A stretch of 64,000 nt of DNA from a virus. Positions within the stretch are counted from its first letter, which is position 1, and each line of letters begins with the position of its first letter. The position numbers were made by a program, and so were the translations under genes. Location: IMG/VR virus record IMGVR_UViG_3300028831_000232, positions 41,638-105,637 of that record. One strand, 5' to 3'. The notes beneath the pieces are model-generated. The model was not told the origin of the DNA. It saw nothing but the letters and a program-made list of their open reading frames with translations, and searched no databases. This document shows positions 1 to 64,000 of this stretch, in pieces.

Positions 1-11
1 GCCATGTACCC

Positions 12-63
12 AATATCGGCCGTCAGGCGGCCTAACGCAAGAGGACAGGCCCAAAATCTTGCG
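12..63 (-). promoter_or_regulatory. Leftward promoter with inverted-repeat operator (site a)
   Basis: An inverted repeat CGCAAG-N16-CTTGCG occupies 36-63. Read leftward, it contains a -35-like TTGCGT (40-35), a 17-nt spacer and a -10-like GATATT (17-12). An ATG on the minus strand (5-3) begins only 7 nt after the -10 hexamer, which suggests a leaderless transcript for a gene lying beyond the left edge. The same arrangement recurs at 4365-4417, 54919-54970 and 58233-58284. Motif and spacing are seen; promoter function is inferred. Confidence 0.6.
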
Positions 64-67
64 GGAA

Positions 68-226
68 TTAGGACAATTCGGTACGGATCTTCCGCTCCGG
101 GTGGGGGTGCTTCGTGGTCACGCGCCGAGCGACCATGAGGTTGTACCAACCGGCTCCGCTCACGCAGAGCTGGCCGGCATCGACCCCGCAGTAAGGGCAG
201 GGGCCGTAGTCGTCGGGATAGGTCAC
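68..226 (-). CDS. Small zinc-ribbon-like protein, 52 aa
   Basis: Unknown small protein with CPYC near residue 9, a further Cys about ten residues on, and a TKHPHPER segment near the C-terminus. This matches the short CxxC...C...HxH proteins common in actinophages, which probably bind zinc. I chose the GTG at 226 because it shares one base with the stop of the upstream gene (TAGTG); longer in-frame starts would lie inside that gene. The product is the last gene before promoter site a. Confidence 0.7.
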   Translation of the reverse strand: MTYPDDYGPCPYCGVDAGQLCVSGAGWYNLMVARRVTTKHPHPERKIRTELS

Positions 227-735
227 TATTCGGGTACCCAGGTCCCCGAGCCGGTGGGCGTGGCCTCCGTCTCGAACCACTCCTCCAGGTCGTCCCAGAG
301 GATCTCCTCGAAGCGCTTGCGCTCGGCCTGCGTCGGCTGCAGCATCCGCATGGTGCCCTTCCCGTTCGCATCCAGCTCGTCCACGCCCTGCCAGAACGGA
401 CTGTCGGGCATCGGCTCACAGATCTCGAAGTCGAGCGGATCCCCGAAGTCATCCTGGGCCAGGCGGGCGTGGTCCCATTCGGGTGTGGCCTCCACGATCC
501 GCCCCACGCCGCTGGTGTCCACAACGACGTGCATCGGCACCATGATCCAGGCGCTGACGCCACGGCCGCCGTCCTGGTAGCGCTCGGGCGAGCTGATCTT
601 CCAGCCCTGGCCCTCCAGGGAGCGGGCGTGGATGCCACACACCCACTTCTCGTCGCCATCGCCATTGGTCGCCACCGACTTCGCCGGATGGCTGCAGCCG
701 TTGTGCTGGCAGATGGTTTTAGCGTGCGGCGCCAC
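226..735 (-). CDS. Unknown protein with N-terminal treble-clef-like Cys/His cluster, 169 aa
   Basis: The N-terminus has CxxxxC (residues 9-14) and a CxxH (about 33-36), a likely zinc site. The rest is acidic and has no family I recognise; a segment rich in Asp, Glu and Trp lies near the C-terminus. It starts with GTG, overlaps the upstream DUF2786-like gene by 17 nt and is followed without a gap by the next gene, so it belongs to the leftward small-gene operon. Function unknown. Confidence 0.75.
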   Translation of the reverse strand: MAPHAKTICQHNGCSHPAKSVATNGDGDEKWVCGIHARSLEGQGWKISSPERYQDGGRGVSAWIMVPMHVVVDTSGVGRIVEATPEWDHARLAQDDFGDPLDFEICEPMPDSPFWQGVDELDANGKGTMRMLQPTQAERKRFEEILWDDLEEWFETEATPTGSGTWVPE

Positions 736-1219
736 TGAGTTTCTCCTTCAGCTTCTGCTGGTATTCCCGCCAGCTCTTGAGGCACTTCGGATGGATGGAG
801 GCGTAGACGTTGCGGTTGTTCTTGAAGCCGGCGTGGTACCGCTCGGTGGGACCGCGCCCACCGAAGCCGTCCTTGCGGCACCACTCGCAGACCTTGAACT
901 GGTTCTTGACCGCCTTCAGCTGCGCCTCGATGCGGGCGTAGGCGTCCTCTCGGCGCATGTACGCCTGGGCGTCCTCACCCAGCCAACTGGCGAACCGGGC
1001 GAGGGAGTCGAGCACGTCGCGCTCCAGCCGTTCCTTCTTCTTGTACTGGCGCAGGTACTTGTTCGGCTCGTCGTTGTCGGGATCGAGGTCGTCTTGGGTC
1101 AAGCCGTATTTGGCGATGAGCTTGTCGGCCAACGCCTTGGCCGTGACCGCCTCGTCGCCGGTACCGGTTGAATGGCGAAGCAGGCCCCGCACCTTGCGGG
1201 CGGCGTCATCCCTCTCCAT
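719..1219 (-). CDS. DUF2786-like protein with C-terminal zinc cluster, 166 aa
   Basis: Residues 1-50 follow the DUF2786 pattern: a KVRGLLRHS segment, an acidic-Ala stretch, then an ADKLIAKYGL motif. The middle is a charged helical region. The C-terminal third has CEWC and, about 30 residues later, HPKC, a likely zinc knuckle. DUF2786 proteins are common in phages and plasmids but their function is unknown. The start overlaps the end of the upstream gene by 14 nt. Confidence 0.75.
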   Translation of the reverse strand: MERDDAARKVRGLLRHSTGTGDEAVTAKALADKLIAKYGLTQDDLDPDNDEPNKYLRQYKKKERLERDVLDSLARFASWLGEDAQAYMRREDAYARIEAQLKAVKNQFKVCEWCRKDGFGGRGPTERYHAGFKNNRNVYASIHPKCLKSWREYQQKLKEKLSGAAR

Positions 1220-1394
1220 CGTCCGGCTCCCGGTCTACGAGGTGCTCGATCACGAGATCGGACAGCTTGTTGGGCGTGGCCGCCCGCAGCATGGCCGTGC
1301 AGCTGCAGACGCAGAAGTAGCGCCCCTGGTCGTCCTTCTGGAGGGGGGTCATCTTGTGACCCTCCCGAAGGCGTGGCGCCGGCTTGTCAGCCAT
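1206..1394 (-). CDS. Small cysteine-containing protein, 62 aa
   Basis: Unknown protein with a YFCVCSC cluster around residue 27. I chose the ATG at 1394 because a strong GGAGGAACGCAGC ribosome site precedes it; that site is encoded by the DGGTQHG tail of the upstream gene. A longer start at 1409 would lack it. The stop overlaps the next gene. Confidence 0.7.
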   Translation of the reverse strand: MADKPAPRLREGHKMTPLQKDDQGRYFCVCSCTAMLRAATPNKLSDLVIEHLVDREPDDGEG

Positions 1395-1623
1395 GCTGCG
1401 TTCCTCCATCGACCGGGGTGGCCTTCTGCATGACGAAGGCGCCCGTCTCGACCATGAGTTTGAACGCCTTCTCCAGGCTGATCTTCTTGCGGGCCGCCAG
1501 CAAACGCAGGTCCCTGATCAACTTCGGGTCCTCGATCTCGCCGTTCATGTAGACGGCGGGATTGCCGTCCGGGTCCTCGCCCAGCGTGACGTGGAAGTTC
1601 TCGTAGCCCTTCTTAGGCGCCAT
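1387..1623 (-). CDS. Unknown small protein with DGxTQ tail, 78 aa
   Basis: Starts MAPKKGYENF and ends VDGGTQHG. No family recognised; the middle has a basic helix (RLLAARKKISLEKAFKLM). Its last codons form the Shine-Dalgarno and spacer of the following gene, one of eight copies of the DGxTQ junction in the window. It overlaps its upstream neighbour by 11 nt. Confidence 0.7.
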   Translation of the reverse strand: MAPKKGYENFHVTLGEDPDGNPAVYMNGEIEDPKLIRDLRLLAARKKISLEKAFKLMVETGAFVMQKATPVDGGTQHG

Positions 1624-1843
1624 TGGAGGACACCATCGAGTCGGTGTAGACGCGCACCACGATGGTGTCGTAGGCCCCGCCCTTCTCGGACTTCCGAGCG
1701 GTGCGCTTGGCGCCGGCCGCCGCCATCTGATGGGCCAGCTTGGCCGGGATCTTGAATGTGGTGACCGTCGGTGCGCTGCCATCTCGTGGCTGGTGGCGGA
1801 TCTCCAGCTGCGCCAGCTTGAAGGACTCGATGTTCTGTGCCAT
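1613..1843 (-). CDS. Unknown small basic protein, 76 aa
   Basis: Starts MAQNIESFKL after a good GGAGAGGATAGGC ribosome site; the in-frame start 21 nt upstream has none. The product is a mixture of beta-prone and basic segments (KRTARKSEKGG). No known family recognised. The end overlaps the next gene by 11 nt. Confidence 0.65.
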   Translation of the reverse strand: MAQNIESFKLAQLEIRHQPRDGSAPTVTTFKIPAKLAHQMAAAGAKRTARKSEKGGAYDTIVVRVYTDSMVSSNGA

Positions 1844-1845
1844 GC

Positions 1846-1887
1846 CTATCCTCTCCTTGCCCAATTGACGTTCATGTACATGCTCAT
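1846..1887 (-). CDS. Possible 13-aa leader peptide
   Basis: A 14-codon frame (ATG at 1887, TAG at 1846) overlaps the stop of the upstream gene in an ATGA junction, with a GAGGAAG-like site before it. It ends 3 nt before the next start. Its last codons contain that gene's ribosome site, so it may only be a coupling spacer. Confidence 0.25.
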   Translation of the reverse strand: MSMYMNVNWARRG

Positions 1888-2072
1888 GGCTTCCTCAGTG
1901 TCCTCTTGACGACCCGCTCGGGCTGCTGCTCTTCGTAGTGGTGCGGACATTCGCAGACGTAGGTCTGACCGTGCTGACCGGTGTAGGTGTGACGACACAG
2001 GTGGTGCAGGGCCGGCGGGTGGCCGGGCTGATCGTTGCACCAGCCGGTAATGAAGGGTGGCTTGTCAGACAT
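1884..2072 (-). CDS. Cys/His-rich small protein, 62 aa
   Basis: Starts MSDKPPFITGWC. It contains a HHLC segment near the middle and a CECPHH motif, which fits a small zinc-binding fold. Function unknown. A second possible ATG lies at 2099 and would add nine residues. It sits between other leftward small genes with short gaps. Confidence 0.65.
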   Translation of the reverse strand: MSDKPPFITGWCNDQPGHPPALHHLCRHTYTGQHGQTYVCECPHHYEEQQPERVVKRTLRKP

Positions 2073-2120
2073 TGCCTCGCCCCAGATTTCGCTGAGCATG
2101 CTTCTGGAGATCCGGCTGGC

Positions 2121-2327
2121 TCATCCGATCAGCTCCTGCAATGCGGTTAGCCGCTCCTTGTAGCGGCCCACCAACTGCAGCGCATGCGCTCGTTCAGCAT
2201 CCGACAAGGTGCCGACATCGACGTATCCGTCGTACGCCTTCTGGGTCAGGGTCACGGCCTTCTCCAGATGACGGTGGGCCTCGGCCGTCCGCTCTGCCGG
2301 TGTGCGGTCCTTCGGTGAGCGGGGCAT
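2121..2327 (-). CDS. Unknown helical protein, 68 aa
   Basis: Starts MPRSPKDRTP and is largely helical and charged after a basic N-terminus. No family recognised. The ATG shares one base with the upstream stop (TGATG), which fixes the start and suggests translational coupling. Confidence 0.7.
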   Translation of the reverse strand: MPRSPKDRTPAERTAEAHRHLEKAVTLTQKAYDGYVDVGTLSDAERAHALQLVGRYKERLTALQELIG

Positions 2328-2524
2328 CACCCGATCATCCCCAGCACCTGCCACGGCTCCACGAGGGCGATGACCTCTTCGTCGTTGAGCATCCCGTTCA
2401 TCAGCTCCTGGGCCGGCCGGTGGTCAACAGCGAAGGTGACGGTGCGACCGTCCTCCAGGGACGTGCCCCGGAATACCATCACGCTGCCCTCGTTCCGCAC
2501 GATGGAGACAACTTCGATTTCCAT
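2327..2524 (-). CDS. Unknown beta-rich protein, 65 aa
   Basis: Starts MEIEVVSIVR after a GAGGAGCTGAA ribosome site made by the end of the upstream gene. Alternating hydrophobic residues suggest a small beta domain (VMVFRGTSLEDG, VTFAVDHRP). Function unknown. Confidence 0.7.
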   Translation of the reverse strand: MEIEVVSIVRNEGSVMVFRGTSLEDGRTVTFAVDHRPAQELMNGMLNDEEVIALVEPWQVLGMIG

Positions 2525-2525
2525 T

Positions 2526-2930
2526 TCAGCTCCTCTGGGTGTCGCCATCGATGGCCGAGGCGAACAGATAGGGGGCGCCGGTCCTGGCCGCCCAGAATTG
2601 CGTGATGAGGGACTCGACCCGATCCTGCACCATGCGCCGGCCGGCCTTCGGCAGACGGTGTCGGCGCACGAAGCCGTTGACGATGTAGGTGACCAGGCTC
2701 TCCCGGTCGCCGGCCTTGATGTACTGGACGCAGCGGTCGCAGGCCGCCCAGTCGCCGTCGGAGCCGATGGTGGGGTCGTCGCTGAAGACGAACGTCTCGG
2801 CCGGGCAGCTCCAGGGCGCCGACAGCGTCTGGCAGAAGTCGCAGGACCGGATGCGGTCCTTCCGGCGGCGCATGTTCCGGCCGTCGGCGCCCTGGTAGAT
2901 CTCGTAGTCGTTGGCGTCCGGGCGGCTCAT
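2526..2930 (-). CDS. Cys-pair protein, paralogue of 4467-4829, 134 aa
   Basis: Contains CDFC near residue 30 and ACDRC near residue 60 followed by VQYIKAGDRESL, so probably a four-Cys zinc domain. The gene at 4467-4829 has the same order (CDAC, then FCDDC and LVEAGDRQGL) and is probably a paralogue. It ends IDGDTQRS, one of the DGxTQ tails. Start is an ATGA overlap with the upstream gene. Confidence 0.75.
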   Translation of the reverse strand: MSRPDANDYEIYQGADGRNMRRRKDRIRSCDFCQTLSAPWSCPAETFVFSDDPTIGSDGDWAACDRCVQYIKAGDRESLVTYIVNGFVRRHRLPKAGRRMVQDRVESLITQFWAARTGAPYLFASAIDGDTQRS

Positions 2931-3190
2931 GACGGCGGCCCGTACGGGTCGAAGGTTTCGCCCATGCACTCCTCGCACCACTCCTCGGGGCAGCTGGCGA
3001 AGGCGCGGGCCAGGGCCAGCGTCTGGTGGGAGCAGACGCCGCCGTGCTCGTCGCAGACGGTGTTCCAGCGCCCGCCCTCGGGGTCCAGGCCGGCCGGCTC
3101 GGCGTCGAGCACGAGGACGAGCGTGCCGGTGGAGCGGGCGCGGGTGGCGTAGCGGCAGCCGGCGTACTGGGCGGCAACCTTGGCGCTCAT
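2927..3190 (-). CDS. Cysteine-rich small protein, 87 aa
   Basis: Unknown protein with single Cys residues in the first half and a WCEEC pair near the C-terminus; several could bind zinc. Begins MSAKVAAQYAGC. It overlaps both neighbours by 4 nt and so is part of the same polycistron. Confidence 0.7.
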   Translation of the reverse strand: MSAKVAAQYAGCRYATRARSTGTLVLVLDAEPAGLDPEGGRWNTVCDEHGGVCSHQTLALARAFASCPEEWCEECMGETFDPYGPPS

Positions 3191-4164
3191 CGGAGCTGCC
3201 CCTCCACCAGGGCCACGAACTCGGCCGGCAGCTCCTCGGGCCGGCTGATGGCACTGACCCGCAGGAGCATCTCGGCCTTCGTCAGGGCGGCCGTAGCGGC
3301 CTGCTGAGCGCCGCCCAGGGCCACCATGACCTCCTGGGCCACCCGGAGGCCCACCCGGCCTGCAGCGGCCACCACAGCGGCTGCAGCGGGGTTGGAGAGC
3401 TTGACCCGCCAGCTCTTGTCGCTCGGCTCGAACCGGGCGCCGGCCTCCTTGATGGCGCTCTTGGCCTCGCCCCAGTTGCTGACCCCGCCGATGTTGAAGA
3501 CGACCTCATCGTTGATGACGATGCCGTGGACCCGCTTGGCGGGATCGGCCGCCTTGGCCGGCTCGACCGTCAGGGCCTTCTCCAGCCAGGCGTCGGCCTC
3601 GGCGTCTTCGACCCGGAAGCCGTAGGTGGTGACCACGGCGGCGTGCTGGGCGTTGAGGCGCTCGGGAGCGACCCACCAGACCTTCGGCCACACCTGGCCG
3701 TCGAAGGTGGCGCCGGCCGCCTTGAGGGCGGTGCGGATGGCGTCGCCGCCCTGGTAGGGGTACTCGAACTCGACCCGGCCGGCGGGGCACTCCTGGCGGC
3801 CGGTGACGAAGCGCACGAAGCGGCGGCTGGCCGCCTTACGCTCCCGCTCGAACCGGCGGGCGTCATCGCGGGCGTCCCGGTTGGTGGGCAGGCCCCTGGC
3901 CTCCCGCACGATGTCCAGCTCGGCCATGTCCACCCCGGTGTAGGCGAGGATCTGGCGCTTGTAGGTGAGGGCGATCCGGGCGGCCTCGGCGTGAACGGCC
4001 TCGGTCCAGCTCTCGAACGGCTCGGCGGCGATCCGGCGGCCGAACATGGTGTCCTGGCCGTTGAAGCCGACCCCGTCCTCGGTGACGGCCCCGTCGCAGT
4101 TGGAGGCCACGGCGCAGATGCCGTGGTAAACGGCCAGGCGCTGGGCTTCGATGGAGAGGGTCAC
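3187..4164 (-). CDS. Unknown protein with two AGAxF...W repeats, 325 aa
   Basis: The N-terminal 60 residues carry DGAVTEDGVGFNGQD, a pattern I associate with the front part of some actinobacterial and phage helicases and DUF5710-like proteins. Two related segments follow: one with KAAGATFDGQVW, the other with KEAGARFEPSDKSWRV. They resemble HARP-type repeats. No catalytic helicase motif is present. The GTG at 4164 gives a GTGA overlap with the upstream stop. Role unknown; a DNA-associated function is a guess. Confidence 0.65.
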   Translation of the reverse strand: MTLSIEAQRLAVYHGICAVASNCDGAVTEDGVGFNGQDTMFGRRIAAEPFESWTEAVHAEAARIALTYKRQILAYTGVDMAELDIVREARGLPTNRDARDDARRFERERKAASRRFVRFVTGRQECPAGRVEFEYPYQGGDAIRTALKAAGATFDGQVWPKVWWVAPERLNAQHAAVVTTYGFRVEDAEADAWLEKALTVEPAKAADPAKRVHGIVINDEVVFNIGGVSNWGEAKSAIKEAGARFEPSDKSWRVKLSNPAAAAVVAAAGRVGLRVAQEVMVALGGAQQAATAALTKAEMLLRVSAISRPEELPAEFVALVEGQLR

Positions 4165-4358
4165 AGCGCCCACCCGGCCTTGACCTCGGCCCTGGGGGTG
4201 ACCAGGGTGACCTTGGCGGCCGTGACCACCATGCGGATGCCGTCGGCGTCGTAGGAGACGAGGAAGGCGGGGTCCGAGCGCAGGGCGCCCCAGACGATGG
4301 CCTTCCGGCCCTCGAACTCGATGAGGTCGCCCTCGTGGATGGCGGGTGCTGTTGTCAT
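4161..4358 (-). CDS. Unknown beta-rich protein, first gene after promoter site b, 65 aa
   Basis: Starts MTTAPAIHEGD and looks like a small SH3- or KOW-like beta protein (DLIEFEGRKAIVWGA, then DGIRMVVTAAKVTLV). The ATG lies 7 nt downstream of the -10-like hexamer of promoter site b, so its mRNA may be leaderless. A weak AAAGAGAAC precedes it as well. It heads the 68-4358 leftward operon. Confidence 0.7.
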   Translation of the reverse strand: MTTAPAIHEGDLIEFEGRKAIVWGALRSDPAFLVSYDADGIRMVVTAAKVTLVTPRAEVKAGWAL

Positions 4359-4364
4359 GTTCTC

Positions 4365-4417
4365 TTTATCGCCCATCCGGGGGTCCGACTGCAATAGTCC
4401 AGGCCCAAAACCTTGCG
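4365..4417 (-). promoter_or_regulatory. Leftward promoter with operator (site b)
   Basis: Inverted repeat TGCAAT-N16-CTTGCG at 4390-4417 (left half degenerate). Read leftward: -35-like TTGCAG (4394-4389), an 18-nt gap and GATAAA (4370-4365), with ATG at 4358, 7 nt further. The spacing copies sites a, d and e. Function inferred from the recurrence. Confidence 0.6.
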
Positions 4418-4441
4418 TTTTCGTGGGGCGAATCGGGCATT

Positions 4442-4463
4442 CCTACCGCCCTGGAGCGGTAGG
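4442..4463 (-). terminator. Hairpin after gene 4467-4829
   Basis: A perfect 8-bp stem CCTACCGC/GCGGTAGG with a 6-nt loop starts 4 nt after the stop codon of the upstream leftward gene. There is no clear U-run, which is common for actinobacterial terminators. Confidence 0.45.
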
Positions 4464-4466
4464 CGG

Positions 4467-4829
4467 TCAGTTCCATCGGGCCTGGGTGGAGCCGTCCACC
4501 GGAAAGGCCGGCTCGCCCCGGTAGGGCCGGCCCCGGCGCTTGGCGTTCCAGAAGCCCTGCCACATCAGCCGGCGCCACTCCTTTTCCGGCCCCGGCTCGA
4601 CCGGGTCCATGAGGTCGGCGCGGGCCAGGAGGCCCTGGCGGTCGCCGGCCTCCACCAGCTTGAAGCAGTCGTCGCAGAAGGCCCAGTACCCGTCGTCCTG
4701 GTAGCTGCTCATCCGGGGGTCCGGGGAATTCGGCAGATCGAAGCCGAACGGCTCGATCTCGACCGTCCACATGATGGCCGGCCAGCCCCGGACGTAGCAG
4801 GCGTCGCACTTCACCACCCGGCGGATCAC
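4467..4829 (-). CDS. Cys-pair protein, paralogue of 2526-2930, 120 aa
   Basis: CDAC at about residue 9 and FCDDC near residue 52, followed by LVEAGDRQGL, parallel the 2526-2930 product. A zinc-binding fold is likely; function unknown. GTG start overlaps the upstream stop (GTGA) right after that gene's DGETQR tail. It ends with its own DGSTQ variant, followed by the hairpin at 4442-4463. Confidence 0.7.
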   Translation of the reverse strand: MIRRVVKCDACYVRGWPAIMWTVEIEPFGFDLPNSPDPRMSSYQDDGYWAFCDDCFKLVEAGDRQGLLARADLMDPVEPGPEKEWRRLMWQGFWNAKRRGRPYRGEPAFPVDGSTQARWN

Positions 4830-5221
4830 CGCTGCGTCTCCCCGTCGATGGTGGTGATCCGCAGGGCGGGAGCGGTGGCCGGCGCCGGCTCCAGGGCGGC
4901 GGCCTCGGCCACTGTGAGGGTGATCCACTGCCGGGTGGGTTCCTTCCGGCCGGCCAGCTTGAACAGGCCCTCGAAGTGGAGGTGGTCGCCCAGGGTCATC
5001 TGGCCGGACCAGGCCGGATGATCCTCGGCCAGCTCGACACTGCCCGGCAGGCCCTCGGGCCGCGTGCAGAGGACGTGGAAGCCATCGGGATCCAGCCGGC
5101 GGATAAATTCCCAGCCCGGCATGTGGTCCCGGTCCTGGCCCTCGCTGTCGTCCTCCCGCTTGACCCTCTGGATGTCGGCGGTGGTCGCTACGAGCGCCCC
5201 GGCGATGGTCACTCCTTGCAT
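4826..5221 (-). CDS. Unknown protein with DGxTQ tail, 131 aa
   Basis: Starts MQGVTIAGALVATT after an AGGAGCC ribosome site; a GTG/ATG 21 nt upstream is less well placed. The middle has several Asp, His and Trp residues. It ends IDGETQR, whose codons prepare the start of the next gene. First gene leftward from the divergent control region 5222-5395. Confidence 0.65.
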   Translation of the reverse strand: MQGVTIAGALVATTADIQRVKREDDSEGQDRDHMPGWEFIRRLDPDGFHVLCTRPEGLPGSVELAEDHPAWSGQMTLGDHLHFEGLFKLAGRKEPTRQWITLTVAEAAALEPAPATAPALRITTIDGETQR

Positions 5222-5395
5222 GGCCCGGCTCCTATGTCCCAACGGCGTGGTATTTCTGTCTGGGCGCCAGCATACCGCCTCGCCAGGGTCGCAGGGAAGA
5301 GTCTTCCCCGCAAGGCTCGAGCGCTAAAGTCTTGACAGCCATCGTACGATGTGGTCGGTGGGCAGAGGTCTGCCCACGTTCCCGAGAGGAGACTC
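5222..5395. promoter_or_regulatory. Divergent control region between leftward and rightward operons
   Basis: Contains a perfect palindrome GGGAAGA-G-TCTTCCC (5294-5308), an operator copy CGCAAG-N16-CTTGAC (5309-5336, site c), a -35-like TTGACA inside its right half, and the 10-bp palindrome ATCGTACGAT (5341-5350). A GAGAGGAG ribosome site precedes the GTG at 5396. I cannot place a convincing -10 for the rightward gene, so the exact promoter is open. Confidence 0.5.
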
Positions 5396-6853
5396 GTGGT
5401 CACGAAGAAGCAGGCGGCCCAGGACAACTGGCTCGCCATCAACCGAAAGGGCTTCGCCCAGGTGCTGGCCCAGAAGGGCCGTGCCCGCATCCTGGCCGAG
5501 CTGGTGAGCAACGCCCTCGACACCGAGGCCGGTACGGTCACCATCACCTTCAGCCAGTTCAGCGGCCGGGCCGACATCACCGTCGAGGACGACGACCCCC
5601 AGGGCTTCGCCAACCTGGCCGACGCCTACACGCTCTACGCCCCCAGCACCCGCGCCCATGACCCGAAGAAGCGGGGCCGCAACGGCGCAGGCGACAAGGA
5701 AGTCCTCGCCCTGTGCGAGTGGGCGCAGGTCCGCTCCACCACCGGGGCCGTCGAATTCAACGCCGACGGCAGCCGGGTGGTCACCAAGGACACCAGGGTC
5801 GCCGGCTCGCAGTTCTCGGCCAACCTCAAGATGAACCAGGGCGAGGCCAACGAATTCATCCAGCTCATGCACGAGCTGCTGGTGCCGGCCGGCGTGGCCG
5901 TCTGGTTCAACGATGAGGCCATCGTCTCCCGCCAGCCGCTGCGGGAATTCCAGGCCACGCTGGGCACCGTGCTCCGAGACGCCGAGGGCAACATCTCGCC
6001 CACCCGGCGGAAGACCACCATCGGCCTCTACGAGGTGGCCCCTGGCGAGACGGCCCACATCTACGAGCTGGGTCTACCGGTGGTCGAGCACGATTCCCGG
6101 TGGCACGTCAACATCGAGCAGAAGGTGCCGCTCGGGCGGGACCGCAACAACGTCACGCCGGCCTACCTGAAGGAGCTGCGGGAGCACGTCCTCAACAACA
6201 GCTACGACCTGCTGACCGAGGAGGACTCGAAGAGCCGCTGGGTGCGCGACGCCTACGAGGGCGCCACCGACGAGGCCGTGGCCGCCGTGGTGAAGAAGAC
6301 CTACGGCGACAAGGTGGTCATGGCCGACCCCTCCGACCGGGAGGCCGTGACCCGCTGCCAGGAGGCCGGCTACACCGTCATCCCGAGCCGAAACCCGTTC
6401 CCCGCCGGCTTCGGTGAGCGCCTGCGGGCGGTGGGCGTCCAGCCGGCCGGTCAGGTCATGCCCACCTTCGTCGTCTCCTCCCCGGACGGCAAGCCGCCCA
6501 TCCCCGAGGAGCAGTGGACCGACGGCATGCGCCGGGTGGTCGAGTACTCCCGCCGGCTGCACATGGAGCTGTTCGGCATGAAGCTGCGGGTCGCCATCTT
6601 CGACATCAAGCACCCCGACAAGCGCTGGCTGGCAAAGACGAACGGCCGGGGCAGCCTGGACTTCAACATCGGGCTGCTGGGCAAGAGCTGGTTCGAGAAG
6701 CCGGACCAGGCCAAGGTGGACACCATCCTCGTCCACGAGTTCGCCCACCGGAAGGCCGAGTTCCACACCGACGAGCGCTTCTACGAGGAGTGCTGCCGGC
6801 TGGGTGCCATCCTGCGGGAGGTCCCCCTGCGGCTGTCGGACGTGGAGATCTGA
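5396..6853 (+). CDS. GHKL ATPase with C-terminal HExxH metalloprotease-like domain, 485 aa
   Basis: The N-terminus has the Bergerat-fold ATP site: N-box ELVSNALD (35-42), an EDDDPQG segment (64-70, G1-like) and GRNGAGDKEV (94-103, G2). Near the C-terminus is HEFAH followed by a conserved-looking EFH (447-457), a zinc-metalloprotease signature. The ATPase part is of the HSP90/histidine kinase/MORC/RIIA superfamily; phage RIIA proteins share the fold, but I see no certain RIIA match. GTG start chosen because GAGAGGAG lies 5 nt upstream. First gene of the rightward operon; an ATP-gated peptidase is an inference. Confidence 0.8.
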   Translation: MVTKKQAAQDNWLAINRKGFAQVLAQKGRARILAELVSNALDTEAGTVTITFSQFSGRADITVEDDDPQGFANLADAYTLYAPSTRAHDPKKRGRNGAGDKEVLALCEWAQVRSTTGAVEFNADGSRVVTKDTRVAGSQFSANLKMNQGEANEFIQLMHELLVPAGVAVWFNDEAIVSRQPLREFQATLGTVLRDAEGNISPTRRKTTIGLYEVAPGETAHIYELGLPVVEHDSRWHVNIEQKVPLGRDRNNVTPAYLKELREHVLNNSYDLLTEEDSKSRWVRDAYEGATDEAVAAVVKKTYGDKVVMADPSDREAVTRCQEAGYTVIPSRNPFPAGFGERLRAVGVQPAGQVMPTFVVSSPDGKPPIPEEQWTDGMRRVVEYSRRLHMELFGMKLRVAIFDIKHPDKRWLAKTNGRGSLDFNIGLLGKSWFEKPDQAKVDTILVHEFAHRKAEFHTDERFYEECCRLGAILREVPLRLSDVEI

Positions 6854-7551
6854 TGTACCCCGACACCGCTGACGGCCGCCCCCGCGACCGGATCGAAGCG
6901 GCGCTGTGGCTGCACTCCTTCCTCGACATGGAGGAAGGAGTGCCGGCCACCGAGGCCGAGCGGGCCGACATCGAGCGTGTCCGGCCACTGCACGCCCTCC
7001 TGGTCAACGGCTTCAAGAGTGAGGGCGCCGTCATGGGCTTCTTCGAGGAGCCGGCCGTAGACCTCCTGCAGCACCACGTCGATCAGCTGGGCTTCGTCAA
7101 GCAGCCCACCGAATTGAAGGGACCGGTGTACGTGGTCTTCGCCAAGCCGGTGGTGGTGGCGACAGACGAGACGGAGCCGGTCTACCTCCACGCCTTCGGC
7201 TTCTCCGACGGCGCTGTGAGCCTCCACAGCATGCGGACGGCCACCACGCCTCCGTCCCTCGACTACTTCTACTGGAAGTCGGGAGAGACGCTTGTGGAGG
7301 CCGTAGAACGGGAGCAGCGACCGTGGGCGCCGACGCTGCAGGTGGCGGTGGCGGCCACTGCCGCCTACCTCATGGATCCCCGCCAGGGCCACATGGCCGT
7401 CTCCGGTCGGTTCAGCGCCGCCCAGCTGCAGCCGATGCAGCGCCAGCTCGGCAAGGCCGGCATCAAGACGTTCATCCCGTACAAGGGCCTGGCCTGCCTC
7501 ACGGCCAACCCCGTCTTCATCGACGGCCAGACGCAGAGGAGCGGACGATGA
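6853..7551 (+). CDS. Unknown protein with DGxTQ region, 232 aa
   Basis: No recognised family. It has an acidic helical N-terminus, a beta-rich middle (PVYVVFAKPVVVATDETE) and ends with FIDGQTQRSGR. The start is coupled to the GHKL gene (TGATG), and its DGQTQ codons lie just before the next ATG. Probably acts with its neighbours. Confidence 0.75.
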   Translation: MYPDTADGRPRDRIEAALWLHSFLDMEEGVPATEAERADIERVRPLHALLVNGFKSEGAVMGFFEEPAVDLLQHHVDQLGFVKQPTELKGPVYVVFAKPVVVATDETEPVYLHAFGFSDGAVSLHSMRTATTPPSLDYFYWKSGETLVEAVEREQRPWAPTLQVAVAATAAYLMDPRQGHMAVSGRFSAAQLQPMQRQLGKAGIKTFIPYKGLACLTANPVFIDGQTQRSGR

Positions 7552-8786
7552 GCAACTACCGCTACATCCCGATGCAGTTCTACGACTCGCTGGCCGATGC
7601 CAAGCGAACGCTGAAGGAGAACAGCCTCACGGCACTCCAGCTGCAGCTGTCCCTGCTCGAATGGCTGGAACGCCAGGCATCGATCCCGGCCTACCAGAGC
7701 TTCATCACCACCCACGGCCACCGGCCGGTGGAGGACGACGCCACCCGCCAGATGCTGGGCGAATTCCTCCACCGCCAGGTGCGGGACATGGCCGGCACCG
7801 CCTCCACCCACTGGATCAACGACGACATGAGCGCCATCGTCAATATGGCCGCCCTCGACATGAAGCCCTCGGGACTGCGCGCCCCGGACCTGCCGACCGA
7901 CACCGGCTGGATGGTCTTCGAGCGACCGGTGCCCCTCTTCTTCGGAGGGGCGGGTGGTGATCCCACCGAGGTCCGTATCGCCGCCATCGGGTGGCAGGTG
8001 GGCACCGTACGGCGGGCGCCGCTGTCGGACGCCGCAGACGGCGCTACAGACCCCTCTGCCGGCCAGCTGGTGCCGGGGGTCAGCTACTACCTCTTCCAGA
8101 CGGCCCATGACGCCGCCGTGCTCCAGAACACCATGGCCGAGCGCCGGGGTGACGAGGTGCGGGTGACCGAGGACGAGATCGTCCGCTCCCAGGGGCCGCT
8201 GCCCATCTTCGACTTCAGCGGGTGGGCGTACGACACGCCCTGGAACACCGTGTCGGTGGTCAACGAGGAGCAGGCCGGCTACAGCGACGAGCAGGGCGCC
8301 CAGTACTGCCACGCCGTCGTAGACCAGGCCCGCCGGCTGCTGCTGGCCGCCTGGCGGATCTTCCGGCAGAAGAACATCGTCCAGCGGGACGTGACCGCCC
8401 AGCCGAACCACCAGCTGCGGAAGCGGGCCGCCCGCGTCAGCTTCACGCCCGAGATCAACGACATCGTCATCATCTCCATGCGGACGACGGTCTACCGGGG
8501 CCTGCAGAAGAAGGCCGCCGAGGCCGCCGCCGAAGACGGCGAAGAGGAACCCACCAGCTGGTACCGGTGCAAGTTCTTCGTCCGGGGCCACTGGCACCCG
8601 TACTGGACCGGTCCCCGCGTCGATGAGCCGTGCGAGCACAACCTCGTGGAGATCCCCGACTCCGACGACCTGCTCTGCACGCTGTGCGGCCGGACGCTGA
8701 TCGAGAAGTACGTGCTGCCCTATCCGAAGGGCAACCCCAACGGGCCGCTGCTGCTGCACAAGCACATCCTCTCCCTGGAGCAGTGA
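7548..8786 (+). CDS. Unknown protein with C-terminal zinc ribbon, 412 aa
   Basis: Long unknown protein starting MSNYRYIPMQFYD. Near residue 345 is a WYRCKFFVRGHWHPYW motif, a type of segment I have seen in other actinophage and plasmid hypothetical proteins. It is followed by CEHN and CTLC, a probable zinc site near residues 368-387. ATGA overlap with the upstream gene. No enzymatic motif seen. Confidence 0.75.
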   Translation: MSNYRYIPMQFYDSLADAKRTLKENSLTALQLQLSLLEWLERQASIPAYQSFITTHGHRPVEDDATRQMLGEFLHRQVRDMAGTASTHWINDDMSAIVNMAALDMKPSGLRAPDLPTDTGWMVFERPVPLFFGGAGGDPTEVRIAAIGWQVGTVRRAPLSDAADGATDPSAGQLVPGVSYYLFQTAHDAAVLQNTMAERRGDEVRVTEDEIVRSQGPLPIFDFSGWAYDTPWNTVSVVNEEQAGYSDEQGAQYCHAVVDQARRLLLAAWRIFRQKNIVQRDVTAQPNHQLRKRAARVSFTPEINDIVIISMRTTVYRGLQKKAAEAAAEDGEEEPTSWYRCKFFVRGHWHPYWTGPRVDEPCEHNLVEIPDSDDLLCTLCGRTLIEKYVLPYPKGNPNGPLLLHKHILSLEQ

Positions 8787-9037
8787 TGACAGAGTACGAA
8801 GGTCTTCCCTTCGAGTTCTACGAGGCGCTGATGCCGGCCCTCACCGACGACATGACCAACGAGGACAAGCAGGCGCTCATCCACCGGGTCCTGGCCGACT
8901 GGGACAAGTCCAAGGACGCCCGTTTCCCGCCCGGCGTGGCGGTGACGAGGGAGCTGGCCGAGCTGCGGCTCGTGGCCTTCACCCGCCGCTGGGCACTGGC
9001 CCAGGCGGCCACCGACGGCGAGACGCAGCATGGGTAA
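8786..9037 (+). CDS. Unknown small protein with DGxTQ tail, 83 aa
   Basis: Starts MTEYEGLPFEFYEALMP; mostly helical. Ends TDGETQHG, overlapping the start of the next gene by 8 nt. TGATG junction with the upstream gene. Function unknown. Confidence 0.7.
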   Translation: MTEYEGLPFEFYEALMPALTDDMTNEDKQALIHRVLADWDKSKDARFPPGVAVTRELAELRLVAFTRRWALAQAATDGETQHG

Positions 9038-9293
9038 GGCGAGCCGGCGGAAGCGGGAACGGCGCAACGAGCCGTCGCCCTACTGGAACGAGCCGATCAA
9101 GGTCATCGGTCAGCCGTCCGGTGAGGTCATTGCCGAATTCACCGATCCCGATCTGGCCCGCCGGTTCAGCCAGGAGATCATGAGCGGCGCGACCAAGGAG
9201 GAGGTCACCGAATTCGTCAGCAAGGCCATCAGTGAAGAGATCGCCCGGCAACAGGCGGCCAAGGCCGTAGATGGGGACACGCAAAATGGATGA
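9030..9293 (+). CDS. Small protein with basic N-terminus and DGxTQ tail, 87 aa
   Basis: Begins MGKASRRKRERRN, a highly basic stretch that could contact nucleic acid, then a helical acidic remainder. Ends VDGDTQNG, whose codons run into the next ATG. No family recognised. Confidence 0.7.
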   Translation: MGKASRRKRERRNEPSPYWNEPIKVIGQPSGEVIAEFTDPDLARRFSQEIMSGATKEEVTEFVSKAISEEIARQQAAKAVDGDTQNG

Positions 9294-9663
9294 CTACGTG
9301 GCCCTCATCAAGGAAGCACAGAAGGCCGGCGCCGTCGTCCGGCAGGGACGACGCCATCTCAAGATCACCACGCCGGACGGCCGCCTGATCGTGGCGTCGC
9401 TCAGCCCGTCCGACCGCAAAGCCCACCACAACCTCCGGGCCGAGCTGCGCCGGGCGGGACTGTTGCCCCGTAACGGGTTCCAGCCGACCGAGGAGGAGCA
9501 GGTGGTGCTCGACCAGCTGGTCGATGGCGGCCAGCGCATGACCGAGCTGCCGCCGAAACGCCTACTGGACAAGGGACTCGTCCGGGCCAGCAAGCGGTCC
9601 AAGGGCTGGATGGTCTGGCTCACTGAGAAGGGGAAGAGTACGCAGCCCCCACCCGGCGCTTGA
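9286..9663 (+). CDS. HicA/YcfA-like fold candidate, 125 aa
   Basis: The first 55 residues (EAQKAGAVVRQGRRHLKI, then SLSPSDRKAHHNLRAELRRAG) resemble the dsRBD-like HicA/YcfA pattern, in which a His and surrounding basic residues bind or cut RNA. The C-terminal half is an HTH-like extension (VLDQLVDGGQRMTELPPKRLLDKGLV). Neither toxin pairing nor a HicB partner is visible, so this is only a fold guess. The 3' end overlaps a convergent gene by 44 nt. Confidence 0.6.
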   Translation: MDDYVALIKEAQKAGAVVRQGRRHLKITTPDGRLIVASLSPSDRKAHHNLRAELRRAGLLPRNGFQPTEEEQVVLDQLVDGGQRMTELPPKRLLDKGLVRASKRSKGWMVWLTEKGKSTQPPPGA

Positions 9664-9877
9664 ATTCCCGCAGCAGCTCCAGCGCCGCTTCGCCGGCCAT
9701 CACCGCCTCATCGATGTGGGTGATGTCGCGGTCATGCTCGAAGTCATAGAGCGCCCGGCCGATCTGGTAGAGGCACTGCTCGATGTGAGGCGGAAATTGT
9801 CCATCCGGCAATAGCGCAATCCGCTTCGCCAGCGCCGTTGCCTCCACCTTCGTCTGTGCCTTCTTGAGGAAGCCCAT
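9620..9877 (-). CDS. Unknown helical protein, 85 aa
   Basis: Starts MGFLKKAQTKVEA and is almost fully helical (LLREFKRR near the end). Function unknown. Its 3' end overlaps the convergent gene 9286-9663. Its 5' part overlaps the reading frame of the disrupted gene 9744-10201 by 134 nt, which is unusual for this genome. Confidence 0.6.
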   Translation of the reverse strand: MGFLKKAQTKVEATALAKRIALLPDGQFPPHIEQCLYQIGRALYDFEHDRDITHIDEAVMAGEAALELLREFKRRVGAAYSSPSQ

Positions 9878-10201
9878 TGTCCCAGTCCTTGATGTCACCG
9901 ACGGCGGCGTCGAGGTAGCGGACACCAGCGGCTGCGAGCGCCGCCTCCTCGTCGGGCGCCGCTCCCGTCCACACTCCGACCGCCAGTGACCAGTGGCGGC
10001 TGATACGGATGCCTACGCCGCTGCCGATTCGGCACCGCTCCTCAATTTCCCGCGCCCAGGTCCGGGTGACGAACCTCGGGGGCCACGGCCACCTTTGGAG
10101 GTGCCAGTAGATCGGGAGCCGGCCGCCTTTGATGTCGGGCACGATGCGAGAACCTCGTCTGCTCTTTCCAGCCACTCATCAATTTCAGGGTGAGCGTGCA
10201 T
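9744..10201 (-). pseudogene. Frameshifted unknown gene
   Basis: A well-placed ATG at 10201 (after GAGGCTGG) opens a convincing N-terminus MHAHPEIDEWLERADEV, but the reading quality then moves to another frame near 10150 (RIVPDIKGGRLPIYWHL, then FVTRTWAREIEERC and RISRHWSLAVGVW). That second frame runs to 9744 through a low-quality tail that overlaps the next gene. Either the gene has one or two indels, or the sequence has assembly errors. Two open frames meeting this way can also be a real +1/-1 shift. No family recognised. Confidence 0.5.
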
Positions 10202-10210
10202 CCCAGCCTC

Positions 10211-10570
10211 CTACACGTCAGCCGGCCACTCCTCACCATATTCGAAGAACGGGTCGAGCCGGCGGTTGATGAAGCGCCCCGTACTGGCTACGCCTTTGAG
10301 GTCCCTCCACACATTCGGCGGCACGTCGTAATAGCCGTAGACCCGCCCGTTGCGGAACTGAATTCGCAGCGTGCGCTCCTGGGGGTTGTAGCTCACCCGG
10401 TGGGAGCGCGGCCGGGGGGGATTGATCGTGGCCGACGGGTCCTTGACCTTGGTGCCCGCATACGTGAACCGCCCCAGCTCATCGCGGGGCGGTTCCTCGT
10501 ATTGCTCCGTCTCGTCGCCGTAGAAATACGGCGGCGACTCGTAGTACTTCGGGCTGACCCGCTTCGGCAT
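10211..10570 (-). CDS. KTSC-domain protein, 119 aa
   Basis: Residues about 57-115 match the KTSC domain pattern: SYNPQERTLRIQFRNG, VYGYYDVP, WRDLKGVASTGRFINRRL. KTSC domains occur alone or fused to lysyl-tRNA synthetase-like and phage proteins; the function is unsettled. The N-terminal half is a low-complexity acidic and proline-rich linker. Adjacent genes are unknown. Confidence 0.8.
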   Translation of the reverse strand: MPKRVSPKYYESPPYFYGDETEQYEEPPRDELGRFTYAGTKVKDPSATINPPRPRSHRVSYNPQERTLRIQFRNGRVYGYYDVPPNVWRDLKGVASTGRFINRRLDPFFEYGEEWPADV

Positions 10571-10999
10571 TTAGCCGCCGGCTTCCTCGATGGCGGCCAG
10601 CATCTCGTCCTTGGACAGGCTCGTGGTGATGCCCTCGTAGCCGCGGCCCTCGGCGTATTCCTGCAGCTCGGCCTTGGTCATCTCGTCCAGGGTCTTCCCC
10701 TCGTAGTCCTCGGTGGCCTCGGGGTGGTCGGCCGGCGTCGGCGCCTCCATGCCGGCATAGCCGGTGAGGTGGGGCGACTCGGCATCGATCTCCCGGTTCA
10801 GCGCAATGCCGCCGGGCGGGTCCACCGCCGCCTTGTCGTCGGTGAGGTAGTTCTCCTCGATGATCCGGCGCGGCTCCTCGGGCATGTCCTCGGGCAGCTG
10901 GTCCGGGTGGTAGCGCTGCGGGTCGGTCTGCCCTGGCGGTTCCGGCATCGTCTCGTCCTGGGCTGACCATTCGGTCAGGTGATCGGCATTGGCTTCCAT
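10571..10999 (-). CDS. Acidic protein with Rho_N/HeH-like C-terminus, 142 aa
   Basis: The first 100 residues are acidic and disordered (many Pro, Glu, Asp). The last 40 (KTLDEMTKAELQEYAEGRGY, then LSKDEMLAAIEEAGG) look like the Rho_N/SAP-type helix-extended-helix found at the C-termini of phage head-associated proteins. Nucleic-acid or protein binding is possible. It ends one base before the KTSC gene. Confidence 0.65.
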   Translation of the reverse strand: MEANADHLTEWSAQDETMPEPPGQTDPQRYHPDQLPEDMPEEPRRIIEENYLTDDKAAVDPPGGIALNREIDAESPHLTGYAGMEAPTPADHPEATEDYEGKTLDEMTKAELQEYAEGRGYEGITTSLSKDEMLAAIEEAGG

Positions 11000-11032
11000 C
11001 GGGCCTCCTGGGTGAAAGAGTTGGCGGGGATG

Positions 11033-11365
11033 TTACTCCGAGACAATTTCTGCGTCCTCTACCCCGTCCGGCAGGGGGGCACCCTCCATAGTCGGCGGTG
11101 GCGTCGGAGTGGCAGCGGCCGGGTCGGCCGAGAACACCCGAATGATGAGGCCGGCGGCGTAATGCTCGCCCCGCATCCCGTCGAGCAGCTCCCCGACGAC
11201 GGTGGGCACGTCGGCCGCCTTGATCGTATTGGTGGTGATCTCCTTGCCGCCCACCGTCACGCTCAACAGCACATAGCCGTCGAGCCGGAATCCCTCGTTG
11301 ACACCTTCGACAAAAGCTGCCCCCAGGCCGGCATCCTTGACCGTGGCCTTGTTCTCACGCCGCAT
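11033..11365 (-). CDS. Unknown protein, 110 aa
   Basis: Starts MRRENKATVKDAG in an 11-nt overlap with the upstream gene. A beta-rich middle (YVLLSVTVGGKEITTNTIK) and a Pro/Thr-rich tail are seen. No family recognised. Confidence 0.65.
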   Translation of the reverse strand: MRRENKATVKDAGLGAAFVEGVNEGFRLDGYVLLSVTVGGKEITTNTIKAADVPTVVGELLDGMRGEHYAAGLIIRVFSADPAAATPTPPPTMEGAPLPDGVEDAEIVSE

Positions 11366-11627
11366 TGATCGGCTCCAGCGGGTCACCGGGGTCGGTATCG
11401 AGATGCTTCACCGGCCAGGGCTTCGGATAAATGAGATCGGCGCAGCTGTCGCAGTAGTAGTCCACGTTGGCGCCGGGGTTGGTCGTCTGCTGGGTGGCCG
11501 GCTGGCCGCAATTGGAGCAAGGGGCGGCGGCCCCTTGCTCCTCGGCCGTCTCGGGGGCCGGGGCCACTGTCTCCTCGGCCGGCGCCGGGGCCTCTTCGGT
11601 GGGTGTGGTGGTCTTCCTGGCCGGCAT
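11355..11627 (-). CDS. Zinc-ribbon protein with Pro/Ala linker, 90 aa
   Basis: A low-complexity N-terminus (repeated EEAPAPAEE-like units) leads to CSNC and YYCDSC, a four-Cys zinc ribbon at about residues 37-62. Possibly a structural or RNA-contacting accessory protein; function unknown. Preceded by an AGGAGGGG-type ribosome site. Confidence 0.7.
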   Translation of the reverse strand: MPARKTTTPTEEAPAPAEETVAPAPETAEEQGAAAPCSNCGQPATQQTTNPGANVDYYCDSCADLIYPKPWPVKHLDTDPGDPLEPINAA

Positions 11628-11655
11628 GGCCCCTCCTTGGCTTCCAGAGGCCCCT

Positions 11656-11677
11656 GGAGGGCCTTCTCCCGCCCTCC
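11656..11677 (-). terminator. Hairpin after gene 11685-11966
   Basis: A perfect 7-bp stem GGAGGGC/GCCCTCC with an 8-nt loop lies 8 nt after the stop codon of the leftward gene, in the only gap between two otherwise abutting genes. Confidence 0.45.
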
Positions 11678-11684
11678 AACCTAC

Positions 11685-11966
11685 TCAGCCGTACATGTGC
11701 CCGTAGCGGTAGGGCGGCTCGAAATCGATGGGGTGGGCCGGTACCCGGCGGGTGTCCAACTCGACGGCCAGCGCCCGCAGCTCGCCGTACATCGCCCCGC
11801 CGCCCATGTAGGCCGCCCAGACGACCTCGGTGTAGATGTTGGCGGCCGTGTCGGGGTCCCCCAAAGCGAGCGCCCGGCGGGCCTCGATGATGCGAGGCCC
11901 CCACCGGGCGTCGTCCACGGCTATGGCCGCCGCATCCAGGGCGGCGATCAGCTCGGCGTCGGTCAC
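11685..11966 (-). CDS. Unknown helical protein, 93 aa
   Basis: Starts MTDAELIAALDAAA. Contains DDARWGPRIIEARR and LALGDPDTAANIYTEVV, which look like short helical repeats. Function unknown. It overlaps the regulator gene upstream by 4 nt (ATGA) and is followed by a hairpin, so regulator and this gene may form one transcript. Confidence 0.65.
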   Translation of the reverse strand: MTDAELIAALDAAAIAVDDARWGPRIIEARRALALGDPDTAANIYTEVVWAAYMGGGAMYGELRALAVELDTRRVPAHPIDFEPPYRYGHMYG

Positions 11967-12484
11967 ATGTTGAGCATCTCACGCAGCTTGGCGATCTGGG
12001 CCGATGCCTCGTTCTTGGCGGCGGCGTCGCGCTGGGCCTGCTCCAACTGGCGGTGGGCGGCGCTGATCTCCAACTGCTTCTGATCCAGCTCGGCCCGGAG
12101 CTTCGTGATGATCTTCTGGTCGTCCTCGTGCGCCTTCTGCAGCTGGGCGTTCTCGGCCACCACGATGTCCAGCTCCTGTGTCAGGCGCTCGTTGTCGGCC
12201 TTGAGCTTGCCCACGGCGTTGATGATGCCCTCGATGATGTCGCCGCTGGCCGGCTGGTGGCCGTTGGCGCTCGGCGTCAGCCAGATGGCGTAGGTGCCGG
12301 TGCGGTCGGCCTGGCGCTCGATGATGCCGGCCTTCGCCATGGCGGTGAGCGTGGAGGACACCGTGGCCGTACTGGCCCCCGTCTTGGCGGCGATGGTCTG
12401 GGCCAGCCGGCCATTCTGATCGGTCAGCCGGCCCTTCTCCAGCAGCTTGGTGATCTTGGCCCGGACGCTCGACTGTGCTGGCAT
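11963..12484 (-). CDS. Winged-helix DNA-binding protein with long coiled coil, 173 aa
   Basis: Residues 25-70 form a winged helix-turn-helix (AKTGASTATVSSTLTAMAKAG, IIERQADRTGTYAIW split into helix and wing). From about residue 90 to the end a heptad-rich coiled coil (KLKADNERLTQELD, LRAELDQKQLEI) suggests dimerisation or higher assembly. A perfect 10-bp inverted repeat lies just upstream of the start (12495-12528) and matches the operator at other promoters in the window. The simplest reading is an autoregulated phage regulator. Confidence 0.75.
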   Translation of the reverse strand: MPAQSSVRAKITKLLEKGRLTDQNGRLAQTIAAKTGASTATVSSTLTAMAKAGIIERQADRTGTYAIWLTPSANGHQPASGDIIEGIINAVGKLKADNERLTQELDIVVAENAQLQKAHEDDQKIITKLRAELDQKQLEISAAHRQLEQAQRDAAAKNEASAQIAKLREMLNM

Positions 12485-12494
12485 GGCATGCTCC

Positions 12495-12528
12495 TAATGC
12501 AAGGTCGCAGAGTGTGACCCTTGCATTA
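12495..12528. promoter_or_regulatory. Operator upstream of the winged-helix gene (site h)
   Basis: Perfect inverted repeat TAATGCAAGG-N14-CCTTGCATTA, the best copy of the YGCAAG-N16-CTTGCR element. It ends 10 nt before the ATG at 12484, over the TTAGGAG ribosome site. Here no -10 hexamer follows at the usual distance, so it looks like a blocking site. Confidence 0.6.
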
Positions 12529-12545
12529 TGCCATGAGGGGTGCTA

Positions 12546-12749
12546 TCAGCAGCCCGGCCCCCGGACAATTCGGTAGATGCGCCGCCGGCTCTTGATCTGG
12601 TTGGTCATCTCGTAGACGACCTTCCGGCCGGCGACGGTCGGATCGGGCAGGAGCAGCCGGCGCCAGTCCTCGCCCTCCTGCTCGGCACCGACCTGATCGA
12701 TGTCCACGTCCTGGCCGTCATGCGGCCCGCCCCAGAGTCTCGCCTTCAC
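12546..12749 (-). CDS. Unknown basic protein, 67 aa
   Basis: GTG start in a GTGA overlap with the upstream gene. Starts with KARLWGGPHDGQDVDID and ends with a basic stretch (QIKSRRRIYRIVRG). The WGGPHDG pattern is common in short actinophage proteins of unknown function. Confidence 0.7.
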   Translation of the reverse strand: MKARLWGGPHDGQDVDIDQVGAEQEGEDWRRLLLPDPTVAGRKVVYEMTNQIKSRRRIYRIVRGPGC

Positions 12750-13090
12750 AGCTGGGCGCGCACCTTCCGGTAGAACTCGGTGGACTCGGCCTCGGCCAGC
12801 ACCTCGGTGGCCGTCGCCGGCATGAACTGGCAGTGGCAGCGGTCGCAGTACTCGGGCTGGCCCTCGCTGTGGTTGAGCACGCTGCGGATCAGGTCCCATA
12901 CGTCGTTGAGCCGGCGGTGGAGCACGCCCCCGCCGCCGGCCACGCCACGCCCGGTGTTGCCCCGGTAGCGGAAGCGGTAGGGGTACTCGCCGTACTCGTC
13001 GTTGGGCCGCAGCTTCTCCTCCCGCAGGATCTCCATCCAGGCGATCAGGTCGCCACCCCTGCTCGTCTTGACCTCGACGTAGATGCCCAT
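12746..13090 (-). CDS. Unknown protein with CDRC pair, 114 aa
   Basis: Starts MGIYVEVKTSRGG. A glycine-rich loop precedes a helical section, and CDRCHC with FMPATATEV follows near residue 82. Possible zinc site. The stop overlaps the next gene start; TGATG junction upstream. Confidence 0.65.
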   Translation of the reverse strand: MGIYVEVKTSRGGDLIAWMEILREEKLRPNDEYGEYPYRFRYRGNTGRGVAGGGGVLHRRLNDVWDLIRSVLNHSEGQPEYCDRCHCQFMPATATEVLAEAESTEFYRKVRAQL

Positions 13091-13503
13091 CAGGCCGTCA
13101 CCTCGATGTCGGTGGAGGAAGGCTCGGGGACCTTGGCCTTCGAGAACGGGACGGTGGGCGCCGGGTGCTCGGCCTCCCAGGTTGCCAGAGCCTTGAACGC
13201 CTTCGACATCCTGCGGATCTCCTCCCGCCGGATCCGCAGCGCCGATGACACCTGATCCCAGACCAGGATCAGCTGCTCGATGCCGACCTTCGACGGAATG
13301 AGCCGGCCGTCACGCCGAACACCGTCAACGTCGTCCAGACCGTGGATCGGGACGTTGGTGGCGATGACCACCCGCAGGGCCTCGATCAACGGCGCCAGCT
13401 GGGACTGCCACTCATCGATCCAGGCGATGTGCCGGCGCTGGCGGTCCCAGAGGAAGACCATAACGGCCAGGAGCACGGCCTGGATCACCGCAACGACGAT
13501 CAC
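13090..13503 (-). CDS. Single-pass membrane protein, 137 aa
   Basis: The GTG at 13503 makes a GTGA overlap with the previous stop and begins VIVVAVIQAVLLAVMVFLWD, an N-terminal transmembrane or signal-anchor helix, followed by basic residues (RQRRH). The remaining 110 residues are soluble and helical. A start at 13518 would add five residues. Function unknown. Confidence 0.65.
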   Translation of the reverse strand: MIVVAVIQAVLLAVMVFLWDRQRRHIAWIDEWQSQLAPLIEALRVVIATNVPIHGLDDVDGVRRDGRLIPSKVGIEQLILVWDQVSSALRIRREEIRRMSKAFKALATWEAEHPAPTVPFSKAKVPEPSSTDIEVTA

Positions 13504-13688
13504 TGCTCTTCCCCGCACGCTAAGCCGTCGTTATGCGCGCCCTGGCGGGGTCGCTTGTCCCCGATCTGGTGAACGAGGATGAGCGCCCACTTCTTGCGTC
13601 CGAACAGGATGCGGAAGCGGTTGTTGAACCCCGCCTCGTCTATCGCCCGGAGCGTCTGGTCGATGGTCAGCTTCCTACTCAGACGCAT
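13500..13688 (-). CDS. Unknown small basic protein, 62 aa
   Basis: Starts MRLSRKLTIDQTLRAIDEAG; then FRILFGRKKWALILVHQIG. Overlaps the Cys-rich gene upstream by 14 nt. No family recognised; codon usage is as GC-rich as its neighbours except near the end. Confidence 0.6.
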   Translation of the reverse strand: MRLSRKLTIDQTLRAIDEAGFNNRFRILFGRKKWALILVHQIGDKRPRQGAHNDGLACGEEQ

Positions 13689-14112
13689 GGTCGGTCCCGT
13701 CGATATGTTCGGGGCAGGGTCGGCGGTTCTGACAGGTCTTGAACAGGCCCGCCCCGACGAATCGCTCCTGCCCGATGACGGCGCCGCAGAGGTCGGAGCC
13801 GTCGGAGTGTTCGGCCCAGCACTTGCGGCAGGTACGGGGGTACTGGCCTCGGGAATGCCACTGGTGGCGGGCCACGCTCTGGCTGAACGGCACGTCATCG
13901 AACGGAATCCAGGCGTTGCCCTTCGTGTCGCAGGGGCCGCTGTGGGCGTACTGGAGACAGCAGTCTTGGTTCGAGCAGGGTGCGGGGTCGTAGCAGTCGT
14001 TAGGCGGGGTGGACGGCCACCAACCGAAGCAGCGACGACAGCGGAATCCCGTCTCTTCACGACGGCCGCACGGTTCAAGATCGTGCACTAACTCGGCGTG
14101 CTGGTCGGTCAT
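13675..14112 (-). CDS. Cysteine-rich multi-zinc protein, 145 aa
   Basis: About 18 Cys and several His residues in 145 aa: CRRC near residue 25, CSNQDCC near 46, CDTK near 61, CRKC near 95, CQNRRPC near 128. Probably two or three zinc modules. Such proteins could act as adaptors or RNA binders; nothing more specific can be said. Start is ATGA-coupled to the gene upstream. Confidence 0.65.
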   Translation of the reverse strand: MTDQHAELVHDLEPCGRREETGFRCRRCFGWWPSTPPNDCYDPAPCSNQDCCLQYAHSGPCDTKGNAWIPFDDVPFSQSVARHQWHSRGQYPRTCRKCWAEHSDGSDLCGAVIGQERFVGAGLFKTCQNRRPCPEHIDGTDHASE

Positions 14113-14249
14113 TCCGCACCGTCCACGAGGCCATAGACATCGCCTCGGTACTCGGTCCCATCGGGCAGCTTGTAGACGGTCCAGGTATCCTCACCGTCGC
14201 TACGGGTCCAGATCTGGAGCTTCACGTACCGTCCCGGGGGCGAGTACAC
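14109..14249 (-). CDS. Unknown small beta-rich protein, 46 aa
   Basis: GTG start; a stop lies upstream in frame, so this is the only plausible start. The product has alternating aromatic and charged residues (KLQIWTRSDGEDTW, then TVYKLPDGTEY). Ends in an ATGA overlap with the next gene. Confidence 0.55.
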   Translation of the reverse strand: MYSPPGRYVKLQIWTRSDGEDTWTVYKLPDGTEYRGDVYGLVDGAE

Positions 14250-14276
14250 AATCGGCGTGCTGGGCGTCGATATCGC

Positions 14277-14471
14277 TCATGACAACTCCCATCCCAGGAA
14301 CCTGCGGGCCTCGGCGTCGGAGCACGAACAGTCGTCCGGGTGGTCGCATTTTCCCCAGTCGATGACGTGGCGACGGAGTAGCTCCTCGGCCTTCTCTAAG
14401 CGAGGCTCGAACTCGTCCAACTGGGCTTGTGGAACCCGAACAGTATCGGCGGGACGTACGGGGTCGGCCAT
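14277..14471 (-). CDS. Unknown small protein, 64 aa
   Basis: Starts MADPVRPADTVRVP; a helical charged middle leads to CDHPDDCSC near residue 45, a possible metal site. TGATG junction with the exonuclease gene fixes the start. Confidence 0.65.
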   Translation of the reverse strand: MADPVRPADTVRVPQAQLDEFEPRLEKAEELLRRHVIDWGKCDHPDDCSCSDAEARRFLGWELS

Positions 14472-14962
14472 CACATCTTCCCGGCCACGATGTCCATCAG
14501 GAACTCCCACGCCTGCTTCGTCCACCGGGCATCGTTGAGGGCGTGGTGCTCGTCGGCCTCGGCCTGCTCGGGCAGCTTGGGATTACCCAGCATCCAGGCC
14601 AGCTGCTTCACGTCGAGGCAGAACATCGGCCAGGTCTTGGGCAAGTCCATCATGGAGCCGAAGAGCTGGCACATCACCACCCAGTCGTAGTCGGCGTAGT
14701 AGGCCCAGAACTCCGGGTGGGCGCCGACGAAGTCCTCCACCTCTTCAGCGATCTCCCCCCGGTGGCGGTAGAACTTCTCCTCGCTGGACGGCTCCAGGGC
14801 GGGAATCACGTTGGCCTGGACCCAGACGTTGGCGTTGAGCCAGTCGGCGTCGCGGTTGATGGCGTAGTACGCCTCGTTGTTCTCGCTCACGATGCCGATG
14901 GAGAGCAGGTCGATGGTCCGACCGTCCTCCATGAATTCGGTGTCGAACCAGAACCGGGTCAC
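14471..14962 (-). CDS. Rv2179c-like 3'-5' exoribonuclease (DEDDh family), 163 aa
   Basis: The opening RFWFDTEFMEDGRTIDLLSIG matches (split here) the Rv2179c family: catalytic DTE at residues 7-9. DYDW lies near residue 97 and HHALNDAR near 139-146, giving the DEDDh set. These enzymes are metal-dependent 3'-5' exoribonucleases known from mycobacteria and phages. The length is typical. It overlaps the P-loop gene upstream by 4 nt. Confidence 0.85.
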   Translation of the reverse strand: MTRFWFDTEFMEDGRTIDLLSIGIVSENNEAYYAINRDADWLNANVWVQANVIPALEPSSEEKFYRHRGEIAEEVEDFVGAHPEFWAYYADYDWVVMCQLFGSMMDLPKTWPMFCLDVKQLAWMLGNPKLPEQAEADEHHALNDARWTKQAWEFLMDIVAGKM

Positions 14963-15309
14963 GCCGGCACCTCCATCGGGACGCCGGTCACGGTGAACGC
15001 CCCGATCCGCCAGCCGATGCCGAGGAGGCGGTGGAGCACGAGATCGAGGTCGTCAATCCCGAGCACCACCGTGCCCCCAAGGCCCCGGAGAACCCCGCTC
15101 CAGGCTTCTGGGGTGACTTCCTCGATGCCGACGAAGTGCCAGCTCTCCAGGCCGTCCTCCCGGTCATACTCCGCACGCAACAGCTCCATGGCCCTCGCTG
15201 ATGTGTGGCAAACGATGATGCGGTGCTCGCCCTCGGGCGCCGACCTGGCCCACTCCAGCAGCGCCGTCGTCTTGCCGCGCTGGCGGTCAGCCACGTAGAC
15301 CTCGATCAC
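14959..15309 (-). CDS. P-loop ATPase-like protein, 116 aa
   Basis: RQRGKTTAL at residues 9-17 is a Walker A-like loop, and VVLGIDDLDLVL near residue 82 is a Walker B. It is shorter than a full AAA or KAP domain, so it is a minimal P-loop protein of unknown role. Overlaps both neighbours by 4 nt. Confidence 0.65.
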   Translation of the reverse strand: MIEVYVADRQRGKTTALLEWARSAPEGEHRIIVCHTSARAMELLRAEYDREDGLESWHFVGIEEVTPEAWSGVLRGLGGTVVLGIDDLDLVLHRLLGIGWRIGAFTVTGVPMEVPA

Positions 15310-15566
15310 TGCGCCACTTCACTGAAGAGCTTGTTCAGCGCTTGCTGGAAGGCCGAGATGAGCACCTTGGGATCGGTGCCGCCGGCCTTCGACCACTTCA
15401 CCCAGAAGGTCACCGCCGAGCGGTCATCGTCGTCGCTGTTGTAGTGCAGCACGTCGGGCGACTGGAGGAAGAACCGGATGCCGTAGAAGGTCTGGCCGCT
15501 GTCCACCACCTTCTTCACCAGCTCGACCTCGTCGGTCAGCTCCTCGGCGTAGAGGTTCAGTCTCAT
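15306..15566 (-). CDS. Unknown protein, 86 aa
   Basis: Starts MRLNLYAEELTDEVEL. Mixed alpha/beta with an acidic DSDDDDR-like centre (HYNSDDDDRSAVTFWV). No recognised family; coupled by ATGA overlaps. Confidence 0.65.
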   Translation of the reverse strand: MRLNLYAEELTDEVELVKKVVDSGQTFYGIRFFLQSPDVLHYNSDDDDRSAVTFWVKWSKAGGTDPKVLISAFQQALNKLFSEVAQ

Positions 15567-15751
15567 TCGCTGGCCCCGTTCTTCAGGTAGGCGAAGAAGA
15601 CGGCCGCCGTGGCGATGACCGTCTCGGGGGTACCTTCACGGCGCTGGTGGTACTCGATGGCCCGGTCGAGGGCCAGGACCCGACCCTCGACATCACTCGG
15701 CTCATAGCCGGGGCCGGCGGCCACTGCCTTGCCGGCGTACTCGTCATCCAT
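15563..15751 (-). CDS. Unknown small protein, 62 aa
   Basis: Starts MDDEYAGKAVAAGPG; C-terminal half is helical and hydrophobic (ETVIATAAVFFAYLKNG). The ribosome site AAGGAG lies 11 nt upstream. No known family. Confidence 0.65.
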   Translation of the reverse strand: MDDEYAGKAVAAGPGYEPSDVEGRVLALDRAIEYHQRREGTPETVIATAAVFFAYLKNGASE

Positions 15752-15763
15752 TCTGATTCTCCT

Positions 15764-15889
15764 TCATGGGTTCACGTACTCCTGTGTCGGGTCACCGTCC
15801 GGCCGGCGCCGGCCACTGCGTGGATGACGCATCCAGCCGGTGGGTTCTCCGGTGCCGTCCCAGCTGTAGAGGGCCGCGACCGCAGCCAC
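15764..15889 (-). CDS. Small basic protein, 41 aa
   Basis: GTG start directly after an in-frame stop. Contains GEPTGWMRHPRSGRRRPDGD, a basic pattern I associate with short actinophage proteins. No clear Shine-Dalgarno; likely translated by coupling from the gene ending at 15902. Confidence 0.5.
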   Translation of the reverse strand: MAAVAALYSWDGTGEPTGWMRHPRSGRRRPDGDPTQEYVNP

Positions 15890-15901
15890 CTGGCTGTCGT
15901 A

Positions 15902-16018
15902 TCACCAAACGTCGTCCCACACCGGCACGGTCTTCGGCCCGATGCCGAGCCGGGCGCGCCCGAAGGTGATGGGGAAGACGGCGGCCATGCGGCCGTCCGG
16001 CATGTCCCTGGTGATCAC
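15902..16018 (-). CDS. Unknown small protein, 38 aa
   Basis: GTG start in a GTGA overlap with the upstream stop. Beta-prone (MAAVFPITFGRARLG, then KTVPVWDDVW). Longer in-frame starts would lie inside the upstream gene. Function unknown. Confidence 0.55.
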   Translation of the reverse strand: MITRDMPDGRMAAVFPITFGRARLGIGPKTVPVWDDVW

Positions 16019-16269
16019 GTAGCCTGCCGCGCCCGCGCCGCCATCAACGTGGCGATGAACACCCGGATGTCCTGCAGGCACTCGATGTTCCAGATGGTGT
16101 CGGCCTTCGGGTAGAAGCAGTACTGGCGCCAGGCGCCGTACCACCGGATCTCACCCAGGATGTCACCGTGATTGACCGAGCGCACCCAGATGATCTTCGT
16201 CTTGCGGTTCTTGGCGGTGGTGTCGATGAAGTCGAGGTACCGGGTCTTGGCGAGCGACTCTCCGATCAT
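16015..16269 (-). CDS. Conserved-type phage protein, 84 aa
   Basis: The pattern ILGEIRWYGAWRQYCFYP followed by TIWNIECLQDI and a helical tail is one I have seen in many actinophage and actinobacterial small proteins of unknown function. It probably forms a small beta-beta-alpha domain. ATGA-coupled to neighbours. Confidence 0.7.
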   Translation of the reverse strand: MIGESLAKTRYLDFIDTTAKNRKTKIIWVRSVNHGDILGEIRWYGAWRQYCFYPKADTIWNIECLQDIRVFIATLMAARARQAT

Positions 16270-16532
16270 GCCCGGCTCAGCGCCTTCGAGAGGACCGCAG
16301 CGTCGAGCTGGAGCAATGTCCCCCGTACGGCCGCCCGGTGGGCGTGGGCGGCCGTACGGAAGCTCTGACGGGCCACTGCGCTCATCGGGAAGCGGGCGGC
16401 CACTATCCGGGGGTAGCAGCTGTTTCCCCCCACGTCGGGGTGCTCGGCTTCGAGCAGGTGGCAGACATCACAGACCCGCCGCCGGCCGAAGGGCAGGGTG
16501 GTCCGGCCCTGAATGTTCACCCGGTCGTTCAC
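16266..16532 (-). CDS. Unknown Cys-containing basic protein, 88 aa
   Basis: GTG start (GTGA overlap). RRRVCDVCHLLEAEHPD near residues 18-34 gives a CxxC-H cluster; the C-terminal half is a basic helix. Function unknown. Confidence 0.65.
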   Translation of the reverse strand: MNDRVNIQGRTTLPFGRRRVCDVCHLLEAEHPDVGGNSCYPRIVAARFPMSAVARQSFRTAAHAHRAAVRGTLLQLDAAVLSKALSRA

Positions 16533-16846
16533 CGATGAATCTCCCGCTGGCGCGCCGCTAAGGTCCGCTTGGCGATCTCGTCAGCGCTGACCACTGCCTC
16601 GGTCATCGGCTCCAGCTCGGTGGCCGGCTTCCAGCTGACCATCTCGATCCCAGGCCGGCCCTCGGCCTGGGTGGCGGTGCCCCAGTACACCTGCACCTGG
16701 CCCCGGCGTACCGAGCGCACGATCCCGCCCTGGCCCTTCCAGACCACTCTCTGGCCCTTCCGGTACCGGGGCGGGATCTCGTCAGGCGTGCGGATGTCCA
16801 CGATCTTCGGGACATGCCCGTTCCCCTTGCCGTTCTTGGCGGCCAC
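16529..16846 (-). CDS. KOW/SH3-like small protein, 105 aa
   Basis: After a basic N-terminus, RKGQRVVWKGQGGIVRSV and QVQVYWGTATQ look like a KOW- or SH3-type beta barrel. The C-terminal third is helical. Possible RNA or protein binding; no family assigned. GTG start. Confidence 0.6.
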   Translation of the reverse strand: MAAKNGKGNGHVPKIVDIRTPDEIPPRYRKGQRVVWKGQGGIVRSVRRGQVQVYWGTATQAEGRPGIEMVSWKPATELEPMTEAVVSADEIAKRTLAARQREIHR

Positions 16847-16847
16847 C

Positions 16848-17453
16848 TCAGTCGAGCTTGTCGAAGAGGGACTTGAGCCACAGCCGCACGTCCTCGTACG
16901 TGGTTTCCGAGGAGTCGTTGAAGCTCGGCATGGAATTGAAGCCCTTGTCCTCGGCCACGGCCATGTCGAGGAACGCCTGGACGGCCTCCCCCACCCGACG
17001 CCGGGCGGCGTCCAGCTCGGTGTGGCCCTTGACGGCCAGGCCCAGCTCCTGCGTGGCCCGCGCCAGGGCGCCGATGAGGCAGTACTGCTCGACGTGCGCC
17101 TCGCTGTTCCAGGCCGTGGACTGGCCCTTGACCCAGTTCGCCTCGGTCGCCATGAGGGCCAGCATCCGCTCGATGACGAGCCGGATGAACGGCTTGACCT
17201 CCTCGATCTGCTCCGGGGTCACCAGCTTCGGAGCCGGCGCTCCGTAGTGGTAGTCCGGCCACCCCTCCTGCACCACGCTGTGGTTGTGCGAGCTGTTTCC
17301 GCCCACGCTGATGTAGGCGCCGTGGTTAGCCGGGTCCGGCACCGCCTGCACGTAGTGGCTGTGGGCGGCGGCGTAGCCGTCAAACGCCTGCTGGATCGAG
17401 TGCATGTGGTTGGCCCACTGCTCCTTGATGCCGAGGCCGCTCTTGTTCGCCAT
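16848..17453 (-). CDS. Unknown protein, 201 aa
   Basis: Starts MANKSGLGIKEQW. Contains a His/Asn-rich N-terminal region (GGNSSHNHSVV) and a mainly helical remainder with LATEANW-like and RATQELGLAVK segments. No family recognised. The next leftward start follows the stop without overlap. Confidence 0.65.
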   Translation of the reverse strand: MANKSGLGIKEQWANHMHSIQQAFDGYAAAHSHYVQAVPDPANHGAYISVGGNSSHNHSVVQEGWPDYHYGAPAPKLVTPEQIEEVKPFIRLVIERMLALMATEANWVKGQSTAWNSEAHVEQYCLIGALARATQELGLAVKGHTELDAARRRVGEAVQAFLDMAVAEDKGFNSMPSFNDSSETTYEDVRLWLKSLFDKLD

Positions 17454-17463
17454 TCTGGTTCTC

Positions 17464-18231
17464 CTAATCGCTGTCGAACGTCATCGTGTAGGTCGCTTCC
17501 CAGCTGTCGCCGTTCTTCAGGGTGACGTTGTGGCCGAAGACGCCGGGATACTTCTTCTTGGCCTCCTCCGTTGCCAGGCCCATCTCCTCGGCCATCTGTT
17601 CCTGCTCCAGCCGCCGGGCGTTGTCCTGGGCCAGCTTGAGCAGCTCGGCCATGACCTTGTCGGGCGGGACCTCGGGACTCGGCTCCTTCACCGAATACCG
17701 GCCCGTCTTGGTGCCGGCCAGGCCGCTGGCCGGGGCGGCCTTGATCTGCTCGGCCGCCTTCTCGATGTCGGCCCAGGTGACCGGCTTGGACTCCTTGATC
17801 TTGGAGGAGTTGAGCCAGGACTGCTGCAGCTCGGCGGCCATCTCCGGGCCGATCTCCTGGGGGATCTTCACGCCCTCGTCCAGCCATTTGGCGAACACCG
17901 CCTGGCCCTGGAGCTTCGGCTTGGCGATGCCCATGAGCTTCTCGAAATCGGAGGCCAGGACGGACGGCTCGACTCCGGTGGGCAGGTCCCCGAAGGCGGC
18001 GGCCACCACGATGTTGACGAAGAGGTCGATGGCGTGGCGGTACTCGGCGTCGAAGTGGTAGCGCTTCTGGGCGCTCATGCCGTTGACCAGGGCCTCGGTG
18101 GCCCGACGCCGCGCCCGCTTCTGGAGGCACTGCACAACGATATCGACCAGCTGGCGCTCGCCCTTGTCGAGGGCGTCCCCGAACCCCTTCTCCACGTCCT
18201 TGATCAGCTGGTAGAAGAACTGGCCGTACAC
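17464..18231 (-). CDS. Unknown helical protein, 255 aa
   Basis: I chose the GTG at 18231 because GGGAGG lies 6 nt upstream. The product is helical throughout with Lys/Glu-rich segments (LLKLAQDNARRLEQEQMAEE). It ends with a beta-like tail (NGDSWEATYTMTFDSD). Function unknown; 43 nt of gap precede the next gene, with a GGCGCC...GGCGCC hairpin-like pair at 18253-18290. Confidence 0.65.
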   Translation of the reverse strand: MYGQFFYQLIKDVEKGFGDALDKGERQLVDIVVQCLQKRARRRATEALVNGMSAQKRYHFDAEYRHAIDLFVNIVVAAAFGDLPTGVEPSVLASDFEKLMGIAKPKLQGQAVFAKWLDEGVKIPQEIGPEMAAELQQSWLNSSKIKESKPVTWADIEKAAEQIKAAPASGLAGTKTGRYSVKEPSPEVPPDKVMAELLKLAQDNARRLEQEQMAEEMGLATEEAKKKYPGVFGHNVTLKNGDSWEATYTMTFDSD

Positions 18232-18294
18232 GAGATGCCTCCCGATTGGCAAGGCGCCAAGGGTAAACCCTGCCGTCGTCCGGCGCCACCCAAT

Positions 18295-18693
18295 TCAGCT
18301 CTTGATGACGTAGGCGAAATTGAGGGCCGGCTGGCCCATCCTGGCATCCAGCCGGCGGGCGGCTTCGGGCCGGGAACTGGCCCGCAGGTCCGGCACCCGG
18401 AACCGCCGGAAGCGCCACCGCCGCCTGGATGGCCCGAAAGCGTCCCCGATGGCGCTGTAGAGCTTCGGGTAGAGCGCCTGGGGCACTTCCTGGCCGGCGC
18501 ACATCAAAAAGCCTGGAGGGGCCTCTGAGCCGCTCCAGGGGAGGACGGTGCCCGACGGGACGAGGGCGCTGTAGGGGGTCTGGCCTCGGGCCGCTGCCTG
18601 GGCCGGCGTGGGGGCCGCCCAGTCCATCCCCTTGAGCAGCATCGGCATGAAGGGGGTAAGGGCCAGCCCCTTGAGGAAGGTGCGCCTCTCCAT
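18295..18693 (-). CDS. Tail-collar-domain protein with twin-arginine leader, 132 aa
   Basis: Residues 1-35 read as a Tat-type leader: RRTFLKGLALTPF, then a hydrophobic stretch and an AQAAA cleavage-like segment. Residues about 45-102 match the phage tail collar domain: GTVLPWSGSEAPPGFLMCAG, the YPKLYSAIGDAFG segment and FRVPDLR. Collar domains normally sit in virion tail fibres, which need no secretion signal. It may be a secreted lectin-like protein or a fibre head fused to a leader. Neighbours are unknown. Confidence 0.75.
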   Translation of the reverse strand: MERRTFLKGLALTPFMPMLLKGMDWAAPTPAQAAARGQTPYSALVPSGTVLPWSGSEAPPGFLMCAGQEVPQALYPKLYSAIGDAFGPSRRRWRFRRFRVPDLRASSRPEAARRLDARMGQPALNFAYVIKS

Positions 18694-18702
18694 GGGGCGA
18701 CG

Positions 18703-19173
18703 TTAATCGATGCGCCGGACCCGGTGGAGCGGGATTTTCGCCTTGGTGGCGGCGTAGCCCTCGGCGCTGGCCCGCCATTTGTCGTCGGGGTGGTAGTCGA
18801 TCTCCAGGGTGTGGCCCCGCGGCGCCCGAGCGCCCAGGGTGTCGCCGGCCCGGCCCTGGTGGCGCCACCGCTCGTCGGGCGACGCCGAGGCCCTGGTGTA
18901 GCCGCCCCCGCCCGAGGTGGCCTGGAGGTAGCCCTGCTCCTGGGCCGATTTCCACTCCTCGGGGTGGACGACCCGGTAGAGCTTGCTGACCGGCGTGCTC
19001 ACGGTGGCGCCGTGCATGCGGACCCGCAGTCCGTCCCGGTGCTCGAAGATCGTGCCGCCGTAGTGCTCGGCCGGGTCGTAGCTGATCGGGTTGGACATCG
19101 GCCGGTGGCCGGCCTCGGAGAGGGTCTTGCCCAGCTCGGCCAGAGCGTCCTCGAATTCCTCGGAGCGGCTCAT
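18703..19173 (-). CDS. Unknown protein, weak ADP-ribosyltransferase-like look, 156 aa
   Basis: Segments KLYRVVHPEEW, a Ser/Gly-rich loop with TRASASPDERW and a terminal IPLHRVRRID recall the order of small ART-type folds, but I cannot place the catalytic Glu. Treat the fold as a guess. Abuts the tail-collar gene. Confidence 0.5.
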   Translation of the reverse strand: MSRSEEFEDALAELGKTLSEAGHRPMSNPISYDPAEHYGGTIFEHRDGLRVRMHGATVSTPVSKLYRVVHPEEWKSAQEQGYLQATSGGGGYTRASASPDERWRHQGRAGDTLGARAPRGHTLEIDYHPDDKWRASAEGYAATKAKIPLHRVRRID

Positions 19174-19177
19174 GGCC

Positions 19178-19387
19178 CTAGCTTTTCACTTTTCCCGACT
19201 CGAAATTCAGCCAGTCGTTGTGGAGGGCGACGACATGCTCGGCCAATCGACTGCTGTCCACGAGGCCGATCACGATCCCTTCCTCCTCCAACATGGCGTA
19301 GATGTTGCGAAGCCCTTTGCTGCCCAGACGCCAATGGGCGGCGATGATGGCCTTGGAGTCGGCGTCGTTGCGGGCATCGCCTTTCAT
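19178..19387 (-). CDS. Small phage protein, paralogue of 26492-26734, 69 aa
   Basis: Shares with the 26492-26734 product the order HWRLGSKGLRNIYAML then VIGLVDSSRLAEHVVALHND (partner: HPWRSGGSVGRTVYAVL, VIGIMDTAQLAEAACVAHND). This D-S/A-x-x-AE-x-x-V-x-x-HN pattern is common in actinophage hypothetical proteins. Function unknown. Confidence 0.7.
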   Translation of the reverse strand: MKGDARNDADSKAIIAAHWRLGSKGLRNIYAMLEEEGIVIGLVDSSRLAEHVVALHNDWLNFESGKVKS

Positions 19388-19611
19388 GGGCCGACGTAGG
19401 GCTTGCCCCGGTTGGGATTCGCCATGGCCTCCATGCGGACCTCGGGGGGCCGGGTGTCACCCCAGTTGCGGATCATGCTGCCCTGGCCCAGGCCGGCCCG
19501 CTTGCCGTAGACCTTCTCGGGCTTCTCGGGGGGCTGGTCCGGCCCCGCCCGGTAGTCCTCGCCGGGGAAGAGGGACTGGGTGAACTGGTCTTCGTTCAGG
19601 TTGGGGTTCAT
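19384..19611 (-). CDS. Unknown small protein, 75 aa
   Basis: Starts MNPNLNEDQFTQS after AAGGACGCAGCC, which resembles the start-associated sequence seen elsewhere. An alternative ATG at 19626 overlaps the upstream stop. Disordered, Pro-rich product; no family recognised. Confidence 0.6.
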   Translation of the reverse strand: MNPNLNEDQFTQSLFPGEDYRAGPDQPPEKPEKVYGKRAGLGQGSMIRNWGDTRPPEVRMEAMANPNRGKPYVGP

Positions 19612-19622
19612 GGCTGCGTCCT

Positions 19623-20438
19623 TCATCCGGTCCCGCCGTGACTGGGCATGAACGCCCGGTTGAAGAGCATGTCTGCCCGCTCCCGGCTGCCCTGGTTGTA
19701 CGGCGCCGTGGAGAAGAGCTGACCCTGGTCGAGAGCGCTGCTCTGCGTGGCCCGGAACGCCTTGAGACGGCTCTCCCCCGGATCCACCCGCTCGGGGTCG
19801 TACTCCCGCCGACCCAACTGCTTCTGCTCCCAGCGGATCAGGGGATGGGCCTTGGCCCCCGCCGCCTTCACCGCTTCGCCGTGGGTCTGGAGAAACTGGC
19901 GCGACGGGGCCAGAGCGGAAATCGAGCCGCTGTCCTCGACGGCGTTGCGGTAGTAGTGGACGCCCTCTTTGGGACTCCAGCGGTTGCCTTCGTCGGGCGC
20001 CGGGTTGGCCGGCGAGCCACCCGGACCCTGCCAGTTCGGCGTCGTTTCGCCTTTGAGCCGCACCGGAAACGAGCGCCAGGGCTGCGGCCCCTCGTCGTAG
20101 GTGCCGGGGAATTTATGGCTGGGACCGAGGTCGCGCCGTCGCTTGTCGGCCGCCCCGAAAGAGCCGACGTGGATACCGGCATTTTTGGCCCCGCCCGTCC
20201 GGGGAAGCTGTTCGCCGTAACGACCGTGCCACCACGTCCTCGGGTCGGCGGCAAACTGGCTGCGGGTCTGCTGGTGCGGCTCCAACATGAATTCGCTGCC
20301 CTCGACGGAAAAGAGCTGCGGGTTGCGGTGGCGGTGCTCCCGGCCCATGTCGTTCAGGTACTGGCTACGAGCGGGATCCATGAGCTTGGCCTCGGCCGGC
20401 CCCACCTGGGACGGGTCGAATTGCCGGCCGAGCTTCAC
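19623..20438 (-). CDS. Unknown protein, 271 aa
   Basis: Starts MKLGRQFDPSQVG. Residues 65-100 carry WWHGRYGEQLPRTGG and GIHVGSFGAADKRR, a pattern I have seen in phage polyvalent and ART-like proteins, but no catalytic set is clear. The rest is basic and polar. Overlaps neighbours by 4 nt. Confidence 0.6.
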   Translation of the reverse strand: MKLGRQFDPSQVGPAEAKLMDPARSQYLNDMGREHRHRNPQLFSVEGSEFMLEPHQQTRSQFAADPRTWWHGRYGEQLPRTGGAKNAGIHVGSFGAADKRRRDLGPSHKFPGTYDEGPQPWRSFPVRLKGETTPNWQGPGGSPANPAPDEGNRWSPKEGVHYYRNAVEDSGSISALAPSRQFLQTHGEAVKAAGAKAHPLIRWEQKQLGRREYDPERVDPGESRLKAFRATQSSALDQGQLFSTAPYNQGSRERADMLFNRAFMPSHGGTG

Positions 20439-20779
20439 TGCGCCTGCGCCAATCGCCGGCAGGCCGGGCAGTCGGGACCGGGCGGGGCGTCGGTGGCGTG
20501 GGCCTTCCAGTGCTCGAAGCGGGCCTTGGCGTCGGGGCCGACCTCGATCTGGTGGCCGCTCTCGATGCGACGGCGGGTCTTGGCCCCGATATTCAGTCCC
20601 AGGGCGTTGGTCTGCCAGTGCCGGGCCAGGGTGCCGTACCAGCGCCGAGGGCCTTCGATGAGCGTGGCCTTCTCGCCCTCGTGGCGCTCCAGCTCGGGGT
20701 CGTCAGCGGAGAAGCGCACCACGGCCCGGCCGGACCCCTCGGCAAAGGCCCGCTGCCGGCCGTCGGTGATCCGGGTCAC
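20435..20779 (-). CDS. Unknown protein with C-terminal CPAC, 114 aa
   Basis: GTG start in a GTGA overlap with the upstream gene. Beta-rich front (RAVVRFSADDPELE, ATLIEGPRRWYG), CPAC near the C-terminus. Function unknown. Confidence 0.65.
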   Translation of the reverse strand: MTRITDGRQRAFAEGSGRAVVRFSADDPELERHEGEKATLIEGPRRWYGTLARHWQTNALGLNIGAKTRRRIESGHQIEVGPDAKARFEHWKAHATDAPPGPDCPACRRLAQAQ

Positions 20780-21060
20780 CGATCCTCCATGCCGGGCAGC
20801 TTCTGCCAGACGGGCTGGGGCCGGGTCTGGAAATGGTGCTGGAAGATGGGCGTCCTCCACGGTGCGTCGGGGTTGGCCTCGCCGGCCACCCGCCGCCGCC
20901 CGGCCTCTTTCACGTCGGGGTCGAAGAGCGACTGCCTTCCCCCGCCACCGAGGAACAGCCGGCCCTGGGGATGACTCTCGGTGCCGGGCCAGTAGTGCCG
21001 CCCGGCAGCGGCGTCGCGGGCGTGGGCGACGAATTGACGGCCCAGCGCTCGCAGGCTCAT
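20776..21060 (-). CDS. Unknown basic protein, 94 aa
   Basis: Starts MSLRALGRQFVAHARDA; ends PVWQKLPGMEDR. His- and Arg-rich with glycine runs (RLFLGGGGRQSLF). No family recognised. Coupled to the next gene by a GTGA overlap. Confidence 0.65.
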   Translation of the reverse strand: MSLRALGRQFVAHARDAAAGRHYWPGTESHPQGRLFLGGGGRQSLFDPDVKEAGRRRVAGEANPDAPWRTPIFQHHFQTRPQPVWQKLPGMEDR

Positions 21061-21095
21061 GAGCGGGAGTCTACGCGACCCCCACCCACGGCCTT

Positions 21096-21308
21096 CTACA
21101 CGTCGAAGGTGATGAGCATCTCCTGGCCCGGCTTGAACCGCTCGGCGGCCGTCTCGTTCTTGATGGTCATCTCGATGGAGCCTGAAGGCGTGGCGGCCCA
21201 GAACTCCTTGTTCTCCTCCGACCCCTTGGTGACGGGCTGCATCTTCACCTTGGTGGCCCAGCCGAACAGCTCGATGCTGGTGACGTAGAACTTGGCGACG
21301 ACGGCCAT
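21096..21308 (-). CDS. Conserved-type small phage protein, 70 aa
   Basis: Starts MAVVAKFYVTSIELFGW after GGGAGC. The following KMQPVTKGSEENKEFWAATP and a PGQEMLITFDV ending match a small beta-rich actinophage protein family that I have seen often without assigned function. An in-frame start 30 nt upstream lacks a ribosome site. Confidence 0.7.
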   Translation of the reverse strand: MAVVAKFYVTSIELFGWATKVKMQPVTKGSEENKEFWAATPSGSIEMTIKNETAAERFKPGQEMLITFDV

Positions 21309-21397
21309 GACAGCTCCCTTCGGTGGTGTGGAATTCACGAAGGGGCTGCGACTGGATTGGCTCGCCCACGCCGACCCCGCTCGATCCTACCTCGTGC

Positions 21398-21889
21398 TCA
21401 CCGACCCATCCCACGCAGCCCGAATTCACGCCGCCGGCCGATCCGCACGTTGTCGGAAAAGGCCAGAGGCCCGATGGGCGGGGTCTTCCCGCCGACCTTC
21501 ACCGGAGCGGTCCCCTTGGCCGTGGTCACGGCCGACTGCTTCGACGGGACCTTCGGCGGCTTGGCCGGGTTGTTCTTGCTGGCCCTCGTGACCTGCGCCC
21601 GCCCGATCCAGAAATCATGCGGTTCGGGCTTGATGCCGGCATCAAAATTCAGCAGGCCGACCTGGCCGGCTCGGGGCATGAAGTAGGTGTACCGCTTTCC
21701 GGCGGGCCGGTCGGTGAACCGGATCGTCTGAAGATCGACCGAGACATAGGCGCAGTCGATCCCCTTCTCGGCACAGGCAACCCGCACCGCATCGGCGTAC
21801 ATGCAGTGCCCGGAATCCTTCGGAATAGCGGCATCTCTGATTTCCTCGGTGACAACGAGGTGCAGGCGCGGTGAGCTGTGGACGGCCAT
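21398..21889 (-). CDS. Unknown protein, 163 aa
   Basis: Starts MAVHSSPRLHLVVTEEIRD. The first 100 residues look alpha/beta (GIDCAYVSVDLQTIRFTD, YTYFMPRAGQVGLLNFD); the tail is a Lys/Pro/Thr linker with basic end. ATG preceded by AAGGAG. It has its own candidate promoter at 21922-21950. Confidence 0.65.
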   Translation of the reverse strand: MAVHSSPRLHLVVTEEIRDAAIPKDSGHCMYADAVRVACAEKGIDCAYVSVDLQTIRFTDRPAGKRYTYFMPRAGQVGLLNFDAGIKPEPHDFWIGRAQVTRASKNNPAKPPKVPSKQSAVTTAKGTAPVKVGGKTPPIGPLAFSDNVRIGRRREFGLRGMGR

Positions 21890-21921
21890 CCGTTCTCCTT
21901 GTTCGTGACCCGATGACCGGC

Positions 21922-21950
21922 ATTCTGAGGACCCGCTTCCGGGTCGTCAA
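21922..21950 (-). promoter_or_regulatory. Candidate promoter for gene 21398-21889
   Basis: Leftward TTGACG (21950-21945), a 17-nt spacer and CAGAAT (21927-21922), 33 nt before the ATG. It is the best sigma70-like pair in the 208-nt gap 21890-22097, which otherwise holds no gene that I can support. Confidence 0.4.
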
Positions 21951-22097
21951 CCAGCTCCGCACAGAAGTGGAAGGCATGAAATTCAACCCTCGGTGGCAAG
22001 GGTCACCGACAAGGATCCCGCACTGATCGTCCTGAGACTTCCCTGGACATCTGGAGTTTTTCGTCGGCTGCGGAGCGTGAAAAGTGTAAGGCCCAGA

Positions 22098-22271
22098 TTA
22101 TTTTTGGGCACAGAGATGCCCCGCCCACACCGCCTCGACTTCGCTCTCGGGGGCGTCGCCTGACCATTTCCAGCCGCAGCTGCACCACAGTTTGACCGAC
22201 TTCCCGATCCGGCCCCAGCCCCGGCGGTGATGAATTCGGGGTCGCTCGGGCTTCAGCCGGCGCACGGTCAT
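22098..22271 (-). CDS. Small zinc-like basic protein, 57 aa
   Basis: Starts MTVRRLKPERPR in an ATGA overlap right after the DGQTQT tail of the upstream gene. Contains LWCSCGWKWSG and a later HLC, a C-x-C...H-x-C zinc arrangement. Basic first half suggests nucleic-acid contact. Function unknown. Confidence 0.65.
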   Translation of the reverse strand: MTVRRLKPERPRIHHRRGWGRIGKSVKLWCSCGWKWSGDAPESEVEAVWAGHLCAQK

Positions 22272-22540
22272 GTCTGGGTCTGCCCGTCCACGTTGGGGCT
22301 GTTATTCGTTATGAGGTAAGTCGCCGCCAGGAACTCACCGACCTCCCGGCATTTCTGGGCCTGCTGACGCAGATCGCTGCCGAGGTGGTCCCAGTCCTTC
22401 TCGGCATCCTTCACGAACTCGTCAAGGATTACGGCGGCCAGCAGCAGGCTTCGGGCGTCGTTTTCCAGGCCCACCTTCTGCAAGAACGCCCGGCAGGCGC
22501 CGTATTCGTCCGGCGGCACCTTCTCGTGGAGCACACTCAT
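22268..22540 (-). CDS. Unknown helical protein with DGxTQ tail, 90 aa
   Basis: Starts MSVLHEKVPPDEYG after GGGAGGAATAG. Helical (LLLAAVILDEFVKDAEKDWD). Ends NVDGQTQT, another copy of the start-associated tail. A CAAGACTTTT segment just upstream (22574-22565) resembles half of the operator but lacks the second half. Confidence 0.65.
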   Translation of the reverse strand: MSVLHEKVPPDEYGACRAFLQKVGLENDARSLLLAAVILDEFVKDAEKDWDHLGSDLRQQAQKCREVGEFLAATYLITNNSPNVDGQTQT

Positions 22541-22571
22541 CTATTCCTCCCACCACGGCGAAAAGTCTTGG

Positions 22572-22916
22572 TCACAGGTAATCCTCCAGAGCCGCTTCGA
22601 CAATGGCGGAAATCGTCACCCGGTCATCCACGCTCCGGTAGCGCAATTTCCGGTCCAGCTCGGTGGGGAGGTACACGCTGACCTTCACCCGCCGCCCGTC
22701 CTTTTCCGCCGGCCCAGCTGCCGAATTCTTTTTCGGCAGGGCGGGTTCCTCGTCCTCATCCCCTAAATAGCCGATGGCTCCCCGACGTTTATTCGCTCCA
22801 CTGTCCTCGGGGGGTGCCTCTTTTTCTCCCCCGTCTGCCGGCCAACCCTCCTTCACGATCCTCTTGACCACTGTCTGTCTCCTCGTCTCCTTGTCTCCCA
22901 TATCATTCGTCACCAT
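22572..22916 (-). CDS. Ribbon-helix-helix-like DNA-binding protein, 114 aa
   Basis: The last 40 residues (RVKVSVYLPTELDRKLRYRS, then VTISAIVEAALEDYL) match a ribbon-helix-helix domain; the first 70 are charged and disordered. RHH proteins bind operator DNA as dimers. It faces the gene-free repeat region 22917-23474, a possible target. Several in-frame starts exist (22928 GTG, 22916 ATG, 22901 ATG). Confidence 0.65.
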   Translation of the reverse strand: MVTNDMGDKETRRQTVVKRIVKEGWPADGGEKEAPPEDSGANKRRGAIGYLGDEDEEPALPKKNSAAGPAEKDGRRVKVSVYLPTELDRKLRYRSVDDRVTISAIVEAALEDYL

Positions 22917-23474
22917 ATCACCGGCCACTGTGGCCCGCTGATGCCGTCAAATCACCCGGCTGGACAGGCCCACCCACCCGGCCAGGGGGCACTTAAGGGT
23001 GCCCGGCCTCGGCCTCCAGCGTTATTCTCTCGGCTGCTGCGCTGCCGCTCGATGGAGGCCCAGAACCCTTATGGCACAAGGGGTTTGGGCCTGCGTTGCA
23101 GCGCTCATCGTTGCACAGCAGCGTTCATCGCCGCATGCGTGGCCCAGAACCCTTATGGGACAAGGGTTCTGAGGCTGCGAGGGGCAGCAATGCAGCACGC
23201 AGTGCAGCAGCGCAGCGAATTACCGACCACGAGGGCGTAGCCCGAGGCAGGCGGCTGGCTGGGGGGCCTGGTGGAGCGGAGAATGTGGGATGGGCTGAGT
23301 TGATCACGCCTATATGGCAGAGGTAGTGGAGGAGCATACGCACGTCCCTCACCCCGAATTTCCTCGTGCGGGGTGTTCCATAGACCATGGTTCATGGACA
23401 ATGACGTACGTCCTCACCCCGAATTTTGCCGTATGGGCGGCTGTTGCAGGGCCGAATTGGCGTACGGTGGGGGG
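22917..23474. other. Gene-free divergent region with repeats
   Basis: No supported gene. Contains a hairpin GGGCAC-TTAAGG-GTGCCC (22987-23004), two related units CAGAACCCTTATGG (at about 23061 and 23146), the second forming a perfect hairpin AGAACCCTT-N7-AAGGGTTCT, many TGCAGC/GCAGCG words (23094-23216), and a repeat ACGTCC(C)TCACCCCGAATTT at about 23342 and 23407. It separates leftward and rightward operons and could hold promoters or a replication origin. Confidence 0.5.
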
Positions 23475-24008
23475 ATGAACCGTGTCGTTGTCGCTCTGCT
23501 CCTTGGCCTTTTATTCATTCCGCCGGCCCAGGCTGGTACGGTGCCCGTCCATTGGCGCCGGGGTAATCATCCGTTGGTCATCACCGTCTACGACCAGACG
23601 GCCGACTCCTTGTGGGACCACGCCCTCCGTAAATTGACCGGGGAGTGGAACGCCGGTATCCACCACATCGCCTTCGTCATCTCCCTCGCCCCCGCCGATT
23701 GCGGTACCGGAGCTGGCGCCTTCTCGGTGGTGGTCTGCATACGCCAGAACCGCGATCCCAACCACGTCGGGGAGACGGCGCTGTACTCCGACGGGGAGCA
23801 CATCACCTACGCCCTCATCTGGATGGACCCCCGGCCCCACCCCGCCATGGCGCACCTCGCCTGCCACGAATTGGGCCATGCGCTGGGCGTGGCCCATCGG
23901 CCGGCGGGGGCCAAGAGCTGCATGGTGGACGGCTACGTAGAGAAGGTCGAGCACCCCGATCAGGCCGACTTCGACGGGGTCAGCTTGGCCTACAGCCACG
24001 TCCATTAG
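23475..24008 (+). CDS. Secreted matrixin-like zinc metalloprotease, 177 aa
   Basis: Residues 1-20 form a signal peptide (basic MNR, hydrophobic VVVALLLGLLFI, then PPAQAG). The metzincin zinc motif HELGHALGVAH stands at 131-141 and a Met-turn-like SCM at 148-150, as in matrixins and archaemetzincin-type enzymes. The length fits a bare catalytic domain. It should cut proteins outside the cytoplasm, for example at the cell envelope. Start ATG has GGTGGGGGG just upstream. First gene of the rightward cluster to 26329. Confidence 0.85.
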   Translation: MNRVVVALLLGLLFIPPAQAGTVPVHWRRGNHPLVITVYDQTADSLWDHALRKLTGEWNAGIHHIAFVISLAPADCGTGAGAFSVVVCIRQNRDPNHVGETALYSDGEHITYALIWMDPRPHPAMAHLACHELGHALGVAHRPAGAKSCMVDGYVEKVEHPDQADFDGVSLAYSHVH

Positions 24009-24061
24009 CCCTATCCTTGGCCCGAAATAGCCGCCACTCGGGAGGGGGCGACGCCAGCACT

Positions 24062-24262
24062 ATGCGGTGCATGCGTTGTGGGGCCAAGGGAATTGGCGAT
24101 GTCGTCGTCGGTGAATTGGAGCTGGGCGACGGTAAGCTGGGGACCCGAATTCGAGAGCTGTGCGAGAGGTGCGTGGAGGATGAGGGATCTCTGGATGTCC
24201 TGGTGCGACATCTTGGGCGGTTGCCTCTGGGCCGCAATTTCATTGATGCGAAGCTGGGTTGA
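24062..24262 (+). CDS. Zinc-ribbon protein, 66 aa
   Basis: CMRC at the N-terminus (residues 3-6) and CERC near residue 35 give a four-Cys ribbon around a beta-rich segment (DVVVGELELGDGK). Small phage zinc-ribbon of unknown function. Confidence 0.7.
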   Translation: MRCMRCGAKGIGDVVVGELELGDGKLGTRIRELCERCVEDEGSLDVLVRHLGRLPLGRNFIDAKLG

Positions 24263-24265
24263 GTC

Positions 24266-24466
24266 ATGGACATAGAGCTGGAGCACGTCCAGGTCATCAG
24301 GCCCCTGCCCGGTGACGTGATCGTCTACAACACCGAGGCCCGGTTATCCGCCGGCCGGGTGGCCCAGATCACACAGCAGCTGCGTCAGCTCTTCCCCGAC
24401 AACCTGATCGGCATCCTCGATGCCGGCGCCCGGCTGGTGATCGTGAGGGCCGATGAGGAGGGCTGA
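24266..24466 (+). CDS. Unknown small alpha/beta protein, 66 aa
   Basis: Starts MDIELEHVQVIRPLPGDVIV; beta-alpha-beta pattern ends RLVIVRADEEG. Resembles common short actinophage proteins (RPLPGDVIV). It overlaps the ParB-like gene by 14 nt. Confidence 0.7.
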   Translation: MDIELEHVQVIRPLPGDVIVYNTEARLSAGRVAQITQQLRQLFPDNLIGILDAGARLVIVRADEEG

Positions 24467-24833
24467 ATTCGCCGCCGGCCATCACCAGCTGGTGGCGAAG
24501 GACTACGAGGGCGAGGTCGGTAATCCACAACACATCACCCGCCGGGAAGAAGGCCATGTACCGACCGCCGCCATCGCCGGCCTGGGTGGAGTGCGAGGTG
24601 AAGCGCCCGGCGCACACCGCAATAGGCAGGGGCCGGCCTGGGAGAAATTCAAGGACGACATCGCCGCACGCGGCATCCAGAACCCGATCTTCATCACCGT
24701 CGATCACGGCGACGAGCCGAAGATCAGCGAGGGCAACCACCGCCGGGATGCGGCCGTGGAATTGGGCATGAGCCACGTCCCGGTGGAGATCCGCTACTTC
24801 GGGCACGCCGAACGCGACAGACTGGTGCGGTGA
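24453..24833 (+). CDS. ParB/sulfiredoxin-fold protein, 126 aa
   Basis: The C-terminal half has the ParB-like order: WEKFKDDIAARGIQNPIFIT, then EGNHRRDAAVELG, VPVEIRYFG. The GNHRR corresponds to the CTP/phosphate-binding ExxxR-type box of ParB N-terminal domains. No HTH follows, so partition with a ParA is unlikely; phage ParB-like proteins of this size may be nucleases or nucleotide-binding regulators. Confidence 0.75.
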   Translation: MRRAEFAAGHHQLVAKDYEGEVGNPQHITRREEGHVPTAAIAGLGGVRGEAPGAHRNRQGPAWEKFKDDIAARGIQNPIFITVDHGDEPKISEGNHRRDAAVELGMSHVPVEIRYFGHAERDRLVR

Positions 24834-25009
24834 TCCCCGGCTCGATGACCGACCGCATGACCAAGGCCGACGCCGACGCCCTCACCGAGGACATCGCCCG
24901 CGGCGCTTTCCTGGCCTGGGAATTCCGGGCCATGATGCGGAAGTACTCGTGGTGGACGGCCATCCGCAAAGCCGACCGGCGCCGGCCGGGCGTACGGAGG
25001 ATCGATTGA
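24830..25009 (+). CDS. Unknown small basic protein, 59 aa
   Basis: GTG start overlaps the upstream stop (GTGCGGTGA region). Amphipathic helix RGAFLAWEFRAMMRKYSWW and a basic tail RKADRRRPGVRR. A later ATG (24845) is possible. Function unknown. Confidence 0.55.
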   Translation: MIPGSMTDRMTKADADALTEDIARGAFLAWEFRAMMRKYSWWTAIRKADRRRPGVRRID

Positions 25010-25212
25010 AGCTCCCTGACCCCGAACCGACATTCATGATCCGGTTCCACGCCACCATGATGGCCGTCTGGGCGCTGCTCCTCGTGCCCACCCTGGTGTG
25101 GTGGAAGGAATCGATCCTCTGGGTGGCAGCCATGTCGCTCTACGCCAACTTCGCCGCTCACTTCGCCGCCTACGACGCAGCGCGGGCCGAGCGCTCCAAC
25201 GGGGAGGGATAG
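25006..25212 (+). CDS. Two-helix membrane protein, 68 aa
   Basis: TTG start (TTGA overlap) with GGAGG 5 nt upstream. Two hydrophobic helices: MMAVWALLLVPTLVWW (about 20-36) and WVAAMSLYANFAAHF (about 42-56), then a charged tail. Size and topology fit a holin-type protein, but small phage membrane proteins have many roles. Confidence 0.6.
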   Translation: MKLPDPEPTFMIRFHATMMAVWALLLVPTLVWWKESILWVAAMSLYANFAAHFAAYDAARAERSNGEG

Positions 25213-25323
25213 ATGGCCGGCATCAACCTCGTGGCCCTGTCTGTGGTAGTTGTCATCGGCCTCATCCTGCTGGCCCTGTTCGAGGAGCTGTCGGCCCGGT
25301 GGACGAAGAAGATGAAGAGGTAG
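25213..25323 (+). CDS. Tiny single-pass membrane peptide, 36 aa
   Basis: LVALSVVVVIGLILLALF (residues 6-23) is a transmembrane helix, followed by a basic tail WTKKMKR, so N-out/C-in by the positive-inside rule. ATG preceded by GGGGAGGGATAG. It overlaps the next membrane gene by 25 nt. Possible holin or antiholin; unproven. Confidence 0.6.
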   Translation: MAGINLVALSVVVVIGLILLALFEELSARWTKKMKR

Positions 25324-25454
25324 AGCTGGGCTGCACCTCCCTCGTCATCCTGGCCCTGCTTATGGCCGCTCTGCTGGGATTCTGCCTGTGGCGCACCCTC
25401 GACGCCCTCACCACCAGCCCGGACTACACCACCACCTCCACCCGGCCCCGGTAG
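25299..25454 (+). CDS. Small single-pass membrane protein, 51 aa
   Basis: GTG start inside the upstream gene. Acidic N-terminus VDEEDEEVE, one transmembrane helix (TSLVILALLMAALLGFCLW), then a Thr-rich tail. Its charge pattern is opposite to the neighbour at 25213. Together with 25006 and 25213 it forms a membrane cassette ahead of a peptidase gene. Confidence 0.6.
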   Translation: MDEEDEEVELGCTSLVILALLMAALLGFCLWRTLDALTTSPDYTTTSTRPR

Positions 25455-25465
25455 GATCGACGGCC

Positions 25466-26110
25466 ATGGAGATGACTCTCGGACGCCACCAGGAGCACGA
25501 TCCCGCCTCCCGCAACTACCCGGCCGCCATGGCGACGCACCTCCATGACGTGAGCTGGACGTACCACGGTGCCGTGCTCGACCAGGGCGAGGTCGGCAGC
25601 TGCACCGGTAACGCCGCCGTCGAGGTGCTGATGACCGGGCCGTACTACGACCACCTCCAGCACGTCTACACCGAGGACGACGCTCTCAAGGTCTACGAGC
25701 GCGCCACGCAGATCGACCGGATCCCCGGCCGTTACCCGCCCACCGACACCGGCAGCTCGGGTCTGGCGGTGATGAAGGCGTGCCGGGAATTCGCCTGGAT
25801 CACCGCCTACCACCATTGCTTCAGCCTGGATGCGGCCCTGCGGGCGCTCATGCTCGGCCCCGTCATCACCGGGGTGGTGTGGTACGAGTCCATGTTCAAG
25901 CCCGACTCCGACGGCACCGTCCATATCGCCGGCTCCATTGCCGGCGGGCACGAATTCACGGTGCTGGGCTATGACTCCAAGCGCGAGGCCGTGCGCTGCC
26001 TCAACCACTGGACGCCCCAGTGGGGGGACGGCGGCTATTTCTGGCTCAAGGCGGCCGACTGGAACACGCTGCTCCACCAGCACGGCGATGTCACCGTCCC
26101 GGTGACCTAA
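25466..26110 (+). CDS. Papain-like (C1-type) cysteine peptidase, 214 aa
   Basis: Has the papain order: oxyanion Gln40 and nucleophile Cys46 in DQGEVGSCTGNA, His162 in GGHEFTVLGYD, Asn180 in CLNHWTPQWGDGGYFWL. No signal peptide or propeptide is seen, so it acts in the cytosol or leaves by holin-type release. It follows three membrane genes, which would fit release or host-protein processing; a role in virion maturation is equally possible. Confidence 0.8.
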   Translation: MEMTLGRHQEHDPASRNYPAAMATHLHDVSWTYHGAVLDQGEVGSCTGNAAVEVLMTGPYYDHLQHVYTEDDALKVYERATQIDRIPGRYPPTDTGSSGLAVMKACREFAWITAYHHCFSLDAALRALMLGPVITGVVWYESMFKPDSDGTVHIAGSIAGGHEFTVLGYDSKREAVRCLNHWTPQWGDGGYFWLKAADWNTLLHQHGDVTVPVT

Positions 26111-26119
26111 GATCGGGCC

Positions 26120-26329
26120 ATGGCCGACGAGGATCGCAACGCCGCTCAGTCCAGTGAGGCCCGGCAATTCACGCCGCTGCCCCAGGGTCCCCAGGGTCGG
26201 CCCCAGCCGGTACGGCCCTTCGCTCGTCACCGCATCATCTCCAACGACCAGTTCGGCCAGGTGACCATCCCTGACCCGGTACGGCGTTCCACCCCCGAGA
26301 TGGGCGAGGTCTGGCAGGGCCAGCAATAG
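26120..26329 (+). CDS. Unknown small protein, 69 aa
   Basis: Starts MADEDRNAAQSSEARQ; proline- and glutamine-rich, low in hydrophobic residues, likely disordered. Last gene of the rightward cluster; its stop is 6 nt from the end of the convergent gene 26336-26467. No terminator hairpin visible. Confidence 0.6.
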   Translation: MADEDRNAAQSSEARQFTPLPQGPQGRPQPVRPFARHRIISNDQFGQVTIPDPVRRSTPEMGEVWQGQQ

Positions 26330-26335
26330 CCGGAC

Positions 26336-26467
26336 TCAGCGCGGCGGTGGATCGCAGTGGTAGGGCAGGCTCTTGATCACGCAGAGCAGGTCAGGCGGCG
26401 TCGCAGCAATGGTGCTTACGGCCGCAACGAGGGCACAGCCAGCGAGTAGCAATCGGATCGAACGCAT
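26336..26467 (-). CDS. Lipoprotein-like small secreted peptide, 43 aa
   Basis: Starts MRSIRLLLAGCALVAAVS: basic N-terminus, hydrophobic core and an LAGC lipobox (residues 8-11), then TPPDLLCVIKSLPYHCDPPPR with two more Cys. Alternatively, it is a cleaved secreted peptide (AVSTIAA site). Its first 77 nt lie inside the zinc-ribbon gene 26391-26492 in another frame. Codons in the unshared part end mostly in G or C, which supports real translation. No Shine-Dalgarno is obvious. Confidence 0.6.
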   Translation of the reverse strand: MRSIRLLLAGCALVAAVSTIAATPPDLLCVIKSLPYHCDPPPR

Positions 26468-26492
26468 AGCCGCACTCCTCGCAGCAGATCAT
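26391..26492 (-). CDS. Minimal zinc-ribbon protein, 33 aa
   Basis: MICCEECGYAFD and LCPRCGRKHHCC give two CxxC knuckles in a 33-residue protein, a bare rubredoxin-type ribbon. TGATG junction with the upstream gene. Overlaps the lipoprotein-like frame for 77 nt. Confidence 0.6.
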   Translation of the reverse strand: MICCEECGYAFDPIATRWLCPRCGRKHHCCDAA

Positions 26493-26734
26493 CAGCCGGC
26501 CTGCTTTCGCTTGTACTTCTTCAGCCAGTCGTTGTGCGCGACGCAGGCGGCCTCGGCCAGCTGGGCCGTGTCCATGATCCCGATCACCACATCGAACTCG
26601 TCGTCGCGGGCATGCTCGGCACCACCCTTGCCCAGCACGGCGTAGACGGTCCTGCCCACGCTGCCACCCGAGCGCCAAGGATGGAGCAACATGCGGAGGC
26701 TGGCCTGGGCGTCGCGGGAATCATGCTGATTCAC
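26492..26734 (-). CDS. Small phage protein, paralogue of 19178-19387, 80 aa
   Basis: GTG start (GTGA overlap). Shares HPWRSGGSVGRTVYAVL and VIGIMDTAQLAEAACVAHND with the 19178-19387 product, then a basic LKKYKRK tail. Function unknown. Confidence 0.7.
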   Translation of the reverse strand: MNQHDSRDAQASLRMLLHPWRSGGSVGRTVYAVLGKGGAEHARDDEFDVVIGIMDTAQLAEAACVAHNDWLKKYKRKQAG

Positions 26735-27009
26735 GCCCTGATCGTACGCTTCACCTTGCGCTCGGGCCGTGGACCCACATCGCCGCCGTAGGCCGCAGCA
26801 TGGGCGTCCTCGACCTCGGCCGGCTTGGGCTGGGAGACGCCACCCTTCAGGCCGTGGGTGCGCGTCCATTCAGCCCAGATCTCGTTGACGGTGTTCTGGA
26901 GCTGGTTGATCTTGTAGAGCGTCTGGGTGGCGGCCAGCTTGGCCTCCACGATGTAGCTCTCGATGGTGCCCATCAGCTCCAGCATTTCCTGCTCGCGCTC
27001 GTCAGCCAT
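26731..27009 (-). CDS. Coiled-coil small protein, 92 aa
   Basis: Starts MADEREQEMLELMG. The first 50 residues form a helical, heptad-like region (YKINQLQNTVNEIWAEW); the tail is disordered and basic. No family recognised. The region 27010-27052 upstream holds no gene. Confidence 0.65.
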   Translation of the reverse strand: MADEREQEMLELMGTIESYIVEAKLAATQTLYKINQLQNTVNEIWAEWTRTHGLKGGVSQPKPAEVEDAHAAAYGGDVGPRPERKVKRTIRA

Positions 27010-27052
27010 CGTCAACCTCTTCCCGTCGAGCAGTCCAGTGGCCCACTCCACA

Positions 27053-27208
27053 TCAATTCCGCCCGGCCATGCCGGCCATGCGGTTCTTCGCCAGCCGGCT
27101 GTTCTCGCAGGAGATATGGACGACGACCTGGACCCAGCCCTCCCCGTCGAAGAGCCAGCCCACCACCGTCCGGCCCGCCCGCCCGCAGATCTCGCACCGG
27201 TCGTCCAT
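27053..27208 (-). CDS. Zinc-binding small protein, 51 aa
   Basis: CEIC (5-8) and HISC (31-34) frame a beta-rich segment (VVGWLFDGEGWVQVVV), a typical short zinc module of phage genomes. TGATG junction with the methyltransferase stop fixes the start. Confidence 0.7.
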   Translation of the reverse strand: MDDRCEICGRAGRTVVGWLFDGEGWVQVVVHISCENSRLAKNRMAGMAGRN

Positions 27209-27876
27209 CACGCGCTCCCCTTCTCCAGCTGGAGGATGACCTCCACATCGACTCGCACTTTGCCATTTTCGCCGTAGCCGTTGCGAGGGGTTTTCACCTC
27301 GTGGGTGTCGGCCAGGATGAAGCCGATGGACTCACAGATCGAGGCGTGGGTGTCCACCACGTCGATGCGGCGGTGGTCATGGATGCAGTCGGAGATGTCG
27401 AGGAAGAAAACGGCGCCGGCCTTGAGCACCCTGTGCAGCTCCCGCCATGCCTTGTGGTGGAACCGCCAATAGGCCGGCTGCCAGGCATACAGGGTGCCGG
27501 CATTGTCGGGATCCAGCCTACGTTCAGGATTTCCGGTCAGCCGGCGCAGGTCATGGGTGTAGGAGCGCCTGAGCGACCCGTCCTTGGCCTTGTGGCTGTC
27601 GCTCATGCGATTTCCGAAGACCGGTGAGGTCACGGCCCCGTCGAAGCTCTCCGGGCCAAAGGGCAGGGCCAGGGCATTTCCCAAAATTGTTTCGGGGTGC
27701 ATGGCCGCCCACTCTGGTTCGATTTCCACTCCCACCGTGCGCCGGCCGGTGCAGGCCAGCTGGTGGACTTTTCCGGTCCCAGCAAAGGGATCGAGGATCA
27801 CGCCCATGGGCAGGAGGTCGCTGTTGCCGAGGTACCGGAGGATCGCATCTGAAAACACAGCCGGGTGATTCCTCAC
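27208..27876 (-). CDS. DNA methyltransferase, N6-adenine or N4-cytosine type, 222 aa
   Basis: SAM-binding motif I DPFAGTG (29-35) followed by VGVEIEPEW; catalytic motif IV is TSPVFGNR (83-90) where SPP[YFW] is usual. The order, with motif I before motif IV and a preceding FSDAIL helix, fits the beta/gamma class of amino-methyltransferases. It has no restriction partner, so probably an orphan enzyme for self-protection. Starts with GTG; promoter candidate at 27897-27924. Confidence 0.8.
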   Translation of the reverse strand: MRNHPAVFSDAILRYLGNSDLLPMGVILDPFAGTGKVHQLACTGRRTVGVEIEPEWAAMHPETILGNALALPFGPESFDGAVTSPVFGNRMSDSHKAKDGSLRRSYTHDLRRLTGNPERRLDPDNAGTLYAWQPAYWRFHHKAWRELHRVLKAGAVFFLDISDCIHDHRRIDVVDTHASICESIGFILADTHEVKTPRNGYGENGKVRVDVEVILQLEKGSA

Positions 27877-27896
27877 TTCGCACGCCCCGAAAAATT

Positions 27897-27924
27897 GGTT
27901 TACCCGAGGTTTTTAGGGTAGCAA
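27897..27924 (-). promoter_or_regulatory. Candidate promoter of the methyltransferase gene
   Basis: Leftward TTGCTA (27924-27919), 16-nt spacer, TAAACC (27902-27897), about 21 nt before the GTG start. An A+T-richer stretch than the surroundings. Confidence 0.35.
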
Positions 27925-28085
27925 TGGTGCTGCCTCCTGCAAAACGACCGGGAAGCCGAGAAGCCACCGGGCAGGTGTGGGAGGGTACGTCGGGCGGCGG
28001 GCAGTCGAGCTGATGGGTCCCGAGCCTCGGCTCCTGCCCGCCCCCAACGTTTACTGCCCCCCAAGCCTATTCCCCAAGCGGTCCT

Positions 28086-28184
28086 CCCTGTATGAGTGCG
28101 GGGACATGCGCTTGGAAAGGCTGGAAAGTGGCTGGTCAGCATGCTTTTTTCGCGCCCAGCGCATGTCCCCGCACTCATACAGGG
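28086..28184. repeat. 27-bp perfect inverted repeat with 45-nt spacer
   Basis: Arms 28086-28112 and 28158-28184 are exact reverse complements, with GTATGAGTGCGGGGACATGC inside the left arm. The spacer includes GCTTTTTT. The element starts 2 nt after the stop codon of gene 28187-28342. The rest of the interval 27877-28186 holds no gene that I can support. It may be a strong structured terminator, a recombination site or a miniature element. Confidence 0.7.
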
Positions 28185-28186
28185 CC

Positions 28187-28342
28187 TCAAGAAGAGTCGT
28201 TTTCAGAAACCTCCGGGGTGGTGTTCTGATGCCATTCGGAATGGATCGCCATGTAGCTGAACCACACCGCCGCCCCACAGCGCGTGCAGGCCAGCCAATT
28301 CCCGTCGAGCACGTCGTACTCCGACGGAATTTCCTCAGCCAC
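28187..28342 (-). CDS. Small zinc-binding protein, 51 aa
   Basis: GTG start in an 8-nt overlap with the thermonuclease stop. CTRC (19-22) and a HSEWH pair (34-38) give a C2H2-like site. Acidic tail. Function unknown; followed at once by the 27-bp inverted repeat. Confidence 0.65.
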   Translation of the reverse strand: MAEEIPSEYDVLDGNWLACTRCGAAVWFSYMAIHSEWHQNTTPEVSENDSS

Positions 28343-28667
28343 GCTTGCCGCCGAAATAGGGCACGGCGTGGCCGGCCTCGATCATGAGCACGTTGAGGTT
28401 CTCGCTGCCCAGCCACAGCGTGGCGAGGTAGCGGCCGTATTTCTCCCGCCGGTCCTTCGTGGTGGCGACGATGATCTCGTCATGACCGGCCAGCTGCTCG
28501 GTCAGCCAGGCGGTGGCCGCATCACCCTCGGGCGTGCCGTGCTCGGGAGCGTCAAGGCCGGCCAGGCGGAAGCTGTCCTGGCGTCGCACGTCGAAGCCCA
28601 GATCCACGTCGAGGTGGAGCGTGTCCCCATCCACGATCCGAATTACCTTGGCCCGGTACTCGTACAC
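28335..28667 (-). CDS. Thermonuclease (SNase) family nuclease, 110 aa
   Basis: IRIVDGDTLHLDVDLGF, FRLAGLDAPE and KYGRYLATLWLG match staphylococcal-nuclease-type enzymes; the catalytic Arg (RLAG), Glu (DAPE) and Arg (YGR) are all present. It cleaves DNA or RNA with calcium. No signal peptide, so it acts inside the cell, perhaps in host DNA degradation. GTG start with AAGGGGGAA upstream. Confidence 0.85.
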   Translation of the reverse strand: MYEYRAKVIRIVDGDTLHLDVDLGFDVRRQDSFRLAGLDAPEHGTPEGDAATAWLTEQLAGHDEIIVATTKDRREKYGRYLATLWLGSENLNVLMIEAGHAVPYFGGKRG

Positions 28668-28709
28668 GCATTCCCCCTTGTCGGTGGCTGAGATGGAAGC
28701 GTAGGCTGC

Positions 28710-28738
28710 GACCCGAATGTGATGCGCCCATTCGGGTC
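28710..28738. repeat. 10-bp perfect inverted repeat
   Basis: GACCCGAATG-N9-CATTCGGGTC lies 43 nt upstream of the thermonuclease start. It could be an operator or, for the rightward strand, a hairpin. The interval 28668-28971 holds no supported gene, only this repeat and the one at 28873-28946. Confidence 0.5.
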
Positions 28739-28872
28739 ATGCCGGACTTGGGACCGGTTTTCTCGAAGGTTCACTGCCAGCACTGGTGGGCGCAGGTGAT
28801 CTGGCCGGGAGCCGCTCCCTAGATTCCGCGTGGCGTGTCAGCCGTCACCGCAGAGCGGCCCAGCTGACAATC

Positions 28873-28946
28873 GAGGCCCTGGTGGGCTGATGGGGGAGGA
28901 AACCGGCAGAGCTGGCGCCCTTCCCCGAAAATTCCACCAGGGCCTC
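28873..28946. repeat. 13-bp perfect inverted repeat with 48-nt spacer
   Basis: Arms GAGGCCCTGGTGG (28873-28885) and its exact complement (28934-28946), just upstream of the small rightward gene 28972-29193. Shares with 28086-28184 and 54841-54907 the layout of a long stem with a 41-48-nt spacer. Confidence 0.55.
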
Positions 28947-28971
28947 TCCAATTCGGCTTTACCCTGGGGGC

Positions 28972-29193
28972 GTGGACGACGAATACGATGCCCTCATGGC
29001 TGAAGCGCTGAACCAGAACCAGTTCAGGCCGGGCGAGGGCTACACGCCGTCGCTGCCGGCCAAGGGCATCTCCCACTTCACCTGCACGAGCTGCGGCTCG
29101 CGCTACGTGGCGCCGGTCAAGATTGACCCGGCCATCACCATGATCTCGAACTGCCGCAACCGAGGGTGTCCCGGCCCGGTGGTGCGGACGTAG
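28972..29193 (+). CDS. Zinc-ribbon-like small protein, 73 aa
   Basis: GTG start after CTGGGGG. CTSC near residue 38 and CRNRGC near 61 form a four-Cys ribbon around YVAPVKIDPAITMIS. A lone rightward gene between leftward operons with its own hairpin terminator. Function unknown. Confidence 0.65.
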   Translation: MDDEYDALMAEALNQNQFRPGEGYTPSLPAKGISHFTCTSCGSRYVAPVKIDPAITMISNCRNRGCPGPVVRT

Positions 29194-29196
29194 GCT

Positions 29197-29255
29197 GTCA
29201 CCGAGCGAGGGGGACCGGGAGTCACACACCGGCAGTCCCCCTCACTCGCCGTGAC
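29197..29255 (+). terminator. Long hairpin between convergent genes
   Basis: Arms starting GTCACCGAGCGAGGGGGAC and ending CTCACTCGCCGTGAC pair over about 19 bp with one or two bulges; a GCGTTTT follows on the plus strand. It lies 3 nt after the stop of gene 28972-29193 and before the end of the leftward gene at 29301, so it may stop transcription in both directions. Nothing else is seen in 29256-29300. Confidence 0.6.
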
Positions 29256-29300
29256 GCTCAGAAGCGTTTTCCCAGCTGACACCAGTGTCAAGCCCTCAAG

Positions 29301-30728
29301 TCAGTCGTTGAGTTGGTCACCGACCTCGTCGGCGGCCTCCACGTCGAGCACCGTGGCGATGGCGGTGTCTGTCTCGCCGGCCGTCAGCGCCCGCGACAGC
29401 GGCTCGGCCGGCGGCTGGGAGCCGAAGATGCGGCTGATCATGCCGGCGCCGGCTCGGGCCTCGACGTTGATCTTGAGCGAGTCCCGGTTGTCGCTGATCT
29501 CGCGCAGCTCCTTGACCAGGCGCATGAGCCGGTCGATCTCCCCGCTGAGGTTGACATCGGGGTAGCCGCCCTCCAGCTCCTCCACGAAGCGGCCGAACAT
29601 CACCCGCTGGCTCTGCAGCTCGATGATGCCGTGGAGGAACGTGAGCATGTCGTCGCGGGTCTGCATGCTGATCGGCAGCCGGTAGGCGCACTCAGCCTCG
29701 GGCTGGTAGGCCGGGCAGGACGACGCTACGTAGCAGTTCGAACACACTCTGATGCTTTTCTCGGGGGCCGGCCGGACGGCGCCCTGCTGGTGGCTCAGGA
29801 CGGGCAGCAGGGCCACGTCCTCGCGCATCACCGGCAACCGGCGATCAACAGGGGCCAGCCCGTTCGGCGCGAACGCCCGGTCCAGCGGATTCGATTGGTG
29901 AGTAACTCCCCGACGGTGGACGAGGAACTCCTCCCAGCGCCGCCAGCTCCAGATCGTGAAGCGGAGCACCTCCTGGCGGTCATCGTGGAGGATCTTCATG
30001 GCGTCGAAGCCGGCCTTCTCGAAGAGCATCTTGTGCCGGCGCCGGGCCTGGGTCTTGCGGTCCTTGGGGTACCGGCGCAGCCGCTGGCCGTCGAAGACCT
30101 GGGTGTCCCCGAACTGGATGGGGGACAGCCAGCTGGTGGAGGCGGCCGTGGCGAAGGCCACGTCCCCGAGCACGGCCGGCTTGGTCAGCGCCATGCCGTG
30201 GAACTGGGTCCCCCACTGGCGGGCCAGGCTGTTGATGCGGGGGCCGACCCAGCTGGTGGCGAGGGCCGGCCCCGGCACGCCCACCCGGTGGTAGCGCTGG
30301 GCCAGCTTCTCCAGCTCCTCCTGGCCGTGCTCGGGGTGCCAGACGGGCATGAACTTCGACTCGTAGCGGGACCAGAACTGCTCCCGCATCTCCTGGGTGT
30401 GCTCCAGGCCCAGCGCCAGCAGGTCAAATTCGGTGACGAGGTCGATGGCGCCGATGTTGCGCTCCACGAAGTCGAAGTAGTCCTCCTCGTAGCGCAGCCA
30501 GTCGTCGTTGGCCTGGGGGTCCTTGTTGGCCCCGAAGCCGCCGCTGTCGAGGAGCACGCTGGTGCCGGCGTCGAACTCGGGCAGCTGCCAGTTCTTCTTC
30601 GACACCTTCCTGGCGTAGTAGGTGAAGCTGATCCCGAGGTTGGACACCCCCTCGGCCTGGAGGAGGCGCTGCCAGCCTTTTTGCTCCGCACCGGAGAAGT
30701 ACAAGGCGAAGGGGTCAGAGGTCGTCAC
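29301..30728 (-). CDS. TIM-barrel protein, tRNA-guanine transglycosylase/DpdA-like candidate, 475 aa
   Basis: LLDSGGFGANKDP (around residues 58-70), the spaced acidic segment IDLVTEFDLLALGLEHT and the VWHPEHGQEEL region recall the TGT/DpdA superfamily, which swaps guanine for 7-deazaguanines in tRNA or DNA. A CSNCYVASSC cluster near residue 322 could hold zinc. The C-terminal 100 residues are helical. No preQ0-synthesis genes are visible, so the assignment is tentative. Its neighbours include a nucleotidyltransferase. Confidence 0.5.
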   Translation of the reverse strand: MTTSDPFALYFSGAEQKGWQRLLQAEGVSNLGISFTYYARKVSKKNWQLPEFDAGTSVLLDSGGFGANKDPQANDDWLRYEEDYFDFVERNIGAIDLVTEFDLLALGLEHTQEMREQFWSRYESKFMPVWHPEHGQEELEKLAQRYHRVGVPGPALATSWVGPRINSLARQWGTQFHGMALTKPAVLGDVAFATAASTSWLSPIQFGDTQVFDGQRLRRYPKDRKTQARRRHKMLFEKAGFDAMKILHDDRQEVLRFTIWSWRRWEEFLVHRRGVTHQSNPLDRAFAPNGLAPVDRRLPVMREDVALLPVLSHQQGAVRPAPEKSIRVCSNCYVASSCPAYQPEAECAYRLPISMQTRDDMLTFLHGIIELQSQRVMFGRFVEELEGGYPDVNLSGEIDRLMRLVKELREISDNRDSLKINVEARAGAGMISRIFGSQPPAEPLSRALTAGETDTAIATVLDVEAADEVGDQLND

Positions 30729-30747
30729 AGGGCCTTCCAGGGGGTCC

Positions 30748-31242
30748 TCAGGAGCTTGTGGCCCCTGCGTCGGTCTGGGCTACGCGGGAGAGGGTCACGG
30801 CCTGCTCGATCTCGGCCCACGCCCGCACCCGCCGGCCGGGCCGGAAACTGGGTGGGGCCGTGGCCGGGTTGCCCACCATCATGGCCGTCACGCCCCGCTG
30901 CATGGCGCGGGCCGCCCTGGTCGGTGAGGCTGTAACCACCAGCTCGACCGTGCAGTCAGAGCGCACGGTGTCGAGGTGGGCCGAGAAGAGGTCGTCGTCG
31001 CTCAGGTGGGCCTCGGTCACCCCCCGCAGCACCGTGTAGGTGAAGAAGTCGGTGGGGAAGCCCTGGACCCGCAGCCGGTACTGGAGCAGCTCCTTGTTCG
31101 TCTCCCGCGACGACAGCGCCAGGCGGAAGCCGCCCTTGAGGCAGCGCACGATGGAGCAGCCCAGCGTGATGGGGGTGTGGTCGGCTCGCTCCATCACGTC
31201 TTCCACCTCGATGAAGGCGAACGTCCGGCTCAAGGCACCCAC
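30748..31242 (-). CDS. Unknown protein, possibly HAD-like, 164 aa
   Basis: The middle pattern RLALSSRETNKELLQYRL, then SAHLDTVRSDCTVELVVTAS and GVTAMMVGNPATAPPSFRPG, has the rhythm of HAD-type phosphatase C-lobes, but the N-terminal DxD is missing. Start may be GTG 31242 or TTG 31233 (TTGA overlap). Function unknown. Confidence 0.55.
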   Translation of the reverse strand: MGALSRTFAFIEVEDVMERADHTPITLGCSIVRCLKGGFRLALSSRETNKELLQYRLRVQGFPTDFFTYTVLRGVTEAHLSDDDLFSAHLDTVRSDCTVELVVTASPTRAARAMQRGVTAMMVGNPATAPPSFRPGRRVRAWAEIEQAVTLSRVAQTDAGATSS

Positions 31243-31553
31243 TCGGTGCGGGTCGGCTCCAGGCCCCGGCCGGCAACCATCTGCTCGGCCGCCATCCTGG
31301 CCCGGATGTTGCCCTCCAGCGAGCGGGCACCGAGGATGGTGACGTTGCTCACGCCCTGCTCCACCCGGCCCTGCTTCAGGTCGTCCTTGGACTTGCTCCA
31401 GTGGACGTTGAACTGGTGGGCCTGGAGCAGCGAGAGCGGGGCACCCTTCTCATCGAAGCGCCGGGCCAGCTCAGGCTCCCGCTGCGCCCACTGCTTGAAG
31501 CGGTGCTCGTAGGCCGCCTGCTCCTCGGCCTTGGACGAGGGGACGAGGGCCAT
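31230..31553 (-). CDS. Unknown charged protein, 107 aa
   Basis: Starts MALVPSSKAEEQAAYEHRF; helical, then a smaller beta part (QGVSNVTILGARSLEG). ATG overlaps the nucleotidyltransferase stop by one base. No family recognised. Confidence 0.65.
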   Translation of the reverse strand: MALVPSSKAEEQAAYEHRFKQWAQREPELARRFDEKGAPLSLLQAHQFNVHWSKSKDDLKQGRVEQGVSNVTILGARSLEGNIRARMAAEQMVAGRGLEPTRTEWVP

Positions 31554-32578
31554 CAGTGGCCGTACTTCGTGGCGACGAGCGAGCTGTGCAAAACAGCCTC
31601 CTCAGTCGAGAGCGTGGCGTCGCCGTACATGGCCTTGTGGGCCTCACGCTGAGCCGCATCGTGGCTGCCCTTGATGGTCCGCAGAGCGTCGATCACGCCC
31701 GTCTTCTTCCCGTACTGCCAGATGAAATTGGTGGGGTCGTAGTAGCCCTTGCCGCCGGCACTGAACGCCTGGTGGCGGTTGCCGTGGATCTCCTCGAAGA
31801 GGTTCACCGCCGCCTCGGTGGCGTGCTTCAGGTTGGTGGTGGCGTTGACCCAGTGGGGTGAGCCAGGGGCCGTCACCGCCACCGTGCCGGCCGCCTGGCG
31901 GTAGCGCTCCACCAGCTGGCGGCCCTGGCTGATCTTGTCCTCGGCCAGGGCCTTGGTCTGGTCATCGAAATAGGTGAGCGGGTCCCAGTCCTCGGGCAGC
32001 TCGGGCGGGCGCACCGTCCAGCGGTCATGGGTCAGGTCGTAGGCGGCGTAGGGATTGATGTTGCGGATGTCGGTGGCCCCCGGATTGACGTAGAACGTGA
32101 TCTCGAAGGGGTCCTGGGTGGGCGTGAAGCGGTACTCGGCCGTGGTCGGCTGCAGCTCGCCGTAGAACTCCTTGTTGAAGCGCTGGTCGATCAGGGCCTC
32201 GGGAATTCCACCGAAGTCCCGGTTGTAGCGCAGGAACTTGTCATGCTCGACGCCGATGAGCACGTCGAGATCGCCCACCCCGCCGCGCTCGGCGCCGTAC
32301 TGGTGGCTGATGCCCGAGCCGGCGATCCACACCGTGCTCCAGCTGCGCGGAGCGGTGTAGCGCTTGTTCCAAAAGCCGTACAAAATCTCGAGGATCGCCC
32401 GGCGCACGGTGGGCTTGATGTGGTCGGTGCCCGGCTCGAAAAGCCTTGTGTCGTAACCGGGTGTGGGCTTGGAGAAGTAGCCGCTGTGACCGATCAATTC
32501 ATCACCGGGGTCCTCAGCCAGGGCGTGGGCCGAGAGCGTGTCCTCGTACCTCGTCCCCATCCGGCCCCGGATGTCCAT
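31553..32578 (-). CDS. Nucleotidyltransferase-fold protein, 341 aa
   Basis: WIAGSGISHQYGAERG followed by VGDLDVLIGV (around residues 86-112) is a pol-beta-type nucleotidyltransferase signature: GS turn and DxD metal ligands. The remaining 230 residues include YDLTHDRWTVRPPEL and a helical C-terminus. Similar proteins are encoded by large actinophages next to structural-type genes; the substrate is unknown (nucleotide transfer to RNA, protein or antibiotic-like target). Confidence 0.7.
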   Translation of the reverse strand: MDIRGRMGTRYEDTLSAHALAEDPGDELIGHSGYFSKPTPGYDTRLFEPGTDHIKPTVRRAILEILYGFWNKRYTAPRSWSTVWIAGSGISHQYGAERGGVGDLDVLIGVEHDKFLRYNRDFGGIPEALIDQRFNKEFYGELQPTTAEYRFTPTQDPFEITFYVNPGATDIRNINPYAAYDLTHDRWTVRPPELPEDWDPLTYFDDQTKALAEDKISQGRQLVERYRQAAGTVAVTAPGSPHWVNATTNLKHATEAAVNLFEEIHGNRHQAFSAGGKGYYDPTNFIWQYGKKTGVIDALRTIKGSHDAAQREAHKAMYGDATLSTEEAVLHSSLVATKYGH

Positions 32579-32979
32579 CAGTGCTGCCGGCGCTGCGTGC
32601 GGTTGGGCATCATGATCTGCTGGGCCAGCTTCTGATCCTGCATGGCCTGCTGGGCCTGGGCAGCGATCTGCATCTGGCCCTGGAGCACGGCATTGGCCGT
32701 CATCTGGGCGCCCTGCATGATCGCCACGTCCTTCATCACCTGCGCCGCTGCCCCGTACATGTCGTTGAGCGTGGCCTGGCGCTGGGGCCTGACCGGGGTG
32801 TTGATGTCCCCGATGCCCGTCGCCGTGCCGTCGGGGCGGATGATCACGAGGAAGGCCACCTCGCAGTCCATCGGCTCACCGGGGGCCGGGATGTCGTACT
32901 GGCCGTTCTCGACCGGCGGATGGGCGTGGATTTCCCCGTCATCGTGGACGTGAGGGACTTCGGGGTCCATGGGTTCCAT
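32578..32979 (-). CDS. Unknown protein with Gln/Met-rich helical tail, 133 aa
   Basis: An acidic, His-rich N-terminus (HVHDDGEIHAHPP) and a beta segment (CEVAFLVIIRPDG) precede a Gln-, Ala- and Met-rich helix to the end. Possibly a virion or scaffold component; no family recognised. Confidence 0.6.
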   Translation of the reverse strand: MEPMDPEVPHVHDDGEIHAHPPVENGQYDIPAPGEPMDCEVAFLVIIRPDGTATGIGDINTPVRPQRQATLNDMYGAAAQVMKDVAIMQGAQMTANAVLQGQMQIAAQAQQAMQDQKLAQQIMMPNRTQRRQH

Positions 32980-33450
32980 CTAGTTCTCCTTGTAGAGGCC
33001 GCGAGCGTGGCGCTTGGCGGTGGTCACCGTGGTGGTGTAGGGACAGAAATCGCAGAGCCAGACCTTCCGCATCATCTGGCCGTACTTCGTCGGGTTACCG
33101 ATGCGCTTGCGGTCGGATCGGTAGTCGTTGCACCCACCACCCTCCAGCGTGGGCCGGCGGTGGGCGGTGTAGCACTTCAGGGCGTCTTCGGTGTACGTGC
33201 TCTTGGTGGCGTAGAACTCCGACTCCATGCCGGTGGTGCGCTTGGCGATCTGGCGCACGATCTGCTCCCGCATGTAGGGGTCGGACCACTCGTGGTCGGC
33301 CACCGTGGCGAGATCACCGAAATGACGCTCGCCGTTGGGGTACTGATGCTGCTCGGTCAGATTGTCGAGCAGCACGTCGTAGTCCGGCGGGCCGTCGTAG
33401 TCCGGCAGCTCGTCAATGGTGCGGCAGTCCCGGCAGATCAGCAGCCTCAC
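32980..33450 (-). CDS. Zinc-containing protein, 156 aa
   Basis: CRDC at residues 6-9 and WLCDFC near 132 with TAKRHARG following. Acidic first half, basic second half. Possible nucleic-acid contact; function unknown. Overlaps the Tad2-like gene by 4 nt. Confidence 0.65.
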   Translation of the reverse strand: MRLLICRDCRTIDELPDYDGPPDYDVLLDNLTEQHQYPNGERHFGDLATVADHEWSDPYMREQIVRQIAKRTTGMESEFYATKSTYTEDALKCYTAHRRPTLEGGGCNDYRSDRKRIGNPTKYGQMMRKVWLCDFCPYTTTVTTAKRHARGLYKEN

Positions 33451-33662
33451 CGCGCCGACCAGTCGTCAGCCAGGAGGTCGGTCTGCGAGGCCAGCCAGGG
33501 CACGAGATCGCCGCTGGACGTAGACATGAAGATGTAGGGCAGGGTCATCTTCGAGTGCTCGTCGGGGATCTGGAGGGCCAGCCACATGCCCTGGCCGTTC
33601 CAGCCTTCACGATGGACCCTCGCCCCGCTCTTCAGCTCTTCGAGGGCTGCCGAGAAATTCAC
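33447..33662 (-). CDS. tad2: Tad2-like (DUF2829) anti-Thoeris protein, 71 aa
   Basis: MNFSAALEELKSGARVHREG, GWNGQGMWLAL and the ending PWLASQTDLLADDW match DUF2829 from end to end, including the Trp-Asn pair and the final DW. DUF2829 members such as Tad2 sequester the cyclic ADP-ribose signal of the bacterial Thoeris system. Function follows from family; signal binding here is inferred. It sits among unrelated small genes. Confidence 0.8.
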   Translation of the reverse strand: MNFSAALEELKSGARVHREGWNGQGMWLALQIPDEHSKMTLPYIFMSTSSGDLVPWLASQTDLLADDWSAR

Positions 33663-33677
33663 CGAATGCTCCTCCCA

Positions 33678-33902
33678 CTATCGACGGCGGATGCCGGCGG
33701 TCACGATGGTGTTCTCGCCCTCGCCGTAGGGCATGGCGTACGAGGATGGACCCATACCCATTTCGACAGCCCGGTCATGGGCGGCATCCGACGTGGCTTC
33801 CACCACGCCGCCGCGGTCCCCGGTGTGGCGCTTGCGGATCGTGCCATCAGTGGCCCCCTCGGCCAGCTCGGCGTTCATGCTGCGGTCGTTGGCGACAGCC
33901 AT
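33678..33902 (-). CDS. Unknown small protein, 74 aa
   Basis: Starts MAVANDRSMNAELAEG; charged and Gly-rich with many His and Asp. No family recognised. TGATG junction with the basic protein upstream. Confidence 0.6.
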   Translation of the reverse strand: MAVANDRSMNAELAEGATDGTIRKRHTGDRGGVVEATSDAAHDRAVEMGMGPSSYAMPYGEGENTIVTAGIRRR

Positions 33903-34048
33903 CAGCCTCTCCTGTGATCGTGCCGGTGGGTCTTCTTGACGTTGAGCTGCTTCCAGCTCGTCCGCATGGTGAGGTTCTTGCGGCTCGGCTGGCCGGCATT
34001 GGTCAGCTTCGAGATGGACTGCTTGGCTCCACCCTTTTTCGGTGTCAT
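33902..34048 (-). CDS. Very basic small protein, 48 aa
   Basis: MTPKKGGAKQSISKLTNAG and a tail VKKTHRHDHRRG: pI very high, probably nucleic-acid binding. Function unknown; preceded by 19 nt of spacer. Confidence 0.6.
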   Translation of the reverse strand: MTPKKGGAKQSISKLTNAGQPSRKNLTMRTSWKQLNVKKTHRHDHRRG

Positions 34049-34067
34049 GGCGCCATCCTAAGTCTGG

Positions 34068-34265
34068 TCAATGGACAGAGACGCGGCCGCCCGTCGTAAT
34101 GATGATCTGCACCATCCAGGCCACGGTGAGGAAAGCCAGCCCGAGCCAGCCGAGATGCCAGCGGGCAGCCGGTCCACCACTGGTCGGTGTGCCGTACCCG
34201 TAGTACGCCGCTCCCAGGAAACAGAACACGGCAATGAGGGCGAGAATGAAGGCGATGATCTGCAT
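34068..34265 (-). CDS. Two-helix membrane protein, 65 aa
   Basis: MQIIAFILALIAVFCFLGAA (residues 1-20) and WLGLAFLTVAWMVQIII (40-56) are membrane helices with a Gly/Thr-rich loop. Pairs with the tiny membrane peptide at 34275. Could be a holin candidate; no evidence beyond topology. Confidence 0.6.
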   Translation of the reverse strand: MQIIAFILALIAVFCFLGAAYYGYGTPTSGGPAARWHLGWLGLAFLTVAWMVQIIITTGGRVSVH

Positions 34266-34274
34266 TGCCGCTCC

Positions 34275-34364
34275 TTAGATCGCCACGCCGAGCGCACGCA
34301 GCACGAGGATCAACAGGATGATCCCGAGAATGAAGTAGAGGAGACTCCACGGCCCGTAGCGCAT
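34275..34364 (-). CDS. Tiny membrane peptide, 29 aa
   Basis: MRYGPWSLLYFILGIILLIL followed by VLRALGVAI is one transmembrane helix. TGATG junction fixes the start. Confidence 0.5.
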   Translation of the reverse strand: MRYGPWSLLYFILGIILLILVLRALGVAI

Positions 34365-34747
34365 CAATCCTCCGCGAGGTCGATGTGGGTCCCACCCCGT
34401 TGCTCGGCGGCCAGGTGGTCGAACTGCCGACTGAGATGGCGCTTGATGTGAACCTTGAGCTGATCCATGTGGGCCTGCTTCGCCAGAGCGACGCTCGGGC
34501 CATGCATGTCGGCCGGCGGCACCGGATAATGAAAATCGGGGTCGGTCTTCATCATGCTGTACTTGCCAGTGCCGGGGATGTCGTTGCCCTGGGCATCGGT
34601 CTTGTGCGGCCAGGCGAGGTGGTGCCATCCACCACCCGGCACCGGCCCGGCCGTTGCGCCTTTGATCTTCTCCCAGGTCGCCTGCGCCTTGGGGTTGAAG
34701 TCGATGGGGTCCCCGCAGGACAGGCAGCGCGGCGGGTCGTAGGCCAT
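34364..34747 (-). CDS. Unknown protein with N-terminal CLSC, 127 aa
   Basis: CLSC at residues 8-11; a Gly-rich middle and a helical end (QLKVHIKRHLSRQFDHLAAE). Function unknown. Confidence 0.65.
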   Translation of the reverse strand: MAYDPPRCLSCGDPIDFNPKAQATWEKIKGATAGPVPGGGWHHLAWPHKTDAQGNDIPGTGKYSMMKTDPDFHYPVPPADMHGPSVALAKQAHMDQLKVHIKRHLSRQFDHLAAEQRGGTHIDLAED

Positions 34748-35058
34748 CAGAACCAGTTTTCCGTCATGCGGGCCGACGCCTGGAAATCATGAGGGCCTCC
34801 TGAGGTGTCCCACCGACGGTCGCGGTACAGCCGGTTCACGGCCAGCACTTCAGTGACGCTGAGGGCACGCTGGTTGTAGCCCATCCTGGGCCGCCACAGC
34901 TCGATCTGTGGCAATGGGGGTGGCTGGGCGGCCAGGACAGGCCCAGGCACGTCGGCGGCGGCCAGGGCGGCGTCTACGAGCCTCTCCTCGTTGACGTTGC
35001 CGAAGGTCGGAGCGTCGGTGCTCGGCCGGCGAGCGGTGCGGGGGACTCGCCGGATCAT
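34747..35058 (-). CDS. Unknown Pro-rich protein, 103 aa
   Basis: Starts MIRRVPRTARRPSTD; a Pro-rich stretch AAQPPPLPQIELW and a helical portion TEVLAVNRLYRD. Stop-start overlap with both neighbours. No family recognised. Confidence 0.6.
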   Translation of the reverse strand: MIRRVPRTARRPSTDAPTFGNVNEERLVDAALAAADVPGPVLAAQPPPLPQIELWRPRMGYNQRALSVTEVLAVNRLYRDRRWDTSGGPHDFQASARMTENWF

Positions 35059-36962
35059 CAGAACAGATCCTCATCGAGGTTCTCGAACTTCTTGCGCTTC
35101 ACCTCGGGGTTGGTCTTGTGAAATTCCTCGGTGCGCGTCGCCGCCTCCTGGGCCTGCTCGGTGTAGTAGCCGGCGGCACTGCCCCGGATGGTGCGGGACC
35201 CGCCGGCCTTCTTCGCCGCTCGGGCCTTCGCCACATCAGCCATGTTCTCGGCGGCAAAAAGTCCCCAGGGATTCTCCTGGGCGTAGCGAGGCGTGACGGC
35301 TTCGCCGCTGACACCGGGCTTGAAGTTCTTGGCCGTCATCTGCAGCGCCGAGCGCGACCCCAGCATCGCCATGTAGTTGTAGGCCGGCTGGGCCTGCTTG
35401 CCCGGCTGGTGGGGGATCTCCTGCTTGGCTGAGACGTGCATGCCCGGCCCGGTGCCGAGTACGTCGTTGTAGTCGAGATCCAGCTCCTTGGCCCGGTGGG
35501 TGTCCACCGTCATGGCCTGGGCGCTCTGCCGGCGCACCGACTGGTTGGGGTGGGCGGCGGCCAGCGCCAAGGCGAAGGTCGGCCGCTTGTCCGAGTCGGT
35601 GCGGGTCCAGACATCCGACATCTCCTCGGGCGTCTTGGCGCTCAGCAGACGGGCCATGTCCCGGCCGTGCGTCTCGGCCAGGCCCATCAATGGCGCCGGG
35701 GCTTTGTAGGTCGAGGCGACGTGCTGGGCCACGGTGTCAGCGACGTGGTTCTCGATCTGGGCCGGCGTGACCTCGGTCTTGTACGGCTTGGGTCCGTTCG
35801 ACGGTCGGCCGGCGGCCACCGCCAGCTCGTGCTCATGCTCCGAGGACTTCTGGCGCATCGCCAGGATGTCCTGAGGGGCCGTCTGGCGGGCAGCGTGCTC
35901 AACTTCGGCCAGCTTGCCGCTCGACGCCAGCGCCTGATGGTGGGCGGCGAACGTCTCGGCCAGGATCAGGTTGGGGTGGGTAACGATGCCGGTGTCCTCA
36001 TCCTTGTTCCGCCACCGCCGCTGGGCGCTACCCATGGCCGTGGCGTTGGTGGCCTGGGTCTTGCTGACGCCGCCGCCCTCGGCCACCATGCCCAGCTGCT
36101 CCTGGGAGGCGTGGGGGTAGAACTCCTCCTTCACCGTCGGGTCGAAATACCGCTTGTGCTCTTCGAGGCCCTGAGCGCCGAAGGCGGCCGTCTCGGGCAG
36201 GTGCGAGGCGCCCTTCACCAGCTTGATGGCCGCCACCTTGTTCTGGACGATCTGGTCGGCCGTCTTGTTGTGGTGCTCGATCAGCTTCTGGATCGGCGCC
36301 ACCACCTCGCTCTGGTGCGTCTTGATCTGACCGGCCAGCGCCTTGACCGTGGCGCCGTGCTCCTTGGCCGCCACCTTGTCGCCCCGATCCAGCGCCGCCT
36401 TCTGCCGGCGCGACGCCAGCTTGTGCTGACCCGTCAAATCGTTGAGCGTGTCCAGCTCAGGGGCCAGGCGGGCCTCGTGGGCGCGGGCCTCCTGCTTGTG
36501 CATGGCGACGGACCCGAGGCCGGGCATGAAACCGGCCCGGCTGGTGGAGCGCAGCGGCGGCAGGCCGGCGGCCCGCACCTCCATGTCCTCGATGTGCTCG
36601 GGGTGGTCGAGCATCTTCATGCCAGGGGCCACATCGTGGGGCCGGTACGTCTCGGGGTTGTCGGACAGCATCTGCGCCCGCATCGAGGGCCGCACGTCCT
36701 GGGGCCGGTCGCGCAGGACGTGCCCGACGCGCCCGGTCGCCAGGCCGGCGCCGACGGTATGGCTCTGGCCTGACGCCTCCAACATGGCGCCCACGGTCTT
36801 GTGGACCGTCTTGCCGGTCATGCCGTGGCGAGGCTGCATCTGCATGTTCACGAACGGCACGCCCCGCTCGGTGGCGCTCTTGAGCTTGGCGGCGCCGGCC
36901 CCCTCCCACGGCTCGGCCAAGGCCGAGTGGAAGGCGGCGTTGCGATCCTCACGAGTCGCCAT
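35058..36962 (-). CDS. Large unknown polyvalent-type protein, 634 aa
   Basis: Predominantly helical and His-, Gln- and Ala-rich. A region with ELDTLNDLTGQHKLASRR and KEHGATVKALAGQIKTHQSE is coiled-coil-like (residues 170-240), and the end has VLGTGPGMHVSAKQE, which I associate with phage polyvalent-type domains. Such proteins are often injected or packa- ged with DNA. No catalytic motif seen. Largest gene of the unknown block. Confidence 0.6.
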   Translation of the reverse strand: MATREDRNAAFHSALAEPWEGAGAAKLKSATERGVPFVNMQMQPRHGMTGKTVHKTVGAMLEASGQSHTVGAGLATGRVGHVLRDRPQDVRPSMRAQMLSDNPETYRPHDVAPGMKMLDHPEHIEDMEVRAAGLPPLRSTSRAGFMPGLGSVAMHKQEARAHEARLAPELDTLNDLTGQHKLASRRQKAALDRGDKVAAKEHGATVKALAGQIKTHQSEVVAPIQKLIEHHNKTADQIVQNKVAAIKLVKGASHLPETAAFGAQGLEEHKRYFDPTVKEEFYPHASQEQLGMVAEGGGVSKTQATNATAMGSAQRRWRNKDEDTGIVTHPNLILAETFAAHHQALASSGKLAEVEHAARQTAPQDILAMRQKSSEHEHELAVAAGRPSNGPKPYKTEVTPAQIENHVADTVAQHVASTYKAPAPLMGLAETHGRDMARLLSAKTPEEMSDVWTRTDSDKRPTFALALAAAHPNQSVRRQSAQAMTVDTHRAKELDLDYNDVLGTGPGMHVSAKQEIPHQPGKQAQPAYNYMAMLGSRSALQMTAKNFKPGVSGEAVTPRYAQENPWGLFAAENMADVAKARAAKKAGGSRTIRGSAAGYYTEQAQEAATRTEEFHKTNPEVKRKKFENLDEDLF

Positions 36963-36965
36963 GGA

Positions 36966-37463
36966 TCACCTCCAGCTGGGCATGAGCCGCTGGCGCTGCA
37001 GCTGCGCCACCCGCTCGGGGTCGATCATGGCCGGGCCGTTGGCCGCTGCCCCCAGCGTGCCGAAGCCGCGGGGGTACAGCTGGATGCCGGCCGGCGCCAT
37101 GCGGTCAGCAATGATCCCGATGGGCGCCTGGCGCACGCCGGCCGCCTCGGCCCGCAGTCCCCGGTCGGGCTGGAATTGCGCCGGCCAGAGGTAGTCGGCG
37201 GGATCAATGCGCTCGCCCTTGTGGACGCCCCGCTGATACGAGCGTTGCGTGACCCGGTTCTTCAGGCTGTCGAGGAGCCGGTCGTCACGCCGGGTGCGGA
37301 TGGTCCCGAGGTAGCCGTCGGGGTATTCGGCCTCGGGCGTGCGACGGAACATCGAGCGCCGGAAATCGAGCTGGTCGCGCCACCATGGCTCGGGCGGATC
37401 ACCGCCTCCACCGGAGGTATTTCCGTAAGGCGAGAGGAAATTCGACTCGGCCCAGTTCTGCAT
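36966..37463 (-). CDS. Unknown protein, 165 aa
   Basis: Starts MQNWAESNFLSPYGN; basic, Arg-rich, with Gly/Pro-rich linkers. Probably partly disordered. Part of the 29301-38852 block. No family recognised. Confidence 0.6.
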   Translation of the reverse strand: MQNWAESNFLSPYGNTSGGGGDPPEPWWRDQLDFRRSMFRRTPEAEYPDGYLGTIRTRRDDRLLDSLKNRVTQRSYQRGVHKGERIDPADYLWPAQFQPDRGLRAEAAGVRQAPIGIIADRMAPAGIQLYPRGFGTLGAAANGPAMIDPERVAQLQRQRLMPSWR

Positions 37464-37473
37464 GGGCCAGAGC

Positions 37474-37752
37474 TTAGACCGCCGTGATGCTGTTCTTCTT
37501 CACCTCACGATTGAGAAAGTCTCGCACCGGGAATTGCCGAGCTGACCCGCTCATATCGAAGATTGTTCGAGCTGTACGCCGCAAGTCATCGTGACTGGTG
37601 TCGGACGGCTTCCAACCCAATTCCCTGGCGCTGTCGAGATGAGACTCCAACTGCTTCACGGCCTGCTGGCTGCCGGTACGCAGCTCGTCCACCGCACAGA
37701 CCAGCGCCTTCCGCAGTTCTCCCACCCAGGGAGGCTCCAAATAGGTGTCCAA
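37474..37752 (-). CDS. Unknown helical protein, 92 aa
   Basis: Starts MDTYLEPPWVGELRK; helical with LVCAVDELRTGSQQAVKQLE. Function unknown; short gaps on both sides. Confidence 0.6.
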   Translation of the reverse strand: MDTYLEPPWVGELRKALVCAVDELRTGSQQAVKQLESHLDSARELGWKPSDTSHDDLRRTARTIFDMSGSARQFPVRDFLNREVKKNSITAV

Positions 37753-37761
37753 TTTCAGCTC

Positions 37762-38280
37762 CTAGCTCAGTGCGTCCATGATCCGGCGATAATTCGCCGG
37801 ATGGTGCGGGTTGTAGATCAACGGGTCTTGACCCTCGGGCGTGCCGGGTCGATAGCCGCTCTTCTGCTCTGTCTCTACTCCTGCCATTTCGCCACCCGCC
37901 GTCCGGCCCCTCTTTCTCATGGCCTTGAAGGCGGCGCGTGGGTCGGTGTAGTGCCGACTGACATCAGTATCGACCGTGTCCTCGTCCACGAACACCCCCA
38001 ACCGGCCCTGACCGTGCGGTTCCAGCAGCAAATGCTGGCGCGCAGTAACGAAAGGCCCCAAATCAGCCGGATTGTACTGGGCGTGGGGGACATGAGTTCC
38101 GCCGGGATCCGAAACGATGTAGCCACTCGTCGGGTTGAAATTCTGACCCGTCCGCAGATCGCGGGTGATGCCCCGATACGGCTCCAGGTTGCCCTGTGGA
38201 TCACGCAGCGCCGCATCCACGGCAGCGAACTGCCCGGTGACATGACTGGGCAGCCCGCCGCTCAGATTGGGATTGACCAC
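37762..38280 (-). CDS. Unknown protein, 172 aa
   Basis: Starts MVNPNLSGGLPSHV. Mixed composition with GRLGVFVDEDTVDTD and a C-terminal YNPHHPANYRRI. Probably a structural or accessory protein; no family recognised. Confidence 0.6.
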   Translation of the reverse strand: MVNPNLSGGLPSHVTGQFAAVDAALRDPQGNLEPYRGITRDLRTGQNFNPTSGYIVSDPGGTHVPHAQYNPADLGPFVTARQHLLLEPHGQGRLGVFVDEDTVDTDVSRHYTDPRAAFKAMRKRGRTAGGEMAGVETEQKSGYRPGTPEGQDPLIYNPHHPANYRRIMDALS

Positions 38281-38283
38281 GCC

Positions 38284-38652
38284 TCAGCCGCCGCGGCTGG
38301 CGTCCCAGAACTGACCGCCGCCCCAGGTGTCGCGCATCTTGGGGTAGCTCTTGATGACCCGGCCGTTGGCCTGGGTTGGGACGGCTTCGGGCACCGTCGG
38401 CAGCCGCAGCGGGATCTCGATGCGCTGGCGGGCGCCCTGGCGCTCATAGCTGCCGATCCGCTGACGCTTGACGCCCTGCCCGCCCGGCTCGCCGGCCTGG
38501 ACGTTGCCCTTGCGCCGCAGCGTGCCCCGCTCAGGGCTGGCCGAGGGAGAACCGCCGACCACGCCCTGGGGCATCCCGCCGGCCATCGTCGGCGCCATCG
38601 GGGACCGCCGCTCCTTGGCCTTGCCGAACCCGGTCTTCATGGTCTTGCCCAT
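38284..38652 (-). CDS. Unknown basic disordered protein, 122 aa
   Basis: Met-, Gly-, Arg-rich first half (MAPTMAGGMPQGVVGG) and a basic second half. Could bind DNA inside particles; unproven. Shares TAATG/TGATG-type junctions with neighbours. Confidence 0.55.
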   Translation of the reverse strand: MGKTMKTGFGKAKERRSPMAPTMAGGMPQGVVGGSPSASPERGTLRRKGNVQAGEPGGQGVKRQRIGSYERQGARQRIEIPLRLPTVPEAVPTQANGRVIKSYPKMRDTWGGGQFWDASRGG

Positions 38653-38852
38653 CAGTACGCTCCTGTGCTCGTGTCGCTGGCCCGAATTCCCTCGGCCACG
38701 AACTGGCCCCAGGAATTCCCCTGGTCCCCGAGTGCCTTCTCGATGGCCGCCTTGGGGTAGAGCTGCTCGTGGTACATCGAGGTCCGGCCGCCCTGCCGGC
38801 GCCGGATGGCGTGACCGTGCTGACGGTCGTCCAGGGGGTGGTGTTCGCTCAT
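38652..38852 (-). CDS. Unknown small protein, 66 aa
   Basis: Starts MSEHHPLDDRQHGHAIRR; a His- and Arg-rich front and a helical tail (YPKAAIEKALGDQG). No family recognised. Confidence 0.55.
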   Translation of the reverse strand: MSEHHPLDDRQHGHAIRRRQGGRTSMYHEQLYPKAAIEKALGDQGNSWGQFVAEGIRASDTSTGAY

Positions 38853-38865
38853 GGACGAAATCCTC

Positions 38866-39168
38866 TCATGTGGGGATGACCAGGAGAGTGATGGCCGAGA
38901 TCATGCCGTTCTCGCCGTCGCCGGGGACCTCGGCAAAGCCGGGCCGGAACACGAGATCGATGCCTCGGGTGGCGACGTAGCCTCGGGCGATCACGCACGC
39001 CTTGATGGCCTGGTTCACGGCCCCGGCGCCGATGGCCCGCAGGACGGGCCGGTTGCCGTCGTAGATGGCATGGCTCACCACCGCCGCCAATTCCTTGGCG
39101 TTGGCCGAGGCCGTTACGCGGAGGACTTCCTCGCCCGGCTTGAGGGCCGTAACTTCGGGACTTCCCAT
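38866..39168 (-). CDS. spoVS: SpoVS-like protein, 100 aa
   Basis: LRVTASANAKELAAVVSHAI, AIGAGAVNQAIKACVIARGY and GIDLVFRPGFAEV match stage V sporulation protein S nearly along its whole length. SpoVS is an Alba-like fold protein, probably nucleic-acid binding, that affects sporulation and cell division in bacteria. A phage copy could modulate host development or coat nucleic acid. Its start lies inside the resolvase gene (55-nt overlap). Confidence 0.85.
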   Translation of the reverse strand: MGSPEVTALKPGEEVLRVTASANAKELAAVVSHAIYDGNRPVLRAIGAGAVNQAIKACVIARGYVATRGIDLVFRPGFAEVPGDGENGMISAITLLVIPT

Positions 39169-39686
39169 TCGGCATGCACCTTTAGTTTCGCCAGTACGGC
39201 CTTCTCATACTCGAATCGTGCTCCGAGCATGAGGCTAGCCGACATCTGGGCAAGCCCATAGGCATCCGCCTGGTTGTCGTCGTTGAAGTCCATCCCCCAT
39301 TTCTTCAATACGGCCTTGAGCATCAAATTCTTCTGGGCATTTCCCGGCAGGCCGCAGAACATCTTCAATTGCTGGGTGGTGGGGATGGTGGGATAGGCCA
39401 GCTGGTTCTCGACGCCGTAGAGGTCGAGCAGCGCCAGCTTCACCATTCCCCCGCACTCCCCCAGGACGTGACCCATCTGCCGGCTGTAGGCGTAGCCCTC
39501 CATCACGATGTGAGCCGGCTCGGTCATGTTCTCCAGCCAGGCCGACAGCGCCTCTCGCAGCTCCCACAGTCGGCGGGGGCCGTGCGTCTTGGGCTTCACC
39601 GTCAGCAGGAGCGGGTCCTGATCGTCCGGGCCTTTGATGGCCGCAGCGGCGAAATTGGTTAACGACTGGTCGATGCCGACGTACAT
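39114..39686 (-). CDS. RuvC-like Holliday-junction resolvase, 190 aa
   Basis: Retroviral-integrase-like fold motifs: YVGIDQSLTNFA (Asp6), HIVMEGYAYSRQMGH (Glu) and DDNQADAYGLA near the end (paired Asp). This is the RuvC/phage resolvase set, typical length. It should cut branched DNA before packaging. The first ATG with a coherent fold is 39686 (GAGAGG upstream); the C-terminus overlaps spoVS. Confidence 0.8.
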   Translation of the reverse strand: MYVGIDQSLTNFAAAAIKGPDDQDPLLLTVKPKTHGPRRLWELREALSAWLENMTEPAHIVMEGYAYSRQMGHVLGECGGMVKLALLDLYGVENQLAYPTIPTTQQLKMFCGLPGNAQKNLMLKAVLKKWGMDFNDDNQADAYGLAQMSASLMLGARFEYEKAVLAKLKVHAEWEVPKLRPSSRARKSSA

Positions 39687-39844
39687 CGGTACCTCTCTTG
39701 GAACCGCTGATGTGCTTTGGAGCCGGTACGGCTCAGCTTGGTGAGCCGGGGCCAGTCCACCCACAGCGAGCGCAGGTAATTGTCGGTCCACAGCGTGAGC
39801 TTGAACCCCATGCCACCACGCTTGTCGAGCGTGAGCCTAAACAC
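39659..39844 (-). CDS. Unknown small basic protein, 61 aa
   Basis: GTG start overlapping the dNMP kinase stop. Contains FKLTLWTDNYLRSLWVDWP and a basic Ser/Arg-rich tail. Overlaps the resolvase start by 28 nt. No family recognised. Confidence 0.55.
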   Translation of the reverse strand: MFRLTLDKRGGMGFKLTLWTDNYLRSLWVDWPRLTKLSRTGSKAHQRFQERYRCTSASTSR

Positions 39845-40433
39845 GGCCCAGCTCCGACAGTGCCTTCGCCACCTTGGCCGGCAGATCGGCCAGCGTCCCG
39901 TCGTTGATAATGAAGCCGTCGTAGAGGCCATCGCCGTCATCGGTGAGCTGGTTCTCACTGATGTGCTTCGCCTCGGCCTCCGACAACGGTTCGAGGTCCG
40001 GCCGGATCACCCGGAACACGAACCCGCCCCGCTTCTGGATGGCCCGCAATTCATTGACGAAGCGCACGTCGGTGATGACGATGTTCTTCTGCCGGGCAAC
40101 GGCGAAGAGCTGCTTGATCCACAGCTCCTCGTCCAGCGTCTCCCGGCCCATCTCGGTGCCGATGCGCTGGTAGAGGCGGCGCACCTCGGGATGCTTCTTC
40201 GCCTGCTCCGGGCCGACCTCGCTGATGAGGTCGGAGAGCCGGACGTACACGAAGGCCGTCGAACCTTCCTGACAATTCAGGTGTCGCACGTCCACAATGG
40301 GGTCGATGGCGAGGGCGCACTGCTTCATCTTGGTGGCGAGGGCGTGCCGGCGGCAGCGATAGGGGTCGGCCATGAAGACCTCACCGACTGCGTCCTTGCC
40401 GGCGCCGGCTCGGCCACTGATCCCGACGAGCAT
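39837..40433 (-). CDS. Deoxynucleoside monophosphate kinase-like P-loop kinase, 198 aa
   Basis: VGISGRAGAGKDAVGEVF (residues 3-20) is a P-loop with Lys-Asp, as in phage dNMP kinases of the T4 gene 1 type. RIGTEMGRETLDEELWIKQL and IVITDVRFVNELRAI follow the order of that family (lid and substrate regions). It would phosphorylate dNMPs to feed DNA synthesis. TGATG junction fixes the start at 40433. Confidence 0.8.
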   Translation of the reverse strand: MLVGISGRAGAGKDAVGEVFMADPYRCRRHALATKMKQCALAIDPIVDVRHLNCQEGSTAFVYVRLSDLISEVGPEQAKKHPEVRRLYQRIGTEMGRETLDEELWIKQLFAVARQKNIVITDVRFVNELRAIQKRGGFVFRVIRPDLEPLSEAEAKHISENQLTDDGDGLYDGFIINDGTLADLPAKVAKALSELGRV

Positions 40434-40591
40434 CAGACCCCCTCGCATTGGTCGCAGACGTAGGCATCGTGGTACTCGCTGTAGTGGATGGTGTCGCCTT
40501 CGAGGATGTCGTCACTGCACTCCGGGCACACCGAGTCGTACTGGGCCTTGATCGACGGCCGCTCGGCCGGCCAGCCGCTCTTCACGCTCAT
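40433..40591 (-). CDS. Zinc-ribbon protein, 52 aa
   Basis: CPEC near residue 22 and CDQC near 46 with HYSEYHDAYV between: a complete four-Cys ribbon. Basic N-terminus MSVKSGWPAERP. ATGA overlap upstream. Function unknown. Confidence 0.7.
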   Translation of the reverse strand: MSVKSGWPAERPSIKAQYDSVCPECSDDILEGDTIHYSEYHDAYVCDQCEGV

Positions 40592-40980
40592 TGCTGCCAC
40601 TCCTTGACCGGGACCGGATCCGACTGCAGCTCGAACAACGGTGTCGGTGGGCGAATCAGGGCCTGGATGAGTATGTCCACCCGAGTCTGCTCCCGCTCCA
40701 GCGTCTTCGCCACGATGTCGAGTGCATCGACGCGCAGGTGGGTGTTCTCCAACAGTGCATCCCTGAACGCCTCCCAGATAGGCCGGCTCATCTCCAGCGC
40801 CGGGCGGATGGTGTCGGGTATCGCCATGTTGTGGCCGACGATCTCCTGGCGCCACGTCATGTACTTGTCGTCGCCCTCGTAGCCGGTGGGCCACATGAAC
40901 ACCCGGCCGCCTGGCTCGTCGTTGAAGAGCCAGACCTTGACGCTGTTGCTCATCGGGTCGGACTCGATGTGCGCCTTCAC
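40588..40980 (-). CDS. Unknown protein, 130 aa
   Basis: GTG start at 40980 (GTGA overlap); an ATG at 40953 is the alternative. Beta-like front (VKVWLFNDEPGGRVFMW) and a helical rear with EREQTRVDILIQALI. No family recognised. Confidence 0.6.
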   Translation of the reverse strand: MKAHIESDPMSNSVKVWLFNDEPGGRVFMWPTGYEGDDKYMTWRQEIVGHNMAIPDTIRPALEMSRPIWEAFRDALLENTHLRVDALDIVAKTLEREQTRVDILIQALIRPPTPLFELQSDPVPVKEWQQ

Positions 40981-41435
40981 AGGTACGGCTCGATGTCGTA
41001 TTCCCACACCAGCCGGCCCCAGGGCGTCATGGCCCAGGCCATCCCGCTGGCGTTCTCGGTGGGACGATGTACGTCGGGCAGCGCCTTCACCCAGCCCCGT
41101 TCCTCCAGCTCCTTGCGCCGGCTCGCCACGTCGTTCTTGTGGATCCCGGTGCGGCGATGCACCTCGTAGTCAAGCCGGCCCTTCTTGTCATTGGCCGAAG
41201 CGATGCAGGCCAGCACCCGCCACCGCTGACCCTCCGAGAACTGAGCGATGAAATTGGCTGCCTCGGCCTCGGTGGCCCAGGGCCGGCGCCGTAACCAGGC
41301 ATCATTCCCAGCTGGTGTCTCGACCATCTTGCGAGCCAGCGGCAGCGTGAGGGTGGCGTCAGGGTGCAGGCGCTTCACCCGGCGCTCGGTGACCGGACAC
41401 CGGCAGTCCGGGCAGCTGTGCTTGTAGCGCTTCAT
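40977..41435 (-). CDS. Zinc-finger plus winged-helix-like DNA-binding protein, 152 aa
   Basis: N-terminal CPDCRC (8-13) with basic residues; C-terminal half has VHRRTGIHKNDVASRRKELE, a winged-HTH recognition-type helix, and wing-like GWVKALPDVHRP. Probably a DNA-binding regulator or replication accessory; lies in the recombination module. Confidence 0.65.
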   Translation of the reverse strand: MKRYKHSCPDCRCPVTERRVKRLHPDATLTLPLARKMVETPAGNDAWLRRRPWATEAEAANFIAQFSEGQRWRVLACIASANDKKGRLDYEVHRRTGIHKNDVASRRKELEERGWVKALPDVHRPTENASGMAWAMTPWGRLVWEYDIEPYL

Positions 41436-41944
41436 GGCGTCCAGCGGCTCGCCCGACGGTCATGATCCTCACGCCGGCCGACACGGCGGGTCAGCTCCCG
41501 GCTCACCACGGCGGCGTCGCGCTCGGTGGAGGCATAGAGCGTGGCGATCATCTTCCGGTAGGCCACGGCGGTGTGGTAGATGTCCTGGCGCTCTTCGACT
41601 TCGGGGTCGATGTCGCGCTGAGCCTTCGCCACCGTGATGCGGTCGTCCCTGGTCCCGCCCCAGTCCCGCAGCAGCACCAGGCTCTGGGCCTTGCTGAGCA
41701 CCGCCTCGGCGCAGCGCTCCTCGACTTCGGCCATCGCCACCGACACGCCCAGGTGGTCGGTCCAGCGGGTCAGGGCCACGAACAGGCCCATGAGCCGGTC
41801 GTCGGTCAGATCGGTGAGCTTAAGAGGCAGCTTGGGAATTTCGAAGGCCGGACGCGGCGGTAACCGGAATCCTTCGCTTTCGACTCGGGCCTTGGCCCGA
41901 GCTGCTTTCTCGGCCATTTCGAGAGCGAGATTGGAGGTCTTCAT
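41432..41944 (-). CDS. Unknown helical protein next to Cas4, 170 aa
   Basis: Starts MKTSNLALEMAEKAARA; Arg/Pro segment PPRPAFEIPKLPLKL, then long helices. I have seen similar genes beside Cas4-family exonucleases in actinophages. It overlaps the fusion gene 41820-43172 by 125 nt. Possible recombination accessory; function unknown. Confidence 0.6.
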   Translation of the reverse strand: MKTSNLALEMAEKAARAKARVESEGFRLPPRPAFEIPKLPLKLTDLTDDRLMGLFVALTRWTDHLGVSVAMAEVEERCAEAVLSKAQSLVLLRDWGGTRDDRITVAKAQRDIDPEVEERQDIYHTAVAYRKMIATLYASTERDAAVVSRELTRRVGRREDHDRRASRWTP

Positions 41945-43172
41945 CAGCCGCCTCGTTCGCGTAGGGGTCCCAACAGGTTTCCGAATAAGAGCACGATTTG
42001 CAGGTGGGGCTGTCGATGCCCTCGGCCCATTCCGGCCGGCGGGGCGGCTTGCCCGAGTCCAGGGCGTACCGGATGTCGAGGCAGGCGTCGAGGAGATCCG
42101 CCACCAGCTCGGGCTGGTACCGCACCCGGAATTCCTTCACCTGCTGGTTCCATTTCGATTCGTAGACGAACACCATGACCTTGCGACCGGAGATGGCGAG
42201 GTAGATCATCCCCTGGCGCATGTGGGTGGGGAAGGGCCGCTTGATGTCCCGCCAGATGCCCTCGTAGTCCACCACCGCCTTCTCGGACCCGTCGTCCTCC
42301 TTCACCTTGTAGGTGTGCTTGCCGAGGAGCTTGGGCGCCTCGAAGCGCAGCGTGCCGATGCCGATGCTCTTGACCTCCAGCAGCGGGCAGAGCGCTTCGT
42401 CGTCCTCGTCAGCGATGTCGCCGTCGGCGTGGCCGGCGATCAGGTGCTTGTCGGAGCGGACGGGCACCTCCCGGTACGACAGGCAGCCCCGCTGGGCCTT
42501 GCACTTCGGGCAGCTGGCCGGGGCCGTGGCCCGCCAGCCGTGGCCGCAGGCGTTGCAGTGAAACCGGCCCCGGAGCAGGCCCATCTCCCACAGCCAGGTC
42601 TGCCATTTGTTGTGGATCTCGTGGCCCTCTTGGAAGACGTTCTCCAGGGTGAAGCTGTGCCCGTCGCCCTCGGCGGCCGGCGCCCCGATGAGCCGGAAGA
42701 AGGTGTTGCGGGGGCACCAGTCGGTCTTGCACATCTCCGACGGGTGGATCACGTCGGTGGGCCGGTCCTCGGGCGGGCGGATCATCAGGTGGCGCTGAAT
42801 GGCCCCCAGGATGCGTGTCTCGACCTTGGTGGTGTTGAGCACCTTGGCGAGGGGCGACTTCTTCACCGTGCGGATGACCCTCACCAGTGCCTCCTCCTTG
42901 CGCCGCAACCGCCGGATGGCGTTCCGGTCACGTTCCGAGCGCCCGCCCCATACCCCGAATTTCTCGTGATGCCTCAGTGCGTATTCCAGACAGTCCTGTT
43001 TGACAGGGCACGGCGGCCGACCATCGAGGCCATTGCAGATGGCCTTGGCCGCCTGCACTTCGGCTGTGGTGTCGCGGCCCTTGGCCTTGATGGGGAAGAA
43101 GAAATCGGGTCCAGCATTCCAGCTGTGGCACTTGGCCTGATCGCTCCATTCAGGACGGCCCCATTCGATCAC
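41820..43172 (-). CDS. WhiB-like iron-sulfur domain fused to Cas4/PD-(D/E)XK exonuclease, 450 aa
   Basis: Residues 9-90 resemble WhiB: WSDQAKC, FFFP, C46, C55-PV, C61 and GVWGG (73-77). Four Cys could hold a 4Fe-4S cluster, though C46-x8-C55 is longer than the usual C-x2-C. From about 140 on it is a Cas4-type nuclease: C148 and C153, a zinc knuckle (C206, C209, C221, C224), GHADG (247-251), EVK (266-268), then C391, C394, C400. Cas4 enzymes are exonucleases in recombination. GTG start chosen for the GGAG upstream. The tail overlaps the next gene. Confidence 0.75.
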   Translation of the reverse strand: MIEWGRPEWSDQAKCHSWNAGPDFFFPIKAKGRDTTAEVQAAKAICNGLDGRPPCPVKQDCLEYALRHHEKFGVWGGRSERDRNAIRRLRRKEEALVRVIRTVKKSPLAKVLNTTKVETRILGAIQRHLMIRPPEDRPTDVIHPSEMCKTDWCPRNTFFRLIGAPAAEGDGHSFTLENVFQEGHEIHNKWQTWLWEMGLLRGRFHCNACGHGWRATAPASCPKCKAQRGCLSYREVPVRSDKHLIAGHADGDIADEDDEALCPLLEVKSIGIGTLRFEAPKLLGKHTYKVKEDDGSEKAVVDYEGIWRDIKRPFPTHMRQGMIYLAISGRKVMVFVYESKWNQQVKEFRVRYQPELVADLLDACLDIRYALDSGKPPRRPEWAEGIDSPTCKSCSYSETCWDPYANEAADEDLQSRSRNGRESSSGQGPSRKRRIPVTAASGLRNSQAAS

Positions 43173-43470
43173 CGAATAGCTCCAAAAAGTCGCCCCTTGG
43201 CAGGACGACGTAATGATCTCCCGAGAGTTCCAGACAGAGGGCGGGGACTCGACCCTCAGCCACAGCTTCGTCGGTGATTTTCCGCAGGTCAACCTTCTTC
43301 ATGGTGATCTGCTCACCGCCTGTGTACTTGTTCTCGATCAGGAGGACCGGCGTCTTCACGTCGCCCTTGGCGAACCACTGGTTACCGCTTCCAGTTGTGA
43401 CCCGGCCGCCGAAGCGCTTCGCCGTGTCCTTCTCCTGGCGCCGGCTGCGCTTCTGGCCCTCGGACCTCAC
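43150..43470 (-). CDS. Hjc-like Holliday-junction nuclease, 106 aa
   Basis: RSRRQEKDTAKRFGGRVT, a GDVKTPVLL segment and IENKYTGG give the E...(G)D...ExK order of archaeal Hjc-type PD-(D/E)XK resolvases, with the usual length. It probably cuts branched DNA with RecA and Cas4, whose genes flank it. Start chosen as the ATG at 43470. Confidence 0.7.
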   Translation of the reverse strand: MRSEGQKRSRRQEKDTAKRFGGRVTTGSGNQWFAKGDVKTPVLLIENKYTGGEQITMKKVDLRKITDEAVAEGRVPALCLELSGDHYVVLPRGDFLELFGDRMGPS

Positions 43471-44549
43471 TTCTTCGAGCGCGGCCGGCGCACCGTCCGC
43501 TTCACGCCGGGCGGCTCATGGTGGAAGAGCAGCTGCCGGACCTCGGCCTCCAGCTGGGCGATCAGCTCGGGGCGCTCCCGCAGGGCGGCCACCAGCGAGT
43601 CCACGCCCCGCCACTTCTCGTCGCCGTACTCGTACCAGCTCGACCTCCCCGAGTCGCCCCGGCGGATGAGCTGGTGGGCCTTGCCGACGGCCACGATCTC
43701 CTTGACCCGGTCGAACTCGCCGGCCTTGAAGTGGCCGTCCTCGGAGTCGCAGAAGTAGAAGTCCACCACCGCCGAACGCTGCGGCGGCGCCGTCTTGTTC
43801 TTGATCGTGGTCATCTTGATCGTCTGGCCGATGCGGAGGTCCCCCTCCTCGATCCAGTCGTCGCGCTTGACCTCGACGCGGATGGAGTAGAAGAAGTTCT
43901 TGCCCCGGCCGCCCGGCGTGGTGCGGGGGTCGCCCCGGATGACGCCAATGCGGTCGCGCCACTGGTTCACCATCAGGCCGAGCACCGGTCGCTGGTGCTC
44001 GGTCATCGACCGCTTGCTGGCCGGCTGCTGCTTGCGGAAGAACTGGCCGGTGAGCAGAGCGCCCAGGCCCACGGCGATCTCGCCCATGTCGTTCTCGTCC
44101 TCGCGCTCGGGCACCAGCGCCGGCAGCGAGTCGATGACGATGCAGTCCACGCTGCGGGTGTCGAGGAATTCGATGCAGCTGCCGTAGACCGACTCCATGC
44201 CGTTGTCCTTCATGACCAGGACCCGGCTGTCGTCCACGCCCAGCTGGCGCGCCCAGCGCTTGTCCCAGCACTGCTCGGCGTCGAACCAGACGGCGCTCCA
44301 CTCGGGGTCGCGGGCCTGGTTGATGGCGATGGTCTTCAGCGCCAGCAGCGTCTTGCCGGCGCTCTCGTAGCCGATGACCTCCACCCAGCGGTTGAGGGGC
44401 CAGCCGCCGCCCAGGGCGATGTCCACGGCCAGCGAGCCGCTCGGGCAGCGGGGGACCAGCTCCTGCTCGATCTCCGAGCCGAGGATGATCGTGCCCTCGC
44501 CCAGCTTCTTGTTGATCCGGGCGGCAATGGCGAGCAGGGACTTATCCAT
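43467..44549 (-). CDS. recA: RecA/RadA-like recombinase, 360 aa
   Basis: Walker A GYESAGKT (60-67) and Walker B VDCIVIDSLPAL (about 133-144), a catalytic-type Glu in FDAEQ, and MVNQWRDRIGVIRGDPRTTP, corresponding to the DNA-binding loop region. Phage-type RecA/UvsX homologue that forms filaments on ssDNA for strand exchange. The C-terminal tail is basic (VRRPRSKK). Overlaps the Hjc-like gene by 4 nt. Confidence 0.85.
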   Translation of the reverse strand: MDKSLLAIAARINKKLGEGTIILGSEIEQELVPRCPSGSLAVDIALGGGWPLNRWVEVIGYESAGKTLLALKTIAINQARDPEWSAVWFDAEQCWDKRWARQLGVDDSRVLVMKDNGMESVYGSCIEFLDTRSVDCIVIDSLPALVPEREDENDMGEIAVGLGALLTGQFFRKQQPASKRSMTEHQRPVLGLMVNQWRDRIGVIRGDPRTTPGGRGKNFFYSIRVEVKRDDWIEEGDLRIGQTIKMTTIKNKTAPPQRSAVVDFYFCDSEDGHFKAGEFDRVKEIVAVGKAHQLIRRGDSGRSSWYEYGDEKWRGVDSLVAALRERPELIAQLEAEVRQLLFHHEPPGVKRTVRRPRSKK

Positions 44550-44643
44550 TGCTGCTCCGATACCAGTCGATGTAGCACTCGACGCATTTAACGTTGAGCG
44601 GGTGGCCGCTCTCGTCGGTGACGTGACCGCAGCCCCAAGTCAT
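44542..44643 (-). CDS. Minimal zinc protein, 33 aa
   Basis: WGCGH and KCVEC (residues 3-23) form a compact zinc knuckle. It overlaps the RecA start by 8 nt and the upstream stop by 4. Too short for a known family; may be coupled to RecA translation. Confidence 0.55.
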   Translation of the reverse strand: MTWGCGHVTDESGHPLNVKCVECYIDWYRSSNG

Positions 44644-44840
44644 CGCTTCTCGATCTTCTTGACGTGCCAGGCCATCTTGGAATTGGCCTTGTTGTTGGCC
44701 GCTGCCGCCTTCCATGCCGCCTCCTCGTTCTCGTACGTCTCGAACGGCACGGCCTTGCCGTGGAGCGGGTGGACGCCCATCAGGATGTACAGGTGCTCCT
44801 TCTCCTCGGGCGCCTTGGCCGGCTTACGCGGCGCAACCAC
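44640..44840 (-). CDS. Unknown small protein, 66 aa
   Basis: GTG start inside the upstream gene. Basic front VVAPRKPAKAPEEK, then YILMGVHPLHGKAVP and an Ala/Lys helix. Function unknown. Confidence 0.6.
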   Translation of the reverse strand: MVAPRKPAKAPEEKEHLYILMGVHPLHGKAVPFETYENEEAAWKAAAANNKANSKMAWHVKKIEKR

Positions 44841-45069
44841 GGCCGGCCTCGTCCAGCTTGAAGGCGATCCAGTCCTCGTCCCCGACATCGAGCATGCGGA
44901 GCACCTCGGCCGCCAGCTCCCAGCTGCCGGGCGCCAGGAGGGCGCTGTGGCCGCTCAGGATGGCCGTGTAGGCGTCCGGGGCGTTGTCCACCGGGATGAG
45001 GCCAGAACGCGCTCCAGCGGCCTCTGGCGGCCCCATGTAGAGCGTCGGCGTGATGGTGATCATGGTCAT
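44824..45069 (-). CDS. Unknown small protein, 81 aa
   Basis: Starts MTMITITPTLYMGPPEA (ATGA overlap). Beta front, helical rear (ELAAEVLRMLDVG). Function unknown. Confidence 0.6.
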   Translation of the reverse strand: MTMITITPTLYMGPPEAAGARSGLIPVDNAPDAYTAILSGHSALLAPGSWELAAEVLRMLDVGDEDWIAFKLDEAGRGCAA

Positions 45070-45611
45070 TCCTCTGGCTCGACCCACCGGGCGGCGAACT
45101 GCTGGCCCATCAGCGCCGCCCGCAGAGCACGATGATGCCCGCTCCGCAGCCGGTGGGTGTACGGGGGAAGGTTCGGGCTGGTGTTCTTCACCGTCTCCAC
45201 CAGCGGCAGCGTGTTGCTCCGCTCGTGGGTGTCAGCGAAGGTCGGACCACCCCGGTCGTAGGCCCGGCCGCCCTCGCCCATGTAGAAGGCCAGGCCCTGG
45301 TGGGTGACGCTGGACTGCGTCGAGCTGACGATCCGGGGATCGACCATGACCGTGCGCTGACGGCCCAGTTCCGCCTGGACCCGCTCGATCTGCTCGGGCG
45401 GGTCGCCCTGGCGCGACCGGGGAGCGCTCGGCCAGGGGGCGACGGCCGTCGGCGCCGACCCCTCGGGGAAGACAGCGTGGATGTCCTTGGACCCGAACAG
45501 GCTGCGGATGCGGGAGCGGCCCTCGGCCTCCCAGCTCGTCTCGTGCTCGCCACCGGCAGCGCCCGCGTTGAAGTGGTCAATCCGGCTCTGGCGCTGCTCG
45601 TCCTCGGTCAC
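45066..45611 (-). CDS. Unknown protein, 181 aa
   Basis: Starts MTEDEQRQSRIDHF; polar and Gly/Pro-rich with VDPRIVSSTQSSVTHQG and a basic end. Probably structural or accessory; no family recognised. Confidence 0.6.
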   Translation of the reverse strand: MTEDEQRQSRIDHFNAGAAGGEHETSWEAEGRSRIRSLFGSKDIHAVFPEGSAPTAVAPWPSAPRSRQGDPPEQIERVQAELGRQRTVMVDPRIVSSTQSSVTHQGLAFYMGEGGRAYDRGGPTFADTHERSNTLPLVETVKNTSPNLPPYTHRLRSGHHRALRAALMGQQFAARWVEPEE

Positions 45612-45850
45612 TTCTTCTTCGTGTCCTTGCCGATGTCGGGGTACTTGGCCTTGACCGCCGCCCGGACCCTGGCCTTCTCGGCCGAGGAGCCGTGCTGGGC
45701 GACGCGGGCCAGGGCGTTGCGGGCGTGCTTCTTGTCGGGGATCGGGTAATTCCCGCTCTCCTTCTTCTGGTCGGCCGTCTTGGCCTTGGACTTGATGGCG
45801 AATTCGCTCTTCGGCAGCTTGGCCCGCTTTTTCGGGGTGAGGTCAGCCAT
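45608..45850 (-). CDS. DUF6582-like small basic protein, 80 aa
   Basis: KKRAKLPKSEFAI, NYPIPDKKHARNALARVAQH and VKAKYPDIGKD match a short basic family (YPI.d..HArnALaRV) that is widespread in bacteria and phages. Function unknown. Stop overlaps the next gene. Confidence 0.75.
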   Translation of the reverse strand: MADLTPKKRAKLPKSEFAIKSKAKTADQKKESGNYPIPDKKHARNALARVAQHGSSAEKARVRAAVKAKYPDIGKDTKKK

Positions 45851-45948
45851 TACTTCCTCCCGAGGGCATAGCCGATCAGCAACCCGATCAGGATGAGGAT
45901 GACCACGATGATGCCGATGGTCTTGGCGACGGCCCCGGCGATGATCAT
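45850..45948 (-). CDS. Tiny membrane peptide, 32 aa
   Basis: AGAVAKTIGIIVVILILIGL (residues 4-23) is a transmembrane helix; short basic end GRK. ATGA overlap upstream, TAATG downstream. Confidence 0.5.
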   Translation of the reverse strand: MIIAGAVAKTIGIIVVILILIGLLIGYALGRK

Positions 45949-46178
45949 CGCTTCACATATCCTTTGGCCGTGGACTGAGCGAGGCCCTTCTTATGAAGTT
46001 CGCCCATGGCAGCACCCGCTCGCCGGATCTGCTGAGCATGAAGGATGACATCGCCGTGGAGTTTCTCAGCCATCGTCCGGCTGGTATGTGGCGTGTCGGA
46101 GAGATGGCCTAACACCTTGGTCTGGTAGGGAGTGAGCTTCGGCCGGCGATCATGGAAAACCTCAGTCTCCTCGGTCAC
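45945..46178 (-). CDS. Winged-helix-like small protein, 77 aa
   Basis: KLTPYQTKVLGHLSDTPHTS and AEKLHGDVILHAQQIRRAGA, with LHKKGLAQSTAKGYVKR as a wing, look like a MarR- or PaaX-type winged helix. Small regulator candidate; GTG start overlaps the previous stop (GTGA). Confidence 0.6.
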   Translation of the reverse strand: MTEETEVFHDRRPKLTPYQTKVLGHLSDTPHTSRTMAEKLHGDVILHAQQIRRAGAAMGELHKKGLAQSTAKGYVKR

Positions 46179-46339
46179 CGCTTCTTCGCCGCCTTCTTCG
46201 CCATGGCCGACCGCTTGGCATGCGACGTGCCGGCGTTGGAGATCTTCGCCGCCTTCTCCTTGCTCATGCCCTTCTCCTTCAATTTCTCATAGACCTTCGG
46301 GCGAAGGATCGACGGGCCAGGGTCTTTTCCTTGCGGCAT
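46175..46339 (-). CDS. DUF7218-like small basic protein, 54 aa
   Basis: MPQGKDPGPSILRPKVYEKL, then KEKGMSKEKAAKISN, match a short actinobacterial family (GPS..P..YE.L...G.SKE.AA.I.N) of unknown function, followed by a Lys-rich tail. Confidence 0.7.
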   Translation of the reverse strand: MPQGKDPGPSILRPKVYEKLKEKGMSKEKAAKISNAGTSHAKRSAMAKKAAKKR

Positions 46340-46588
46340 TTACGCCTCCCCTATCGGGATCTCACGAGCGTCGGGGTCGTAGAGGCAGATGGCCTTCACG
46401 CCCCACATCACCGTCTCCTCCAGGTGGGTACAGGCCAGGCTGCGCTCCCGGCTCTCGGGGATCAGCTCGAAGACGAGATCGACCAGCTCCTTGGCCTTCT
46501 CCCGCACGATCTCGATCCGCCCGATGGCCTCGGGGCTGGGCCGGACGTTGGTCAGGCTGCGCTTCACGTCATCGGCCGTCGGCCCCAT
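46340..46588 (-). CDS. acb2: Acb2-like anti-CBASS cyclic-nucleotide sponge, 82 aa
   Basis: A helical hairpin: EAIGRIEIVREKAKELVDLV, LIPESRERSLACTHLEE, TVMWGVKAICLY. This matches the Acb2/Tad1-type hairpin domain (S...LA.T.LEE..MW..KAI) found in phage anti-CBASS proteins that trap cyclic oligonucleotides. Length is typical (about 80-95 aa). Together with the Tad2-like gene it suggests a two-signal counter-defence set. Ligand binding is inferred. Confidence 0.75.
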   Translation of the reverse strand: MGPTADDVKRSLTNVRPSPEAIGRIEIVREKAKELVDLVFELIPESRERSLACTHLEETVMWGVKAICLYDPDAREIPIGEA

Positions 46589-46996
46589 TTAATTGCCTCC
46601 GAAGATGGTGAACAGGCCCCCGTTGTAGGAGCAGTTGAAGCACTGCGGTGCCGGCGGCACATGGCCGTTCTGCGTCACCTTGGAATTCTGGCGCAGGCTG
46701 AAGTAATTCGTGCTGTTGCACTGCGGGCAGCGTTGCGTCTCTTCCCGATTTCCCTGGCCGCCCTTCAGGAAGCCGGGCGAGCGCCAATTCAGACGTTTGC
46801 CGCCCGGCACGGTGGGGTCCTCGATGAACGGCGCCTCGTTGACCTCCGGGCCGGCCCAGGCTGGCTGGGGAACAACCTGGGCCGGCGCCGGAACGTAGCC
46901 CGGCGCATAGCCGGTGGGGGCGTAGGAGTGCTGCCCCACCGGCACCTCGGGCGCCTGGCCCAATTTCCTGGCCCACCAGCTGCTGGCGTCGCTCAT
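46589..46996 (-). CDS. Zinc-ribbon protein with Pro-rich linker, 135 aa
   Basis: Starts MSDASSWWARKLGQAP; a Pro/Ala/Tyr-rich linker (YAPTGYAPGYVPAPAQ) leads to RCPQC and QCFNCSYNG (a four-Cys ribbon near residues 92-125). Actinophages often carry this arrangement. Possibly RNA- or DNA-binding accessory of replication. Overlaps the polymerase start by 4 nt. Confidence 0.65.
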   Translation of the reverse strand: MSDASSWWARKLGQAPEVPVGQHSYAPTGYAPGYVPAPAQVVPQPAWAGPEVNEAPFIEDPTVPGGKRLNWRSPGFLKGGQGNREETQRCPQCNSTNYFSLRQNSKVTQNGHVPPAPQCFNCSYNGGLFTIFGGN

Positions 46997-49065
46997 CCCT
47001 TCCCCTCGCTCCACCGCTCGCAGACCGTGATGTCGGCCAGCAGCGGTACCCGTAGCTTAAGCGGTAGATCCTCCATCGACTCGCGAAGCATTTCCGAGGC
47101 CCACGCCACCAGCTCGTCGGGGGCCTGCACCACCAGTTCGTCATGGACCGTCAGCATGAGCAGGCAGGGGCTGTCGCGCAGGCGCTCGTGGAGCCGGACC
47201 ATCGCCAATTTGATCAGGTCGCCGGCCGACCCCTGGATGACGGTGTTGACCGCCTGGCGCTCGGCCGCTTTCCGCCGGCCGAATTCGTAGCTGGTGATGT
47301 CGGGCAGCCGGCGCTTGCGGCCCAGGATGGTGGTGACGTACGGCGCCGAGGGCCGGCACTTCTTGGCCTTGGCCTCGGCCCTGGTGATCCGGGTGGCAAC
47401 GCATTTCCGCACCACCGAGCGCCGCCAGGGGTCCACCCTGGTGTAGGTGCCGAAGAAAGCGTTGATCAGGTCTTCGGCCTCGCCCAAGTTCGGCACGCCG
47501 TACTTCTCCACCAGCGTGCTGGCCTGGGCGCCGTACGCCATCGAGAAATTGCAGTTCTTCGCCCGGCTGTATTGCTCCTTGGTCAGCTCCTCTTCGCTGA
47601 CGTGGTACGCCTTGCACCCGGTGATCTTGTGCAGGTTCAGGCCGTCCTGGTATGCCTTGATGAGCAGCGGGTCGCGGCTGTAGTGGGCCAGCAGGCGCAG
47701 CTCGATCTGGCTGTAGTCGGCCACGATGAGCTTGTGGCCGGGCGGGGCGATGAACAGCTCCCGCACCTCGTTCGAGCGCCGCGTCGGGATGTTCTGCAGG
47801 TTCGGCGTCCGGCAGCTGAACCGGCCGGTGCGGGCGCCGCGCTGGTCGAAGTCGGCGTGGCAGCGCCCGTTGTGGAGCCGGCCCTTGATGTTGAGCAGGT
47901 ACGTGCTGTGGAGCTTCGACAGCTCCAACCAGTGGAGGATGTCCTTCACCACCGGGTTCTTCCGCAGGCTGGCCGTGGACTGCAGCGCTGCCGCCGATGT
48001 CTGGGGGTCGCGCCGCACCTTGGTGACGTAGTCCGGGTGGGGCTGGTGCGGGCCGGTCCAGCGCCCCCGCCGGCCGGTACGGGGGTTCACGAGGTCGCGG
48101 TCGTAGTGGCCGAAGAGCAGCTCGATGATCTGGGCGTCGGCGTTCAAGTTGATCGGGTGGCCGGCGGCCTTCGCGACTCGGGCGTAGGTGGCGGCCATCT
48201 CGGCCTCGACGCGGGCGATGAGCGTGTCCAGGCCGGCCACGTCGATCATGACGCCGGCCTCCTCCATCCAGACCACGCACTCCAGCACCCGCATCTCCAG
48301 GTCGAACAGCTCAGTGAGGTTCTCGGCCTCGATCTGATCGACGTACGTCTGCTTCAGCAGCCAGGCGTACTTGGAGTCGAGCCGGCCGTAGCGGGCCGCC
48401 TCATCGAAGGGGAACTTGTCCACGCCGATGCGGCCCAGGCTCTTGTCGTACTCGAATTTGAATTCCCGCTTCACGCAGCTGCCGAGGCTGTAGGGGTAGC
48501 CGCCGAGGTGCGTCTCATCGATGAGGAACGCAGCGATCATGGTGTCGAAGTACGGCGGTGGCGGGACGACGCCGTAGTACCGGGCCGCCACCTCCAGGTC
48601 GAATTTCAGGCCGTGGCCCGTCTTCTCGGCCGGCCCCAGCAGGATCGGCTCCAGGGCCTCGAACACTGTCTCGGTGGAGAGCTGGGCGGGGGCAGGACCG
48701 ACCACCGGCAGCTGCTTGGCGTTGGCGTACGGCTCGCCGTTCTTCTTCAGCTTGCTCCACTCGAAGCCCACCACCCGGCCCAGCGGGTGGCCGAAGGGAA
48801 TCACGTCGGCCCGGCCCGGCCCCGCCAGCGAGATCCAGAACGGGATGGCGTGGCGAGGGTCGTTGCGCCGCTCGCCCCTCGTCTCAAAGTCGTAGGCGAA
48901 GGACTCCATGTCGGCGTAGGCGGCGGCCACCTCCTTGAGCTGGCGGGGGGTGGTGATGACGGACGCGCTGCGACGGAAGGACCCACCAGGACCGACGCTC
49001 GTCAGCGCCAGCCTGCCCGGTAACCGCCCACCGGGTGCCCCTCCTTCCGCCGCAGCGACCGTCAC
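46993..49065 (-). CDS. polA: Family A DNA polymerase with 3'-5' exonuclease domain, 690 aa
   Basis: The exonuclease domain starts with YDFETRG near residue 58 (Exo I) and contains GHGLKFDLEVAARYYG (Exo II). The polymerase domain has motif A DYSQIELRLLAHY (about 450), motif B RAKNCNFSMAYGAQ and motif C TVHDELV (about 640). It is the replicative polymerase of the phage. Phage-type length. GTG start at 49065. Sits between the zinc-ribbon gene and the SSB-like gene. Confidence 0.9.
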   Translation of the reverse strand: MTVAAAEGGAPGGRLPGRLALTSVGPGGSFRRSASVITTPRQLKEVAAAYADMESFAYDFETRGERRNDPRHAIPFWISLAGPGRADVIPFGHPLGRVVGFEWSKLKKNGEPYANAKQLPVVGPAPAQLSTETVFEALEPILLGPAEKTGHGLKFDLEVAARYYGVVPPPPYFDTMIAAFLIDETHLGGYPYSLGSCVKREFKFEYDKSLGRIGVDKFPFDEAARYGRLDSKYAWLLKQTYVDQIEAENLTELFDLEMRVLECVVWMEEAGVMIDVAGLDTLIARVEAEMAATYARVAKAAGHPINLNADAQIIELLFGHYDRDLVNPRTGRRGRWTGPHQPHPDYVTKVRRDPQTSAAALQSTASLRKNPVVKDILHWLELSKLHSTYLLNIKGRLHNGRCHADFDQRGARTGRFSCRTPNLQNIPTRRSNEVRELFIAPPGHKLIVADYSQIELRLLAHYSRDPLLIKAYQDGLNLHKITGCKAYHVSEEELTKEQYSRAKNCNFSMAYGAQASTLVEKYGVPNLGEAEDLINAFFGTYTRVDPWRRSVVRKCVATRITRAEAKAKKCRPSAPYVTTILGRKRRLPDITSYEFGRRKAAERQAVNTVIQGSAGDLIKLAMVRLHERLRDSPCLLMLTVHDELVVQAPDELVAWASEMLRESMEDLPLKLRVPLLADITVCERWSEGKG

Positions 49066-49071
49066 GCTACG

Positions 49072-49776
49072 TCACTCCTCGTCATCGTCGTCGTAGTCGC
49101 CGCTGACCTCTTCGGCCAGCTCCAGCAGCTGCTTGCGAGTCGGCACCTTGATGATCTTCTTGTCGTAGACCTTGGCCCGGTACTTCGCCAGCTCCTCCTC
49201 GTCCAGGGGCTTGATGTCCCAGTCCTCTTCGAGGTCGCGCTCCTTGACGTAGTCGAGGGCGTAGCGGGTCTGCTGCTTCTTGCCGGTGCGGGACGCCGCC
49301 CAGTACACGTCGTCACGGTCGATGGGCGCCGTGCGCTTGTCCTTCATCTTGGACTTCACCTGCTCGGCCACGGCCCCGCCCATCTCCCACACCCGGTTGA
49401 TGGGCTTGTCATCGGAGAGCACGAGGACGTTGAACATGACCCGGAAGGCCGGGTCGTCGCCCAGGTTGCACAACGGGCAGTCGTCCTCGATGCACACCCA
49501 GCTGCGCTTCCCCTGCCGGCGGTCGATCCAGTGCTGGCGGAAGTTGGCGAACGGCGCCGGCTGAAGGAACTTGATGAGCGTCGGCTCCTCCTCCAGCTTG
49601 AGGAATTCGGCGTAGCCGCCGGACTTGGCCTTCTGGCGCTCGTAGGCGCCCCAGCCCCCTTCGACCAGATCTTCCTCGTCCTCGTCATCCTCCTCTTCGT
49701 CATCTTCCTCTTCGGTGGATACGTCCTCGTCCTCAGGCTCTTCCTCGGCCGCCGGCCGCCGCACGGTCCTTCTCAC
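49072..49776 (-). CDS. SSB-like protein with zinc and acidic ends, 234 aa
   Basis: An acidic N-terminus (EEEDDEEEDDEDEEDL), then FLKLEEEPTLIKFLQPAPFA and a zinc-type HWI...CIEDDCPLCNLG (about 83-105) and GDDPAFRVMFNVLVLSD as OB-fold strands. The acidic C-terminus (DYDDDDEE) is typical of single-strand binding proteins that recruit partners. Actinophages carry such gp32-like proteins beside the polymerase. Start ATGA-coupled. Confidence 0.7.
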   Translation of the reverse strand: MRRTVRRPAAEEEPEDEDVSTEEEDDEEEDDEDEEDLVEGGWGAYERQKAKSGGYAEFLKLEEEPTLIKFLQPAPFANFRQHWIDRRQGKRSWVCIEDDCPLCNLGDDPAFRVMFNVLVLSDDKPINRVWEMGGAVAEQVKSKMKDKRTAPIDRDDVYWAASRTGKKQQTRYALDYVKERDLEEDWDIKPLDEEELAKYRAKVYDKKIIKVPTRKQLLELAEEVSGDYDDDDEE

Positions 49777-50036
49777 TTGTTGGCCCCCTGTTTTGTCGGT
49801 GCGAATCCAAATGCCTTACGCAGGAATGACTTCTGGTTTTTGGTTAACTCACAAGCGTCTTCGATTTCCTGTTCGAGTTGCTCTTGAAGTTCAGTCAGTA
49901 TTTTGGCAGTGAGTTTTGCTTGAAGTGATTTACGTTGCTCCATTGTTGCCTTTGCCAGGGCGGCGTCGCTGACACCCAGGTCATGGTGGGACATCTCCAC
50001 GTCGGCCCCGAACCGGTACGACTCGTCAATAGTCAC
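49773..50036 (-). CDS. AT-rich small coiled-coil protein, 87 aa
   Basis: Helical with RKSLQAKLTAKILTELQEQL and EDACELTKNQKSFLRKAFG. Base composition differs sharply from neighbours: many A/T third positions, as in TTTTGG and AAGTGATT-type words. This suggests a foreign or newly acquired segment. GTG start at 50036 overlaps a short frame that repeats the N-terminus of the HNH protein. Function unknown. Confidence 0.6.
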   Translation of the reverse strand: MTIDESYRFGADVEMSHHDLGVSDAALAKATMEQRKSLQAKLTAKILTELQEQLEQEIEDACELTKNQKSFLRKAFGFAPTKQGANK

Positions 50037-50076
50037 CCATCGACACGGTGTAGCTGCGTGAACGGCGAATGATCAT
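50026..50076 (-). CDS. 16-codon frame repeating the HNH protein N-terminus
   Basis: ATG at 50076 begins MIIRRSRSYTVS, identical to the first 12 residues of the HNH endonuclease, then ends MGDY and a stop. It is an ATGA overlap with the HNH stop. Best read as a duplicated target remnant, not a functional gene. Confidence 0.35.
   Translation of the reverse strand: MIIRRSRSYTVSMGDY
50041..50076. repeat. 36-bp direct repeat, left copy
   Basis: Matches 31 of 36 bases with 50535-50570 (identical start CGACACGGTGTAGCTGCG and end ATGATCAT). The two copies bracket the HNH gene. Consistent with duplication of an insertion target or a short gene start. Confidence 0.65.
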
Positions 50077-50570
50077 TGGGCATCACCTCCTCGGTGGCGG
50101 ATGGCGTAACGCACCGCCTGCTTGGTGACGCCCAGTTCTTCTCCCAGTACCCGCAGGCTCTCTCCACCAGCGTGCCGGCGTCGGAGGTCTGGAATTACGG
50201 CGTCGGGGATCTTGGTCTTGCCGTGCCGGTCGCCGCGAAGAATCTCGTCAGGCCGCTGGTGGTACCAACAACGGTGCTGCTCCACCATGTCCTGCACGTT
50301 CTCGGCCCTCGTTCCAACGGTGATGTGCAGCACGCAGGCTGGAAACTCACACAGGTGGCGTATCTCCTGCCCCGGCGGGACCGGGCCGTGCTCCAGCTCC
50401 CAGGCATAAACATGAGCACCGACCACCTTCGTGCCGTCCCAGAATTGCGGGTGTCCACTTACACTGTTGCAGTGTCCAGTCCAAAGCCAATGGTCACCTT
50501 TCTCGACCTTGGCCCAAAAGGCGGCCTGTCGCTGCGACACGGTGTAGCTGCGGCTGCGGCGGATGATCAT
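50073..50570 (-). CDS. HNH homing-type endonuclease with C-terminal HTH, 165 aa
   Basis: HNH_3-type core: FWAKVEKGDHWLWTG, AHVYAWELEHGPVPPG, IRHLCEFPACVLHITVGTRA with DNVQDM-like NVQDMVEQH. The segment after CEFPAC is about two residues shorter than usual, so activity is uncertain. The tail LRVLGEELGVTKQAVRYAI is an HTH for site recognition. Free-standing; flanked by 36-bp direct repeats, near an AT-rich gene, pointing to a mobile insertion. Confidence 0.75.
   Translation of the reverse strand: MIIRRSRSYTVSQRQAAFWAKVEKGDHWLWTGHCNSVSGHPQFWDGTKVVGAHVYAWELEHGPVPPGQEIRHLCEFPACVLHITVGTRAENVQDMVEQHRCWYHQRPDEILRGDRHGKTKIPDAVIPDLRRRHAGGESLRVLGEELGVTKQAVRYAIRHRGGDAQ
50535..50570. repeat. 36-bp direct repeat, right copy
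   Basis: Second copy of the 50041-50076 repeat; encodes the N-terminus MIIRRSRSYTVS of the HNH endonuclease. Confidence 0.65.
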
Positions 50571-50974
50571 CAGTCAGTCACCGTCCTCACGATGCCGGCG
50601 GCCTTCACCAGCTTGGCGCACATGTCGCAGCTCGGCACCGGGACGCGGTCGAGTTGGACGAGGTAGAGCGTGCCCCCCTCCATGCGCGACCGGTCGCCCC
50701 AGGCGATGGCGTTCTGCTCACAGTGGAGCGAGATGCAGTCGCTGTGGTTCTGGTTCCCCTCGGTGAAGCTGGGCACGTCGGAGAGGCCCCTGGGGCAGTC
50801 CCCGGCCAGGCAGCTCCCCTCACCGCTCGGAGCGCCGTTGTAGCCGGTGGAGACGATGCGCCGATCCTTGTCCACGATCACGGCGCCGATCTTGCGCCGC
50901 CGGCAGTCGGCCCGGCGCGCCACGGCCCAGGCGATCCCGAGGAAGTAGTCGTCCCAGCTCGGGCGGTCGTTCAT
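50570..50974 (-). CDS. Deoxycytidylate (dCMP) deaminase, 134 aa
   Basis: RRRKIGAVIVDKDRRIVSTG, GYNGAPSGE, SLHCEQNAIAWGDRS (zinc His and catalytic Glu in the HxE box) and PSCDMCAKLVKAAG (the two zinc Cys, here S in place of the usual P before C). A phage dCMP deaminase makes dUMP for thymidylate synthesis. Length is normal. ATG coupled to the HTH gene stop (ATGA). Confidence 0.85.
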   Translation of the reverse strand: MNDRPSWDDYFLGIAWAVARRADCRRRKIGAVIVDKDRRIVSTGYNGAPSGEGSCLAGDCPRGLSDVPSFTEGNQNHSDCISLHCEQNAIAWGDRSRMEGGTLYLVQLDRVPVPSCDMCAKLVKAAGIVRTVTD

Positions 50975-51378
50975 CCGATCCTCCGCAGCGCCTCGGCCAC
51001 CCGCTCCACGAATTTGGTGTCGGCCACCTGGGTCTTGGGATGGGGCCGGCCCCGGCCGTCCACCGTGACCTCCATCAGGCCCTCCTCGAAGGCGATCCGC
51101 ACGATGGCCTCCAGCTGGGGCCGGGTGTAGAGGCGCCGGGCCTTCTGCCGGACGGTGGCCGGCGCCCGGAATTTGGCGATGGGCAGCCAGCCGTTGCGCT
51201 CCCACTTCCTGATCGTGACCGGCGAGCGCCCCAGCGCCGCCGCCACCTGGCCCACCGTGTAGAACTCCGTCCGCACGCCGCCGACGTTGTGGTAGGTCGG
51301 CGGCCCCCAGTCGAGGGGAGGCGGCGGCTCCGGGCGCTGACCGACCGGGGTGTTCGACCCTGGGTAGTACTCAGTCAC
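50971..51378 (-). CDS. MerR-type helix-turn-helix protein, 135 aa
   Basis: EFYTVGQVAAALGRSPVTIR, KWERNGWLPIAKF and a later RRLYTRPQLEAIVRI are the HTH, wing and start of the second helix pair of MerR-like DNA-binding proteins. No effector domain follows, so a small regulator or recombination directionality factor. Pro-rich N-terminal tail. Overlaps the glycosylase gene by 8 nt. Confidence 0.75.
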   Translation of the reverse strand: MTEYYPGSNTPVGQRPEPPPPLDWGPPTYHNVGGVRTEFYTVGQVAAALGRSPVTIRKWERNGWLPIAKFRAPATVRQKARRLYTRPQLEAIVRIAFEEGLMEVTVDGRGRPHPKTQVADTKFVERVAEALRRIG

Positions 51379-51925
51379 TCTCGGTCAGCTCCTTGAAGTC
51401 GGCCAGATCCCGTTTCCAGCCGGCGTACAGGGCGCGGTTACGGAGCACGGCCGACGGGTGCCGGACGGGGAAGTAGGTCCGGCGCCCACCGTCGAGTAGT
51501 TCCCGAGTCCACGGCACGCCATGGGCGTCGGTGATCCTCTCAGACCGGCCCAGCGCCCGCAAGGGGACAGCGCCGGTCACTAGCACCCACCGGGGCCTGA
51601 TCAGCACCAGCTGGGCGATGCGGTTCCCCTGACAGGCGGCCAGCTCGTCGTCGGTCGGCGTCCGGGCCGGATAGCAGCTCACGGCATTGAAGAAGGCCAT
51701 CTCGGCCGGCTCCAGGCCGACCTTGGTCAGGGTCTTCCGCAGGAGCCGCCCAGATGGCCCCACGAAGGGAATTCCCCGCTTGTCCTCCTCTGCCCCCGGC
51801 GCTTCGCCCAGGACGGCCACAGAGGCCCCTACAGGGCCGCTCCAGGCCACCGGGGCGCGGGCCACCCTGCAGAGGCCGCACCGGGTGCAGGAGAGCACCC
51901 GGCGCCTCGTGGTGGCCTCGTCCAC
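51371..51925 (-). CDS. Family 4-type uracil-DNA glycosylase, 184 aa
   Basis: CTRCGLC near residues 13-19 (iron-sulfur ligands), LGEAPGAEEDKRGIPFVGPS and VRHPSAVLRN near the end are the Fe-S UDG signature motifs. It removes uracil from DNA. Near dCMP deaminase, so it may guard against dU in the phage genome. GTG start. Typical length. Confidence 0.85.
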   Translation of the reverse strand: MDEATTRRRVLSCTRCGLCRVARAPVAWSGPVGASVAVLGEAPGAEEDKRGIPFVGPSGRLLRKTLTKVGLEPAEMAFFNAVSCYPARTPTDDELAACQGNRIAQLVLIRPRWVLVTGAVPLRALGRSERITDAHGVPWTRELLDGGRRTYFPVRHPSAVLRNRALYAGWKRDLADFKELTESD

Positions 51926-51953
51926 TGTCCGGCCCCGGTGGCCCCGACGGGGG

Positions 51954-52328
51954 CTAGCGGTCCCCGAGGATCGAGTGCGGCGTCGGCCCGAAGTACGGGT
52001 AGCCCACGCCCCGGATCCGAGGGTCAGGGAGATCGTGGGCGCCCTCCTCGAAGAAGTAGCCCTGGTCCGAGCTGCGCCGGCTCTCGCCCTGGTAGTCGAG
52101 CGGCTTGCCGGCCAGCTCCCAGCACGCCCGGTGCCAGACGGTGGCGCCCTCGCCCACGGCGTAATCGGCGCCGCCCACCCGGCCGTAGCCGTCGTACTCC
52201 CCCATGTGGATGTCGCCCTCGGGGGAGATCGACACCACGTCCGACATCCAGGCGTTGACCTCGTTCGTCACGTAGGAGCTGAGAGCGGCGTGACCGCAGC
52301 TCTTGCAGTCCTGGCTGAAGAAGCCCAT
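51954..52328 (-). CDS. Unknown zinc-type protein, 124 aa
   Basis: CKSCG at residues 8-12 and WHRAC near residue 65. The middle has GEYDGYGRVGGADY. A small zinc protein of unknown role, seen often in actinophages. Gap of 28 nt before the UDG gene. Confidence 0.65.
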   Translation of the reverse strand: MGFFSQDCKSCGHAALSSYVTNEVNAWMSDVVSISPEGDIHMGEYDGYGRVGGADYAVGEGATVWHRACWELAGKPLDYQGESRRSSDQGYFFEEGAHDLPDPRIRGVGYPYFGPTPHSILGDR

Positions 52329-52332
52329 GGCC

Positions 52333-52749
52333 CTACGCCTTCCGGGGGATGAAGGCGTAGTTCACCCGCTGGACGAACATGGCATCGATGTCGTCCTGGC
52401 TGAGCTTGCCATCGTAGAGGGCCACCCGGACGGCGTCCTCGTTGACCTGGGGCACCATGCGGATGCAGCTGTCCTCCAGGCCGGCCCGGCGGATGATCGT
52501 CAGGGCCTTGTCCTCGTCCAGCGACTGGACGACCCGGCGCTCGCGCTTCAGGCCGGCGTAGCCCTCGATGGGGGCGTCGAAGTCGATGAACTCGCTCCCC
52601 TTGTCGTCGGTGTAGCCCTGCGTCTCGACCATGTTCGACAGCAGCTTCTTCAGCTCGTCCTCCCGCTTGGCGAACGTCTCTCGCTGCTGGCGGATGCCGA
52701 TGTAGTCGGTGAAGAGCTGCTTGATCTTGGCTGCGCTAACCTTTGCCAC
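52333..52749 (-). CDS. Unknown helical protein, 138 aa
   Basis: Starts MAKVSAAKIKQLFTDYIG; long helix QQRETFAKREDELKKLLSNM then an alpha/beta part with MVPQVNEDAVRVALYDG. No family recognised. The 52822-53007 gene upstream has its own hairpin terminator before this one starts. Confidence 0.6.
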   Translation of the reverse strand: MAKVSAAKIKQLFTDYIGIRQQRETFAKREDELKKLLSNMVETQGYTDDKGSEFIDFDAPIEGYAGLKRERRVVQSLDEDKALTIIRRAGLEDSCIRMVPQVNEDAVRVALYDGKLSQDDIDAMFVQRVNYAFIPRKA

Positions 52750-52788
52750 CGGGTACTCCTTCTGCTCGTTTTGCGGGTGGAGAGGGGT

Positions 52789-52815
52789 GGAGGGGCCGGG
52801 ATTACCGGCCCCTCC
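52789..52815 (-). terminator. Hairpin after gene 52822-53007
   Basis: Perfect 11-bp stem GGAGGGGCCGG/CCGGCCCCTCC with a 5-nt loop, 6 nt past the stop codon. No clear U-run. One of three similar hairpins that separate 52822, 53051 and 54208. Confidence 0.65.
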
Positions 52816-52821
52816 CTCGCG

Positions 52822-53007
52822 TCAGCTGCCGACGGTGAGCTGGGACCCACAGACCGGACAGCCGGCAGCGATGTCGATGGTCATCGGCGGCCCCAGGGTG
52901 TCGTCGGCCAGCTCGCCGGTCTGACGCCAGGTCTGGCCGCCGTCGCGGCTCTCGAAGCCGTGGGAGTCGTTGTCTGCCTCTGCCTCGCACCACATGACCA
53001 TCATCAT
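52822..53007 (-). CDS. Small zinc-type protein, 61 aa
   Basis: Starts MMMVMWCEAEADNDSHG. CPVC near residue 50; WC and ESRDGGQTWRQ precede. Likely a short zinc module. It lies between two strong hairpins and so is probably transcribed alone. Confidence 0.6.
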   Translation of the reverse strand: MMMVMWCEAEADNDSHGFESRDGGQTWRQTGELADDTLGPPMTIDIAAGCPVCGSQLTVGS

Positions 53008-53019
53008 CGGGACCTCCTT

Positions 53020-53043
53020 GGGGGCGGGATTTCTCCCGCCCCC
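53020..53043 (-). terminator. Hairpin after the DUF932 gene
   Basis: Perfect 9-bp stem GGGGGCGGG/CCCGCCCCC with a 6-nt loop, 7 nt past the stop of the DUF932 gene. Confidence 0.65.
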
Positions 53044-53050
53044 GGATTTT

Positions 53051-54100
53051 CTAGCCGACGAGGGCCGGCTGGTGGTCGGTGATGTCCACCAGGGCGTCGA
53101 GCACGATCTGGTCGTCGGCGGCGGTGGTGCCGTCGATGGCCCGCAGCATGTTGCGCTGCGCCCGGTTGCCGTTGGAGCGCATCACGGCCTCGTGGTGGTT
53201 GTAGGTGTTGAACGCCTGGATGACACCGAAGGCCGTGCCCTTCCAGGGCGACACCCGCAGGTCGTTGCTGTAGAGGCGCCGCAGGGCCTCCTGCTTGTTG
53301 GTGGCCTTGGTGGCCGCCCCGCTGGCCGTCTTGCCGGCCGGGATCTCGGGGACCGGCACCACGGCGTCGAGCACGGCGTCCCACTGGCGGGTGGTGACCT
53401 TCCAGCTGGTGAGGGCGGCCACCTCAGCCTCGAACGCCTTCGAGTCCTCGAAGATGATGTTCAGGGCGTCGCGGGCCTCGGCCAGGCGCAGGGCACTGCC
53501 CGAGCTGTGCTTGATCTTGAAGTTCTGCCCCCGCTCCCGCAGGGCGATCTCCAGGGTGTTGTCGCAGACCACGAGCTGGCGCTTGCGGCCGTAGGTGGTG
53601 GCGAGGGAGCCATCGAAGCTGGTGCCGGCCAGCAGGTAGGGCCGGAACTCCACGCCCTCGGGGGTGGTGATGGAGTCCTCCATCTCGATGGACACCCAGG
53701 CCAGGCCCCGGTTCTTCAGCAGGCCGGCCGAGCCGATGCCCAGGTCGCCCTTGGACTTGGCGATGATGTCGGCCGGGCCGTCGAGGAGCCACTCCTCGTA
53801 CTGGTGGCCGCAGTACCCGTCCTTGAACATCCCGAGCACGTCGAGGTTGTCGTCGGCGCACATGGCCTTGCGGCCGGGGACCTCCTTGTAGCCGCCCTCG
53901 CCGTCGGGGATGTAGAGCGGCATCTCGATGACGCTGAAGTTGAACAGCCGGCGGGTCACGTCCTCGACGGGGATGGCGTGGGGGTAGTGGTTCGGCTCGG
54001 CGCCCTGGAACTCCTCGCGGTAGTGCCAGGCGTCACCTCGCTGCTCGGTGAACCCGATCAGCGTCATGGTGTTGAGCCACTCGTACGTTTCCTTGCTCAT
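53051..54100 (-). CDS. DUF932 protein, 349 aa
   Basis: Matches the phage/plasmid-like DUF932 family: LLAGTSFDGSLATTYGRKRQ, LVVCDNTLEIALRERG, KIKHSSGSALRLAEARDAL and TRQWDAVLDAVVP. These proteins are common in phages and mobile elements; function is not fixed. ATG at 54100 with GGAG upstream. The gene stands alone between hairpins at 54163-54200 and 53020-53043, so it may be strongly or independently expressed. Confidence 0.8.
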   Translation of the reverse strand: MSKETYEWLNTMTLIGFTEQRGDAWHYREEFQGAEPNHYPHAIPVEDVTRRLFNFSVIEMPLYIPDGEGGYKEVPGRKAMCADDNLDVLGMFKDGYCGHQYEEWLLDGPADIIAKSKGDLGIGSAGLLKNRGLAWVSIEMEDSITTPEGVEFRPYLLAGTSFDGSLATTYGRKRQLVVCDNTLEIALRERGQNFKIKHSSGSALRLAEARDALNIIFEDSKAFEAEVAALTSWKVTTRQWDAVLDAVVPVPEIPAGKTASGAATKATNKQEALRRLYSNDLRVSPWKGTAFGVIQAFNTYNHHEAVMRSNGNRAQRNMLRAIDGTTAADDQIVLDALVDITDHQPALVG

Positions 54101-54162
54101 TTCGGTGGGTGCTCCTTCGTGAAGGGTGCTGATCGGATGGTACGGAGGGGGTGTGACGGTTA

Positions 54163-54200
54163 TGCCGGGCGGGCAGGTCCCAACCACCTCCCGCCCGGCA
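54163..54200 (-). terminator. Hairpin after gene 54208-54792
   Basis: Perfect 11-bp stem TGCCGGGCGGG/CCCGCCCGGCA with a 16-nt loop, 7 nt past the stop of the helix-turn-helix gene. Confidence 0.65.
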
Positions 54201-54207
54201 GGGGCGG

Positions 54208-54792
54208 CTAGCGGGTCTGTGCCCGCATCCAGCGGTCGTAGGGGTCCTCGGCCTTGCCGGCGTCCTGGCGGTCCAGCTCGGCCCGGAGGACCGACAGGGC
54301 ACCCAGCTCGTCGTCGTCCACCAGGGCAGCCAGCATGCGGGCGGCCCCCCACAGGACGTTGTTGTCGTTGCGGTGGAACCGCAGGGCGGTAGAGAACGAC
54401 TCCCCGGCGTCGAAGTCGAAGTCGCTGGCCTCCAGGGTCGCTCGGGCCTGGTCGAGCTGGATCTGGCTGTTGCGCTCCTGGCGGGCGATGTCGAGGGCCA
54501 CGGCGAAGACGGGCGTCTGGCGCACGGCCTCCCAGCTCCTGGGGTCGGCCGGCTCGGGCAAGGCGAGGTTACCGGCGCCGTCCCCGGCCGCCGTGGCCTC
54601 CTCGAAGGCCCGGAAGAACTCTCGGGAGGCAGCCTCGTTCAAGACGGTGCCGGACTTCTCCAGAGCGACCAGGCGCTGCACGGTCCAGCCGCTGAAGCCC
54701 TTGGAGTCGAGGAAGGTGATCAGCTCGCTGTGTCGGAGGCCGGTGGCCTCGCGGGTGGCCTTGACCTCGAAGCCGTTGATGAGGGTCTTCAT
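54208..54792 (-). CDS. HTH-type protein under promoter site d, 194 aa
   Basis: Residues 1-50 (GFEVKATREATGLRHSELIT, then WTVQRLVALEKSG) resemble an XRE-like helix-turn-helix; the remainder is helical and acidic. The ATG at 54792 has AGGAGCA upstream. A frame starting at 54912, 7 nt after the -10 of site d, would add 40 residues, but its third positions are poorer in G/C, so I treat 54793-54912 as leader RNA. Terminated by the hairpin at 54163-54200. Confidence 0.65.
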   Translation of the reverse strand: MKTLINGFEVKATREATGLRHSELITFLDSKGFSGWTVQRLVALEKSGTVLNEAASREFFRAFEEATAAGDGAGNLALPEPADPRSWEAVRQTPVFAVALDIARQERNSQIQLDQARATLEASDFDFDAGESFSTALRFHRNDNNVLWGAARMLAALVDDDELGALSVLRAELDRQDAGKAEDPYDRWMRAQTR

Positions 54793-54840
54793 GTGGGTGC
54801 TCCTGTTGCTGGGGGCGCTCGGACGAGCGGCCGAAACGTG

Positions 54841-54907
54841 AGCGACCGCACGCTCTGCAGAGCCGGCCCCAGTGGGTCGGTGACTCTCGGCGGGGCGTGC
54901 GGTCGCT
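54841..54907 (-). repeat. Inverted repeat in leader of the HTH gene
   Basis: Perfect 13-bp arms AGCGACCGCACGC (54841-54853) and its complement (54895-54907) with a 41-nt spacer, within the 120-nt leader 54793-54912. It may fold and govern translation or attenuation of the downstream HTH gene. Confidence 0.55.
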
Positions 54908-54918
54908 GTCATGATCCC

Positions 54919-54970
54919 TTTATCGGTCATCTGGCCCGCTAAGGCAAGGGCTGAGCCGCAAAATATTGCG
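54919..54970 (-). promoter_or_regulatory. Leftward promoter with operator (site d)
   Basis: Inverted repeat GGCAAG-N16-ATTGCG at 54943-54970 (one half degenerate). Leftward -35-like TTGCCT (54947-54942), 17-nt spacer, GATAAA (54924-54919), and an ATG at 54912, 7 nt away. Drives the leader and HTH gene. Confidence 0.6.
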
Positions 54971-54979
54971 ATTTCTTGG

Positions 54980-55270
54980 CTAAAGGCGCTCTCCGCGGTA
55001 GATTCCGACCAGTTGGTACCTCCAGTTGATGTTCTGTCCGAGATCGGGCAGGCGGGTGGGTGGGGGGTCCTCGGGGAGCTGGGCCTCGGGCGAGCCGTAG
55101 CTCACGTATTGGCGGTGGCCGGCGTCCGGGTGACCCAGCTCCACGTTCTCGTAGACGGCCACGCCATCGCCCCGGCCCAACCACCGGTTGATGACGACGG
55201 CGGCGTCCTGCGGGGCCTCCAGGGCCTTCTGGAGGGACTCCAGCAGCTCGTCCCGGCTGAAGGTCACCAT
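54980..55270 (-). CDS. Unknown small protein, 96 aa
   Basis: Starts MVTFSRDELLESLQKALE; helical front, beta rear (VAVYENVELGHPD, RQYVSYGSPEAQL). Function unknown. Overlaps the upstream gene by 7 nt; the stop is 9 nt from site d. Confidence 0.6.
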   Translation of the reverse strand: MVTFSRDELLESLQKALEAPQDAAVVINRWLGRGDGVAVYENVELGHPDAGHRQYVSYGSPEAQLPEDPPPTRLPDLGQNINWRYQLVGIYRGERL

Positions 55271-55515
55271 GACTTCGTCTCCAGCTCTTGGAACAGGCCG
55301 TAGATCTGGCCCAGCTGGACGATGGAGATCATGCAGGTGGGGTCCACCTCCTCGCCCAGGTAGATGGCGGCGGTCGGCTCGCCGTGCATGAAGCCGACCG
55401 TCACCCCCAGCTCCTGGCCGGTGAACGGGTCGGTGCCGAGCACCATGGTGCGCTTGACGTACTCGGAGATCGTTGGCTTGGCATCGAAGATGCGGCGCTC
55501 GTCACCGGTCATCAC
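55264..55515 (-). CDS. Unknown protein, 83 aa
   Basis: Starts MMTGDERRIFDAKPTIS. Beta-rich middle TDPFTGQELGVTVGFMHGE. No family recognised; ATGA overlap. Confidence 0.6.
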   Translation of the reverse strand: MMTGDERRIFDAKPTISEYVKRTMVLGTDPFTGQELGVTVGFMHGEPTAAIYLGEEVDPTCMISIVQLGQIYGLFQELETKSW

Positions 55516-55868
55516 GCCTCGCTCCAGCCGAAGTAGACGCGGGGCGAATGGGTGAACTCCAGGCTGCCCTTCTTGCCGTCAGAGCGGCGCCGGACGACCA
55601 CGAAGGGCGCCTGGAAGCCGAGCACCTCGAAGTCCCGGCTCAGCTCCTCGGTCGTCCAGGTGGCCTCTTCGTTGACGGCCAGGTCGGCGGCCGGCTGGCC
55701 GGTGGCGATCATCTCCCGGCGGATGGATTCGGTGGGGTCGGACACTGTCTTGTGCTCCTTCTCTGTTGGGGGGTAGCCCTGGCCGTAGATCTCGTCGGCC
55801 AGGGTGGGGCGGTCGTAGTCAGGCTCGGGGTCGTAGTCGTCGTTGAAGCGGTCCTCGATGCGGCTCAC
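55512..55868 (-). CDS. Unknown protein, 118 aa
   Basis: The rear (RDFEVLGFQAPFVVVRRRSD, then LEFTHSPRVYFGW) matches a well-spread actinophage small family. Two starts are possible: GTG 55868 (GTGA overlap) or a GTG that begins MSDPTESIRREM and has GGAG upstream, giving a shorter 78-aa protein. Function unknown. Confidence 0.7.
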   Translation of the reverse strand: MSRIEDRFNDDYDPEPDYDRPTLADEIYGQGYPPTEKEHKTVSDPTESIRREMIATGQPAADLAVNEEATWTTEELSRDFEVLGFQAPFVVVRRRSDGKKGSLEFTHSPRVYFGWSEA

Positions 55869-56122
55869 AGCAGCTCCCACAGTGGATCGATGCCCCGGCG
55901 GGCATCTTGGATGTCGTTGACCTTGCCGGCGGCCACCAACCGCTTCAGCCGGCGGTTGACGGCCCCCTTGTTGAGCACCACGTCGGGGTAGGCCAGCTCA
56001 ACCGCCCGCCGGACATCGGTGCTCGTGACGTAGCGCTGCCCGCTGTCGCGGAAGCCCTGCAAGGCACCCATGACCATCTCGGTGGTCAACATCTGCCGGC
56101 CGTTCCTAATGCTGCCGCTCAT
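55865..56122 (-). CDS. Winged-helix-like protein, 85 aa
   Basis: QRYVTSTDVRRAVELAYPDV, then KGAVNRRLKRLVAAGKVNDI and DARRGID as a wing: a winged HTH. Likely DNA-binding. Overlaps neighbours by 4 nt. Confidence 0.65.
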   Translation of the reverse strand: MSGSIRNGRQMLTTEMVMGALQGFRDSGQRYVTSTDVRRAVELAYPDVVLNKGAVNRRLKRLVAAGKVNDIQDARRGIDPLWELL

Positions 56123-56340
56123 GCCGGCCGCATCATCTCGACGGCGCCGTGGGCCATGTCGAGGATCTCCTCCAGCGAGCTGGCGGTGAACAGCGGACGC
56201 TCCGAGGTGTCGTTGTACGGCAGCGCCGCCCAGTGCATACCCGGCCCGCGGCCGTCGTCCAGCATGCGCCGCAGATGGACAGCGCCGACGACGTAGTGGT
56301 TGGCGTCGATGCGGGTGAAGGTGACAGGGGCGAAGGCCAT
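56119..56340 (-). CDS. Unknown small protein, 73 aa
   Basis: Starts MAFAPVTFTRIDANHYVVG after AAGGAGCACCCG. Beta front; helical rear. A weak operator-like element (site f, 56363-56390) lies upstream. Function unknown. Confidence 0.65.
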   Translation of the reverse strand: MAFAPVTFTRIDANHYVVGAVHLRRMLDDGRGPGMHWAALPYNDTSERPLFTASSLEEILDMAHGAVEMMRPA

Positions 56341-56362
56341 CGGGTGCTCCTTGCTCGGGATT

Positions 56363-56390
56363 GACAACAGACTATCGGGAAAGTCTTGCC
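56363..56390. promoter_or_regulatory. Degenerate operator-like element (site f)
   Basis: GACAAC-N16-CTTGCC with the AAAGTCTTG core seen at sites a, c and e. No -10 at the usual distance. Upstream of gene 56119-56340; may be a weaker operator. Confidence 0.35.
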
Positions 56391-56660
56391 CTGAGAACCC
56401 CCTGGAGGCGGTTCTGCCGGGCGGTGGGCAGCGGATCGGTGATGGACCACCACGGTGCGGGGCCGGCCGTTCCTGGGGCCGTACAGGTAGAACCAGCTGC
56501 AGCCGTCCTCCACCAGCCGCTCGACGGTGGCCTGGTCGGTGGGCACGTCCACCGTCCCGCCCGGCGTCCTCGTGCGGAGAACCCAGGCGCTGACGGTGCG
56601 GGCCTTGGGCCGGAAGGGCCAGGCGTAGGGGTAGGGCGGCTCGCCGCTCCAGTAGGCCAT
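56372..56660 (-). pseudogene. Frameshifted unknown gene
   Basis: The frame opening MAYWSGEPPYPYAWPFRPKA has GC-rich third positions until about 56450 (CSWFYLYGPRNGRPRTVVV). There coding quality moves to another frame (ITDPLPTARQNRLQGVLRA) that ends at 56372, immediately before the operator-like site f. One extra base near 56450 would join them into a roughly 95-residue protein. Programmed +1 shifting is possible; a sequence indel is simpler. Confidence 0.5.
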
Positions 56661-56661
56661 C

Positions 56662-57276
56662 TCAGGTCATCCCGAAGGCGCTGCGGTTGACCGACACGAT
56701 CCACGTCTCGGAGTAGCGGCGGTTGGGGTAGCCCTCGCCGTTGTTCTCCTGGCGGATGGGGAGGACGACCCGGCTGGACTTGAGGTTGGCGGCGAAGGAG
56801 GCCCAGCCCTGGGTGATCGTCCGGCCCCGGCTGTCGTAGATCCAGCCGCCCTCGCGGGCGTAGTAGCCGCGGCTCTCGGCGTAGGCGCGGGCGGCCTTCT
56901 CCTCGCCCTTGCGGTGCTCCTTGCCGGCGTAGGTGACCACGAGGCAGCCGTTCCACTTCGCCAGGCGCTTCTCCACCCAGCTCACGTCCTTCTTCGCCAG
57001 GCAGGCGGTGGCCCAGCCGGCCTGGTCCGGGGTGTCGAGCGCCGGCAGGGACAGGATGTGCTCGACCACGAACAGCGGGATGTCCCGGCCCAGCAGGGCG
57101 ACTTCCTCGTTGCCCTTGAACGCCTTCACGTCGCCCCGCCCGGTGAAGCCGGTGGAGTCGAGGTACTCGACCCAGGTCACCCGCAGGTAGCCCTCGCCGT
57201 CGAGGGTCCAGCCCACCCCGAAGTCAACCTCGGGGCCGTGCAGCGTCGTCTCGGTGTAGGTCAGCTTCTTGCTCAC
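56662..57276 (-). CDS. Unknown protein, 204 aa
   Basis: GTG start 3 nt after the upstream stop. Starts MSKKLTYTETTLHGPEVDFG; alpha/beta with repeated WVEYLDST, GWIYDSRGRTITQGW and RRYSETWIVSVNRS. No family recognised. Leftward neighbour of the DpdA-like gene; possibly in the same transcript. Confidence 0.65.
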   Translation of the reverse strand: MSKKLTYTETTLHGPEVDFGVGWTLDGEGYLRVTWVEYLDSTGFTGRGDVKAFKGNEEVALLGRDIPLFVVEHILSLPALDTPDQAGWATACLAKKDVSWVEKRLAKWNGCLVVTYAGKEHRKGEEKAARAYAESRGYYAREGGWIYDSRGRTITQGWASFAANLKSSRVVLPIRQENNGEGYPNRRYSETWIVSVNRSAFGMT

Positions 57277-57278
57277 GG

Positions 57279-58226
57279 CTAGGCCGCCTTTCGGGTAGCG
57301 CTGCGGAGCAGGCCGCAGGTGCGGATGGAGCCGGCGTCGAGGTGTCGCACCTGGACGCGCCGGCCGTTGGCGAAGTGGGTGCAGTGGCCACACACCGGGC
57401 CGGACTCGGTGGCCGGCACGCCCCGCAGCTCCACTGCCTTGGCGGCGGGAGCTGCGGGGGCGGGGGTCAGGGCGGCCAGGGCGTCCAGCCAGCTGAGCAG
57501 GTTGGGGAGGTTCTCGTCCGGGCCGTAGCGGAGGTAGGTGCCGTCGGCGGTGTCGCAGTCCCAGCTGTTGGCGATGAGCATGCGGCGCTCGCTGTTCACG
57601 CGCCCCATGTGGACGAGCTTGCCCTCGGCCTTGGCCCGCTCGGTGACGATCCGGCCGGCCTCACCGATCTTGAAGTCGTCCGACCCGCCGAGGAAGATGG
57701 CGTCGATCTCGGCCCACGGCACCTCGTCCAGCATCTCCTCGATGCCGTCCTGGGCCACGAAGGCCACCGGGAAGCCCAGCTCCCGCACCAGCGGAGCGTG
57801 CTTGGAGAACAGCTCCAGGGTGGGGCGGGCGTGCCCGATGCAGAAGATGTCCTGCTGGCCCTTGCGGGGACCCTGGCCCACCAGCTTCGGGGAGCCGTCC
57901 TTGTTGAAGGCGGGGTGCCAGGTCAGCACGTCCGGCACGGCGGCCCACATGACCTTGGCCTTCTGGGCCGGCGTGAGCTGGGCGGCGAGCTTGGTGATCC
58001 AGGCCACCCAGCGGTCCTCGAAGTCGGGGCGGCCCTTGGCGCCGTACCCACCGTTGTCGAGGCCGATGAAGGGGTGGAGGTCGATCTTGTTGGCGTAGCC
58101 GCCGACCTTCTTGCCGTTCTTGTAGAGGCCGGCGGTGTCGGGGGTGAGGAGCAGGCCGATGTTGCGCTCGAAGGCGACAGCCTGGACCGACTCGTTCGTT
58201 GCCCCGGTGATGTAGTTCGTCGTCAT
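57279..58226 (-). CDS. DpdA-like TGT-superfamily candidate, 315 aa
   Basis: Contains GLDNGGYGAKG (Asp and Gly turn of TIM-barrel base exchangers), AFVAQDGIEE, FLGGSDDFKIGE, KLVHMGRVNSERRMLIANSW and CDTADGTYLRYGP. This order matches the phage TGT-like enzymes that insert 7-deazaguanines into DNA. C-terminal CGHC and later Cys could hold zinc. The ATG is 7 nt after the -10 of site e, so the mRNA may be leaderless. No preQ0 synthesis genes are in the window. Confidence 0.6.
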   Translation of the reverse strand: MTTNYITGATNESVQAVAFERNIGLLLTPDTAGLYKNGKKVGGYANKIDLHPFIGLDNGGYGAKGRPDFEDRWVAWITKLAAQLTPAQKAKVMWAAVPDVLTWHPAFNKDGSPKLVGQGPRKGQQDIFCIGHARPTLELFSKHAPLVRELGFPVAFVAQDGIEEMLDEVPWAEIDAIFLGGSDDFKIGEAGRIVTERAKAEGKLVHMGRVNSERRMLIANSWDCDTADGTYLRYGPDENLPNLLSWLDALAALTPAPAAPAAKAVELRGVPATESGPVCGHCTHFANGRRVQVRHLDAGSIRTCGLLRSATRKAA

Positions 58227-58232
58227 GTACAC

Positions 58233-58284
58233 AACATCGGCTTTTGCCGGCCCTAACGCAAGTACCGAGCGGCAAAATCTTGCG
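58233..58284 (-). promoter_or_regulatory. Leftward promoter with operator (site e)
   Basis: Inverted repeat CGCAAG-N16-CTTGCG (58257-58284). Leftward -35-like TTGCGT (58261-58256), 17-nt spacer, GATGTT (58238-58233), and the ATG of the DpdA-like gene at 58226. Shares GCAAGATTTTG with site a. Confidence 0.65.
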
Positions 58285-58341
58285 AGGACTTCAGACAAAA
58301 CGGGACAACCCTGCCGCCGAGCCGGCGTAGGCGCTGCGGAT

Positions 58342-59931
58342 TTAGACCGAGGAGCTGGAGAGGAAGCGGGCCAGGGTGTCCACGTTGAGCTTCAGCCGCC
58401 CCTTGGCGTCGATGCCCCGCCCGTCCACCACGGCGTCAGCGATGGCCCGCTTGGCCGTCAGCATCTCGTGCATGCGCTCCTCGATGGAGCCGGCCATCAT
58501 CACCGTGTTCAGGGTGATGGACTCCCACTCCGACGACAGCCGGATGATGCGGGCCTGGCGCTGGTCGAACTTCCCGGCGCTCCACGGCAGGTTGTAGTTG
58601 ATCAGGTAGCTGGCCTCGGGCAGGTCGAGTCCCATCCCCCCGGCGTCCGAGCTGAGGAACAGCCGGCAGTTGGGGTCGTTGGCGAAGCGCTGCTTCACGG
58701 CGTCACGTTCGCGGGGCGTCAGCTCCCCGGTGAATTCGACCGGGCGCCATGCCTTGGCCGAGATCTTCTTGCCGGCCACCGTCACCTCGCCCACCCTGAT
58801 CCGGTGCAGGCTCTCCTTGAAGAAGCTGAACAGCACTGCCTTGTGGCCGGCCTCGATGATCTCGGCCAGCAGCTCCATGGTGGCGACGAACTTCGGCGCC
58901 GGCCCCAGGTGGGTGAGCAGGCCGGCGTCGGCCAGCTCGTGGGCGTAGGCCGAGCCGGACGCGCTGGCCGGGTCGCTGTGCTGCGCTGCGCTGATCCGCA
59001 GAAGCGCCGGGTGGTCGCAGAGCATCCGCAGGCACGTCAGCCGGCTCATGATGGCCGCCCGCGCCTTGAGCGCACCGGGATCGTCCTGGCCGTGGGGCGA
59101 GTAGTGGTGGAAGACGGAGAAATTCCCGAACCGAGCCTGGGCCGCACCCAGCTCGGCCAGCAGGTCGTCTCGGATGTGGTTGTAGAGCTTGGCGCCGGCC
59201 GGATCGAAGGGGACGGGCACGATGGCCTCGTTGACCTTGGGCAGCTGGTCGCGCACGTCCGGCTCGTCCCGACGCTTGCGGGCCATGGCCGTGGACAGCC
59301 GGCGGTGGAACGTCGGCAGGTTCTTGTAGAACTGCACGCCGCCGAAGTTGTTGCGGGCGATGAAGGTCCGGTCGAACATCTCGAAGCGCCCCAGCACCTC
59401 GGGATCGACCCACTGCATGATCGAAAACGCCTCCTCGGGCCGGTTCTCCACCGGCTGGCCGGTCAGCGCCCAGCGGTACTTGGCCTTCATCTTCTTGATG
59501 CGCCGGCTGCGCTTGGACCGGAAGCTCTTGATGGCCGTGGCCTCGTCCACCACCACACAGTCCAGCGGCAGCTTCTGCACGTAGCCCCAGTCGTTGACGC
59601 ACTGCTCGTAGTTCAGGATCACGTAGTCCGGCTCGTCAAGGATGATCGAGCTGTACTGGCGCTCCCGCATCTTGGGCGAGCCGTCCACCACCACGATGGT
59701 GGCGTCGGTGGTGAACTTCTCGATCATCCTGCGCCACTGGTACTTGAGCGACGCCGGGCAGATGATGATGGCCGTGGCGATCTCGCCCGAGTCGAGCAGC
59801 TCCTCGGTGGCGGCCAGGGTGATGACGGTCTTCCCGAGGCCCATCTCGAATGCCACAAGCAGGTAGCGCCGCTCCAGCATGGCCTTGACCGCCGGCACCT
59901 GGAACCCGAAGAGCTGGCCGGTGAAGCTCAC
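58342..59931 (-). CDS. SNF2-family DNA helicase, 529 aa
   Basis: Motif I EMGLGKT (29-35), VVVDEATAIKS (motif II, DEAT in place of DEAH), ALTGQPVENRPEE (III), AVLFSFFKESL (IV), FLSSDAGGMGLDLP (V) and DQRQARIIRLSS (VI). An ATP-dependent translocase found in many actinophage replication modules. GTG start GTGA-coupled to the zinc protein. Confidence 0.85.
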   Translation of the reverse strand: MSFTGQLFGFQVPAVKAMLERRYLLVAFEMGLGKTVITLAATEELLDSGEIATAIIICPASLKYQWRRMIEKFTTDATIVVVDGSPKMRERQYSSIILDEPDYVILNYEQCVNDWGYVQKLPLDCVVVDEATAIKSFRSKRSRRIKKMKAKYRWALTGQPVENRPEEAFSIMQWVDPEVLGRFEMFDRTFIARNNFGGVQFYKNLPTFHRRLSTAMARKRRDEPDVRDQLPKVNEAIVPVPFDPAGAKLYNHIRDDLLAELGAAQARFGNFSVFHHYSPHGQDDPGALKARAAIMSRLTCLRMLCDHPALLRISAAQHSDPASASGSAYAHELADAGLLTHLGPAPKFVATMELLAEIIEAGHKAVLFSFFKESLHRIRVGEVTVAGKKISAKAWRPVEFTGELTPRERDAVKQRFANDPNCRLFLSSDAGGMGLDLPEASYLINYNLPWSAGKFDQRQARIIRLSSEWESITLNTVMMAGSIEERMHEMLTAKRAIADAVVDGRGIDAKGRLKLNVDTLARFLSSSSV

Positions 59932-60074
59932 CGTCGCCGCGCCCCCTCCTTCGGCCCCCAGTCGTCATTCTCCTTGTCATAGATCTGCCACCGGCCGCCG
60001 TCCTCGCAGACGCAGGCCGGCGGGTCGGTGTCGAGATCCCAGTGCGCTTTGCAGTCGAGGCAGCGGACCTTCAT
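59928..60074 (-). CDS. Small zinc protein between primase and helicase, 48 aa
   Basis: CLDC (5-8) and CVCED (22-26) make a three- to four-Cys knuckle; basic tail. ATGA overlaps with primase stop and GTGA with SNF2 start. Could be a replisome accessory; unproven. Confidence 0.6.
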   Translation of the reverse strand: MKVRCLDCKAHWDLDTDPPACVCEDGGRWQIYDKENDDWGPKEGARRR

Positions 60075-61003
60075 GCCAGCTGCCGGGCGCGCTTACCCCA
60101 GGGTGTGGCCGAATTGGTGAGTGCCACCTCGATCTCCTCCCTGGTCATCTCCCCCACATCCTTGGCCTTCGAGGTGCCGTAGTCCAGTACCTTCACCCGC
60201 AGCCGGCGGCCCAGCCGGCCCAGCATGGCCTGCGTCTGCAGCTGGCCCTCCTCATCGTTGTCGAGGGCCAGCACCACGGTGGAGGCGTGGGCGCACAGCA
60301 ACTCAACCTGCTGGTCCGACACGAGCGCACCGAAGGCGGCCAGCCCCCCGGCGATCCCCTCGGAGTAGAGCCGGACGACATCGAGAGGCGACTCGACCAG
60401 GATGGCCTGGCCGTCCTCGGGGAACAGGTCGATGCCGAAGAGCGTGGTCCGCTTCTTCACCCCCACCGGGTGGTTGCGGACGAATCCCCGGCGCTTGAAC
60501 TGGTAGCCCATGAGCCGGCCGTTTTGCCGGCGGATCGGCGTAATCCAGCCCCGGTTCTCGGGGTCCCAGAGCACCCCGTAGTAGTTCACGGCGAACCGTT
60601 CCAGCTGGCGGCGCTCCATCGGGGCGTCAGGGGGAGCACAGAAGCCCTCCAGAAGCCTTTCTAGTGCCCTATACGGCCCCGGCGGGCCGGTCCCGGTATC
60701 CGGGGCCTTCCCGAGCTTCCTGGCCCTGGAGAAGGCCGTCACCCGATCATGCTCGGCCAGCCAGTCGGCGGCCCAGTCGGGGGTCTGGTTGTTCAAGTCC
60801 GCGATCAGGGCGGCCAGGGTGCCCTTGTAGCCGCAGCTGAAGCAGTGGTGGACGAGCAGCTGGCGGTCAACGCTCCAGTGCGAGGTCCGCTGCCGCTCGC
60901 CTACCCGCTCCTCGTGCATCGGACACAGCCCGAATACCCGGCGCTCTCCCACGGCCGTGATCTCCACGCCGAGGCGCTCCAGTACTGACACGAGGTCAAT
61001 CAT
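60071..61003 (-). CDS. DnaG-type primase, 310 aa
   Basis: Zinc finger C27-P-M-H30 and C54-FSC57, then TOPRIM: GQAILVESPLDVVRL (Glu) and VVLALDNDEEG (DxD-type). Shorter than bacterial DnaG but phage-like. Makes RNA primers for replication; adjacent DnaB helicase. ATG at 61003 overlaps the helicase stop by 8 nt. Confidence 0.85.
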   Translation of the reverse strand: MIDLVSVLERLGVEITAVGERRVFGLCPMHEERVGERQRTSHWSVDRQLLVHHCFSCGYKGTLAALIADLNNQTPDWAADWLAEHDRVTAFSRARKLGKAPDTGTGPPGPYRALERLLEGFCAPPDAPMERRQLERFAVNYYGVLWDPENRGWITPIRRQNGRLMGYQFKRRGFVRNHPVGVKKRTTLFGIDLFPEDGQAILVESPLDVVRLYSEGIAGGLAAFGALVSDQQVELLCAHASTVVLALDNDEEGQLQTQAMLGRLGRRLRVKVLDYGTSKAKDVGEMTREEIEVALTNSATPWGKRARQLA

Positions 61004-62276
61004 CCTCGTCCTCGTCGTATTCGGAGCCGTCCTCCTTGACCGGGGTCCCGAACAGTCCATACGTCCAGTTCCAGTCCACCCGGATCTCCTTCGGCTGGCA
61101 GTTACGAGCGAAGATCACCCGCACCACGCGCTCGTCCGGCCGGTCGTTCTGCTTCTCGATAGCCATGAGCACGTCAGAGTCCTGCGCCCAACTGGAGCTG
61201 TAGCCCGGCGACTCCCCGTCAAGCCGATAGTGCCCGTTCTTGCGGTTGCGGCTGGCCGCCTTGGACATCAGCGCCTGAGTGGACACCATGATGGGGATGT
61301 CCAGGTTCTGCGCCATCTTCTTCATGTCGCGGGTGAGATTGGTCAGGGCCTTCCAGTCGCTGCCGGCCAGCCCCGTCTCCTCATCCCGCATGAGGTACAT
61401 CCCGTCGATGAACACCGCCTTCGGCGCAGCCTGAACGAGTTTGGCCTCCAGCCCGGAGACGGTGGAGGCACGAGCGACATCGGCGCAGACGATGAACTCG
61501 CCGGCCTCCTTCATCTGCGCCAGGAATTTCCGCACCTCCTTCTTCTCACCGGAGTCGAGTTTGTTGAGCACCAGCTTGTGGTAGTCCACCTGGGCACCCA
61601 TGGCGATGTAGCGGGTGTACTGCTCCTCGGCCGACATCTCGAAGCTCACGAAGTACACGTCGTTGCCCTGGAACTGCACGTTCGTCGCCATCACCATCAT
61701 GGCGCTGGACTTTCCGGCCTTGGGCGTACCCATCAGGGTGATGAGCTGCTGTGGCTGCAACCCCAACGTGACATCGTCAATGGCCTCGAAGCCCGTCGCC
61801 AAGCCGAGCAGCCGCCGATTCGGATCGCGGCTGAAGAGGGACTCCACGTAGTCCCCGAGCACATCGGAGAGCCGGGACTCCTTCATGGATGCCACATCGA
61901 GCGACGCACGCCGCAGCACCGCCTGCATGGCTTCCTGTGCGGCCATCGGGTTGGGGTCGTCAGTGTCGAGCAGCTCGGTGCCGGTCTTGATCATGTCGAT
62001 CATCAAGCGGGTGTGATGCGCTTCCTTCACCTGCTCGATGTAATCGTCCAGCGGGTCAGAGAGTTTCTGCAGCACCCGGTAACCGGGAAACTGTTGCTCG
62101 ACCCGGCGCCAATCCGGTGTGATGCGGTGCTTCTGCCAGTAGCGCTTGCCCCAGGTGAAGACCTTGGTGTGCTCCGCTGAGACGAAGAACTCCTCGGTGA
62201 TGCCGGCGTCAATGAGTGCCAGGATGTTCCGCTTCATGAACGCAGCCGACAGCAGTCTCCTCTCGATGTCGGCCAT
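60996..62276 (-). CDS. dnaB: Replicative DnaB-like helicase, 426 aa
   Basis: RecA-type core: GTPKAGKSSAMMVMATN (Walker A, about residues 182-198), AVFIDGMYLMRDE (Walker B), and MVSTQALMSKAASR with SSWAQDSDVLMAIE as sensor regions. Preceded by an N-terminal domain as in DnaB. Unwinds the phage fork. ATG at 62276 lies 2 nt after the previous stop. Confidence 0.85.
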   Translation of the reverse strand: MADIERRLLSAAFMKRNILALIDAGITEEFFVSAEHTKVFTWGKRYWQKHRITPDWRRVEQQFPGYRVLQKLSDPLDDYIEQVKEAHHTRLMIDMIKTGTELLDTDDPNPMAAQEAMQAVLRRASLDVASMKESRLSDVLGDYVESLFSRDPNRRLLGLATGFEAIDDVTLGLQPQQLITLMGTPKAGKSSAMMVMATNVQFQGNDVYFVSFEMSAEEQYTRYIAMGAQVDYHKLVLNKLDSGEKKEVRKFLAQMKEAGEFIVCADVARASTVSGLEAKLVQAAPKAVFIDGMYLMRDEETGLAGSDWKALTNLTRDMKKMAQNLDIPIMVSTQALMSKAASRNRKNGHYRLDGESPGYSSSWAQDSDVLMAIEKQNDRPDERVVRVIFARNCQPKEIRVDWNWTYGLFGTPVKEDGSEYDEDEDD

Positions 62277-62277
62277 G

Positions 62278-62727
62278 TCACCAGAGGGCGCCGGCCACGG
62301 CCAGACCGCCGGGCACATGCACGCCCTTCCCTCCGTAGGTGAACTGCCGGCTGATCTCGGCGTCGTAGACGGCCATGACCGACGGCAGGAACGTGAGCCG
62401 GTGGGCGAAGGAGCTGGGCGTGTCGGCCCACAGGTTGGCGAAGGGCAGGTTCTCCTCCTTCAGGCGCTCGTGCAGCGCCACCCCGAATTTGGCCGGCTTG
62501 AAGGTGACGGCGTCGAATTTGCAGTCGTAGCGCCACGTCAGGTCCCACAGGAGGGCGTGGACGTGCTCGGGGATCTCCCAACAGTCCACCGCCCGGCGCC
62601 AGCTCCTGGCGGCACACAGGGCCTTCTCCTTGGCCGCCGTGGCCTTGTCCGGCAGGTAGCCGATGGTGTGCTCGAAGACGAACACCACCCTCGACGCCTC
62701 GACGTTGCTGATGTCGCCCTTCTCCAT
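62278..62727 (-). CDS. Unknown protein, 149 aa
   Basis: Starts MEKGDISNVEASRVVFVFE. Alpha/beta with EHTIGYLPDKATAAKEKAL and a VWEIPEHVHALLWD-type middle. Probably replisome-associated by position; no family recognised. TGATG junction. Confidence 0.6.
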   Translation of the reverse strand: MEKGDISNVEASRVVFVFEHTIGYLPDKATAAKEKALCAARSWRRAVDCWEIPEHVHALLWDLTWRYDCKFDAVTFKPAKFGVALHERLKEENLPFANLWADTPSSFAHRLTFLPSVMAVYDAEISRQFTYGGKGVHVPGGLAVAGALW

Positions 62728-62984
62728 CAGTCGGGAAGCTTGCGCTGCTCGGTCCATGCCTTGGCCGCCTGGTCATGGAAGTAGTCGGCCACGGCCTGCA
62801 GCTCCAGCGTCCGTCCGCTGGGCTTCGTGCCGTTGCACAGCACCTCGATGCAGGTCTGGATGGCGTTGGCGTAGGCGTCGAGGGCCGGCGGGGCGAAGAT
62901 GTCCTGGCGGCGGATGACGACGGCGTCCTCCACCAGCTCGCCGTCCCGGCCGTTGTCGTTCTTGTAGACGAAGTACTTGGTCAC
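62727..62984 (-). CDS. Unknown protein, 85 aa
   Basis: Starts MTKYFVYKNDNGRDGELVED. Helical rear with an AIQTCIEVLCNGTKPSGRT segment. Stop-start overlaps; function unknown. Confidence 0.6.
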   Translation of the reverse strand: MTKYFVYKNDNGRDGELVEDAVVIRRQDIFAPPALDAYANAIQTCIEVLCNGTKPSGRTLELQAVADYFHDQAAKAWTEQRKLPD

Positions 62985-63331
62985 GAGACTTCCTCCGTTT
63001 TCGGGGCCACCACTGGGTGTCCGAGCTGATCAATGATCAGGATCTGGGTGTGGTCGTAGAGCCAGGTGCGGTAGCGGGCCATGTCCCGCGACACGGCGGC
63101 GGTCAACGTCCGCAGGGCATTGGAATGCACGAGGGGCGGGCTGTAGCCGTGGTCGATCTCCACCTGGGCGGCCACGTAGCCGGCGTGCCGGCACCGGCCC
63201 CGCAGTTGCCAGCCGGGACAGGTGCAGCGGAATTGCCGGGGGTCGCTGCGGGGCTTGAAGCTCACCTCGAACACCCGAGGCTCGCCGTTGGCGGCCATGA
63301 AGAGCTGGATGATCGGCCAGTCAGAATCCAC
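62981..63331 (-). CDS. SWIM-type zinc-finger protein, 116 aa
   Basis: FRCTCPGWQLRGRCRHAG is a SWIM-like C-x-C...C-x-H zinc motif; the rest is alpha/beta (RVFEVSFKPRSD). SWIM fingers bind DNA or proteins. GTG start within the stop of the upstream gene. Confidence 0.65.
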   Translation of the reverse strand: MDSDWPIIQLFMAANGEPRVFEVSFKPRSDPRQFRCTCPGWQLRGRCRHAGYVAAQVEIDHGYSPPLVHSNALRTLTAAVSRDMARYRTWLYDHTQILIIDQLGHPVVAPKTEEVS

Positions 63332-63854
63332 AAGCCTCGGCCTTTTCCCGCACCGGGCCGGCCGGGAACCGGGCCGCCCGGTATCTCCGCAGTCCGGGGT
63401 CGTTGGCCGCGATGCGCGCCAGCCGGGCCTCGTTCTCCTCCCGGTACTTCTTGATCCGCCCCGGCAGCTCCCGCTCGTAGATCTCCTGCTTGGCCCGGTC
63501 GATCCACTCGAAGCCGTGCTTGATGAAGTACGCCGACATCGGGCAGTCCAGCCGGTCGGCCTCCTCCCGACAGAACAGCCGGATGGCCTCGGCAATCTCC
63601 TTCAGCTCGACGCCCGTCTCCCGGTGCCATTTCCCGAAGGCCCCGCGCAGCGGGTCGATGGGTGGGGCCGGCAACCCGAACTGGATGATCGACGCCTGGT
63701 TCCTGAAGCGGATCGCCAGGGCGGTGGGGGTGAGCGTGGCCGGCTCCTTCATCAGCACCGGCTGCTTGGGCGCCGCCTTCGGCTTTTTGGTGGAGCGGTG
63801 GTCAGGGTCCAGGCCGTCATTGCAGGCATCGGGTTCCCGGTCCCACTCAGACAT
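63321..63854 (-). CDS. Unknown helical protein, 177 aa
   Basis: Starts MSEWDREPDACNDGL. Basic Lys/Pro linker (KKPKAAPKQPVLMKEP) and a helical rear with GVELKEIAEAIRLFCREEAD and WIDRAKQEIYERELPGR. Could be a replication initiation accessory by position; unproven. Preceded by the hairpins at 63922-63966. Confidence 0.6.
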   Translation of the reverse strand: MSEWDREPDACNDGLDPDHRSTKKPKAAPKQPVLMKEPATLTPTALAIRFRNQASIIQFGLPAPPIDPLRGAFGKWHRETGVELKEIAEAIRLFCREEADRLDCPMSAYFIKHGFEWIDRAKQEIYERELPGRIKKYREENEARLARIAANDPGLRRYRAARFPAGPVREKAEACGF

Positions 63855-63921
63855 AGCTTCGCCCTCCCGCGTCCCGTCAGGGACGCCGTCTGTAAGGTCA
63901 AGAGAAGGTGATGTAAAGAAG

Positions 63922-63966
63922 TCGCCCCCAGGGGGCGATTCCAAGTCGCCCTCTAGGGGGCGACTT
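63922..63966 (-). terminator. Two tandem hairpins upstream of gene 63321-63854
   Basis: TCGCCCCC-A-GGGGGCGA (63922-63938) and AAGTCGCCC-N6-GGGCGACTT (63943-63966) are nearly repeated palindromes. They could end transcription of the gene from beyond the right edge, or form an attenuator in the leader of 63854. The stretch 63967-64000 is too short to assign, though several frames remain open there. Confidence 0.5.
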
Positions 63967-64000
63967 CGCCCTGAGTAGTCGATCCACCACCAGAAGCCAC

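Follow-up and report, generated by a model that had tools for sequence, protein, structure and literature searches.

Within the window, the whole stretch of 64,000 nucleotides of viral DNA analysed here, a WhiB-like (Wbl) domain and a Cas4-type exonuclease domain are encoded together as a single 450-aa protein. This fusion is a rare derived form of a widespread pair of adjacent whiB and cas4 genes. It comes from a phage whose hosts are actinobacteria of soil or water. The window covers bases 41638-105637 of a 105,637-base virus record, and a search of that record found the WhiB domain of the fusion to be the only one present. The fusion gene, its parts and its neighbours are located as follows.

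43467..44549, minus strand: RecA/UvsX-like recombinase (PF00154, E 3e-53; phrog_97)
43150..43470, minus strand: small Holliday-junction-resolvase-like gene, directly upstream of the fusion and overlapping its start (phrog_2002, E 2e-24)
41820..43172, minus strand: WhiB-Cas4 fusion gene, a single ORF of 450 aa with a GTG start
42918..43148, minus strand: Wbl (WhiB) domain, residues 9-85 (PF02467 and AF2 domain model)
42890..42899, minus strand: AAGGAGGAGG, Shine-Dalgarno-like in sequence and translated within the short linker at the domain junction
42882..42884, minus strand: candidate internal GTG start at codon 97 for a Cas4-only product (strength of the Shine-Dalgarno sequence)
41958..42881, minus strand: Cas4/RecB-type PD-(D/E)XK nuclease domain, about residues 98-405 (phrog_2506, motifs and fold)
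42483..42563, minus strand: zinc-ribbon-like insert in the nuclease, CxxC...CxxC, residues 204-230 (weak RUBY_RBDX match at 205-228)
41432..41944, minus strand: downstream gene for a 170-aa protein, overlapping the 3' end of the fusion (synteny)
39114-39791, minus strand: RuvC-like resolvase gene (phrog_159)

The fusion ORF starts with GTG at 43172, terminates with a stop ending at 41820 and contains no internal stop. The coordinates given by the initial annotation were correct, and the gene lies on the minus strand. That annotation had described a four-Cys WhiB-like domain with GVWGG joined to a Cas4-type exonuclease in one protein, and this description is borne out by the uninterrupted ORF and by matches for both halves, each of which is a member of a known family. 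The in-frame stop that might have divided the gene into two proteins is absent, and such a division is ruled out. A plus-strand ORF over the same region (41634-43277, 547 aa) looks like a by-product of open frames in high-GC sequence.

WhiB proteins are iron-sulfur switches that normally grip the sigma factor of the host RNA polymerase. The N-terminal half of the fusion matched PF02467 over residues 9-85 (E 3e-16; 60.2 bits against a cut-off of 23.6), with the Cys pattern C15-x30-C46-x8-C55-x5-C61 followed by GVWGG at residues 73-77. The AF2 model of this domain resembled the WhiB1:SigA4 structures 6onu and 6ono with a TM score of about 0.8 (target length). The aromatic residues that drive contact with region 4 of sigma-A in WhiB1 and WhiB3 (W3, F17, F18 and W60 of WhiB1; PMC10245118) have W9, F25, F26 and W75 as their equivalents in the window. 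Across 56 Cas4-linked WhiBs, these four positions are occupied by W in 50, an aromatic in 55, an aromatic in all 56 and W in 55, respectively, and the four Cys and the G[VI]WGG turn are invariant or nearly so. The Wbl half is thus predicted to be a [4Fe-4S] domain that keeps the surface for sigma-A region 4, and it would be expected both to hold a cluster and to bind sigma. With Wbl factors such as WhiB1 and WhiB3 of M. tuberculosis and WhiB of Streptomyces it shares the four Cys, G[VI]WGG, the basic C-terminal helix, the sigma-A4-contact aromatics and the predicted fold. It differs from them in having C-x8-C where they have C-x2-C, and in belonging to a subfamily that is genetically tied to a nuclease, covalently so in the window.

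The wide spacing had been pointed out in the initial annotation, and comparison of C46-x8-C55 with the C-x2-C of canonical WhiBs confirmed it. The window WhiB departs from the canonical C-x2-C-x5-C arrangement and has the C-x8-C-x5-C that is common to the Cas4-linked subfamily. The gap between the second and third Cys was 7-17 residues, mostly 8, in the Cas4-linked WhiBs examined first, versus 2 in unlinked ones; a few Cas4-linked WhiBs found later have x5, x7, x9 or x10. The Cas4-linked proteins thus carry about six or more residues inserted between cluster Cys 2 and 3, together with an invariant Gly, and the unlinked controls do not. C-x8-C WhiBs were also collected by a scan that used a DNA pattern alone and was blind to Cas4, giving a sample of at least 98 nonredundant sequences, 6 of which were left out of the assessment where the stretch ended. 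Among the matches listed, 90 of the 92 assessable C-x8-C WhiBs adjoin Cas4. The C-x2-C set was drawn from a scan with the narrower spacing and from WhiBs already in hand, and none of its 124 assessable members among the matches listed lies beside this Cas4. These DNA-pattern scans rule out C-x8-C as a one-off, and the spacing can be taken as the marker of a distinct WhiB subfamily, not a quirk of a single protein. Two loci, L072 and L172, have C-x8-C WhiBs without a nearby Cas4, possibly as independent insertions.

The C-terminal half was placed as Cas4-like because it matched phrog_2506 'exonuclease' (E 1e-30) and its fold matched the Cas4 structure 8d3l. Other fold matches in the PDB were Cas4 4ic1 and lambda exonuclease; the Pfam Cas_Cas4 family scored below its cut-off (17.4 versus 22.7 bits), and searching the sequences of the PDB with a profile of the nuclease gave no matches. 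The exonuclease half is complete, as had been claimed, with all active-site and four-Cys positions occupied: H143, D250, E266-x-K268 and Q320-x3-Y324, and one N-terminal and three C-terminal Cys (C153 and C391-x2-C394-x5-C400). All 61 homologues share H143, C153, D250, E266, K268, Q320, Y324, C391 and C394 without exception. The fourth cluster Cys is present in all 61 but is shifted in position, lying upstream of C-x2-C in 46, downstream in 14 (like C400 of the window) and on both sides in 1. The zinc-ribbon-like insert has at least three Cys in 54 of the 61. The AF2 model of the whole fusion had a mean pLDDT of 78, mostly above 90 in the nuclease core, and a pTM of 0.66, with low confidence at residues 73-77 and 97-102; its domain-to-domain placement is unreliable. 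Judged by its motifs, this half is a predicted Cas4/RecB-type [4Fe-4S] exonuclease, and nuclease activity and cluster binding are to be expected of it.

No cas1 or cas2 was present among the scanned neighbours, which are RecA, resolvases and polymerase. Rather than a CRISPR-associated Cas4, the window nuclease is Cas4-like and stands solo in a mobile element. It is like the phage Cas4-like exonucleases (phrog_2506; GiJojo gp150 and BRock gp67 of Streptomyces phages) in family, in motifs and in adjoining the same WhiB and recombination genes. Those of GiJojo and BRock are separate proteins, however, whereas the window Cas4 forms the C-terminal half of a fusion.

A search for the fusion in related phages, as the initial annotation had suggested, found it in three other IMG/VR contigs (L006, L007 and L008), each with a single fused ORF that is 61-63% identical to that of the window from end to end, junction included, and separately in contig L383. 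Because the identical ORF architecture recurs in three other contigs, chance is excluded. In the Streptomyces phages GiJojo, BRock, Alone3 and pSt2308 each half has its homologue in a gene of its own, next to the other, and this arrangement, with the same gene order, holds for nearly all other WhiB-bearing relatives from the first two IMG/VR searches. Altogether whiB and cas4 are neighbours in more than 100 related phages, and a possible cas4 start lies between −60 and +40 nt from the whiB stop in 104 of 118 nonredundant split pairs. A scan of cellular genomes gave one locus (L058), a separate whiB-cas4 pair in Actinomadura atramentaria (NZ_KB907208.1, around 649,000), which is probably a prophage.

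The L383 fusion came from a search with Cas4 only. This 102.8-kb contig has one ORF with both domains and a longer linker, and its neighbours (RecA, a resolvase-like gene and a downstream helical protein) match those of the window. In the Cas4 tree, L383 grouped with the split loci L019 and L020 (SH-aLRT 98), apart from the window clade (99), and a tree with all five fusions forced into one clade was rejected (p-AU 0.005). Therefore, the whiB-cas4 pair has been fused independently at least twice. The second fusion is less secure than the first, since L383 is a single contig; two further scans gave no further fusions among its relatives. The same search showed that WhiB is not a constant companion of the nuclease: among the 66 nonredundant Cas4s closest to that of the window, 31 either adjoin a WhiB or are fused to one and the other 35 have none in that position, which indicates that the nuclease is able to work without it. 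The WhiB-less Cas4s (L009, L012, L318, L325 and others) form one group in the tree (SH-aLRT 91), and among 15 records of this kind that were tested, two WhiB genes occur elsewhere in 8 and none in 7.

In the window clade, the last basic helix of the Wbl domain (RRLRRK) is followed by about three residues and then by the Cas4 N-terminus. These linker residues, EEA in the window and VNG in the others of the clade, are encoded by a Shine-Dalgarno-like stretch, behind which comes GTG, ATG, ATG or TTG at about the position of the standalone Cas4 start in GiJojo gp150. In the window, AAGGAGGAGG-N5-GTG has the strongest Shine-Dalgarno sequence among 36 in-frame ATG/GTG/TTG/CTG candidates and surpasses the gene's own start; L383 has an ATG with a moderate one at the equivalent position. 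On the question of a start that separates the halves, also raised in the initial annotation, the single uninterrupted ORF speaks for one protein, but a Cas4-only product of 354 aa may arise from this in-frame start. Synonymous shuffles of the internal Shine-Dalgarno sequence gave p values of 0.52, 0.39, 0.115 and 0.005 (combined 0.02), which are only suggestive of selection. We treat use of the internal start as a hypothesis, because the shuffles indicate that a site of this kind would frequently arise from the encoded protein alone. If used, it could decouple the sigma and nuclease functions.

The fusion lies in a recombination-replication module with RecA, two resolvases, DNA polymerase, DnaB helicase and dNMP kinase. 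Its two parts probably work together, because they stand side by side in so many phages and were fused repeatedly. Repeated fusion of two genes is a classic sign of products that act together. Because the conserved locus includes other genes, a frozen operon could by itself account for the adjacency. We tentatively favour, at somewhat short of an even chance, a bifunctional phage recombination protein in which an end-processing Cas4-type nuclease and a sigma-A-binding Wbl domain have coupled activities. The architecture, the adjacency, the two tree-separated fusions and the retained catalytic, cluster and sigma-contact residues were computed directly. Nuclease activity, cluster binding, sigma binding and the joint action of both activities are what we infer from them. 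The Cas4/RecB-type exonuclease would process DNA ends for RecA-dependent recombination and replication of the phage, and the Wbl [4Fe-4S] domain would contact the principal sigma factor of the host at its region 4. Most likely the Wbl domain would hold the nuclease on sigma-A/RNA polymerase, or else gate it by sigma contact or cluster state, with the outcome that transcription is coupled to end processing. Its gene would have originated when an ancestral whiB and the cas4 next to it were joined in frame, so that what had been the ribosome-binding site of cas4 came to encode the linker, and in unfused phages the separate WhiB and Cas4 would be partners with the same role. A wider proposal, that the C-x8-C Wbl subfamily consists not of gene regulators but of tethers that hold a recombination exonuclease to the host sigma factor and so couple end processing to transcription, the tether having become covalent at least twice, seems rather unlikely.

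The main rival of coupled function is passive co-expression, in which WhiB does no more than regulate transcription from phage or host promoters, Cas4 is only a nuclease, both are needed simultaneously and the internal start supplies free Cas4. The tight spacing of the ancestral pair, the good Shine-Dalgarno sequence at the Cas4 start and the frequency of Cas4s without an adjoining WhiB are all consistent with it, as are the intact sigma-contact residues, which are expected of a working transcription factor. We consider it a serious but doubtful account, as the same pair was fused twice separately and C-x8-C WhiB is tied near-exclusively to Cas4, which a generic regulator would not need. The repeated fusion would equally suit a Wbl domain repurposed as a nuclease accessory, for DNA grip or as a redox gate, after loss of sigma contact, and the insertion with its invariant Gly that sets Cas4-linked WhiBs apart from unlinked controls also points that way. 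This reading does not predict that all aromatic sigma-contact positions are conserved, and we judge it unlikely.

A role against CRISPR, with the phage Cas4 diverting host spacer acquisition and WhiB merely co-expressed, has precedent in Cas4-like phage proteins reported to have that effect, as in a Campylobacter phage (PMC5704561, PMC4283603). The neighbours of the fusion are replication and recombination genes, however, and no CRISPR genes are annotated around the homologues, which makes such a role very unlikely here. An assembly or sequencing artefact that joined two genes might be suspected in an IMG/VR record when most relatives have two genes. Since the window shares its in-frame junction with three other contigs (61-63% identity), and residues to either side of it are conserved, an artefact is ruled out for practical purposes in the window clade; for the single contig L383 it is conceivable, and overall it is scarcely credible.

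The whiB gene serves as a marker of actinophages and its products are regarded as transcription factors, yet few phage WhiBs have a known role. A WhiB subfamily that is readable from its Cys spacing, lies nearly always beside one nuclease and has been fused to it twice provides a concrete, testable partner. The link suggested between sigma-factor binding and DNA-end processing is not described in the open-licence literature searched. Nor was the WhiB-Cas4 fusion found there, in agreement with the initial annotation, which took the architecture to be new; the C-x8-C subfamily and the whiB-cas4 module were also without description in that literature, where absence is not proof. For cluster EK phages, Cas4 is noted to lie no more than 10 kb from whiB (PMC8612146). 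The Ku-Lsr2 fusion of cluster J mycobacteriophages (PMC8612146) similarly places an actinobacterial regulator domain on a DNA-end repair protein in a phage, but Ku carries an Lsr2 DNA-binding tail, whereas the window nuclease carries an Fe-S domain of sigma-binding type. WblP (PMC6282962) also has a Wbl domain inside a fusion protein, with a sigma factor as partner instead of a nuclease. Fused Cas4-type nucleases are found in UvrD-Cas4 and Cas1-Cas4 (PMC5704561), whose partners are a helicase or an integrase; WhiB is not mentioned in that paper.

Conservation extends to the genes on either side of the fusion. The upstream phrog_2002 resolvase-like gene has the same place in the gene order of GiJojo, Alone3 and L383. 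The 170-aa downstream protein had no family match in Pfam and PHROG searches; it is recurrent downstream of Cas4 and has a conserved LSRELTRR-like motif near its end. Its homologues are named 'DNA binding' or 'SSB' in phage records, labels for which the support is not visible. Two different Holliday-junction-resolvase-like genes (phrog_159 and phrog_2002) flank the fusion, one on each side.
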